Shown: positions 1 to 37,077 of the stretch, piece after piece
Layout: every line of letters starts with the position of its first letter
Position numbering within the stretch: position 1 is the stretch's first letter
Source: Ignavibacteriota bacterium
GTDB taxonomy: Bacteria; Bacteroidota; Ignavibacteria; Tepidaquicellales; Tepidaquicellaceae
Length of the DNA stretch: 37,077 nt
Reading direction: 5' to 3'
NCBI GenBank assembly: GCA_020437545.1
Contig: JAGQWH010000017.1
Coordinates: 1-37,077 of the forward strand
Program-made: the position numbers and the translations under genes
The notes under the pieces: generated by a model
Told to the model about the DNA's origin: nothing
The model's input: the letters and a program-made list of their open reading frames with translations, nothing else
Databases searched by the model: none

Positions 1-2
1 CC

Positions 3-230
3 TTTAATCCCGTTACAAAGATTTATTACAATCTCCCAATACCGGGAAATGTGAAAATTGAAATCTATAGCTCAACCGGACAGATGATAAAAGAATTAGT
101 AAATGAATTTAAGTATGAGGGAAACTATGTAGCGGATTTCGATGGCAGCAATCTTTCGAGCCGTGTATATTTTTACAAAATACAAACAAATGATTTTTCT
201 CAGACTAAGCGAATGATTCTTTTAAAATAA
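3..230 (+). CDS. C-terminal fragment of a T9SS-secreted protein (type A sorting domain)
   Basis: The 5' end lies outside the window, and 75 residues remain before the TAA stop. The fragment opens with FNPVTKIYYNLP, which matches the NPFNPxTxIxF-like opening of T9SS type A sorting domains. It continues with VKIEIYSSTGQMIKEL, a glycine-containing middle, and a lysine-ending tail (SQTKRMILLK). In characterised T9SS proteins this domain directs passage across the outer membrane and is then removed. The catalytic or binding part of the protein is not visible, so its function is unknown. The sequence resembles the C-terminus of the YHYH protein ending at 4410. Confidence 0.85.
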   Translation, partial: FNPVTKIYYNLPIPGNVKIEIYSSTGQMIKELVNEFKYEGNYVADFDGSNLSSRVYFYKIQTNDFSQTKRMILLK

Positions 231-312
231 AATTTCATCCATAATCAAATTAAAAACTACAAGAACAGTTATGGCTTTTGTAGTTTTCCTATAAATTTGG
301 ATTTAGATTATT

Positions 313-942
313 CTATTCTAAATCATTTCCGATATAATTTTTTCTTTTTCTAAGTCCTAAAATTAATCCGGTAAGTCCTATCAATACACAGATCCCAAGC
401 CAGATAAAAAAATTATACCCATCTGTAAAGAATCTGTAAGTTGTATCAAACAGGAAAAGAACCAGTCCTGTGATCTCCCAGATCTTGTCATGTATCCAGG
501 TATTTTTGTTTTCAATGACCGGAGTTATGTTAAACAGGATTTTAATTTCATCCCAGTCCCAGAGTACAAGTAAAATATTAGCCAGCAGCATTAATCCGGT
601 AATATAAGGTGTACCTGTAAATCCGTATGAAACAGTTATGACAAAAATGTTAGCTATGATCGGAAGAAACATCAGCGCGCCAAGTTTTGCATATCGCTGA
701 GTCATTAAGAAAAAACCTGCTATGAGCTGACCGTATCCGAGAAATTCCCAGTATAGTCCGGAGCGGTAGAGAGTTTCGAGTAAATGGAACGGAGAGTTCA
801 GTGGTGAATCGCTCCCGTCAACGGCGGTGAATCTCTGACCTTTGATCTTTACTATACTTGCAAAAACAAACGCGCCGCCTATGAGATAGCGCGTGTATAT
901 TATAAAAAGCTGAGGTATGATTTTTTGTCTGAATGTACGCAT
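313..942 (-). CDS. DoxX-like integral membrane protein
   Basis: This 209-residue protein has about six hydrophobic segments. The first follows a short basic N-terminus (MRTFRQK), and the last is followed by a positively charged tail (RKRKNYIGND). The segment with RYLIGGAFVFASIVKIKGQRF, the conserved-looking GYGQLIAGFFL and the following helices resemble the DoxX/DoxD-like superfamily of four-helix membrane proteins, some of which are quinone-linked oxidoreductase subunits. Here it stands alone, with no partner subunit alongside. The start is the ATG at 940-942. The specific role is unknown and the family call is by pattern only. Confidence 0.6.
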   Translation of the reverse strand: MRTFRQKIIPQLFIIYTRYLIGGAFVFASIVKIKGQRFTAVDGSDSPLNSPFHLLETLYRSGLYWEFLGYGQLIAGFFLMTQRYAKLGALMFLPIIANIFVITVSYGFTGTPYITGLMLLANILLVLWDWDEIKILFNITPVIENKNTWIHDKIWEITGLVLFLFDTTYRFFTDGYNFFIWLGICVLIGLTGLILGLRKRKNYIGNDLE

Positions 943-1176
943 AACAGGTTATACCTAACGTATATTTTTAAAGTAAGTTACTTAATATCAGAAGAGATAT
1001 TAGTCTGTTTTTTTATAGACCGGAAATTAATATTGTGCCAGACCGAAGGTATTTTAAATTTTCTCCGTTTAATATACTTAAAGATTTAAAAGTTATATTT
1101 TAAGCATTTAAATTTAAAAAGCTTCTGTAATCTTTTTAAATTTATAATTTAAGCTATCATTCATACTTATATTACT

Positions 1177-1599
1177 ATGAAAAATAAAATAATCATTTTT
1201 ATCAATATAATTTTACTTTCAACAATTTATTCCTGCGGGAGTGATGGAACAAATGAACAGACAGAAAGCCGTCCTGATATTTCTCAGGCAAACAGAATAG
1301 TACTTGATTATAAAACTGATTTTGATTCGACCGGTAAGATCAATATTAAAACAAAAGAGATAAATGATCTTCAAAGTATAATAAGCATAAGAAATTCCGT
1401 TACATATGATCCGTTTACATATATCTATTGTGTTTCAACCGGTTCCGTGAGTTTCTACAAAGACAGTACGCTGATTGTGACAATGGTATATAATTCACTC
1501 CCCGAGCTGAGACACATTGCATTTACTTACAATGGTAAGCTTATCGCTATGAGTCTTTCAGAGGATAATGCAAAACTTCTGGATAGTTTTAAAAATTAA
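1177..1599 (+). CDS. Small hypothetical lipoprotein
   Basis: This is a 140-residue protein with a hydrophobic signal and a lipobox-like end (STIYSC, Cys20), so the mature protein should be a lipid-anchored domain of about 120 residues. The mature part starts with a polar linker (GSDGTNEQTESRPD). It has two cysteines at about position 90 (YIYC) and the lipobox itself, and no recognisable enzymatic motif. It is followed after 13 bases by the first YHYH gene if that gene starts at the TTG at 1613, so the two are probably co-transcribed. I do not recognise a family. Confidence 0.7.
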   Translation: MKNKIIIFINIILLSTIYSCGSDGTNEQTESRPDISQANRIVLDYKTDFDSTGKINIKTKEINDLQSIISIRNSVTYDPFTYIYCVSTGSVSFYKDSTLIVTMVYNSLPELRHIAFTYNGKLIAMSLSEDNAKLLDSFKN

Positions 1600-1612
1600 A
1601 AATTATTTAAAA

Positions 1613-3121
1613 TTGAAAGTAATACTGATATTAACATTTCTCTTTTCAGGATCAGTAACCGAAGCGCAGATCACTCCTGAAATTTATACATGGAAGCAAA
1701 ACACTACCGGTGCAACAGGTTATAATGGAATTACAGCTGACGTGCAACAGGTATATTATTCAGCTAATTATGCATATGTAAAAAGTACCGGAATCCCGTC
1801 TTACACAATAGGTCCGTGGGCAATGAATCCGAACACTCCAACTAATCAGAACTGGACATTTAAGATCGCAAGATTCCCTGTTCCGGCGGTGACAAATGCT
1901 GCGGCAGGTAACGGACAGATAGGAGTTTTGAAAAACGGTGTTGCATTATTCAATTCAGGGGATGCTATGTCTTACAACAATCAGAATATCTGGCACAGGA
2001 TCGCTCAGTATTTTGAAGCAGTAAGCTTTGATACTTCGGGCGGACATCCCGCACCGGGCGGTGTTTATCATTATCACATTAACATGAAAAAGTTATACAT
2101 ACCTGATGATAATGAACATTCTCCGATACTTGGTTATATGTTTGACGGGTATCCGCTTTACGGTCCTTATGGTTATTCGAATACAAACGGAACAGGAGGA
2201 ATAAGAAGAATGAGAAGCGGTTATGTAAAAAGAAATATTACCGTAAGAACTACTCTGCCAAACGGAACAGTCCTGCCTTCAAATCAATGGGGACCTGTGG
2301 TAAGCAGTCAGTATCCGTTAGGATGTTTCATAGAGGATTATGAAATTGCTGCAAATAATTTTGATCTTGATTCACACAACGGAAGATTCTCTGTGACACC
2401 TGAATATCCCGGCGGTATTTATGCTTATTTTATAACGATAGATTCACTCGGAAATCCTGAATATCCCTATATAATCGGAAGCACTTATTACGGTGAACTT
2501 GTAGCAGGTAACAGACCCCCCGGAGGACATGTAAATATAACTGAATCTGTAACTCAGTATATTCCAAAGCTGAATTTAAAAGTTAAAATAATACCTGAGG
2601 GTTTTTATTACTCCGCAACAGGCAGATTAAATATTAAAGATGCAGTTAAAGTCATTTTAAGGAATAATTATCCGCCGTTTAATGTCGTCGATTCGGCTTC
2701 GGCTATGATAGATTCGAATACTTATTCAGGAAATTTTATTTTTAACAATGCAGTGTCAGGTTATTATTACATACAGGCAGTTCACAGAAACTCGATCACG
2801 ACATGGAGCAAATCGGGCGGAGAGCTCATTGAAAGAGAGATCCCGAAAACTTATGATTTTACAACCGGGCAGACAAAATCGTTTGGTTCCAATTCGGTAC
2901 AGGTAAATAATTCTCCGGTAAGATACGCAATATACAGCGGTGATATCAATCAGGATGGAATGGCAGATCTTTCGGATGAAGTGTCAGTATTCAACGATGC
3001 GGGAAATTTTGCAGTTGGCTATGTGAATACGGATGTAACGGGTAATAATACAGTTGATCTGAATGATCTTACAATTACTTATAATAATGCAGCAAATTTT
3101 GTATTGGCAATTACTCCATAA
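1613..3121 (+). CDS. Secreted YHYH-domain protein with C-terminal dockerin-like calcium-loop module
   Basis: The protein has about 502 residues from a TTG start at 1613, giving the signal peptide LKVILILTFLFSGSVTEAQ. An ATG at 1568 would extend it over the upstream stop and put non-signal residues first. The YHYH domain is marked by GGHPAPGGVYHYHINMKK and LGYMFDGYPLYGPYGY. A beta-rich linker follows. The C-terminus has two loops of the pattern DxNxDGxxDLxD and DVTxNNxxDLND, typical of dockerin/EF-hand calcium binding. The function of YHYH proteins is poorly known. It is adjacent to a close paralogue at 3151 that carries a T9SS tail instead of this module, suggesting duplication with exchange of the C-terminal module. 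Confidence 0.8.
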   Translation: MKVILILTFLFSGSVTEAQITPEIYTWKQNTTGATGYNGITADVQQVYYSANYAYVKSTGIPSYTIGPWAMNPNTPTNQNWTFKIARFPVPAVTNAAAGNGQIGVLKNGVALFNSGDAMSYNNQNIWHRIAQYFEAVSFDTSGGHPAPGGVYHYHINMKKLYIPDDNEHSPILGYMFDGYPLYGPYGYSNTNGTGGIRRMRSGYVKRNITVRTTLPNGTVLPSNQWGPVVSSQYPLGCFIEDYEIAANNFDLDSHNGRFSVTPEYPGGIYAYFITIDSLGNPEYPYIIGSTYYGELVAGNRPPGGHVNITESVTQYIPKLNLKVKIIPEGFYYSATGRLNIKDAVKVILRNNYPPFNVVDSASAMIDSNTYSGNFIFNNAVSGYYYIQAVHRNSITTWSKSGGELIEREIPKTYDFTTGQTKSFGSNSVQVNNSPVRYAIYSGDINQDGMADLSDEVSVFNDAGNFAVGYVNTDVTGNNTVDLNDLTITYNNAANFVLAITP

Positions 3122-3150
3122 AATAATTTAATAATTAAAATTAAACCAAA

Positions 3151-4410
3151 TTGAAAAACATTCTGACCGTAACACTTTTGTTATTAACTATAGTAAGTTT
3201 GAAAGTAAATGCCCAGATCACTCCTGAGATATATTCATGGCAGCAAAATCCGGGAGGCATCACAGGATATAACGGGATCCTTGCAGATGTGCAGCAGGTC
3301 TTTTATTCCGCAAATTATTCCTATGTAAAATGCACAGGGATTCCTTCTTACACGATCGGACCATGGGCAATGAATCCGAATATTCCGTCGAATCAGAACT
3401 GGACATTCAAGATTGCAAGATTCCCGGCGCCTGCAGGTACACCGACAGTTGCGGGAAACGGTCAGATAGGTGTATTAAAAAACGGTGTAGTGTTATTCAA
3501 TCCCGGAGATGCAATGTCATACAATAATCAGAATGTCTGGCACAGAGTAGCACAGTATTTTGAAGGAGTCGGGTTTGATACTTCCGGAGGTCACCCGGCA
3601 CCGGGCGGTGTTTATCATTATCATATCAACATGAAAAAACTTTATACACCGGATGAAAATGAACATTCACCAATACTTGGATATATGTTTGACGGATATC
3701 CGCTTTACGGACCTTATGGATATTCAAATGCAAACGGTACCGGAGGGATCAGAAGGATGATCAGCGGATATGTAAAAAGAAACATTACTGAAAGGACTAC
3801 ATTGCCTGATGGAACAGTTCTTCAGCCTAATCAATACGGACCTGCAGTAAGCAGTCAGTATCCTCTGGGTTGTTTCGTAGAAGATTATGTGCTGAATACA
3901 TCAGGAGCTGACCTAGACTCACATAACGGAAGATTTTCAGTGACTCCGGAATATCCGAATGGAATATATGCTTATTTTATTACAATTGATGTCGAAGGAA
4001 ATCCGGTTTATCCTTATATAATCGGACCAACTTACTATGGCAGTGTCGTTCCCGGGAATACCGGTCCCGGCGGCGGACATGTTGTAATTTCCGAAACAGT
4101 TATCCAATATATTCCTACGACCGGTATCATAAATCAAAGCGAACCGGTAGATTTCAATTTATCACAGAATTATCCGAATCCTTTCAACCCGGAGACTAAT
4201 ATAAATTTCAATATTTCGAAAGAAGCTAATACTTCACTGAAGGTTTATGATGTATCGGGAAAGGAAGTTGCATCATTGATAAATGAAAATCTGATTGCGG
4301 GAAGTTATGTAGTAAAATTTAATGGAAGCTTGTTATCGTCCGGGATCTATTATTATACTTTGACTTCAGGGAATCTTATTCAGACGAAGAAGATGATGGT
4401 GATAAAATAA
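3151..4410 (+). CDS. Secreted YHYH-domain protein with T9SS type A sorting domain
   Basis: This 419-residue protein starts at a TTG in the context CAAATTGAAA and has a signal peptide ending in VNAQ. Over the first ~320 residues it is highly similar to the preceding gene, including the ITPEIYSWQQN start, GGHPAPGGVYHYHINMKK and MFDGYPLYGPYGYSN. From about residue 335 it switches to a type A sorting domain: NFNLSQNYPNPFNPET, then SLKVYDVSGKEVASL, and a lysine-rich end (KKMMVIK). The type IX system should therefore secrete it or attach it to the surface. The gene lies 29 bases after its paralogue in the same direction. The substrate or ligand is unknown. Confidence 0.85.
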   Translation: MKNILTVTLLLLTIVSLKVNAQITPEIYSWQQNPGGITGYNGILADVQQVFYSANYSYVKCTGIPSYTIGPWAMNPNIPSNQNWTFKIARFPAPAGTPTVAGNGQIGVLKNGVVLFNPGDAMSYNNQNVWHRVAQYFEGVGFDTSGGHPAPGGVYHYHINMKKLYTPDENEHSPILGYMFDGYPLYGPYGYSNANGTGGIRRMISGYVKRNITERTTLPDGTVLQPNQYGPAVSSQYPLGCFVEDYVLNTSGADLDSHNGRFSVTPEYPNGIYAYFITIDVEGNPVYPYIIGPTYYGSVVPGNTGPGGGHVVISETVIQYIPTTGIINQSEPVDFNLSQNYPNPFNPETNINFNISKEANTSLKVYDVSGKEVASLINENLIAGSYVVKFNGSLLSSGIYYYTLTSGNLIQTKKMMVIK

Positions 4411-4415
4411 AGAGC

Positions 4416-4519
4416 AGTTAGTAGTTAATAGTTAATAGTTAGTAGAGTTAACTATTAATAGTTAGTATTATAAAACAAATCTTAAAATTATTTTTTTACC
4501 TAATACCTAATACCTAATA
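4416..4519. repeat. Two short heptad-type tandem repeats between convergent genes
   Basis: Directly after the YHYH gene, at 4416-4443, there are four units of a 7-base repeat (AGTTAGT / AGTTAAT). Their inverted relatives follow around 4450-4467 (ACTATTA, ATAGTTA). A second array at 4499-4519 holds three copies of CCTAATA and ends five bases before the permease stop codon. The first array and its inverted copy could also fold as a weak AT-rich hairpin in this convergent gap. Confidence 0.7.
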
Positions 4520-4523
4520 CTAA

Positions 4524-5954
4524 TTACTCAATATTGTTTTTCTTCCTGTTCCAGAAAATATAAAAAGGGATTCCACTAAGCACTAGCAGCAGACCAAGTC
4601 CTGCGTCTCTGGGATTCTGAATGATCGTTACGACTACTAGTGTAAGACAAAATAGAACAAATATTGCGGGCATAATGGGATAGCCCATTGCCTTATAAGG
4701 TCTCTCAGTATCTTTCATTTTCTTTCTTAATATGAATACACCGAATGCTCCTGCGCCGTAAAATATAAATGATGCAAAGATAACCATGTCGGTGAGCTGA
4801 TCAAACGTTCCTGAGAGTACAAGAAGACATGACCAGATTCCCTGCATAACAAGTGAAATATCCGGTGTTTTAAATTTCGGATGAATGCTGCCGGCTGATT
4901 TGAAGAAGAGGTTATCTTTAGCCATCGCGAAATATATTCTTGAAGAAGCAAGGATCGAACCATTGGTTGTTCCGAAAGTCGAGATCATAATGAGAATTGA
5001 AATAAAGAATGCACCTCCGTTTCCAAGGAATTTTCTTAACACTTCTACTGCAATAATAGTATTATCCTTGTTGGCAATTTCAATCATTTCATTTACAGGC
5101 ATGACATATAAATAAACAAAGTTAATAAGGAGATAAACTGCTATCACTGTTCCGACTCCGCCAAACAAAGCCAGAGGGATATTGCGTTTAGGATTTTTGA
5201 CCTCGCCTCCGAGATATCCGATATTATTCCAGCCGTCGTAAGCCCAGAATGCTCCTAGCATTGCGGCGAACATTGCGCCAAAGAGTCCGAGTGAAGATCC
5301 GTATTCGGCTGTAGTACTTTGTCCGATCGGATTAATATTTTCAACCGAACCACCGCTTAAAGTCAAACCGAGAACAATTATGATAAGTATCCCTAAAACT
5401 TTAAGTGTGGTAAAAATATTATTTATAAATCCACCGAATACAACTCCGAGATAATTTGCTGAAGTTAAAAATAATATTGTAAGAATAGTTAAAGCTTTTA
5501 CACCGAAGCTGGCAAACGGATTGAAGATTCCCAGGAGAGTAAATTGTTCCATAGATTCACTCAGATGAGGAAGAGGAATGATCGCATTTACGGATTCAGC
5601 AAACACATAAGCTATTGAAGCAATGGAAGCAGTCTGAATGACGGAGAAACAGGACCATCCGTAAATAAAAGCAAATGCCTTTCCATACATTTCTTTAAAG
5701 TAAACATACTGACCGCCGGGGGCAGCGATCATTCCTGCAATTTCGGCATTAGTTGCGGCACCGATAAGAGTGATGATACCTGCTATCAGCCAGCATAAAA
5801 GAAGAATGCCTCCGGACTGGAGTTCGACAGCCATGGGAGCGGCTTTTTTGAAAATACCAGAACCGATCATTGAGCTTATGACGATCAGGACGGCAGTGAA
5901 CAGACCAAGTTTTGTGAGGAGACCGCTGGAATGGACTTCGTGTTTTGGCTTCAT
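4524..5954 (-). CDS. APC-superfamily amino-acid permease
   Basis: This 476-residue protein has about twelve predicted membrane helices. The first carries the signature VISSMIGSGIF (residues ~25-35), which forms part of the substrate site in APC transporters. A later stretch, YDGWNNIGYLGGEVKNP, matches the conserved loop after helix 6 in LAT/SteT-like amino-acid exchangers. Length and order fit the family well. The start is ATG at 5952-5954. The transported amino acid cannot be told from sequence. Two copies of a perfect GTGTG-s-CACAC palindrome lie just upstream and could be operators. The gene stands alone, convergent with the YHYH genes. Confidence 0.85.
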   Translation of the reverse strand: MKPKHEVHSSGLLTKLGLFTAVLIVISSMIGSGIFKKAAPMAVELQSGGILLLCWLIAGIITLIGAATNAEIAGMIAAPGGQYVYFKEMYGKAFAFIYGWSCFSVIQTASIASIAYVFAESVNAIIPLPHLSESMEQFTLLGIFNPFASFGVKALTILTILFLTSANYLGVVFGGFINNIFTTLKVLGILIIIVLGLTLSGGSVENINPIGQSTTAEYGSSLGLFGAMFAAMLGAFWAYDGWNNIGYLGGEVKNPKRNIPLALFGGVGTVIAVYLLINFVYLYVMPVNEMIEIANKDNTIIAVEVLRKFLGNGGAFFISILIMISTFGTTNGSILASSRIYFAMAKDNLFFKSAGSIHPKFKTPDISLVMQGIWSCLLVLSGTFDQLTDMVIFASFIFYGAGAFGVFILRKKMKDTERPYKAMGYPIMPAIFVLFCLTLVVVTIIQNPRDAGLGLLLVLSGIPFYIFWNRKKNNIE

Positions 5955-5967
5955 ATAGAGTTAGATT

Positions 5968-6033
5968 CAAAGTGTGGCACACTTTGTTTAGAATAACTAT
6001 TTCTCCGGCTTTGACTCAAAGTGTGCCACACTT
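5968..6033. promoter_or_regulatory. Paired palindromes upstream of the permease gene
   Basis: Two copies of one palindrome, CAAAGTGTG-s-CACACTT(TG), occur at 5968-5986 and 6017-6033. The first is a perfect 9+1+9 palindrome. The second differs in its central base and last two bases. Their centres are 49 bases apart. They fill the gap between the PFK stop (6046) and the permease start (5954, both minus strand). They may be a repressor or activator site for the permease, or a dispersed repeat. The sequence alone does not decide. Confidence 0.5.
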
Positions 6034-6045
6034 CCCGGTAACGCG

Positions 6046-7095
6046 TTACTTAAAAAACACCTGAGCAGTTTTATAAATCTCCATATCAACTGTCTTCAGC
6101 TTGCTTATAGCTTTCTTTATTGTTATGTCTGTAATCTTATTCGACACCACTGCACACATTCTTCCGAATTTTTTTGCAATTACCATCTCAACTGAGTAGA
6201 CACCGAATCTTGTACCAAGTATCCTGTCAAAAGCTGTTGGCATTCCGCCTCTCTGGACATATCCAAGTATTGTCGTCCTGATTTCAAAACCTGATCTTTG
6301 CTCCAGCTCTTCTGCAAGATAATTACAAATTCCTCCAAGCCGTTCTCTTCCAAAATCATCTTTCTTTATATTCCGTTTTAAAGATTTATCAATAAATTTT
6401 AATTCACTCTCATCTATTTTTGCACCTTCGGCTACAACAATAATGGAAAAGAGTTTTCCACGCGTATATCTTGTTTTTATTACATCCACGATCTCATCTA
6501 TTACTACTTTTCTCTCAGGTATAAGTATGACATCCGCTCCTCCGGCTATACCGGCATATACGGCTATCCAGCCTGCATTTCTTCCCATAACTTCAAGCAG
6601 CATTACCCTGTGATGTGATTCTGCTGTTGTATGCAAACGGTCAATAGCATCAGTGGCTATATTTACTGCCGTATCAAATCCAAATGTAAAATCCGTTCCG
6701 TAAATATCATTATCGATAGTTTTCGGAATTCCAATACAGTTTACACCTGCTTCGTATGCCTGCTGTGCAATATGCATGGATCCTTCCCCGCCTATACAGA
6801 TGATAGCATCAAAATCCGCTTTGTGAATTTTTTCCATCAGTATTTTTTTACCGTCTTTTTGCTCGAACGGGCTGAATCTGGAGGTACCTATAATTGTACC
6901 GCCGCGGTTTAAAATTCCCGAAACTTCTTTATTACCAAGCACCATATAATCCTCTTCAAAGATACCTTTCCATCCGTTAAGGATCCCGATGATGGTATGA
7001 TTATATTCATTGGATTTTCTGACTATTCCTCTCAGAACGGCATTCAGTCCCGGGCAATCACCACCACTTGTCAATACTCCTATTTTTAATTTCAA
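6046..7095 (-). CDS. pfkA: 6-phosphofructokinase, ATP-type by active-site residues
   Basis: This 349-residue protein would phosphorylate fructose 6-phosphate to the 1,6-bisphosphate in glycolysis. Visible motifs are GGDCPGLNA (11-19), the nucleotide-loop motif GGEGS (102-106), the catalytic PKTIDND (124-130) and GRNAGWIA. In this superfamily a glycine after the acidic residue (GGEG) goes with ATP use and an aspartate (GGDD) with PPi use, so this copy should use ATP although it has the Lys before TIDND. The start is a TTG at 7093-7095, three bases after the upstream gene's stop. It is the last gene of the minus-strand run and directly follows a PPi-type paralogue. Confidence 0.88.
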   Translation of the reverse strand: MKLKIGVLTSGGDCPGLNAVLRGIVRKSNEYNHTIIGILNGWKGIFEEDYMVLGNKEVSGILNRGGTIIGTSRFSPFEQKDGKKILMEKIHKADFDAIICIGGEGSMHIAQQAYEAGVNCIGIPKTIDNDIYGTDFTFGFDTAVNIATDAIDRLHTTAESHHRVMLLEVMGRNAGWIAVYAGIAGGADVILIPERKVVIDEIVDVIKTRYTRGKLFSIIVVAEGAKIDESELKFIDKSLKRNIKKDDFGRERLGGICNYLAEELEQRSGFEIRTTILGYVQRGGMPTAFDRILGTRFGVYSVEMVIAKKFGRMCAVVSNKITDITIKKAISKLKTVDMEIYKTAQVFFK

Positions 7096-7098
7096 TAT

Positions 7099-8403
7099 TT
7101 ATTTATTTGATTTTTCCGGTTCACTTTTTTCTTTTACAGGCGGATCATTTATAAGATATTTATATTTATTTATGAATTCATCGGTTTTCATATTTCCGAT
7201 CAAAGCAAGACGTGCAACATTCTTGAGTTCATCAAAATCTCCTTTCTCAAGCCTGATCATATACTTCCTCGCAACCTGGTAACCGTCCGAATCAACATCC
7301 ACTTCTCTTGTGCTTATCCTGCCGTTTTCATCTATAATATCCTCAAACTTTATCGGGATAAGCTGACCTTTATCTACGGTTACAATAGCCCCGGAATTAT
7401 CATTCAATAAATATCTTACAGCTGCATATCCAAGATCCTGTGTGTATTCACAATCATAAGGTATTGGTGATGCACATCTCAGTTCATATCCTATATCCTT
7501 GTTGACAATCGTTACATCAAGTCCTCTTTCACGAAGACGTCTTCTTACCTCATCTTTAGTGATCCTTCCGATATCTATCTCAGATAATCTGATGTGTCCG
7601 TGAAGATCCTTTTCAAGATTTACATAAGGATGACTTTTTAATTCTTCAGAATCAATTCTTGTAATTATTCCTTCAGCTAAAACAGCTACTCCATAGGGAT
7701 TTCCCTGCGCCATTCTTTTAATGATAGAAGCTTCGAGAATATCACAGATAGTTTCAAAACTGATTGTAGTATTTCTGAATTCTTCTCCGATAATGGTCAG
7801 GGTTGCGCCTGCTGCTTTACCGATACCGAGCGCAAGATGTCCGGCTTTTCGTCCCATAGTGACTACATAATACCAGCGCCTTGTTGTAGCTGCATCCAGC
7901 ATCAGTGACTGCACAATATGAAATCCGAAATCCCTGGCAGTCTGATATCCGAATGTCGGCATGTTTCCGGGTAACGGCAGATCGTTGTCAATGGTCTTCG
8001 GAACGTGAGCTACCTGTATCTGACCTTTTGCAAGCTGGTCTATTTTATATGCGCTTGTGGCAGTATCATCTCCGCCGATTGTAATTAGATAATCAACTGA
8101 TAATTGTGTAAGTGCTTTCAATGATGCATCTAGCATTTCCTTGCTTTTAGCCGGATTGATCCTTGAGGTCTGAAGTATGCTTCCTCCGGAAAAATGGATC
8201 CTTGAAACATCTTCAATTTTTAATTCTCTGTAATGTGTGGAATCGCCTTTGCTCAGATGCTCGAATCCGTCAAGAATACCTAATACATTCATTCCTGAAT
8301 TTATTGCTTCGATCGTGACTGATCTGATTACACCGTTAATTCCGGGCGCAGGTCCGCCTCCTACTACTATTGCAAGTGTTTTTTTTCTATAATGGTCATC
8401 CAT
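7099..8403 (-). CDS. Diphosphate-dependent-type 6-phosphofructokinase
   Basis: This 434-residue protein is longer than bacterial ATP-PFK, as is usual for PPi-PFKs. It has GGGPAPG near the N-terminus (15-21), GGDDT (110-114) with the second Asp that blocks ATP and favours PPi, and PKTIDND (135-141) with the supporting Lys. MGRKAGHLA replaces the usual MGRNAGWIA-type motif, as expected for the PPi lineage. The predicted reaction is reversible: fructose 6-phosphate plus PPi to the bisphosphate plus Pi. It starts at an ATG 36 bases after the membrane aminopropyltransferase-like gene and is 3 bases upstream of the ATP-type gene, so the two are almost certainly co-transcribed. Confidence 0.88.
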   Translation of the reverse strand: MDDHYRKKTLAIVVGGGPAPGINGVIRSVTIEAINSGMNVLGILDGFEHLSKGDSTHYRELKIEDVSRIHFSGGSILQTSRINPAKSKEMLDASLKALTQLSVDYLITIGGDDTATSAYKIDQLAKGQIQVAHVPKTIDNDLPLPGNMPTFGYQTARDFGFHIVQSLMLDAATTRRWYYVVTMGRKAGHLALGIGKAAGATLTIIGEEFRNTTISFETICDILEASIIKRMAQGNPYGVAVLAEGIITRIDSEELKSHPYVNLEKDLHGHIRLSEIDIGRITKDEVRRRLRERGLDVTIVNKDIGYELRCASPIPYDCEYTQDLGYAAVRYLLNDNSGAIVTVDKGQLIPIKFEDIIDENGRISTREVDVDSDGYQVARKYMIRLEKGDFDELKNVARLALIGNMKTDEFINKYKYLINDPPVKEKSEPEKSNK

Positions 8404-8439
8404 CTTTGTTAACTTTATTATTTTTATAAATTAAATTAA

Positions 8440-10890
8440 TTATGCTGTCCTGGCAATGATTACTTTTTTAAATCTTCCCGAGATCAGGATCATTGCAAGA
8501 ATATATATTACAGCGCCAAGTATAAATACAAATCTGTACCCAAACATCATTGCCAGTATTATCGCAGAAACCGTTCCCATGACTGAAAAGAATCCGTTGA
8601 CACCCCAGGCAAAAGCTACAAATCTCTTTTCTGTCGGGAGAATCAATGACATACCTATGGGAAACGGCATTCCCATAAAGAATCCAAGAGGGAAAATTAT
8701 TAATGCTGAAATTACTATCCGCCAGGTGAGATCAAGTCTGACAAGTGAACTGAAAATAACAGGATTCAGAATTCCAATCGCCAATGATAATATTACTATG
8801 ATTCCAAAGATTACAAAAAGTTTCTTTTTGCTGTCTTTGTAGAATTTTACCGAAAAAAGACTGCCTAATCCTGATGCAACTAGCATAGTAGATACAACTG
8901 TCAAAAGTGTTATCACCGGCTGTCCGAGAAATAATGTAAACTTCTGTATCATACATATCTGAAGCAGTATGTATCCGAATCCAAGACAGGCAAAATATAA
9001 AAGATATTTTTTGTCGATTGAAAATTCATCCGGTGTTTTTAATTTTGGATCTTCTTTTTTTAAAAATTTCAGAGGGAGTAATATCAGTATACCTGCTGTT
9101 AAAAAACATTGTATTAAAATTGCAAGCAGCGTTGTCTCTGCCACAGGCTTATCTTTTAATGCTAGTATTGCTTTATCATCCATTGAAAACGTTTCCTTTA
9201 TTCCGCTCCATGATAAATTCGCGAATCCTATATTCTGATCAAAGAAAGGTTTGTCATCCGTAGCCGGCTGATAATTGCTTTCGGGATCATATATCTTATC
9301 AGACTCAATGAGTTGTTTGTAATAATTGTTTTGTGTGGAAAGCGGATCATACATTATATCCATGTTGAGCGAACTTGCTTCATTCCGCACATTAAAAATT
9401 TCATCTTCCGTAAAACCTCTTTTTTTATAAAGCACTCCTGCAAGAAAACTTTTATCCCCTTCCTGACTTTCAAAACTGCTTGGAGGTCTTCTGAATATTA
9501 TAAAGTTATCTTTACTGTCTTCGAGTCCTCCTGAATTTTCAAAACCCGCCTGTCTCAAAGTATTGATCAGTTTTGGTATCTGTGTCTCCGGACGTGAGAT
9601 ATAAATAACTCCGTCCTTATCGAGATGATGAAGATATTCCTTCACGGCTTCTTTTGTCAGAATGTAATTTTCCACCATACCCATTGCGCCGCTTGATACT
9701 GCTGAAGCTGAAATTGTATGTGCTGAAATTATAACATCATAGGCTATTCTCTTTGATGAAAGCACAGATCTGGCATCATCGGTTATGAGTCTGACCTTTT
9801 TATTGTTTTTAACAAGCGGTCCGGTCCAGTATGCAATGTCTTTTTCAATGTAGTCATTCAGTATCCCGTTGATCTCTACGGCTGTAATATCTTTTGCATT
9901 ATGATACAGCCCGGATAGGATCTCGCCACCTCCTGCAGAACCGATTATAAAAACTTTCTCAGCGGAATCTTTTACTGCAAATGCAAGATTGGATGCATCC
10001 GCAGGTTTGGTCTCAGGCGGAAGCGACTTTACATTCGGAATGTTTGTAGTCGCATTACCTGCATCAATGATCGCAAGATAAAGATTGTAACCATCCTGCG
10101 CAGGTTCTTCATCTATCATCACATCAATTTTGGAAAATGAATTCCAGTCAGTTCTGACTTTCAGATCAGGCCGGTCTTTGATAAAATTTCCGTAGATCTT
10201 GTTGGCTGTTACATTGATAGGAAATCTTTCGTCGCTGTTGATCAGAAAGGTGAGTGATAATATTAATAATATGAATGAGGCAAATGCATAGCTTTTGAAA
10301 TTTTCAAAAGAAAAAATAATAGCAGATAAAAACCCGATCGCTGCAACAAAAACTACAGCGCCGTTTCCTCCGACAGCCGGCATTACTATCACAAAAACTA
10401 CACAGGCAAGACCAGCTCCGATCAGATCAAAAAAGTATAACTTTGAAATGTCACCTTTGAATCGCGAGAGTAATACTGAAATTATCAGTCCCGCAAAGAA
10501 AAACGGAATCGTGATCAGAAGATAGTAAACCGGAAGATATACGAACTGCATTGAATCCGTCAGCAGACTGAACGGATCGAAAGGTATCCTGTTCATTAAT
10601 ATGAATGACAGTATAACACTTACTCCATACAAAATTGATAGTCCGGATAATAGTTTATCGGTTTTTATCGTATTGAGCTTTTTGTTAACGGAAAGCACTA
10701 CACCGCTGATACCAAATCCCAGCAGAGCTACGCTTATGACCATGAATGCAAAATGATACCATAGAGAAACTGACAGTACCCGTGTTAATGAAAATTCCAG
10801 TAATAATGTTGATAATGCGATCAGAAATATACCGGCGTAATAAGCGGGTTTTATCTTTTCGGGACGAAAGGTACTTTTTTTTAATATCAT
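8440..10890 (-). CDS. Multi-pass membrane protein with spermidine-synthase-like methyltransferase-fold domain
   Basis: This 816-residue protein has about six or seven N-terminal membrane helices (residues ~17-220). A soluble domain follows, with a Rossmann-type glycine loop VFIIGSAGGGEI (313-324) and an acidic end of the next strand (ITAVEINGIL), as in spermidine synthases and related AdoMet-fold enzymes. TDDARS and a second membrane block of about six helices (from ~residue 600) complete it. Related fused proteins are often annotated as membrane spermidine synthases, but their substrates are mostly unproven. The gene lies 25 bases downstream of kdsA and 36 upstream of the PPi-PFK gene, which suggests an operon without explaining its role. 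Confidence 0.7.
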   Translation of the reverse strand: MILKKSTFRPEKIKPAYYAGIFLIALSTLLLEFSLTRVLSVSLWYHFAFMVISVALLGFGISGVVLSVNKKLNTIKTDKLLSGLSILYGVSVILSFILMNRIPFDPFSLLTDSMQFVYLPVYYLLITIPFFFAGLIISVLLSRFKGDISKLYFFDLIGAGLACVVFVIVMPAVGGNGAVVFVAAIGFLSAIIFSFENFKSYAFASFILLILSLTFLINSDERFPINVTANKIYGNFIKDRPDLKVRTDWNSFSKIDVMIDEEPAQDGYNLYLAIIDAGNATTNIPNVKSLPPETKPADASNLAFAVKDSAEKVFIIGSAGGGEILSGLYHNAKDITAVEINGILNDYIEKDIAYWTGPLVKNNKKVRLITDDARSVLSSKRIAYDVIISAHTISASAVSSGAMGMVENYILTKEAVKEYLHHLDKDGVIYISRPETQIPKLINTLRQAGFENSGGLEDSKDNFIIFRRPPSSFESQEGDKSFLAGVLYKKRGFTEDEIFNVRNEASSLNMDIMYDPLSTQNNYYKQLIESDKIYDPESNYQPATDDKPFFDQNIGFANLSWSGIKETFSMDDKAILALKDKPVAETTLLAILIQCFLTAGILILLPLKFLKKEDPKLKTPDEFSIDKKYLLYFACLGFGYILLQICMIQKFTLFLGQPVITLLTVVSTMLVASGLGSLFSVKFYKDSKKKLFVIFGIIVILSLAIGILNPVIFSSLVRLDLTWRIVISALIIFPLGFFMGMPFPIGMSLILPTEKRFVAFAWGVNGFFSVMGTVSAIILAMMFGYRFVFILGAVIYILAMILISGRFKKVIIARTA

Positions 10891-10915
10891 TAATTGGTTT
10901 AGTCTGAGTAAATAT

Positions 10916-11728
10916 TTAAATTTTTTTTAATGAAACTAATTGTTTGAGCAATTCCTCCATCTTATCCAGCTTCATCATGCTGCTCGCATCACTCAGCGCT
11001 TTCTTCGGATTCGGATGCGCTTCAATAAAAAATCCATCCACTCCAACTGCCGCAGCTGCTCTTGCAAGAGGCAGAATGAACTCCGGATTTCCCCCGCTGA
11101 CTCCGTTGTCTTTTGACGGCATCTGAACCGAATGCGTCGCATCGAATATTACGGGATATCCGAATTTCTTCATTATCACAAGTCCTCTCATATCAACTAC
11201 TAAATTATTATATCCGAAAGTTGTACCGCGCTCAGTTAGAAAAATTCTCTTATTACCAGTTGCCGCAACTTTCTCAGCCTGATACTTCATATCTCCGGGA
11301 GCTAAGAACTGTCCTTTCTTGATATTAACTATTCTCCCGCTTTCACCCGCAGCTTCAAGAAGATCAGTCTGCCTCGACAGGAATGCCGGTATCTGTAATA
11401 CATCGGCGACTTCGGCAGCGATCTCAACTTCTATTTCAGAATGAATGTCCGTCAAAATCGGTACATTGAATTCTTTTTTGACATCAGCAAGTATCGAAAG
11501 TGACTTGTCGATACCGATAGTTCTGAATGATCCTGATGAAGTCCTGTTTGCTTTAATATAAGATGATTTGAATATGAAAGGTATCTTCAATTTGTCAGTA
11601 ATGTTCTTAAGAGTCTCGCATGTTTTGAAAGCAATCGATTTCGACTCGACGACACACGGTCCCGAGATCAGTAAAAAATTATTCAGATGTTTAAGCTTAA
11701 GCTCTTTTGACAGATAATCCGGCAGCAT
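10916..11728 (-). CDS. kdsA: 3-deoxy-8-phosphooctulonate synthase (KDO-8-P synthase)
   Basis: The enzyme condenses PEP with arabinose 5-phosphate to KDO 8-phosphate for lipid A-core assembly. Motifs seen in order are ISGPCVVES, KSSYIKANRTS, TDIHSE, QIPAFLSRQTDL, KKGQFLAPGDM, DATHSVQ and EAHPNPKKALSD. The Cys of GPCV is the residue typical of the metal-dependent class, where E. coli-type enzymes have Asn. I chose the ATG at 11726-11728 (270 residues, normal length). It overlaps the end of the upstream methyltransferase gene by 32 bases. The longer open frame to 11836 adds residues unlike any KdsA and lies wholly inside that gene. Confidence 0.92.
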   Translation of the reverse strand: MLPDYLSKELKLKHLNNFLLISGPCVVESKSIAFKTCETLKNITDKLKIPFIFKSSYIKANRTSSGSFRTIGIDKSLSILADVKKEFNVPILTDIHSEIEVEIAAEVADVLQIPAFLSRQTDLLEAAGESGRIVNIKKGQFLAPGDMKYQAEKVAATGNKRIFLTERGTTFGYNNLVVDMRGLVIMKKFGYPVIFDATHSVQMPSKDNGVSGGNPEFILPLARAAAAVGVDGFFIEAHPNPKKALSDASSMMKLDKMEELLKQLVSLKKI

Positions 11729-12332
11729 TGTATTTTTTTCGGTTAATGTAATTATCAATTTTTTCTTTAAGTTCTGTTTTTGTGTAATCAGATTTAGTGT
11801 ATTTACCTTTGAGCTCTCTCTGACGCAGAGCTTCATAAAGACTTACTGCTACTGCAACAGATACATTCAGCGACTGTATCATTCCGTACATTGGTATCAT
11901 AAAATTTCCGTGACTAAGCTCCTTGACTTCTTCAGACACGCCCGTATGTTCATTTCCAAAAACTAACGCCGTTTTTTTTGTCAGATCAAGATCATAAAGC
12001 GATGTATCCGTTTCGCCTTCGTATTTTTTTTCGGAAATAAAAGTTGAATAGATCCTGAACTTCTGTTTTTTCAGTTGATCAAAGCAATCCTTTACATTAT
12101 CAAATCTTTCAAGATCGATCCATTTCTTCGCGCTTGCTGAAGAGTGTTTTCCCATCTTCGGGTATTTATTTGTATTATATATAAGATATATCTTATCAAT
12201 TCCCACTGCATCAGCGCTTCTTAAGATCGCGCTTACGTTATGACGGTCGTGTATATTCTCCAGTACAAGTGTCAGATATTTCTGACGTCTCTCCGCAACA
12301 TATTTTATCTTAGTGAATCTTTTATCCGTCAA
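11697..12332 (-). CDS. TrmH/SpoU-family RNA 2'-O-methyltransferase
   Basis: This 211-residue SPOUT-class enzyme is predicted to methylate a ribose 2'-OH in tRNA or rRNA with AdoMet. The three family motifs are visible: motif 1 ENIHDRHNVSAILRSADAVG, motif 2 ALVFGNEHTGVSEE, and motif 3 IPMYGMIQSLNVSVAVAVSL. Order and overall size match TrmH (tRNA Gm18), but assigning the target nucleotide from sequence alone is unsafe. The likely start is a TTG at 12330-12332 in an AATTGAC context. It is the first gene of the minus-strand run that continues with kdsA, and overlaps it by 32 bases. Confidence 0.85.
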   Translation of the reverse strand: MTDKRFTKIKYVAERRQKYLTLVLENIHDRHNVSAILRSADAVGIDKIYLIYNTNKYPKMGKHSSASAKKWIDLERFDNVKDCFDQLKKQKFRIYSTFISEKKYEGETDTSLYDLDLTKKTALVFGNEHTGVSEEVKELSHGNFMIPMYGMIQSLNVSVAVAVSLYEALRQRELKGKYTKSDYTKTELKEKIDNYINRKKYNAAGLSVKRA

Positions 12333-12540
12333 TTGGTTAGAGTATTTTAAAATAAAGTTAAATGGAGTTTGGAATTTTAAATCAAAAATTAATTATTTAA
12401 CTTTCTTTAAACAATTAACAAATATAACTATGATTTTCAATGATTTGGATGAACCGCCGTGGCAGACTATAGATGAAATGTTAAAATTGTTTTAAAAGTT
12501 ATAAAATATTCGAATTAATAAAATTATTAAAATTATTAAA

Positions 12541-13206
12541 ATGAATAATATGAAAAAGTTAATCATTCCCGTTATCATTATTGTAATGATGTCATTCATC
12601 TCAGCATCCCTCGCATTCGCACAGCAGGAACAGATAAAATACACAAAACCAAAAAAGAAAGACCCGAGAAGCAGCTGGAGTCTTGGCTTGAATTACGGAG
12701 AGAACGGATTCGGACCTTATGTGAACTTCTTTTCAGCAATAAGCAGATCTACAGATCTTACATTTGGATTGTCAGTTTCAGGCGTATCTGATAATCGTGA
12801 AGTTGAAAGATATGACGTATTCGGTAATTCTATAATCCCAAATAAAATAAACCGTGTATTCATGATCCCGCTGAGCGTAGGTATAAAAAGCGAGGTCTTC
12901 AAAGATGATCTTGAAGGAGATTTTCATCCGGTATTTAATCTGGGGCTGACTCCGACACTCGTTGTCACAGATCCATATGATCAGAGTTTCTTTAATGCAT
13001 TAAATGAAGCTAAAACATATTTTGCATTCGGCGGATATACAGGCATAGGTGTAAATTTTTCCTCAGGCGAAAGTACTTCCTTCAGTTTTAATTTCAACTA
13101 TTATTATCTGCCGATCATCGGCGGCGGCGTGCAAAGCGTTGAATATAATACTATTAACAATGTAGGAGGCTTCCAGCTCGCGATCGGCGTGAATTTTCTG
13201 AAGTAA
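12541..13206 (+). CDS. Exported outer-membrane beta-barrel-like protein
   Basis: This 221-residue protein has a clear signal peptide (hydrophobic residues ~9-24, ASLAFAQ cleavage region) and a mature part rich in alternating hydrophobic/polar strands, glycine and aromatic residues. Examples are SWSLGLNYGENGFGPYVNFF, TDLTFGLSVSG and the closing GGFQLAIGVNFLK with a terminal aromatic-hydrophobic strand. That pattern suggests a small outer-membrane barrel of about eight strands. No specific family is recognised. Either the ATG at 12541 or the one at 12550 could be the start. The gene stands alone and is followed by a region of palindromic repeats. Confidence 0.65.
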   Translation: MNNMKKLIIPVIIIVMMSFISASLAFAQQEQIKYTKPKKKDPRSSWSLGLNYGENGFGPYVNFFSAISRSTDLTFGLSVSGVSDNREVERYDVFGNSIIPNKINRVFMIPLSVGIKSEVFKDDLEGDFHPVFNLGLTPTLVVTDPYDQSFFNALNEAKTYFAFGGYTGIGVNFSSGESTSFSFNFNYYYLPIIGGGVQSVEYNTINNVGGFQLAIGVNFLK

Positions 13207-13234
13207 TTTTAAATCAAAAATATTTTAGAAATAG

Positions 13235-13260
13235 TAGGGGACGCATATATGCGTCCCCTA
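13235..13260. repeat. Perfect 26-base palindrome
   Basis: The arms are TAGGGGACGCATA and its exact reverse complement, with no loop base between them. It sits 28 bases after the stop of the barrel-like gene. As RNA it would form a strong GC-rich hairpin and may stop transcription or protect the 3' end, but no T-run follows. Its perfect symmetry also fits a dispersed palindromic repeat. Confidence 0.75.
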
Positions 13261-13483
13261 GTGTTATAAATACAAAATATATTTTATCATATCCGCGAAA
13301 GCGGGAATCCGGGAATAGAATTCACAGATCACACCTTAAAATAAGTAAAAATTTTTTTGATCCCTCATTAATATGTTGTGACAAATTAAAGTCTTATATC
13401 TTATTCTGCATCATGTATATCTCAAAGTTTAAAAGATTTTAATCTGAAATGAAATTTCTTTTAGTTAACGGACTTCCTGGATG

Positions 13484-13512
13484 ACCCAAAGGGTACCCCC
13501 CGCATTTGCGGG
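13484..13512. repeat. Double REP-like hairpin
   Basis: Two short hairpins lie back to back: ACCC-AAA-GGGT at 13484-13494 and CCCGC-ATTT-GCGGG at 13499-13512, the latter followed by AATAAC. A related unit, CCGC-GAAA-GCGG followed by GAAT, is at 13293-13304, and TCCCGC/GCGGGA at 18721-18740. The shared edge GCGGGAAT suggests one dispersed family of REP-like sequences. Confidence 0.6.
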
Positions 13513-13591
13513 AATAACAAAATTTGTTGAAGTTACATTTTCTGTTTACAAACATTTACAAACCAAACACATCTCAGCAAAGATCTCTTTG

Positions 13592-13622
13592 TATTTTTGT
13601 ATAACTTAAAAAACAAAAGGAG
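13592..13622 (+). promoter_or_regulatory. Putative Bacteroidota-type -7 element and Shine-Dalgarno for the CpxP-like gene
   Basis: TATTTTTG at 13592-13599 fits the TAnnTTTG -7 consensus of Bacteroidota promoters. No convincing -33 TTTG/TTG is seen at the usual distance. AAGGAG at 13617-13622, seven bases before the ATG at 13630, is an unusually clear Shine-Dalgarno site for this window and decides the start of the gene. Confidence 0.4.
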
Positions 13623-13629
13623 ATTAAAA

Positions 13630-14259
13630 ATGGACACCAGTTTAAATGAAAAAAAGGAACCGAACAAACCCGCAAGCAAACTTTCAGGATTGTTAAAATT
13701 AAAATTCATCATACCAGCAATAATTGCAGCTATATTGCTGACCACTACTTTCAGTATTGTCATGGCAAAGAAAAAATTTGCCGATGGTCCGAACGGATTC
13801 ATGTTAGGTATGCTGATAAATAAACTTGATCTGAATGAAACTCAAAAAGCTCAGGCTGAAAAAATCAGAGATGAGATCCATGCAAGGATGCAAACTAATA
13901 TGAATGATAATCAGACTATAAGGGAAGATCTCGCATCGGAATTTGCAAAAGATAATTTGGATAAAAGTGATTTAATGGCGCTTGATCAGAAACGTCAGCA
14001 GGAAATGAATGATGATAAAGAATTCATGATGGAAAAAATGATCGAATTCCATAATATTCTTACACCTAGTCAAAGACAGAAAGCCGCTGATCTGATGAAA
14101 GATACGAAAGGTAATTTTCAACGCGGAATGGGAAATGGTCCAAACGGACCAAACGGAAAGAACGGACCAAACTGCCAGAATTGTCAAAACTGTCCTAATG
14201 GAAAAAACGGTCCGGGCAATTCTGACGGATCCAAATGGAAAAATTACAACGAAAAATAA
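13630..14259 (+). CDS. CpxP/Spy-like periplasmic LTxxQ protein with Cys-rich tail
   Basis: The protein has 209 residues from the ATG at 13630 with an AAGGAG site. The upstream ATG at 13597 lacks one and precedes the Shine-Dalgarno. A basic N-terminus leads into one membrane/signal segment (~27-48). The mature part is helical with two LTxxQ-like motifs (LNETQ and LTPSQ), as in CpxP, Spy and ZraP periplasmic chaperone/metal proteins. The tail is unusual: repeated GPNG/GKNG units around NCQNCQNC, a CxxCxxC pattern that could bind metal or react with oxidants. The two-component genes follow downstream, after a terminator-like hairpin. By analogy with CpxP-CpxRA, an envelope-stress feedback role is inferred. 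Confidence 0.75.
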   Translation: MDTSLNEKKEPNKPASKLSGLLKLKFIIPAIIAAILLTTTFSIVMAKKKFADGPNGFMLGMLINKLDLNETQKAQAEKIRDEIHARMQTNMNDNQTIREDLASEFAKDNLDKSDLMALDQKRQQEMNDDKEFMMEKMIEFHNILTPSQRQKAADLMKDTKGNFQRGMGNGPNGPNGKNGPNCQNCQNCPNGKNGPGNSDGSKWKNYNEK

Positions 14260-14277
14260 ATTGAAAATTGTTAAATT

Positions 14278-14306
14278 AAACAAGGGGTCAAAAGCCCCTT
14301 GTTTTG
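14278..14306 (+). terminator. Intrinsic-terminator-like hairpin between cpxP-like gene and regulator
   Basis: The stem AAACAAGGGG (14278-14287) pairs perfectly with CCCCTTGTTT (14295-14304) around a seven-base loop TCAAAAG. The right arm is T-rich and continues TTGTTTAA. It is 18 bases after the CpxP-like stop and ends 20 bases before the response-regulator start. It probably reduces readthrough so the periplasmic protein is made in excess over the two-component pair. Confidence 0.75.
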
Positions 14307-14324
14307 TTTAACTAAAATAGTAAA

Positions 14325-15011
14325 ATGAAAAACATAATCGTAATTGATGACGACAATAAACTTACCGACCTGTTAAAAGATTATCTTAAAAAATATAATT
14401 ATAAAGTTGTATCCTATGACAACCCTGTAGATGCACTGGCTCATCTTAAGAATAATGAATATGACCTGATGATACTTGATTTCATGCTGCCGGATATGGA
14501 CGGATTTGAAACCCTTAAAGAACTGAGAAAAACAAATGAGATCCCGGTGATAATGCTGACGGCAAGAGGCGAGACTACAGACAAGATAGTCGGCCTCGAA
14601 CTCGGAGCAGATGATTATCTTTCGAAACCGTTTGAACCGAGAGAACTCGTGGCAAGGATACAGTCAGTATTCAGAAGAACGGACGGTAAATTAAACACAG
14701 ATGCAAGGATCTATTTTAAAGACCTTGTCGTGAATGAATCCAACAGAACCGTTAAGCTTAATAATAAGGAAGTTGAACTTACATCTACAGAGTTTGACCT
14801 GCTGCTGCTTTTTTCAAAAAACAACGGTAAAGTTATGTCGCGTGATTCCGTGATGCAGAAAATGAAAGGCACCTCATGGCAGTATTATGACAGAAGCATT
14901 GATGTGATGGTCTCGAGATTAAGAAATAAATTAAAATGCAAAAACTGCCAGTTCATAAAGACAGTCCAGTCTATAGGTTATATATTTTACGCCGAACCTG
15001 ATGAAAACTAA
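14325..15011 (+). CDS. OmpR/PhoB-family response regulator
   Basis: This 228-residue protein has an N-terminal receiver domain with the acidic pocket DDD (8-10), phospho-acceptor Asp52 (MILDFMLPD), Thr79 (MLTARG) and Lys101 (LSKPFEPRE). A C-terminal winged-helix DNA-binding domain follows (~130-225), with LTSTEFDLLLLFSKN and RSIDVMVSRLRNKL as in the Trans_reg_C family. All switch residues are intact, so it should be a functional phosphorylation-controlled transcription factor. It overlaps the histidine kinase gene by 11 bases, which indicates translational coupling. The CpxP-like gene just upstream is a plausible target. Confidence 0.92.
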   Translation: MKNIIVIDDDNKLTDLLKDYLKKYNYKVVSYDNPVDALAHLKNNEYDLMILDFMLPDMDGFETLKELRKTNEIPVIMLTARGETTDKIVGLELGADDYLSKPFEPRELVARIQSVFRRTDGKLNTDARIYFKDLVVNESNRTVKLNNKEVELTSTEFDLLLLFSKNNGKVMSRDSVMQKMKGTSWQYYDRSIDVMVSRLRNKLKCKNCQFIKTVQSIGYIFYAEPDEN

Positions 15012-16302
15012 AAGAGAAATAAAATTTTCTATCTTCCTGAAACTGATTATACTGATTATCATTTTCACTGTTCTTGTTAATGTCTCTATAGGATTTATTT
15101 TAAGAAGAAGTTTTGACAGAGCGCACATGAGACCTCCCGCAAGCCATATGATAAAGATGCAGCAATACATTCTTGACGATATCGGCAATCCGCCCGATAC
15201 GGTAAAGGCTGATCAGATCTTAAAAGATGTAAAGTTTGATATCAGGTTTGAGACAAGCACTTCTAAATATACCAGCAATAAAGATCTTCCTACTATTGAA
15301 GAATTAAAAAGCGAAAGAGATTTTGATGATACGGAAAAAAGTATTATGATCAGAAGCGCCAGAAAATTTTACCGGGTTATTAAGCTTGATGACGGATATG
15401 TTATTTTTGCTCAACCTTCCCCGATCGATGAAATAGATATTGAAAGCGTTATATTTCCTTTAGTAATAATATTTTCAATACTTGCTTTTCTGTTATACAT
15501 TTCTCTCAGATGGATCTTCGGTCCGATCAAAAAACTCTCTGAAGGAGTAGAGAAGATCAGTTCGGGCGACCTCGAATCAAAGATCGATGTAAAAGGAAAT
15601 GATGAACTCGAGAACCTTGCAGCTTCAATTAATGAAATGAGCGTCAATATTTCCGGAATGCTTAAAGCCAAAGAGACTCTGCTTATAGACGTCTCACACG
15701 AACTCAGGAGCCCGCTTACAAGGATCAAACTTGCAAATGAATTTGTAGAAGAAGAAAAAATCAAAAAAAATATAAGAGAAGACGTGATAGAGATGGAATC
15801 TATGATATCCGGAATGTTAGAAACATACAGAGCCGAGAATACCGGCCGGAAACCTGATCTTAAGAAAACAGATATAGTGCTTTTACTAAAGAATGTGATC
15901 TCAAAATTCAGTTATGATAAAATACATTTTCAAAGCAAGTTTGATAAAAGAGAGTTGTTGATAGATCCTGAAAAAATTGAGATCGCTCTCAGAAACATTA
16001 TTGACAATGCTGTTAAATATTCAGAAGGAAAACCTGTCGAAATAAGCATTTCGGGAAATGAAAAAAATAAAAATGAGACTGTCATAGCTGTTAAAGATCA
16101 TGGCAGAGGCATTGAACAGGAAGAGATATATAAAATATTCGAACCTTTTTACAGAGTTGATAAATCCCGTGACAAGAAAATATCCGGTTACGGACTCGGA
16201 CTCAGCATCGTAAGAAAAATACTTGATTTACATAAAGCAAAAACAGAGATCTATAGCAAACCCGGTGAAGGAACTGAATTCAGAATAACTTTCATAAAAT
16301 AA
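15001..16302 (+). CDS. Membrane sensor histidine kinase
   Basis: This 433-residue protein has a first membrane helix (~10-32), a short periplasmic sensor region (~33-145), a second helix (~150-170), and a HAMP linker (~170-222, ISSGDLESKI). The HisKA dimerisation domain carries the phosphorylated His233 in LIDVSHELRSPLTR. The HATPase domain has an N box (NIIDNAVKYSEG), G1 (DHGRGIE) and G2 (GYGLGLSIV). It is complete and partners the response regulator it overlaps. The sensor region is small, as in CpxA-type kinases, and may be held off by the CpxP-like protein encoded upstream. The actual signal is unknown. Confidence 0.92.
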   Translation: MKTKREIKFSIFLKLIILIIIFTVLVNVSIGFILRRSFDRAHMRPPASHMIKMQQYILDDIGNPPDTVKADQILKDVKFDIRFETSTSKYTSNKDLPTIEELKSERDFDDTEKSIMIRSARKFYRVIKLDDGYVIFAQPSPIDEIDIESVIFPLVIIFSILAFLLYISLRWIFGPIKKLSEGVEKISSGDLESKIDVKGNDELENLAASINEMSVNISGMLKAKETLLIDVSHELRSPLTRIKLANEFVEEEKIKKNIREDVIEMESMISGMLETYRAENTGRKPDLKKTDIVLLLKNVISKFSYDKIHFQSKFDKRELLIDPEKIEIALRNIIDNAVKYSEGKPVEISISGNEKNKNETVIAVKDHGRGIEQEEIYKIFEPFYRVDKSRDKKISGYGLGLSIVRKILDLHKAKTEIYSKPGEGTEFRITFIK

Positions 16303-16328
16303 AAAACTACCTGTCTCTTACTTAAGCT

Positions 16329-16486
16329 CGTTCCCAAACTCCCAGATTGTCCGAAAACGTTGACTTTGCCTCTAACGCTCAAAGACTCCAAGATAAAAAC
16401 CTTTAAAAAGCTCTTCTTTGAGCCTTAGAGCCTTTGAGGCAGGTATATCTGAATTGTTTTCAGACAGTCTGTCCAGTTTGGGAACG
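16329..16486. repeat. MITE-like element with imperfect terminal inverted repeats
   Basis: A left arm at 16329-16360 starting CGTTCCCAAACT matches, inverted, a right arm at 16453-16486 ending AGTTTGGGAACG. The match extends inward with differences through CAGAyTGTCyGAAAAC. The ~90 bases between contain a second, weaker inverted pair (GCCTCTAACGCTCAAAG against CTTTGAGCC...TTTGAGGC). No coding frame is present. The layout resembles a short non-autonomous element or a folded repeat unit. It occupies the gap between the kinase and the glycan cluster. Confidence 0.6.
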
Positions 16487-16603
16487 CACTTGAAGAAGAA
16501 ACTCTGTTTCATTTCCAATATTTTCAAACTCATCATTTAGACAAAAAGGTAATAGTTATAAACTAATATTCTTTTATCAAAGGAAACTCGAAAAAGGAAA
16601 GAA

Positions 16604-16654
16604 TTGAAGCAGAGCTTCAAAGACAATTGTGTTCCCAAACCGGAGTTTGGGAAC
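16604..16654. repeat. Compact hairpin pair related to the upstream element
   Basis: The first hairpin is TTGAAGC-AGA-GCTTCAA at 16604-16620. The second is GTTCCCAAAC-CGGA-GTTTGGGAAC at 16631-16654, using the same arm sequence as the terminal repeats at 16329-16486. It looks like a solo or shortened copy of the same family. The rest of the 16303-16765 gap shows no gene. Confidence 0.65.
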
Positions 16655-16765
16655 AAGTCTTAACAAGTCATTATTTTTAAAGTAAATATTTATTCACACT
16701 TCGATAATATCAACTCATTAAAAACTTTATATCTTAACACATTATATTTTGTTAATTTTCACGAA

Positions 16766-17791
16766 ATGAGCAGGAAAAAAATAATATATATGTGCGGTTC
16801 GCTGAATCAGACTACCATGCTTCACAGGATATCTGAATTCCTGCCGGAACATGAACATTATTTCACCGCTTATTACTCTGACGGCGCTGAACGAGTGGCT
16901 GCAAGAATGGGTATACTTGATTTTTCCGTACTTGGAGGTAAATTCCGCCAGCAGACCGAAACCTACTTAAAGAAAAATAATCTCAATATTGACTACAGAG
17001 CAGAAAGTCATGATTATGATCTGGCTGTGGTATGCAGTGATCTTATAATGCCGAAGAATCTGAGAAAGAAAAAAATGGTGATGGTACAGGAAGGCATGAC
17101 AGATCCGGAAAATATATTTTATCATATGGTAAAGAAGTTCGGTATACCGAGATATTTCGGAGGTACTGCTACAACAGGTTTATCTGATTACTATACTTAC
17201 TTTTGTCTGGCATCAGAAGGTTACAGAAATTTATTTATAAAGAAAGGATTGAAGAAAGAGAAACTTATCGTAACCGGAATTCCTAATTTTGATAATTGCA
17301 AAAGCTTTTTGAATAACGATTTTCCTCATAAGGGTTATTGTCTAGTCTGTACTTCTGATTCAAGGGAAACTTACAAGTATGAGAACAGAAAAAAATTCAT
17401 AGAGAGAGCTGTTAGTCTGTCAGAAGGAAAGAAGATGATCTTTAAGCTTCATCCCAATGAAAAAACAGAAAGGGCAACAAAGGAAATAAATAAATATGCT
17501 CCGGGATCTATTGTCTTTGCTGACGGGAATACATATGAAATGATAGCCAACTGTGATATTCTTATTACAACTTTCTCGACAGTAGTCTATGTTGGTATTG
17601 CTCTGGGAAAGAAAGTTTATTCATCATTTGACCTGAATGAACTTAAGAAACAGTTGCCAATACAGAACGGCGGAAAGTCAGCTGAGATCATTTCCAGAGT
17701 ATGTCTTGCTCTGATAGAAAACAGACCAGTTATAGAAAAAGAAATTTTGCGAGATGTGGGAAAATTTGATATGTCAAACCTTGCCGTATAA
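16766..17791 (+). CDS. GT-B-fold glycosyltransferase-like protein, sialyl/KDO-transferase-type motifs
   Basis: This 341-residue soluble protein lacks a signal peptide. Three short motifs line up with those of bacterial CMP-sugar transferases and related polymerases: an acidic-Gly motif VQEGMTDP (Glu109-Gly110), an HP motif in FKLHPNE (229-230), and a Ser-Thr motif in TTFSTVVY (271-272). It is the first gene of the plus-strand glycan cluster and lies six bases before the SpsF-like cytidylyltransferase. I infer transfer of the CMP-activated sugar made by this cluster. Alternatives are a UDP-sugar 2-epimerase/hydrolase of the NeuC type, also GT-B, or a CDP-polyol phosphotransferase. Confidence 0.55.
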   Translation: MSRKKIIYMCGSLNQTTMLHRISEFLPEHEHYFTAYYSDGAERVAARMGILDFSVLGGKFRQQTETYLKKNNLNIDYRAESHDYDLAVVCSDLIMPKNLRKKKMVMVQEGMTDPENIFYHMVKKFGIPRYFGGTATTGLSDYYTYFCLASEGYRNLFIKKGLKKEKLIVTGIPNFDNCKSFLNNDFPHKGYCLVCTSDSRETYKYENRKKFIERAVSLSEGKKMIFKLHPNEKTERATKEINKYAPGSIVFADGNTYEMIANCDILITTFSTVVYVGIALGKKVYSSFDLNELKKQLPIQNGGKSAEIISRVCLALIENRPVIEKEILRDVGKFDMSNLAV

Positions 17792-17797
17792 TTCAAA

Positions 17798-18592
17798 TTG
17801 AAAGATCAAAATATAAATATACTTATAGTAATTCAGGCAAGACGAGGTTCTTCAAGACTTCCGGATAAGGTGTTACTTCCTTTAAAAGAAAAACCGTTGC
17901 TTTTGAGAATGTATGAAAGAGTTGAAGCAGCGAAAGTAAAAAAACAAATTGTAATTGCCACTACTACAGAAAAAGAAGATGACGTGATAGCAGATCTGTG
18001 CAGGGAAAATAAAATCAATTTTTTCAGGGGACATCCGCTTGATCTGCTTGACAGGCATTATAAAGCTGCACTTGAGTATAAAGCCGATGTAGTGGTGAAG
18101 ATCCCGTCTGATTGTCCGCTGATTTGTCCGGATGTTATTGATAATGTTTTGGACTATTATATTGAGAATAAAAGTAAGTTTGATTTTGTGAGCAATCTTC
18201 ATCCTGCGACTCATCCGGATGGAAATGATGTGGAAGTCATTCCGGTCGAAATTCTGAAAGCAGCCTGGGAAGAAGCAAAGCAGGACTTTGAACGGGAACA
18301 TACGACACCGTTTATTTGGGATCATCCGGAAAGATTCAGAATAGGGAATGTCGAATGGGAAACAGGTCTCGATTTTTCAAAAAGTCACAGATTTACAATT
18401 GATCATAAAGAGGATTACGATTTTATAAAACGAATTTATGAAGAGCTTTATGATGAAAACAAAGTTTTTACGCTATGTGATATTATGATGCTACTCGACA
18501 GAAAACCGGAGATAAGGAAATTGAATGAGAAGTATGCGGGGCAGTACTGGTATGATGGGGTTGGTGGGAGACTGAAGACAGTTGGACGCTAG
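17798..18592 (+). CDS. SpsF-like cytidylyltransferase for sugar activation
   Basis: This 264-residue enzyme of the acylneuraminate/KDO cytidylyltransferase superfamily carries the nucleotide-binding start VIQARRGSSRLPDKVLLPL and the core KIPSDCPLICPDVID with the metal-binding Asp. Homologues include SpsF of spore-coat polysaccharide synthesis and NeuA-like CMP-sugar synthases. It starts at a TTG in CAAATTGAAA, six bases after the transferase-like gene, so the two are co-transcribed. The last residues and the TAG stop lie in the first units of a heptad repeat array (18584 onward), so the natural C-terminus may have been altered by the repeat. The NeuB-like gene downstream supplies a likely acid-sugar substrate. 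Confidence 0.82.
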   Translation: MKDQNINILIVIQARRGSSRLPDKVLLPLKEKPLLLRMYERVEAAKVKKQIVIATTTEKEDDVIADLCRENKINFFRGHPLDLLDRHYKAALEYKADVVVKIPSDCPLICPDVIDNVLDYYIENKSKFDFVSNLHPATHPDGNDVEVIPVEILKAAWEEAKQDFEREHTTPFIWDHPERFRIGNVEWETGLDFSKSHRFTIDHKEDYDFIKRIYEELYDENKVFTLCDIMMLLDRKPEIRKLNEKYAGQYWYDGVGGRLKTVGR

Positions 18593-18681
18593 ACGTGAGA
18601 CGCTAGATGTGAGACGCTAGATGTGAGACGTCAGATGTCAGATGTCAAATGTCAGATGTCAAATGTCAGATGTCAAATGTC
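18584..18681. repeat. 14-unit heptad tandem array overlapping the spsF-like stop codon
   Basis: Fourteen consecutive 7-base units alternate between AGACGCT, AGATGTG, AGATGTC and AAATGTC forms, all in one phase. The spsF-like stop codon (18590-18592) falls across units one and two. The same unit types reappear in the array at 32601-32831. Confidence 0.9.
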
Positions 18682-18720
18682 AGATTTAAAACGAGTGTTA
18701 GATTCTTTTTACTTTGACAT

Positions 18721-18740
18721 TCCCGCTTTCCGCAGCGGGA
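18721..18740. repeat. REP-like hairpin
   Basis: TCCCGC at 18721-18726 and GCGGGA at 18735-18740 pair around an eight-base loop, followed by TTAAGCGGGG. The edges match the hairpins at 13293-13304 and 13499-13512, so this is probably another copy of the same family. It lies between the heptad array and the transketolase start. Confidence 0.55.
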
Positions 18741-18783
18741 TTAAGCGGGGATCAAATAAAACTTTACTAACTAAATATAGCTA

Positions 18784-19641
18784 ATGAATCCGGATACATT
18801 AAATGACCTGAAAAAAACTGCTTTCAAAGTAAGAGAACACATAATCAGAATGTCCACTGACGGCGGATGCTTTATCGGCGCTTCTTTGTCATGTGCTGAT
18901 CTTATAGTTTTTTTGTACAAAGAATTTCTGAATGTAAATAAAGATAATCTAAATGATCCGAACAGAGATTATTTATTCTTATCAAAGGGACATGATGTGC
19001 CGGCGCTTTACGGGACATTTGCGGAGATAGGATTTATTGAAAAGGACAGGCTGAAGAATCATCTGAAGACGAATGATTTTATTTACTGGCATCCTAACAG
19101 GAATATTCCGGGCATAGAATTTCACAGCGGTTCACTCGGGCATTCGCTTGGAGTTGCTATCGGCGTCGCGATGGATTGTAAAATGAAGAAGCAGACAAAT
19201 AAGATAGTTGTGATACTTGGTGACGGTGAACTCGATGAAGGTTCGATATGGGAAGCCGCACTCGTTGCCGGTGCAAAGAAACTTGATAATTTAATTGCAG
19301 TCGTTGACAGAAATCACTTTCAGGCAAATATTGCAACTGAAAAACTTATTCCGCTTAATCCTATTGCTGATAAATTTGAAGCATTCGGATGGAAGGTCAG
19401 ATCATGTAACGGGCATGATTTTGAAGATATGGGAAAAGCATTTTCGGATTTTCCTATAGAAGCCGGCAAACCAAGTGTTGTAATTGCTGAAACAAGGAGA
19501 GGCAAAGGTCTTCCGAGCATAGAAGCGCGTGCTGACAGATGGTTTGTGAATTTTACGGGTGAGGAAGTTGAGATGCTGATGAAGGAGCTGCACGGGGAAG
19601 AGGAAGCGAAGCTGACGTCTGAGACGATTGTAGCGAGGTGA
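18784..19641 (+). CDS. Transketolase-like N-terminal subunit (ThDP-binding)
   Basis: This 285-residue protein is the N-terminal half of a split transketolase. Seen are SKGHDVPALY (His70), the thiamine-diphosphate/Mg motif GDGELDEG (146 onward) ending with Asn177 (VVDRNHFQ), and FHSGSLGHSLGVAIG, typical of the family. It would transfer two-carbon ketol units together with the C-terminal subunit. That subunit is encoded only at 21401, after a 1.76 kb insert, although such genes are normally adjacent. Its place among NeuB, SpsF and an aminotransferase suggests sugar-precursor synthesis for surface glycan rather than the central pentose phosphate pathway. It is complete and starts at ATG. Confidence 0.85.
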   Translation: MNPDTLNDLKKTAFKVREHIIRMSTDGGCFIGASLSCADLIVFLYKEFLNVNKDNLNDPNRDYLFLSKGHDVPALYGTFAEIGFIEKDRLKNHLKTNDFIYWHPNRNIPGIEFHSGSLGHSLGVAIGVAMDCKMKKQTNKIVVILGDGELDEGSIWEAALVAGAKKLDNLIAVVDRNHFQANIATEKLIPLNPIADKFEAFGWKVRSCNGHDFEDMGKAFSDFPIEAGKPSVVIAETRRGKGLPSIEARADRWFVNFTGEEVEMLMKELHGEEEAKLTSETIVAR

Positions 19642-19720
19642 ACTATGATTTGGAATGAATTGGAATGATTACTATGATTTTTGACCGGGATCTGGAATGA
19701 TTTGAAATGATTGCTATGAA
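19641..19720. repeat. Degenerate decamer repeat
   Basis: Eight loosely similar 10-base units (TGGAATGATT, ACTATGATTT and variants) follow the transketolase N stop. One central unit (TTGACCGGGA) is diverged. The region marks the upstream edge of the stretch that separates the two transketolase genes. A related GATTGGAATGA word recurs at about 20239. Confidence 0.5.
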
Positions 19721-19751
19721 TTTTTATTACTAATTAACCAACTAGAAGGTT

Positions 19752-20195
19752 ATGAAATTTTTTCGTTTTGGATTAGTATTATTAGGCAGCATTGTTTTCA
19801 TCAATACGGTTTTTTCTCAGAATATTAAGGGAAAGAATTATGAGGTTGAATCAATTGATAAAAATTGCCGGACCGGATTTTACTTAAGTAATAATTTAAT
19901 CAATGTGAATTCTTCTTATCCTAATCCGTTTTCTCCCAATAAAAACGATGATGTTGTCTTTGGTGTTCCGGATTCTTCAGATATAAAAGTAAGGATCTTT
20001 TCTTTTGCTGATAATGAAACTATTGTTAAGTTTGAATTAAGGATTGGAGCAGGTTGCTATAAAATTAACTGGATTGATCAAAATACTGAAAAACTAAAGT
20101 CTGGAACATATTTTTGTTCATTCGAAGCTGCTCAAAAGAACAGTTTAATTATATCTAATTTTAATGCTGTACAAAAAATTGTTCTTATAAAATAA
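19752..20195 (+). CDS. Mini secreted protein consisting mainly of a T9SS-type C-terminal domain
   Basis: This 147-residue protein has a signal peptide (ends NTVFSQ), a short spacer of about 30 residues, then SYPNPFSPNKNDDVVFGVP and DIKVRIFSFADNE. It continues with GxYKINWIDQ and a lysine-ending tail (KIVLIK), the usual outline of a T9SS/FlgD-like sorting domain. There is almost no cargo, so it may be a stand-alone sorting-domain decoy, a small surface protein, or the relic of a larger gene. It lies between the two transketolase genes on the same strand. Function unknown. Confidence 0.6.
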   Translation: MKFFRFGLVLLGSIVFINTVFSQNIKGKNYEVESIDKNCRTGFYLSNNLINVNSSYPNPFSPNKNDDVVFGVPDSSDIKVRIFSFADNETIVKFELRIGAGCYKINWIDQNTEKLKSGTYFCSFEAAQKNSLIISNFNAVQKIVLIK

Positions 20196-20323
20196 ATTGA
20201 AATTATTACAATGACTTTTGAACTATTCCGACGCGGCGGATTGGAATGACCCGAATGGTTTTTATGAAAATAATAATAATCTTAAGAATTGATATTAAAA
20301 GTATATTTTTGGGTAAATATTTT

Positions 20324-20659
20324 TTATATATCCAGGATCAGGCTTAAATTTTCTTTCAGTTGCTCAATAATGTTTTCAGGCAATTCACCGATTTTTTTTG
20401 AAAACCGTTGATTGTCTATTGCTCTGATCTGATCAATCATGATCTCACAATCTTCATTCAAATTCGCCATTCCTTTTTTCAAATGAACTCTTAAAATTTC
20501 GGATTCTGAAACTAAATTTGTAGTTATCGGGCAAATGATCGTTGAAGGGTGAAAGTTATTCAAAAGATCAGTCTGTATAATCACTACCGGTCTTATTTTA
20601 CCCGATTCTGTTCCTGATCTGGGATTCAAGTCTGCTATCCATATTTCATACTGATTCAT
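20324..20659 (-). CDS. MazF/PemK-type endoribonuclease toxin
   Basis: The protein has 111 residues from the ATG at 20657-20659. A start 18 bases further upstream is also possible. Family features are the N-terminal YEIWIADLNPRSGTESGKIRPVVIIQ region (loop before the RPVVI strand), PITTN after the second strand block, and DQIRAIDNQRF, the usual MazF signature near the active face. Such toxins cleave mRNA or tRNA and are held by the upstream antitoxin. It overlaps the antitoxin gene by 14 bases, the standard coupled layout. The pair is opposite in strand to the surrounding glycan genes. Confidence 0.85.
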   Translation of the reverse strand: MNQYEIWIADLNPRSGTESGKIRPVVIIQTDLLNNFHPSTIICPITTNLVSESEILRVHLKKGMANLNEDCEIMIDQIRAIDNQRFSKKIGELPENIIEQLKENLSLILDI

Positions 20660-20885
20660 TTTCGTATTCTGATTCATCGAATTCTCTAAGGATTTTCATA
20701 GATTCATTTCTTACAAGTAAAGACTCTTTTTTAAGCTGTTTAGTAAGAATTTTTCTTTTGTGAAGCATATTGTAAAAATCAACAGCTTCATTAATATATC
20801 GGTTTCTGTTAGTTTTGAGTTTTGATAATATCTTTTCTGTTTCCTGAAAAATATCATCATCGATTTTTAAAGATAGATTTTTCAT
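20646..20885 (-). CDS. Ribbon-helix-helix-like antitoxin for the MazF-type toxin
   Basis: This 79-residue protein opens with an RHH-type DNA-binding N-terminus (LSLKIDDDIFQETEKIL, then NRNRYINEAVDFYN). A charged, helical C-terminus follows (KQLKKESLLVRNESMKILREFDESEYENES), of the kind that binds and blocks the toxin. The stop overlaps the toxin start. The inverted repeat at 20907-20925, just before the start codon, is a likely operator for autoregulation. Size and order fit a MazE/PemI-like partner. Confidence 0.8.
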   Translation of the reverse strand: MKNLSLKIDDDIFQETEKILSKLKTNRNRYINEAVDFYNMLHKRKILTKQLKKESLLVRNESMKILREFDESEYENESV

Positions 20886-20906
20886 AATGATTTAGCTGAA
20901 CGAAAG

Positions 20907-20925
20907 TATATACAATTAGTATATA
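20907..20925 (-). promoter_or_regulatory. Probable antitoxin operator
   Basis: TATATAC (20907-20913) and GTATATA (20919-20925) form a 7+5+7 inverted repeat ending 22 bases upstream of the antitoxin ATG. RHH antitoxins commonly bind such short palindromes over their own promoter. Binding here is inferred, not shown. Confidence 0.5.
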
Positions 20926-21152
20926 TTGCAAGTTATAAATATTCTGATCTTTAAAACTTGATTTATATTTTCATACTTGGTTATCTCTTATCATCTTTCA
21001 ATCCATTTTATAATTTTTCCATCTTTCATTCTTCCGGGCATTTGTGAAACCTGCTTATACCGAAAGATTAAACAGCGCAAATATTTATTTTGTAAGTTAC
21101 AGAATTGTAAGACTCAGATTCTCAGGAAAGAATACATCAGGAATTAGGAAAA

Positions 21153-21215
21153 AACATTGAACATTGAACATTGAACATTGAACATTGTACATTGAACATT
21201 GTACATTGAACATTT
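21153..21215. repeat. Nine-unit heptad tandem repeat
   Basis: There are nine consecutive 7-base units: AACATTG five times, then TACATTG and AACATTG alternating, with a final AACATTT. It lies between the toxin-antitoxin operon and the octamer array before transketolase C. Confidence 0.9.
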
Positions 21216-21306
21216 TCTTTTCCCGTTATTTTACAAAAATTTAATTAACAATTAATTCAAACTATTTATTTTGAAATTGTATGATATTATGAAATTGAAT
21301 AGTTTC

Positions 21307-21402
21307 AACCAATTAACCAATTAACCAATTAACCAATTAACCAATTAACCAATTAACCAATTAACCAATTAACCAATTAACCAATTAACCAATTAACCAA
21401 TT
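21307..21402. repeat. 12-copy octamer array ending in the transketolase C start codon
   Basis: Twelve exact copies of AACCAATT cover 96 bases. The last two bases are the TT of the TTG start at 21401. Because 8 is not a multiple of 3, and the unit gives TAA in each frame within 24 bases, no N-terminal extension can pass through it. A change in copy number would alter only the leader length. Confidence 0.95.
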
Positions 21403-22300
21403 GACATACGAAGATCTTCTTAAACACCTCATAGACACTGACGAACGCTTCATGATCCTCACGGCTGAGAATCGTGCAGCTATACGGAATTTGCCTGATC
21501 AGATCGGTGACAGATTTATAGACACGGGAATTACTGAACAGACTCTGATCGGTGTATCGGCAGGACTTGCTTTGCGGGGACGGATACCTGTTTCTCATGC
21601 TCTTGCTTGTTTTCTGACAATGCGCGCATTTGAATTTATAAGAACTGATGTGGGTATAGCTGATCTTCCGGTTAAACTCATCGGCGGCTTTGCGGGATTT
21701 TTATCTGAAGCTAACGGTCCGACTCATCAGGCGATTGAAGATGTTTCCATTATGAGAGGAATTCCCAATGTGAATGTCTTTTGTCCGGCGGATGAACAGG
21801 ATATGATGATCGGATTGAAGAAAGTGCTTGAGAGTCCGAAACCGTTCTATATCCGCTACAATAATCTTCCGCCTGTATATGAACATTCTGAAGATTTTGA
21901 AATAGGCAGAGCTGAAATTGTAAGCGAAGGGAGTGATGTAACGATAATGGTGTATGGAGTCTTGTTCAGACAGGCAATGGAAGCAAAGGCAATTCTTGAA
22001 TCAAAAGGAAAGTCGGTCGGTCTGATAAATCTCAGAACTTTAAAACCCATTGATGAAGAAGCAATATTAAAAGCAGCAGCAGATTCAAAATTAATAGTAA
22101 CTATCGAAGATCATTTTATTACCGGCGGACTATACTCAATTCTTGCTGAGATATTTTTAAGAAACAGGGTAATGCTTGATGTATTACCGTTTGCGCTTAA
22201 TGACAAGTGGTTCAAACCTGCATTGATGAAGGATGTGCTGGAGTATGAAAGATTTACAGCAGAAAAAATCGCTGCTAAGACTTTGGATAGAATGAAATGA
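21401..22300 (+). CDS. Transketolase-like C-terminal subunit
   Basis: This 299-residue protein is the C-terminal half of a split transketolase. The pyrimidine-domain Glu46 in DTGITEQTLIGVSAG activates thiamine diphosphate. GFAGFLSEANGPTHQAIEDV follows, and the transketolase C domain is at ~170-290. The start TTG at 21401 is fixed by an in-frame TAA at 21386-21388 and by the family N-terminus (DLLKHL...DERFMILTAE). It should pair with the N subunit at 18784, from which it is separated by a mini T9SS gene, a toxin-antitoxin pair and several repeat arrays. Its leader is an octamer array, so its translation may differ between cells if copy number varies. Confidence 0.85.
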   Translation: MTYEDLLKHLIDTDERFMILTAENRAAIRNLPDQIGDRFIDTGITEQTLIGVSAGLALRGRIPVSHALACFLTMRAFEFIRTDVGIADLPVKLIGGFAGFLSEANGPTHQAIEDVSIMRGIPNVNVFCPADEQDMMIGLKKVLESPKPFYIRYNNLPPVYEHSEDFEIGRAEIVSEGSDVTIMVYGVLFRQAMEAKAILESKGKSVGLINLRTLKPIDEEAILKAAADSKLIVTIEDHFITGGLYSILAEIFLRNRVMLDVLPFALNDKWFKPALMKDVLEYERFTAEKIAAKTLDRMK

Positions 22301-22312
22301 AGCCTCTTTATA

Positions 22313-22348
22313 AACTTTATTAACTTTACAAACTTTACAAACTCACCA
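22313..22348. repeat. Four-unit nonamer repeat before the aminotransferase start
   Basis: There are four 9-base units (AACTTTATT, AACTTTACA twice, AACTCACCA). The last ends one base before the ATG at 22350, and the array fills most of the gap after transketolase C. It is a second example in this cluster of a tandem repeat forming the leader of a gene. Confidence 0.7.
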
Positions 22349-22349
22349 A

Positions 22350-23687
22350 ATGGCAAACAAAGTAACATTCAACAAAGACTATCCGGATATTTCCGAGTCA
22401 GATAAAATTTTCAAAAGAAGCGAAGGTCTCATTCCGGCTTATACACAGACATTAGCGAAAGGTCCGACTCAATGGATCAAAGGCATAGCGCCAAAGTATC
22501 TTGTAAAAGGAAAAGGCTCGCACGTATGGGATGCTGACGGAAATGAATACATAGATTATAATATGGGTATTGGTCCGATCGTGCTTGGATACTGCTATGA
22601 AAAAGTAGATGATGCGATCAGAAAGCAACTCGAGAGCGGGATCACTTTCTCTCTAATGCATCCTCTTGAAGTAGAGTTATCTGAGAAGATAAGAGAAGTT
22701 GTACCGAATGCTGAATCTGTTAGATTTTCAAAAACCGGATGTGACGTGACGACAGCAGCAGTAAGGGTTGCAAGAGCTTTTACCGGGCGTGAGAAAGTAT
22801 TATGCTGCGGATATCATGGCTGGCATGACTGGTATATCGGAGTTACTGACAGGGATGCGGGAATTCCCGGAGCTGTGAAAGATCTGACATTTACTTTTAA
22901 TTATAATGATATAGAATCACTGAAGCAGTCGATCGATGATGATACTGCTTGTGTAATACTTGAGCCGTTTGTTTTTGAAGAGGCAAAAAAAGATTTTTTG
23001 AAAGAGGTACAGGAAGTCTGTAAAAAGAACGGGACGCTTCTGATCTTTGATGAAATGTGGACGGGATTCAGAATAGCCGTCGGAGGAGCGCAGGAATATT
23101 TCGGAGTCAAGCCGGATCTTGCTGTTTATTCTAAGGCGATTGCCAACGGGATGCCGATCTCAGCTATTACAGGCAGAGCAGATGTAATGAGATTATTTGA
23201 TAAGGATGTCTTCTTCTTTACAACATTCGGTGGGGAAGCGCTGTCTATGGCGGCAGCGATGGTGACTATTGATGAGATAAGATCAAAGAACGTTCCAGGA
23301 AGATTAAATGAACAGGGAAAAAAATTAAAGGATGGTTATAACAGGATCAAAGACGAACTTGGTATTGGTTTTACGAACTGTAATGGTTATAATTGCAGAA
23401 CAATTATGACCTTTGATGCGGCATTCGGAAATCCACTTGAGATGAAGTCATTGGTTCAGCAGGAGATGATAAAGCGCGGAATTCTCTGGGGTGGCTTTCA
23501 TAACATGTGTTTTACACATTCAGATGAAGATGTTGATTATACATTGGAGGTTTATAGAGAAGTTTTACCGGTTTTAAAGAAAGCGGTAGAGGAAAACAAT
23601 GTGAAAGAATATTTAAAGGGTGAAAGTGTTGAAGCGGTTTTCAGAAAGACAAGTAATTTTAATCTTAAACCAAAGAAGAATAATTAA
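22350..23687 (+). CDS. Class III PLP aminotransferase (glutamate-1-semialdehyde aminomutase-like)
   Basis: This 445-residue protein has the fold-type I class III pattern: a substrate loop with GKGSHVWDADGNEYIDY, HGWHDW (156-161) beside the cofactor ring, FDEMWTGFR with Asp234, and the Schiff-base Lys262 in VYSKAIANG. It is similar to glutamate-1-semialdehyde 2,1-aminomutase, but its context of transketolase, NeuB and SpsF points to amination of a sugar carbonyl rather than tetrapyrrole synthesis. No hemA-like gene is nearby. It is complete and starts at ATG two bases after a nonamer repeat array. The exact sugar substrate cannot be told. Confidence 0.82.
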   Translation: MANKVTFNKDYPDISESDKIFKRSEGLIPAYTQTLAKGPTQWIKGIAPKYLVKGKGSHVWDADGNEYIDYNMGIGPIVLGYCYEKVDDAIRKQLESGITFSLMHPLEVELSEKIREVVPNAESVRFSKTGCDVTTAAVRVARAFTGREKVLCCGYHGWHDWYIGVTDRDAGIPGAVKDLTFTFNYNDIESLKQSIDDDTACVILEPFVFEEAKKDFLKEVQEVCKKNGTLLIFDEMWTGFRIAVGGAQEYFGVKPDLAVYSKAIANGMPISAITGRADVMRLFDKDVFFFTTFGGEALSMAAAMVTIDEIRSKNVPGRLNEQGKKLKDGYNRIKDELGIGFTNCNGYNCRTIMTFDAAFGNPLEMKSLVQQEMIKRGILWGGFHNMCFTHSDEDVDYTLEVYREVLPVLKKAVEENNVKEYLKGESVEAVFRKTSNFNLKPKKNN

Positions 23688-23740
23688 AAAGATTTACATC
23701 AAAACAATAACTTATTTCATAATTAACAATTAAATCAATT

Positions 23741-24616
23741 ATGTCAAAAATAAAAGTTCGCGAAATTTCAATTGGAGACGGAGAAAGGGTTTATGTAATT
23801 GCTGAAATAGGTATCAACCATAATGGTTCTCTGAAGCTTGCAAAAAAACTCATTAAAGCCGCAAAAGAAGCGGGTTGTGATGCTGTTAAATTTCAAAAAA
23901 GAACTCCCGAACTCTGTGTGCCGAAAGACCAGTGGAATATAGAAAGAGATACTCCCTGGGGGAGAATGAAATATATAGATTACCGGCATAGAATAGAATT
24001 AAGTTTTGATGACTATCTTGCAATAGACAATTACTGCGCAAAGAAAAGGATTGACTGGTTTGCATCCTGCTGGGATGAGGAATCGGTGGATTTTATAGAA
24101 CAGTTCAATCCGCCATTATATAAAGCTGCATCTGCTTCACTGACAGATCATAATTTACTTATAAAGAAAAAGCTGACAGGTAAACCACTGATAATATCAA
24201 CTGGAATGTCTTCATTAAAAGAAATCAACAGAGCCGTAAAGAAAGCCGGTTCGGAAAATCTTTTAATTGCTCATTCGACGTCTTCATATCCATGCAGACT
24301 GGAAGAGTTGAATATTAAAGTTATAAGAACATTAAAACAGATCTATCCTGAAATTCCGATAGGATATTCCGGTCATGAGACAGGATTATCTCCTACTCTT
24401 GCGGCAGTTGCTCTCGGGGCTGCTTTTGTAGAAAGGCATATCACTCTTGACAGGGCAATGTGGGGAACGGATCAGGCTGCGTCTGTAGAGGCCGGAGGAT
24501 TTAAAAAACTTGTTCAGAATATACGGGATGTGGAAAGATCTTTGGGAGATGGTGTAAAGAAAATTTATGAAAGTGAAATGCCTCAGAGAAAGAAGTTAAG
24601 ACGCGTAAGTCATTAA
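23741..24616 (+). CDS. NeuB/SpsE-family nonulosonate synthase lacking the SAF domain
   Basis: This 291-residue TIM-barrel enzyme is predicted to condense PEP with an N-acyl amino sugar to a nonulosonic-type acid. Motifs are EIGINHNGSLKLAKKLI, DAVKFQKR, STGMSS, HSTSSYPC, IPIGYSGHE and ERHITLDRAMWGTDQ. Family members are normally about 340-350 residues with a C-terminal antifreeze/SAF domain. Here the chain ends at KKLRRVSH, just where the linker to SAF would start, so that domain is absent. It converges on the anti-sigma gene with only five bases between. It is the last gene of the glycan cluster and is probably the source of the acid sugar activated by the SpsF-like enzyme. Confidence 0.85.
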   Translation: MSKIKVREISIGDGERVYVIAEIGINHNGSLKLAKKLIKAAKEAGCDAVKFQKRTPELCVPKDQWNIERDTPWGRMKYIDYRHRIELSFDDYLAIDNYCAKKRIDWFASCWDEESVDFIEQFNPPLYKAASASLTDHNLLIKKKLTGKPLIISTGMSSLKEINRAVKKAGSENLLIAHSTSSYPCRLEELNIKVIRTLKQIYPEIPIGYSGHETGLSPTLAAVALGAAFVERHITLDRAMWGTDQAASVEAGGFKKLVQNIRDVERSLGDGVKKIYESEMPQRKKLRRVSH

Positions 24617-24621
24617 ATTAT

Positions 24622-25218
24622 TTACGAATCCTTTGGATCAACTAAAAGAAGAAGGGTACATCCTTTTTCAGTCTTCAAAGCGCCATGGTCACTGCCACTC
24701 TCTGCATGATGAAAATCCCCGGGTCCGAGAATTTTTCCTTCCACAAGCAGATCCCCTTCGAGCACAAAACATTCTTCAGCGCCATTGTGATGATGAGGCG
24801 GATATTCACTTCCGGGAGCAGCTTTCATCAGCATCATAAAATATCCCTTTTCATTATTCAATGAAAGCGGTTTAATTTTTATTCCTTTAATATCAGGATG
24901 AGGTATCCAATCAGCTGCATCAGAAAACCTGAATTCAAAGGCGTTCATTTTGTTTTCGATTCCCGGTTTATTCTTCAGCTTTAGTTTTTTAAATAATTTC
25001 TTCTTTACGGACGGATCGGGAGATAACATCTTATCTGACAGGATAGCAACGGAGAACAGAGATAATAAATTATTATATGCCTGTATATTTTTTTTATAAT
25101 TAACACCAGCAGAACCTGTCCCTGATTTAAAAGCCTTACCGGCATTTTTGAAAATTAAATCAGTTGAATTAAGGATCTCATCATTTTCAGCTAAACGTAT
25201 ATTATTTTTCTTTGTCAA
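24622..25218 (-). CDS. ChrR-like cupin anti-sigma factor
   Basis: This 198-residue protein has a C-terminal cupin domain with the metal ligands PPHHHNGAEECFVLEGDL and a later HH/H pair (GDFHHAESGSDHG). The N-terminal ~90 residues are helical and carry no HxxxCxxC zinc motif as found in classical ChrR. The family holds an ECF sigma factor inactive until singlet oxygen, peroxides or another cue releases it. It lies 12 bases downstream of an ECF sigma gene in the same direction. The start is a TTG at 25216-25218. The missing zinc motif suggests the sigma-binding half works differently. Confidence 0.75.
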   Translation of the reverse strand: MTKKNNIRLAENDEILNSTDLIFKNAGKAFKSGTGSAGVNYKKNIQAYNNLLSLFSVAILSDKMLSPDPSVKKKLFKKLKLKNKPGIENKMNAFEFRFSDAADWIPHPDIKGIKIKPLSLNNEKGYFMMLMKAAPGSEYPPHHHNGAEECFVLEGDLLVEGKILGPGDFHHAESGSDHGALKTEKGCTLLLLVDPKDS

Positions 25219-25230
25219 TTTATATCAGAT

Positions 25231-25797
25231 TTATTGAATGTATTTTTTTAATTTATCACGAAGAATCATCATGGCAGCCCGCATTCTTGTTTTCACTGTT
25301 CCAAGAGGAATATCAAAATGCTCCGCAAGTTCAGACTGTGAAAATCCCCTGAAATAAGATAATACTATAAGCTCTCTTTGATTCTGTTTTAAAGATTTAA
25401 TGGCTTTCGAAACTTCAGACTGTTCCTGACTGAGAATTATGCCGGCATCAGGATCATCAGCTCCGGGTTCTCCGGACAGATCAAAAAATTTATCCATGTC
25501 GATCTCCGCAGAACGTTTTTTATATCCTTTGCTTCTGAGCCGGTCAATGGATTTATTTCTTGTCATGCGTGTAATCCATGCAAGAGGATTGCCAAGGGTT
25601 TCATCATAAGAATCAACTTTATTCCAAATCTGAATAAATATCTCCTGCAGGAGATCTTCGGATTCGGCCTGATCCCTGAGAATATTAAAAATTATAGTAT
25701 ATATATACCGGTGATGAATATCATAGAATTGACTAAAGGCAGTTTCGTCTTTTTGTGATATCCTTTTTATTAATAAAAGGTCGTTATTATTATCCAT
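25231..25797 (-). CDS. ECF-type RNA polymerase sigma factor
   Basis: This 188-residue protein has sigma region 2 (QEIFIQIWNKVDSYDE, then AWITRMTRNKSIDRLRS) and region 4 (LSYFRGFSQSELAEHFDIP and GTVKTRMRAAM), as in group IV sigma-70 factors. It starts at the ATG at 25797. Together with the cupin anti-sigma protein encoded just downstream it forms an RpoE-ChrR-like pair, usually linked to oxidative or photo-oxidative stress. The gene upstream (stop at 25862) is 64 bases away on the same strand, so it may share the transcript. Confidence 0.9.
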   Translation of the reverse strand: MDNNNDLLLIKRISQKDETAFSQFYDIHHRYIYTIIFNILRDQAESEDLLQEIFIQIWNKVDSYDETLGNPLAWITRMTRNKSIDRLRSKGYKKRSAEIDMDKFFDLSGEPGADDPDAGIILSQEQSEVSKAIKSLKQNQRELIVLSYFRGFSQSELAEHFDIPLGTVKTRMRAAMMILRDKLKKYIQ

Positions 25798-25861
25798 TAA
25801 GCAGGGTGCGGTTTTAAAGATAAATCTGGATCATTACCGGAATTTACCTGAATAAAATTTT

Positions 25862-27478
25862 TCAGGCTAAAGTCTCATTTAATTCAAATAGAATTTTATT
25901 AAGATCATGCCCAAACAATTTATATGCTTTGGCAGCTCCGCCTTTATTTACAAATGGCGGCTGATTAAAACTTGTCATATTTATTTCAAGAAATGTTGAG
26001 TAATAATTCTTCATCATATTAAGCCAGTCAAGTTCTTCTTCGGTATACTCTTTACCTTCTTCTTTTTGTTTTGCCAGCCAGTCATTGAATTTGATTGCAA
26101 CTTTATCAAGGAATGGTTCTAAAATTTCAATTTTTCCTAAAGCAAACTGTGTTAATGCAATGATGTTAGCCGGATTCTTTTGTTCACCAAGAGGTTTGAC
26201 TTTGTCAGGATTTGTTCTCTGATAAGCATTCCATACATCATCAGCAGTGATCTCATAAGGCGGCTTTCTTAATTCTTTTGCAATGCTCTTTATCTCATCA
26301 AAATCAATATTGACATGACCGTTTACGCTGTTTGAAATAATTTCAATAACAGGAATATCATTTTTGTGAGATTCCAGGAAACTTTCAAATTTATAGATAA
26401 CATCTTTGGATCTTTCTTTTGCAGCTTCTTCTATTGAATTATTATTTATCAGCTGAGTATTTTTTTTCTTAATTTCAAGAATTACAAATCTGAATTTAGG
26501 ATTGTCAAAAGGTCTGCAGGCAATACTTACAAGCTCTTCAGTAGCCTGCTTTAAATCATTATCATTGGGAATATAAGATTTTTCACCTGCTGCAAACATT
26601 TCCTTTGCTTTTTCAATTTGCTTATCAACTTGTGTAGTTATTATGAGATTGTTAATAATTTCTTTAAGGCTCGAAACAGGCGGATCCAATTCTGAACACA
26701 CTTTTTTTAATTCTTCTTTGTCTTCAGAAGTCAGATTTTTTTCTATTCTTGTCAATCCTTCTATAAGCGAAACAAGAGTATTTTCATCTCTGAATCCTAT
26801 TGCAACTGACTGGATCAGGGATTCAACTGAAAATGCTTTTACTATCTCCTGAACGGTTTCAGTAGTAATCTCAATGTTGTTGATTTTATTGGCAAGACGA
26901 AAACTTATAAAAGCGAATAAGACTGCGATCAGAACATCTAAAACGGAACTCATTTTCAGAAATACCGGTGATAAACATATCATTACGCACCAGGCTATCA
27001 CAAGTCCTTTTTTACTGAAATTTGATCTGACATAAAATAAAGTGCAAAGTACTGCTGTAGCAGCGGTCCAGTTTGGGAAAGTAGAAAACGGATTGACAGA
27101 TTTATAGAGCGCATTGACAGCATTAAAAAAGAACCCTGTCTCGGTTATTACCGGACGAATATCATTTTGCGTCGGCATAAAGCCATGAAAGAAGTTTACT
27201 ATACTCCATAAAATGATGAGAGAAAAAAGAAATACCGACATTTCCATCGCATCTTTTTTGCGAAGTGTCTTTATATAAACAAAGATCAGTAAAATATATA
27301 AGGATATATAAAATATTATAAATCCGGGGATCAGTTTTATTCCATTTTCAAATGTTAAAAAAATGGGAGTATAACTTTCTGCCGGATGGTTTAAGGGTGT
27401 GAGCAGATAATATTGTATCAAAGCTACAATCAGCAATACAATATTAAAAATATTCATTACTTTAAATCTTGATGTCAT
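25862..27478 (-). CDS. Membrane protein: degenerate PAP2-like domain fused to an HsdR-type C-terminal domain
   Basis: The protein has 538 residues. Residues ~10-198 form about six membrane helices. Their order resembles PAP2_3 phosphatases (RP at 108-109, then TFPNWTAA where the family has FPSLHVA, then MSSVLDVL where it has QHYxLDVL), so both catalytic His positions seem lost. From ~205 to the end the sequence follows the helical C-terminal domain of EcoEI-type HsdR: PFDNPKFRFVILEIKKKN, FDEIKSIAKELRKPPY, then TQFALGK, EEELDWLNMMKNY, and PPFVNKGGAAKAYKLFG with FELNETLA at the end. No nuclease or helicase motifs are present, and no hsdM or hsdS lies in the window. Both domain calls are from memory of family patterns. 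The role is unknown. Confidence 0.65.
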   Translation of the reverse strand: MTSRFKVMNIFNIVLLIVALIQYYLLTPLNHPAESYTPIFLTFENGIKLIPGFIIFYISLYILLIFVYIKTLRKKDAMEMSVFLFSLIILWSIVNFFHGFMPTQNDIRPVITETGFFFNAVNALYKSVNPFSTFPNWTAATAVLCTLFYVRSNFSKKGLVIAWCVMICLSPVFLKMSSVLDVLIAVLFAFISFRLANKINNIEITTETVQEIVKAFSVESLIQSVAIGFRDENTLVSLIEGLTRIEKNLTSEDKEELKKVCSELDPPVSSLKEIINNLIITTQVDKQIEKAKEMFAAGEKSYIPNDNDLKQATEELVSIACRPFDNPKFRFVILEIKKKNTQLINNNSIEEAAKERSKDVIYKFESFLESHKNDIPVIEIISNSVNGHVNIDFDEIKSIAKELRKPPYEITADDVWNAYQRTNPDKVKPLGEQKNPANIIALTQFALGKIEILEPFLDKVAIKFNDWLAKQKEEGKEYTEEELDWLNMMKNYYSTFLEINMTSFNQPPFVNKGGAAKAYKLFGHDLNKILFELNETLA

Positions 27479-27716
27479 TCTGTTTTAAATTGTTTCAAAA
27501 GGTTGCTGAATAGGTTTTATATTTTTCTAATGGGGTTTAAGCAAATTACTCATAATACTTTTGCATTTCAAGATTGAATATAATAGTACTTTAAAATTTA
27601 TAATACACAGCATTAATTAAACACAGTTAACATTGTTTTTTAGTAAAACTCACAAAAAGGATCATCATTTTTTAAAAAACATATTCTGAGAATAAATGCT
27701 TATTTAACACTAAAAA

Positions 27717-29399
27717 TTAAAAACTCACGGATTTATCGACAGATTTACGGGAAATATAGACAACTATCATTACCATTATAAAAAGGATAATGCCATATGC
27801 AGCGGCTGCTCCGGTATTGTATAATCTTAACTGTGAATAAATTTCAACTGAAATGGTTTTTGTGGAATAAGTGTAGAGCAAAATAGTTGAAACAAATTCA
27901 CCTACTGAGTTTATAAAAACAAGCATTGCTCCTGACAGGACAGATGGGATCACAAAAGGCAGTATGACCTTTCTGAATGTCCTGTATCCTGAAGCTCCGA
28001 GTGAAGATGAGGCTTCTTCCAGTGACGGATCAAAGGCGTTGAATCCTGCAAGAGATGACTGTGTTATTATCGGCATATTCCTCACGGCATAAGCAAGAGG
28101 CAGTATCCAGAATGTACCTGTCAACGGTATAAAACCTGAAAACAAATTCGGAGTATTGAAACTGATAATAAAACTCAGAGCAATGACCGTACCGGGAATT
28201 CCATAGGGCAATGAAAGAAGTCCTTCGATGATCTTTCCTCCTCTGATCTTTTTCCGGGAGATAAGAAATGATGCGCTTACTCCGACAATTATTGTAATAA
28301 TTACGGCAATTGCAGCCATTTTTATACTGTTAACAAATGGTTCGAAGAATTTCGGATCTTTGAAAACCTTAAAATAATTTTCCAACGAGAACGGTTCGGT
28401 GAAATAATTTCTCATGAGTGAACCTTCAGGAATAAGTGAAAGAAATCCTAGTGCAAGTATCGGCAATAAAATAATTGTTATAAATGTATAAACAGTCAGA
28501 TTAGTGAGTATGCCAGCTTTACTGTTTGAGTCTGAAACAAATGATTTTACGGTACCCTTGGTCCGTGTCTCAAAGGAATTTCTGCTTCTGTAATATCTCA
28601 GCATTAAAAAAAACAAAAGAGATATCAGAGTAAGAAGTACTGATAACATTGATGCTGCCGAGCTGTCACCATTGATCTTAGAAGAATAGATCTCTGTAGT
28701 TAAAAATCTTATCGATCCTCCGAATATCAAAGGCGCAGTGAAAGAAGCCATGCTTGCCATGAATACTATCAGAGATGCCCCAGTGACAGAAGGGATGAGC
28801 TGAGGAAAAATAATTTTAAAGAAAGTCCTGATCTTTGATGCTCCGAGTGAATAAGATGCTTCTATAATGCTGAAGTCGATCTTCTTTAATGCTGAATATA
28901 TAAACAGAAGAAAGAACGGGTAGAAAGAATATATGTGAATGATGATTATAGCAGTCCAGCCTTCGAATTTAAATGGGATGCTCTCAATCCCGGTGAGCAT
29001 AGTAATGATCTTAATGAGTAAGCCGTTCTCGTTCAGCAAAAATAAAAATGCAACTGTGCTGACAAGTGGCGGAGCTGCTATCGGAATGAGTAAAATTGAG
29101 TAAAGGAAATTTCCGAAAGGCAGTTTTTTAAAATGAAATATGTAAGCAAAAAATAATCCGGTTAGGAAGCTTCCGGCTGCTGTGATCAGAGAAAGTAATA
29201 CGGAATTTAATACCGAACTTCCGGCAATGCTGTAAAATGAACCCGTCTGGTTTCCGGATGAAAAAACCGCAAGACTGTCTTTTACAAGAGAATACAAAGG
29301 ATAAAGAATATAACCTGTGATAAAGAAAATTATTACCGCAAGTAAGAATATATTTAACTTGGAAAGTTTAAATAAATTATTCTTATTAATTTTGCTCAT
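27717..29399 (-). CDS. Fe3+-type ABC transporter, fused double permease
   Basis: This 560-residue protein with about twelve helices is built as two homologous permease units. Each has an ATPase-contact EAA loop: EASYSLGASKIRTFFKIIFP in the first half and EEASSSLGASGYRTFRKVILP in the second. This layout is that of FbpB/AfuB/SfuB iron(III) importers and their relatives. The ATPase gene upstream overlaps it by 14 bases, and the binding-protein gene lies further upstream. It is complete. Whether the substrate is iron or another ion or sugar phosphate (as for AfuABC in some species) is not decided by sequence. Confidence 0.85.
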   Translation of the reverse strand: MSKINKNNLFKLSKLNIFLLAVIIFFITGYILYPLYSLVKDSLAVFSSGNQTGSFYSIAGSSVLNSVLLSLITAAGSFLTGLFFAYIFHFKKLPFGNFLYSILLIPIAAPPLVSTVAFLFLLNENGLLIKIITMLTGIESIPFKFEGWTAIIIIHIYSFYPFFLLFIYSALKKIDFSIIEASYSLGASKIRTFFKIIFPQLIPSVTGASLIVFMASMASFTAPLIFGGSIRFLTTEIYSSKINGDSSAASMLSVLLTLISLLFFLMLRYYRSRNSFETRTKGTVKSFVSDSNSKAGILTNLTVYTFITIILLPILALGFLSLIPEGSLMRNYFTEPFSLENYFKVFKDPKFFEPFVNSIKMAAIAVIITIIVGVSASFLISRKKIRGGKIIEGLLSLPYGIPGTVIALSFIISFNTPNLFSGFIPLTGTFWILPLAYAVRNMPIITQSSLAGFNAFDPSLEEASSSLGASGYRTFRKVILPFVIPSVLSGAMLVFINSVGEFVSTILLYTYSTKTISVEIYSQLRLYNTGAAAAYGIILFIMVMIVVYISRKSVDKSVSF

Positions 29400-30393
29400 T
29401 ATCCAGTATTCTTAAATTACTGCTGTCAAATGTAAATGAAATGCTGTCTCCCGGCTGAAGCGCGTTTTCTGATTTATCCGCCTGTCTGCGGGAGTTGATT
29501 ATTCTGTCTCCGAAAGAGATCAGATATTCTATGCTGAATCCGGTGAACTGAACATCGATCAATTTTAATCCACTATCTAAGATCGTTTTTTCGGGTATAA
29601 GTTCTTCAGGAAAAAAAGAGAGCATCTGTTTTTCATTTATGTCTATACCGAAAATTTTTTTAGCCGAAACTTTATCAAAAAAATTTGAATGACCGATAAA
29701 ATCTGCAACAAACAAATTCTGAGGTTTGTAATAGATCTCCTGAGGAGATCCGGTCTGCATCACCTTTCCTTTGTTCATGACAGCAATTCTGTCTGACATA
29801 GCAAGAGCTTCTGACTGGTCATGAGTAACATAAACCGAAGTTATACCTATATCTTTCTGTAGTCTTTTTATTTCATTTCTCGCTTCGAGACGAAGTGAAT
29901 AATCAAGATTGGAAAGTGGTTCATCAAAAAGCAGCAATGCAGGTTCTGTCACCATTACTCTTGCAAGAGAAACTCTCTGCTGCTGACCTCCGCTGAGCAT
30001 TGTTACGCTTTTTTCCGACTGACTTGTCAGTTTAACTTTTTCAAGTACTTTTAGAACTTTCTCCCTTATATCTTCTTTAGCAAGCTTTTTTATCTCAAGT
30101 CCGTAAGCAACATTTTCAAAGACCGTCATATTCGGAAAGAGAGCATAGTTCTGAAATACTATACCGATGTTCCTTTTTTGTGTAGTTAAATTTGTAGAAT
30201 CAACATTATTAATAAATATCTGACCATCTGATGGAAACTCCAGTCCGGCTATTATCCTAAGCAGTGTAGTCTTTCCGCATCCGCTCGGTCCGACAAAGGA
30301 AAAGAATTCTCCTTTTGTTAATTCTAAATTAACATTGTTGAGTACTTTCTCATTACCGAATGATTTTGAAATACCTTTTACGGACAGAATCAT
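29386..30393 (-). CDS. ABC transporter ATPase (FbpC-like)
   Basis: This 335-residue protein has Walker A GPSGCGKTT (35-43), the Q-loop VFQNYALFPNMTV, the signature LSGGQQQRV (133-141), Walker B LLLFDEPLSNLD (153-164) and switch His191 (THDQSEA). A TOBE-like regulatory region of ~100 residues follows. It should power the fused permease encoded downstream, whose gene it overlaps by 14 bases. Length and motif spacing fit the FbpC/PotA group. It is separated from the binding-protein gene by 137 bases containing an imperfect palindrome. Confidence 0.9.
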   Translation of the reverse strand: MILSVKGISKSFGNEKVLNNVNLELTKGEFFSFVGPSGCGKTTLLRIIAGLEFPSDGQIFINNVDSTNLTTQKRNIGIVFQNYALFPNMTVFENVAYGLEIKKLAKEDIREKVLKVLEKVKLTSQSEKSVTMLSGGQQQRVSLARVMVTEPALLLFDEPLSNLDYSLRLEARNEIKRLQKDIGITSVYVTHDQSEALAMSDRIAVMNKGKVMQTGSPQEIYYKPQNLFVADFIGHSNFFDKVSAKKIFGIDINEKQMLSFFPEELIPEKTILDSGLKLIDVQFTGFSIEYLISFGDRIINSRRQADKSENALQPGDSISFTFDSSNLRILDNEQN

Positions 30394-30467
30394 TATTTAA
30401 GTTTTGATTTTAATGATTTTAATGTGTGAAATGATTTATTACTTTTATATAATAAGTTTAACGTTTT

Positions 30468-30506
30468 ATACTCTTGCGCAATCCGATAAATCGGATCGCG
30501 AAGTAT
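30468..30506 (-). repeat. Imperfect palindrome between binding-protein and ATPase genes
   Basis: A core of ATCCGAT-AA-ATCGGAT extends outward through GCGC/CGCG and ATACTC / AAGTAT to about 39 bases. It lies 24 bases downstream of the binding-protein stop and 75 before the ATPase start on the minus strand, and no T-run follows. It may protect the upstream mRNA so the binding protein is made in excess, as REP elements do in other importer operons. Confidence 0.6.
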
Positions 30507-30530
30507 CAAGAATAAAAAATTGTATCAAAA

Positions 30531-31547
30531 CTATTTTGATTTACCCTTGATCTCGCTGTCCCATTTTTTCATCCACTCATTTTCATTATCAGAGATCAGC
30601 TCCCAGTCAAGATCCATTGATTTATAATTTGCATCCGCTATCCACTCCGGTAATTTATCTTTTGGTATATCTGACCTTGCGGGGATACGGTAAAATTTTT
30701 CAGCCTGAAGGATCAGACTTTGCTGAGATGTTACGAATTCATAAAATTCTTTTACAGCTTCCGGATTTTTTGTGCCTTTTACTATTGCAATGCCGTCTGT
30801 AAGTACGACCGTACCGGCTTCGGGAAAATTATATCCGAACGGATACTGATAAAGGTTTTTTTGTAAAATAATATCGGGCATATTCCATAAGGTTGCAGCA
30901 TCATTTCCGGCTAGTTTAATATACATCTGAGTAGGATCAGCAGCATAGACGGAAGTGTTTTCATCCAGCTTTCTCAGCCATTCAAATCCGGCGGCTTCAC
31001 TGCCTGTTGTCTTTACAGAATTTGCTATCATAGCGCAGAAGATAACTCTCATCGTTCCGGAAGCCATTGGATTCCTTATAACAATTTTATCTTTCCATTC
31101 GGGCTTTATCAGATCGTCCCATTCCTTCGGAGCACTCTCTTTTGTAAGCGTCTTTTCATTGAATGCAATTACCTGCGGTGTCAGAAATGTCCCGTACCAT
31201 TTGTCGGATTTACTTTTACTGTCAGTACCGACATTTTCAGCCCAGGTAGGTTTATATGTTTCAAGAAGATCGAGTTTCTCAGCTCGCATAAAGATAGTAG
31301 CCGGAGCGCCCCACCAAAGATCTGCAAGAGGATTTTCCTTTTCAGTACGTATCCTGTCAATGATCTCCTGCGAACCCATGTCGAGCCACTGAATATCAAT
31401 GTCCGGGTGTATAGCTTCAAACTGAGTTTCAAATTCCGTCAGCATTTCTTTTCCGTGAGGGGAATATACTACTACTTTTTTCTTATTGTCGGACGAACAG
31501 CCGTAAAGGAGCGTGGCAAGTAAAAATAAATAAAGTGTTTTTTTCAT
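30531..31547 (-). CDS. Lipoprotein substrate-binding protein of the ABC importer
   Basis: This 338-residue protein has a signal and lipobox (ATLLYGCSSD, Cys17), so it is membrane-anchored. The mature part starts KKVVVYSPHGKEML and continues as a type II periplasmic binding fold (family 1 extracellular solute-binding) with GSQEIIDRIRTEKENP and a LWWGAPATIF pocket region. It resembles FbpA/AfuA/FutA-like binding proteins. Tyr ligands typical of ferric binding are not clear to me, so iron is likely but not proven. It heads the importer genes. An AT-rich hairpin lies upstream, between it and the deacetylase gene. Confidence 0.82.
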   Translation of the reverse strand: MKKTLYLFLLATLLYGCSSDNKKKVVVYSPHGKEMLTEFETQFEAIHPDIDIQWLDMGSQEIIDRIRTEKENPLADLWWGAPATIFMRAEKLDLLETYKPTWAENVGTDSKSKSDKWYGTFLTPQVIAFNEKTLTKESAPKEWDDLIKPEWKDKIVIRNPMASGTMRVIFCAMIANSVKTTGSEAAGFEWLRKLDENTSVYAADPTQMYIKLAGNDAATLWNMPDIILQKNLYQYPFGYNFPEAGTVVLTDGIAIVKGTKNPEAVKEFYEFVTSQQSLILQAEKFYRIPARSDIPKDKLPEWIADANYKSMDLDWELISDNENEWMKKWDSEIKGKSK

Positions 31548-31571
31548 AATGAAATTTGATTATTGGCAGAG

Positions 31572-31602
31572 GGGGAAAAAACCGTTTAAACGGTTTTTCC
31601 CC
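31572..31602 (-). terminator. Hairpin between deacetylase and importer genes
   Basis: GGGGAAAAAACCGTTT and AAACGGTTTTTCCCC form a nearly perfect inverted repeat with no loop bases and one extra A in the left arm. It lies just after the deacetylase stop on the minus strand. The long A/T stretches inside the stem fit an intrinsic terminator, although no clear T-run follows. Confidence 0.6.
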
Positions 31603-31607
31603 AAAAC

Positions 31608-32555
31608 TCAATTATACTCCTTCTTCTTAAAATAATTCACCTTCAGCTTATCAAAAAGCTCCTGCGTCTTTGCTTTCCCGCTTTCTGGATTAATGTCAAA
31701 ATACCAGTATACTTCATAATCCCCGCGGTTCATTCCAAGCTGCATTGTGCCCTGGGACTTGTGCTCGGCTATGAGCCAGTTGACGATGATCTTATAATCC
31801 AGCGCATCTCTGTAACTGAACTTCTGTGTCCTGTCAAATATGAAAGGAATTGTATCGCTTACACTTGTTATAGGATAAGGATCAAATCCTCTATAGATCT
31901 CATAGAACTTGTCAGTCGTATCACTTTTTTCACCGTAAGTGGCTCCCAGGATTATTGGACGCTCATTATCAGGCAGAGATTTTATTGTTTCGAGAGCAAG
32001 TATTCCGACCGAACTGTGATGCGCATGTGTGGCTAAATTAGGGGTCAACACAAATACATAGTCATACTTTTCTCTTTCAATGATACTTTTAAGTTCAGTC
32101 CTGATATAATCAAGATCCCAGATGTTACTGTCGAGAATTTCTTTAATATCTGCGGATGTGATGTATCTTGCATCTTTTTGATTAAAGTAATAGTAATTTC
32201 TTATGCCGATGATCTTCCCGCCGGCTTCGAGTTCTTTTTTACGGATATCAGGCAGATATTGTCTGCCTATAGCTTCATCAGTCAGTTCTAGTCCGTAAAT
32301 ATCCTCGGCAAGTGTTGAGTATTTGTAACCGCCTTCGCCGTTTGTTATTAGCGCTATGTCAACAGTACCCCCGAGATCATGAACGATCTTGTAATTGGTA
32401 GCGGCGAAGACTGCATCGTCATCAGGATGTGCTGTAACTACAAGAACTTTTGGAGGTGCATCCTGCGACCATAATGGATTAACTGAAAATATTAAGATTA
32501 AAACAGTTAACCGGAAAATTAATTTTCGGATATTTTTCATAATTGGTTTATGCAT
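31608..32555 (-). CDS. Secreted PIG-L-family deacetylase
   Basis: The protein has 315 residues from the ATG at 32555, or 310 from the ATG 15 bases downstream. A signal peptide ends near NPLWSQ. The zinc site motif is AHPDDDAVF (His43, Asp45, Asp46), and the distal zinc and catalytic histidines are in LATHAHHSSVG. PIG-L/LmbE enzymes remove N-acetyl groups from amino sugars or glycolipids, here probably in the periplasm or outside. It is divergent from the TonB-receptor gene, with the 33-unit heptad array between them, so both may respond to the same repeat-bearing region. The actual substrate is unknown. Confidence 0.85.
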   Translation of the reverse strand: MHKPIMKNIRKLIFRLTVLILIFSVNPLWSQDAPPKVLVVTAHPDDDAVFAATNYKIVHDLGGTVDIALITNGEGGYKYSTLAEDIYGLELTDEAIGRQYLPDIRKKELEAGGKIIGIRNYYYFNQKDARYITSADIKEILDSNIWDLDYIRTELKSIIEREKYDYVFVLTPNLATHAHHSSVGILALETIKSLPDNERPIILGATYGEKSDTTDKFYEIYRGFDPYPITSVSDTIPFIFDRTQKFSYRDALDYKIIVNWLIAEHKSQGTMQLGMNRGDYEVYWYFDINPESGKAKTQELFDKLKVNYFKKKEYN

Positions 32556-32600
32556 AACTTATTCATAGTGATATTAACTTTCAACATTGAATTTAGTGCG

Positions 32601-32831
32601 AGACCTGAGACGCTAAATGTCAGACGTCAAATGTCAAACGCTAGACGCTAGACGCTAGACGCTAGACGCTAGACGCTAGACGCTAGACGCTAGACGCTAG
32701 ACGCTAGACGCTAGACGTAACTCATAACTCATATCTCATAACTCATAACTCATATCTCATAACTCATATCTCATAACTCATATCTCATAACTCATATCTC
32801 ATATCTCATATCTCATAACTCATATCTCATA
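32601..32831. repeat. 33-unit heptad tandem array in a divergent promoter region
   Basis: The array has exactly 33 consecutive 7-base units: six mixed units (AGACCTG, AGACGCT, AAATGTC and variants), ten perfect AGACGCT, one AGACGTA, then sixteen units alternating ACTCATA and TCTCATA. The unit changes but the 7-base phase never slips. It fills most of the 387-base gap between the deacetylase and TonB-receptor starts. The rest of the gap shows no gene. Confidence 0.95.
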
Positions 32832-32942
32832 ATTTGTAAATCGTTTCCGCACTCAAATTTAACTTTTATTTCTTAACAAGAGTCTTAATTTTATCAAAAC
32901 CACTTTCAAAAAGCGCGATTATCATATTAATAAACTGACAAA

Positions 32943-35228
32943 TTGTTGAAAGCCGTATTACTTCTTAGCCTGTTTTTATTTATATCCAATAATTCATATT
33001 CACAAAATTCCAATACAGGTACTATAAAAGGAACTGTGATAGATGACATTACGCAAAGTCCGGTAGAAGGCGCGACTGTTGAGATTCCGGAAACATCAGG
33101 AATTACTCAGACAAATTCAAAAGGCGAATTTCAATTCACCGATCTTGAAACCGGAATTTATCAGATAAGAGTTAAGGCTCTTGGTTATGAATCACACATA
33201 AAATCAGAGCTTGTAGTGACAGCAAGTAAACCTCTTCAGACCCTTATCAAATTAAATCCCAAAGGTATCACTACCGAACAGATAAATGTAGAGGCAAATT
33301 CATTTGACCAGAGCTCCGATGTAAATATCAGCTCGGTCAATCTTGATTACGAAGAGATCCGCCGCGCTCCGGGCGCTACGGAAGACATTTCAAGAATGCT
33401 GCAGTCAGCTCCGGGTATTGCTATCGGTAATGATCAGCGCAATGACATTATTATCAGAGGAGGTTCACCTGCGGAAAATCTTATACTCATAGACGGTATA
33501 GAAATACCGAACATAAATCATTTCGGCACCGACGGTTCGTCCAGCGGCGCTATAGGTTTTATCAATTCTAGATTCATACAAAGTACTGACATGCTCACGG
33601 GAGGTTTTCCATCTTTATATGGAGACAAACTCTCAGGTGTGATAAATATAAATTTCCGCGAAGGAAGCCGGAAGAATTTTTTCGGTGATGTGAATCTGTC
33701 CATTGCAGGATTCGGAGCAATATTCGAAGGACCGCTTACAGATAAAGGCTCATATTTGTTTTCTGTCAGACGCAGCTATCTCGAACTGGTCAAGTCCGCT
33801 ATAAGACTTACCTCCGTTCCGAATTACTGGGACATTAACTTAAAAGCTACATATGATCTTTCTCCCAAAGATAAACTTACTCTGATAGGATTATCAGGTA
33901 TTGATAAAGTTGATTTCTCGGGTGAGTCAGCAGAGGATAATCCTTACGGCAACTCCAATTCAAATCAGAATACTTATGCTACAGGACTGAATTATAAAAA
34001 ACTTTTCCGTAAAGGTTTTCTGCAGACTGTGCTTGCATACAATGTCACTGATTATAATGTAAAACAGATAGAAGGGCAGACCGCAGAGATAAGATTCCTT
34101 AACGAAGCGGTAAATAAGGAAACAGGTTTATACACGGATCTTAAATATCAGCTCTCTCAGTCTTATATTCTAAACACCGGAGTCGGAGGGAAATACGCCA
34201 ACATAAATAACCTCCTGTATCTCAAAGGCGATACAAACGCCGCGGGTTATGTTTATGATACCATTAATGCAAACGTAGATATTCAGACCTCAAAACTTTT
34301 TATGCATGCGAATCTTACTTCTAAGTTTTTTAATGACAGGATCAATCTTAACACAGGATTCAGAGTGGATTATTTTGAATACATTAGCAATCAGACTTAT
34401 TTCTCGCCGAGAGTTGGTTTGTCCGTAAATGTAAATCCAATCACTTCCCTGAACTTTGCCTGGGGTATCTATCATCAGTCGCCTGAATATATATGGCTTG
34501 TTTCCAGTCCATTGAATAATCTTTTAAATAACATCCAGAGCATTCATTACATAGCCGGCATTGAACATTTTTTTGCAAGTGACATCAAAGCCAATGTTGA
34601 AGTTTATTATAAAAAATATAAAGACTATCCTGTCTGGATCGACATTCCGACTTATATACTGATAGACGGAGGAACTGAGTTCGGACCAAACATAGTCGGA
34701 CAGGCTTCGAGTGCCGGATATGGATATGTTAATGGAATAGATGTTTCAATTCACAAAAAGCTTTCAGGAAATGGTTTATATGGAATGTTGAATTATTCTT
34801 ATATCAATTCGAGCTTCACAGCTCTTGCAGGAAATAACAAACCCGGCGCATTCGATCCCGGAAATCAGGTCACGCTTATCGCCGGATATCAGTTCAATGA
34901 TGGATGGCTGGCAGGTATAAAATTCAAATACTCAGGAGGAAGACCTTATACTCCGATCAATGAACAGGCATCCAAACAGGTTAACAGAGCCGTGTTCGCA
35001 ACAGATGATTTTAACAGTGCCAGATATCCTTATTATATGAGAGTGGATGTGAGAGTTGATAAAAAGTTTGATTTTAAAAAATCCAACATAACAGCTTATC
35101 TCGAGCTTCAGAATGTATTTGACAGACAGAATATATATGCGTATTACTGGAATGAAGATTACAAGGAATTGTCTACAATTTACCAATGGGCGTTTTTTCC
35201 CGTTGGCGGAATAAGTGTGCAGTTTTAG
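32943..35228 (+). CDS. TonB-dependent outer-membrane receptor
   Basis: This 761-residue protein starts at one of two adjacent TTG codons (32943 or 32946) and has a signal peptide ending in NSYSQ. Residues ~25-105 are a CarboxypepD_reg-like beta domain (GTIKGTVIDD, KGEFQFTDLETG, IRVKALGYESH). A plug domain follows with IIIRGGSPAENLILIDG and a barrel of ~500 residues ending in an aromatic strand (VGGISVQF). It should import a large or scarce ligand, energised by TonB, or act as a glycan or metallophore receptor. No SusD partner is present, so iron or another small ligand is as likely as a glycan. The heptad array ends 111 bases upstream. Confidence 0.88.
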   Translation: MLKAVLLLSLFLFISNNSYSQNSNTGTIKGTVIDDITQSPVEGATVEIPETSGITQTNSKGEFQFTDLETGIYQIRVKALGYESHIKSELVVTASKPLQTLIKLNPKGITTEQINVEANSFDQSSDVNISSVNLDYEEIRRAPGATEDISRMLQSAPGIAIGNDQRNDIIIRGGSPAENLILIDGIEIPNINHFGTDGSSSGAIGFINSRFIQSTDMLTGGFPSLYGDKLSGVININFREGSRKNFFGDVNLSIAGFGAIFEGPLTDKGSYLFSVRRSYLELVKSAIRLTSVPNYWDINLKATYDLSPKDKLTLIGLSGIDKVDFSGESAEDNPYGNSNSNQNTYATGLNYKKLFRKGFLQTVLAYNVTDYNVKQIEGQTAEIRFLNEAVNKETGLYTDLKYQLSQSYILNTGVGGKYANINNLLYLKGDTNAAGYVYDTINANVDIQTSKLFMHANLTSKFFNDRINLNTGFRVDYFEYISNQTYFSPRVGLSVNVNPITSLNFAWGIYHQSPEYIWLVSSPLNNLLNNIQSIHYIAGIEHFFASDIKANVEVYYKKYKDYPVWIDIPTYILIDGGTEFGPNIVGQASSAGYGYVNGIDVSIHKKLSGNGLYGMLNYSYINSSFTALAGNNKPGAFDPGNQVTLIAGYQFNDGWLAGIKFKYSGGRPYTPINEQASKQVNRAVFATDDFNSARYPYYMRVDVRVDKKFDFKKSNITAYLELQNVFDRQNIYAYYWNEDYKELSTIYQWAFFPVGGISVQF

Positions 35229-35298
35229 TTATGAAAAACTGCTCAGGAATTTCTTAAGCTCAAACCTTTAACTCAGGTTAACCGTTATTATATTCCTC

Positions 35299-35484
35299 TT
35301 ATAAGAACTTTACAAAAAGTACTATTACAATTATTATCAGCGCAGTTATGTATAAAGTAGTTAGTAAATAAGCTCTGACCTTTTTCTTTTTTATTTGATT
35401 TCGTTCATAGGATACATAACTTTTTGAATAATCACCTCCCATAGGGTCCCATTTATAACTGCTCTTTACTTTGTCCAGATCCAT
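35299..35484 (-). CDS. Small single-pass membrane protein
   Basis: This 61-residue protein has a polar, Tyr/Ser-rich N-terminus (YKWDPMGGDYSKSYVSYERN), a basic patch (QIKKKKVRAY), and one C-terminal hydrophobic helix (~38-60), a tail-anchored or N-in arrangement. It has an AT-rich leader and ATG start, and codon use looks genuine. No family is recognised. It lies between the receptor and carB genes without an evident operon partner. Confidence 0.55.
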   Translation of the reverse strand: MDLDKVKSSYKWDPMGGDYSKSYVSYERNQIKKKKVRAYLLTTLYITALIIIVIVLFVKFL

Positions 35485-35606
35485 AATTAATTTTATTTGG
35501 GGTTTTAATTATGCAAAATAACGATTATTGGAAAATTTAACTAATGATTAATTAATAAACTTTTTAATATTTAATTTTAAATCAGACGAATCTGAAATTT
35601 TAATCC

Positions 35607-37076
35607 TTATTTGTAATATTCCTGTAAACTCTTTACACTGGTTTTTCCTTCTTTTATTTTAGCAATTCCTTCTGCAAACGAACTCGCAGCCGACAGAGTT
35701 GTAATAAAAGGAATCTTCTGTTCCACTGCAGCCCAGCCTATTGCATATTCATCAAATCTCGATTCGGATCCAAGAGGAGTGTTGATAACAATCTGTATCT
35801 CTCCGTTCTTCATCCGGTCGACTACGTTAGGTCTGCCTTCGTTAACTTTGAATACAGGCTCTGATTCTATTCCGTTGTCCGTAAGGAATTTAGATGTTCC
35901 GGATGTTGCAATGATCCCAAATCCCAGCGAAGTATATTTTTTTATCAGATCAAGAGTCTTGGGTTTTTTATCATTTTCATTAACACTTATGAAAATGTTC
36001 CCTTTTACAGGCACCGGCGTACCTGTTGACTCCTGCGCCTTTGCAAGAGCCTCACCGAATGATTCAGCAATTCCCATAACTTCACCCGTTGACCGCATCT
36101 CCGGACCGAGAAACATTTTTACTCTCGGGAATTTCTGAAACGGGAAGATCGATTCTTTTACGCCTATGTATTTTATGTCTTCAAAACTTCTTAATTTGAA
36201 ATCCTTTAACTTCTTGCCTGCAATGACTTTTGCGGCAATTGTGATGACAGGGATACCCGTGGTCTTGCTTACAAAAGGCACTGTCCTTGAAGCTCTCGGA
36301 TTTGCCTCAAGTACATAAACTATATTGTCTTTTATCGCAAATTGTATATTTATTAGTCCTATTACATTAAGCCCAAGCGCAAGCTTTTTAGTATAGTCTT
36401 TTATTTCCTTCAGATTTTTTTTGTTGATGGAGATCGGCGGAAGTATCGAAGTGCTGTCACCTGAATGGATTCCCGCCTCTTCTATATGCTGCATTATCCC
36501 GGCAATGTACACATCCTTACCGTCACATATCGCATCGACATCTATCTCACGTGCTTCCTCTAAAAATTTATCTATTAATAACGGATGATCCTGTGATATC
36601 TCAGCTTCATCCCTGAAAAATTTTTCCACCATTTCATCACTGTAAACTATCTGCATTGCTCTTCCCCCAAGTACATAAGATGGTCTGAGTAATACCGGGT
36701 AACCAATTTTATTGGCGGTTTTGATAGCTATTTCAGGATCCTTAGCCGAACCATATTCGGGTTTTGGAATATTAAGCTTGTCTAATAGTTTGCCGAATTT
36801 TTTTCTGTCTTCAGCTAAATCAATATTCCTGGATGATGTGCCTAAAATTTTTAGTCCGTTCTTTTCAAGTTCTTTGGAAATTTTAAGCGGTGTCTGTCCT
36901 CCGAAACTTACAATGATTCCTTTTACATTTTTTTCATATTTGATTATGTTCAGTACATCCTCGGTAGTTAGAGGCTCGAAATACAACTTGTCCGTAATGT
37001 CATAATCAGTTGAAACGGTTTCAGGATTACAGTTGATCATGATAGTTTCATAACCTTTTTCTTTCAGAGCTTTTAC
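35607..37076 (-). CDS. carB: Carbamoyl-phosphate synthase large subunit, C-terminal half (partial)
   Basis: The 5' end is cut by the window. 489 residues remain, and the open frame runs to the last base, so the internal Met at 37040 is not a start. The fragment opens at the KALKEKGYETIMINCNPETV motif that precedes the second ATP-grasp module. It includes SFGGQTPLKI, LLRPSYVLGGRAM, VLEANPRASRTVPFVSK and KVKMFLGPEM-like stretches. The C-terminal allosteric MGS-type domain has TSGTSKFL and GWAAVEQKIPF. The enzyme makes carbamoyl phosphate for pyrimidine and arginine synthesis with the CarA glutaminase subunit, which is not in the window. Confidence 0.95.
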   Translation of the reverse strand, partial: VKALKEKGYETIMINCNPETVSTDYDITDKLYFEPLTTEDVLNIIKYEKNVKGIIVSFGGQTPLKISKELEKNGLKILGTSSRNIDLAEDRKKFGKLLDKLNIPKPEYGSAKDPEIAIKTANKIGYPVLLRPSYVLGGRAMQIVYSDEMVEKFFRDEAEISQDHPLLIDKFLEEAREIDVDAICDGKDVYIAGIMQHIEEAGIHSGDSTSILPPISINKKNLKEIKDYTKKLALGLNVIGLINIQFAIKDNIVYVLEANPRASRTVPFVSKTTGIPVITIAAKVIAGKKLKDFKLRSFEDIKYIGVKESIFPFQKFPRVKMFLGPEMRSTGEVMGIAESFGEALAKAQESTGTPVPVKGNIFISVNENDKKPKTLDLIKKYTSLGFGIIATSGTSKFLTDNGIESEPVFKVNEGRPNVVDRMKNGEIQIVINTPLGSESRFDEYAIGWAAVEQKIPFITTLSAASSFAEGIAKIKEGKTSVKSLQEYYK

Positions 37077-37077
37077 A

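Follow-up and report, generated by a model that had tools for sequence, protein, structure and literature searches.

A degenerate PAP2-like membrane domain fused to the C-terminal tail of HsdR in a family of Ignavibacteria

PAP2 proteins carry an active site that faces the periplasm, and the histidine of their third conserved motif (C3) is the nucleophile in PAP2 chemistry. For HsdR, the R subunit of type I restriction enzymes, the C-terminal helical domain has been described as likely to associate with HsdM and to take part in ATPase activity and translocation (PMC5248579). Fusions of HEPN domains to EcoEI-like helicases have been described (PMC3710099), which is a different architecture from the one reported here. 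Within a limited collection of literature, we found no paper that deals with EcoEI_R_C by name or with a fusion of the kind described below.

The window analyzed here is a stretch of 37,077 nucleotides from an Ignavibacteriota bacterium (assembly GCA_020437545.1, contig JAGQWH010000017.1, positions 1 to 37,077). One of its open reading frames joins parts of both kinds of protein:

25862 to 27478, minus strand: fusion open reading frame, 538 amino acids from its ATG, a degenerate PAP2_3 membrane domain followed by an HsdR C-terminal tail

In the Pfam scan, EcoEI_R_C (PF08463) matched residues 359 to 537 with an E value of 2.3e-25 and 90 bits (cut-off, 24), and PAP2_3 matched residues 55 to 194 below threshold (E value of 0.0023, 18.2 bits against a cut-off of 27). 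Among the nine members of the fusion family, EcoEI_R_C was matched by all and PAP2_3 by seven, with a best E value of 8.7e-10. The first-pass annotation had proposed a PAP2-like domain joined to an HsdR tail at this position, with no motor, and had suggested searching both halves against these models. Pfam and profile evidence confirmed the fusion, with the C-terminal half well over its cut-off. For the N-terminal half, the window protein itself fell short of the PAP2_3 cut-off, but most members of the family match the model. The scan of the 538 residues also agreed with the absence of a motor, since it gave only the PAP2-like and EcoEI_R_C domains and no nuclease or helicase domain.

The similarity to HsdR covers much more than the Pfam domain:

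25865 to 26830, minus strand: residues 217 to 538, helical C-terminal tail of HsdR, with EcoEI_R_C itself at 359 to 537, from BLASTP, profile alignment and a tail model

In BLASTP comparisons with two full-length HsdR proteins, from relatives that lack the fusion, residues 218 to 538 of the window protein aligned with HsdR residues ca. 603 to 927, reaching the HsdR C terminus, and hhalign of the nine fusion tails against nine HsdR tails gave a probability of 100% (E value of 1.2e-39, 311 columns). Searches of phages and plasmids retrieved only HsdR-type tail matches from residue 214 on, most of them starting at residues 214 to 217 (three plasmid matches were shorter), and never covered the N-terminal half. 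From these extents, the whole post-helicase tail is present, and the start of the homology, placed earlier at residue ca. 205, has to be moved to ca. 217. Along this region, the fusion and HsdR proteins with an EcoEI_R_C tail are about 25% identical and colinear to the last residue. They have in common W416, W485, L486, M488, P508-F509, G513-G514, F522, and N534, while several HsdR-conserved positions have a different residue that is invariant among the fusions (E219 for K, K337 for R, N345 for D, M489 for I, F496 for S, and S503 for D). Unlike HsdR, the fusion has neither the PD-(D/E)XK nuclease nor the SF2 helicase, carries a membrane domain instead, and is not encoded with hsdM and hsdS.

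A model of the tail (residues 205 to 538, eleven sequences) reached a mean pLDDT of 83.5 with a pTM of 0.49, and the full-length model (four sequences, mean pLDDT of 46.6) was unusable. Foldseek of the tail model against the PDB and viral models gave no match under an E value of 0.001, and the best VIA match was a CHAD domain with a Z score of 6.5, a value that unrelated helical bundles also reach. No solved relative was found by sequence, and no PADLOC model matched the fusion protein at an E value of 0.1. Other motor-less forms were also sought among the EcoEI_R_C proteins of 395 genomes from the phylum. Among the matches listed, eight short frames were examined, and those that could be interpreted proved to be either contig ends or disrupted HsdR genes; more short frames sat near contig ends.

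The membrane half is a relative of PAP2 phosphatases with altered motifs:

26879 to 27478, minus strand: residues 1 to 200, PAP2-like membrane domain, from PAP2_3 matches, profile search, hydropathy, loop charges and low-confidence model helices
27152 to 27157, minus strand: R108-P109, probable counterpart of the motif 1 "RP" of PAP2, invariant in all ten N-terminal domains
27059 to 27079, minus strand: FPNWTAA, residues 134 to 140, PAP2 motif 2 in degenerate form, with T138 in place of the catalytic His
26930 to 26959, minus strand: LKMSSVLDVL, residues 174 to 183, PAP2 motif 3 in degenerate form, with S177 in place of the nucleophile His and Asp181 retained

A profile built from ten N-terminal domains (nine fusions and one free-standing domain) retrieved ordinary PAP2 proteins across the phylum, with the same order of motifs. 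The catalytic histidine pair of these proteins aligns to T138 and S177, PSLH or PSGH facing PNWT and (K)QH..D or (R)YH..D facing KMSSVLD in the window protein, and R108-P109 would correspond to motif 1 as it is known in the PAP2 family. With a profile match, colinear motifs and about six hydrophobic helices in residues 1 to 200 (by hydropathy and the low-confidence model), the domain belongs to the PAP2 superfamily, but T138 and S177 in place of the catalytic histidines set it apart from the active phosphatases, as does an extra tail of ca. 320 residues. Hydropathy, the low-confidence model and what is known of the family suggest that the N terminus, the K/R-rich loops and the tail are cytoplasmic, in which case the pseudo-active site would face the periplasm. 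Failing the definitions of both HsdR and an active PAP2 phosphatase while being homologous to parts of each, the protein was filed as neither.

The loss of both catalytic histidines, as first annotated, is true of the window protein and does not extend to the whole family. The C2 histidine is retained (PNWH or PSWH) in five of the nine fusions (G010, G011, G013, G022, and G023) and replaced in the other four (by T, T, L, and Q), whereas the C3 histidine is absent from all ten N-terminal domains, with S, T, or A in the fusions and N in the free-standing domain of G012. That the domain is still an enzyme, with an altered active site, could be argued from the retained C2 histidine, the invariant RP and C3 aspartate (D181), and the strong constraint on the sequence. 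We consider it improbable, given that the nucleophile is gone from every member and that members still under constraint have T, L, or Q at the C2 position. A pseudo-enzyme is what PAP2 chemistry would predict from the loss of the C3 nucleophile in all members alongside invariant R108-P109 and D181. The free-standing PAP2-like domain of G012 (L027:7275-7901, 208 amino acids, in a 215-amino-acid frame, 34% identical to the N-terminal domain of the window protein) also lacks both catalytic histidines.

Full-length fusions were found in nine genomes, including that of the window, on separate contigs and within five genera of a single family of Ignavibacteria. The other eight copies are 53 to 93% identical to the window protein, and three of the nine were also retrieved from the GTDB contig collection. 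Of 44 genomes in the order, nine had the full-length fusion, three had partial matches (two HsdR tails and the free-standing N-terminal domain of G012) and 32 had none. The possibility that an assembly error or a frameshift joined two genes, raised initially as what would undo the proposal and conceivable in a draft assembly of 429 contigs, is thereby refuted and has a negligible probability, since the frame is intact in nine genomes and dN/dS is well under 1 on either side of the junction. Both halves are under purifying selection, with dN/dS values, where computable, of 0.05 to 0.08 in the tail and 0.09 to 0.14 in the membrane half. In a tree with a modest sample of HsdR tails, rooted for drawing only, the nine fusion tails formed a single clade (100/100), whose stem, at 1.59 changes per site, was the longest branch of the tree. 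On the simplest reading, the fusion arose once, changed rapidly and then came under strong constraint. A long stem followed by slow evolution is the shift in constraint expected of a new role, so these data fit one.

We then looked for a type I system that the tail could serve. No second EcoEI_R_C protein was found in the genome of the window, where the fusion is the only match. Methylase_S appeared only below threshold, inside an open reading frame that reads as a SpoIIE-like phosphatase, and the single N6_Mtase match reads as PrmC, with an NPPY motif. Thus, no type I system was detected in this genome, which is 97.4% complete in 429 contigs, so that the absence of genes is not absolute. Among the other carriers, homologues of hsdM and hsdS were present elsewhere in the genome in seven of the nine (G002, G010, G011, G013, G014, G022, and G023) and none was shown in G001, whose genome is 67% complete. 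At an E value of 1e-3, the fusion protein found HsdR tails only in G009 and G016, neither of which carries the fusion, and the type I systems of the carriers therefore seem to use other HsdR families. Neither hsdM nor hsdS, nor any other hsd gene, lay beside the fusion in any of the nine carriers, although such neighbors had been suggested as a check.

The first-pass annotation had offered two alternatives, that the protein tethers, inhibits or senses a restriction complex or that it serves another complex altogether. In the former, the tail would fill the docking site of HsdR on the methyltransferase, in keeping with the assembly with HsdM mentioned above and with the hsdM and hsdS homologues of seven carriers, in which the tail could still dock to restriction components. 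As an explanation of the family it has a low probability, because the genome of the window lacks hsdM, hsdS and any EcoEI_R_C HsdR, no carrier shows an HsdR tail in the fusion search, and the gene is never near hsd genes. Since type I genes were not detected in the genome of the window, docking to a restriction complex is not needed there to retain the gene. The second alternative was the better half of the proposal: with the fusion persisting in a genome without a detectable type I system, the tail appears to be reused for another job.

The fusion is a chromosomal gene with a conserved promoter element of its own:

27542 to 27578, minus strand: conserved promoter region, with TTCAATCTTGAAATGC at 27563 to 27578 and the palindrome TTCAA-N2-TTGAA over the TTG of TTG-N20-TAATTTG

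The 16-bp element TTCAANCTTGAAATGC occurred as an exact copy in eight of the nine carriers, once per genome and just upstream of the fusion; the exact search covered 14 genomes, and copies appeared only in these eight. The ninth carrier, G011, has a diverged form. The general pattern upstream of the fusion is TTCAA[TA]CTTGAA[AT]TGC followed by TAATTT at a nearly fixed distance. Promoters of the Bacteroidota type follow the consensus TTG-N20-TAnnTTTG, and by this resemblance we infer that the conserved region is one of them. The palindrome may bind a dedicated regulator. No regulon emerged, as most of the one-mismatch sites examined lay inside coding sequences of other conserved genes, and the element was missing upstream of the free-standing membrane domain of G012. 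We discarded an ECF11-like TGATCC site, located 186 bp upstream in the window, since none of G002, G001, and G010 conserves it.

Downstream of the fusion, the window has two regulatory genes on the same strand:

25231 to 25797, minus strand: ECF sigma factor (Sigma70_r2/r4), 64 bp downstream of the fusion stop, in the same order in genus g9
24622 to 25218, minus strand: ChrR-type cupin, probable anti-sigma factor, the next gene after the sigma factor

We know of no ECF/ChrR system described with a membrane protein carrying an HsdR tail. The pair in the window resembles ECF11-like sigma factors with a ChrR cupin anti-sigma factor (e.g., PMC6852236) in its Sigma70_r2/r4 and ChrR cupin domains and differs from them in the fusion, which is linked to it in only two of the five genera. 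These are g1 and g9, where the order of fusion, sigma factor and cupin on one strand is kept although their fusions are 54% identical, the gaps being 64 and 12 bp in the window, compared with 22 and 6 bp in g9. The adjacency noted at first, 64 bases from the sigma factor, is thus real in the window and not a constant of the family. Urocanate hydratase lies upstream of the fusion in g10, g12, and g13 (directly so in g12 and g13), a TPP riboswitch and a TonB-dependent receptor follow it directly in G011, G014, and G023, and in G010 they come after the sigma/cupin pair. Genus g6 has the sigma factor, cupin, TPP riboswitch and receptor grouped together but lacks the fusion. These varied neighborhoods look like traces of a single ancestral one, and with no neighbor constant among the carriers, the link to the sigma factor is suggestive only.

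From the conserved order and strand in two genera, the fusion might be the membrane sensor of the ECF/ChrR system, the PAP2 remnant sensing an envelope signal and the tail docking ChrR or the sigma factor, with release of the latter. The ChrR-like cupin is short and has no evident membrane domain in the Pfam scan, so that a separate membrane input would fit. We regard this role as unlikely, if less so than restriction docking or altered catalysis: the fusion is kept in G013, G014, G022, and G023 without a relative of the cupin (and in G011 with only a weak, unlinked one), g6 keeps the sigma/cupin pair but has no fusion, and the upstream element, which resembles a housekeeping promoter, is found in carriers lacking the ECF pair as well.

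TPP riboswitches precede a TonB-dependent receptor of ca. 800 amino acids in seven relatives:

L021:9141-9237, L022:10587-10684, L024:1793-1894, L025:8058-8159, L026:6535-6625, L097:6835-6941 and L098:5602-5709: TPP riboswitches

In g6 (L097 and L098), the riboswitch comes after the ECF sigma/ChrR pair, which suggests an ECF-linked outer membrane receptor for thiamine. The position of riboswitch and receptor just downstream of the fusion in three carriers, and beyond the sigma/cupin pair in G010, could also mean that the fusion works with the receptor in thiamine acquisition. This is very doubtful. The riboswitch lies between fusion and receptor and would control the receptor only, neither the window nor the stretches from G002 and G022 gave a TPP riboswitch above the gathering score, and g6 has the receptor without the fusion. 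In addition, the ABC transporter of the window matched best with models of the 2-aminoethylphosphonate/polyamine type (all below cut-off) and not with thiamine models. This transporter operon, with a double-domain permease, an ATPase and a binding protein, lies upstream of the fusion at 27717 to 31547.

We therefore favor, with a confidence that stands about midway between doubt and acceptance, a membrane-anchored and probably non-catalytic docking protein whose exapted HsdR tail docks a partner other than a type I restriction complex. The fuller version, to which we lean slightly less, just short of an even chance, is that the docking tail of HsdR has become a permanent part of the inner membrane, carried by an inactive lipid-phosphatase scaffold, and forms a cytoplasmic assembly or signaling platform unrelated to restriction. 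The pseudo-phosphatase domain, with its six predicted transmembrane helices, would hold the tail in the cytoplasm, where it would act as a helical docking platform for a cytoplasmic partner, and the PAP2 remnant may bind a lipid phosphate or sense a ligand. That partner might be the ECF/ChrR pair encoded alongside the fusion in two genera, or else a housekeeping complex that every carrier has.

What makes the family of interest is an HsdR tail under strong constraint without motor, nuclease or methyltransferase, in a membrane protein and in a genome that yielded no type I system. If a docking role outside restriction is correct, the HsdR tail would be a portable docking module and a case of exaptation of HsdR outside DNA restriction, and the fusion family would offer a simple membrane-bound system in which to find the binding partner of the tail. 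It would also mean that the label "type I restriction subunit R," when given from EcoEI_R_C alone, can be wrong.

Elsewhere in the window, inspection of the translations by eye showed a gene for a MazF-like toxin, accompanied by a short partner gene (20324 to 20885), between the apparent halves of a split transketolase (18784 to 19641 and 21401 to 22300). By the same inspection, this stretch sits in a cluster for a sugar of the nonulosonic acid type, with a NeuB-like gene at 23741 to 24616, and the same MazF-like/transketolase order is seen in G002 (L019). Also by eye, two adjacent genes on the minus strand at 6046 to 8403 are both phosphofructokinase-like by their N-terminal sequences.
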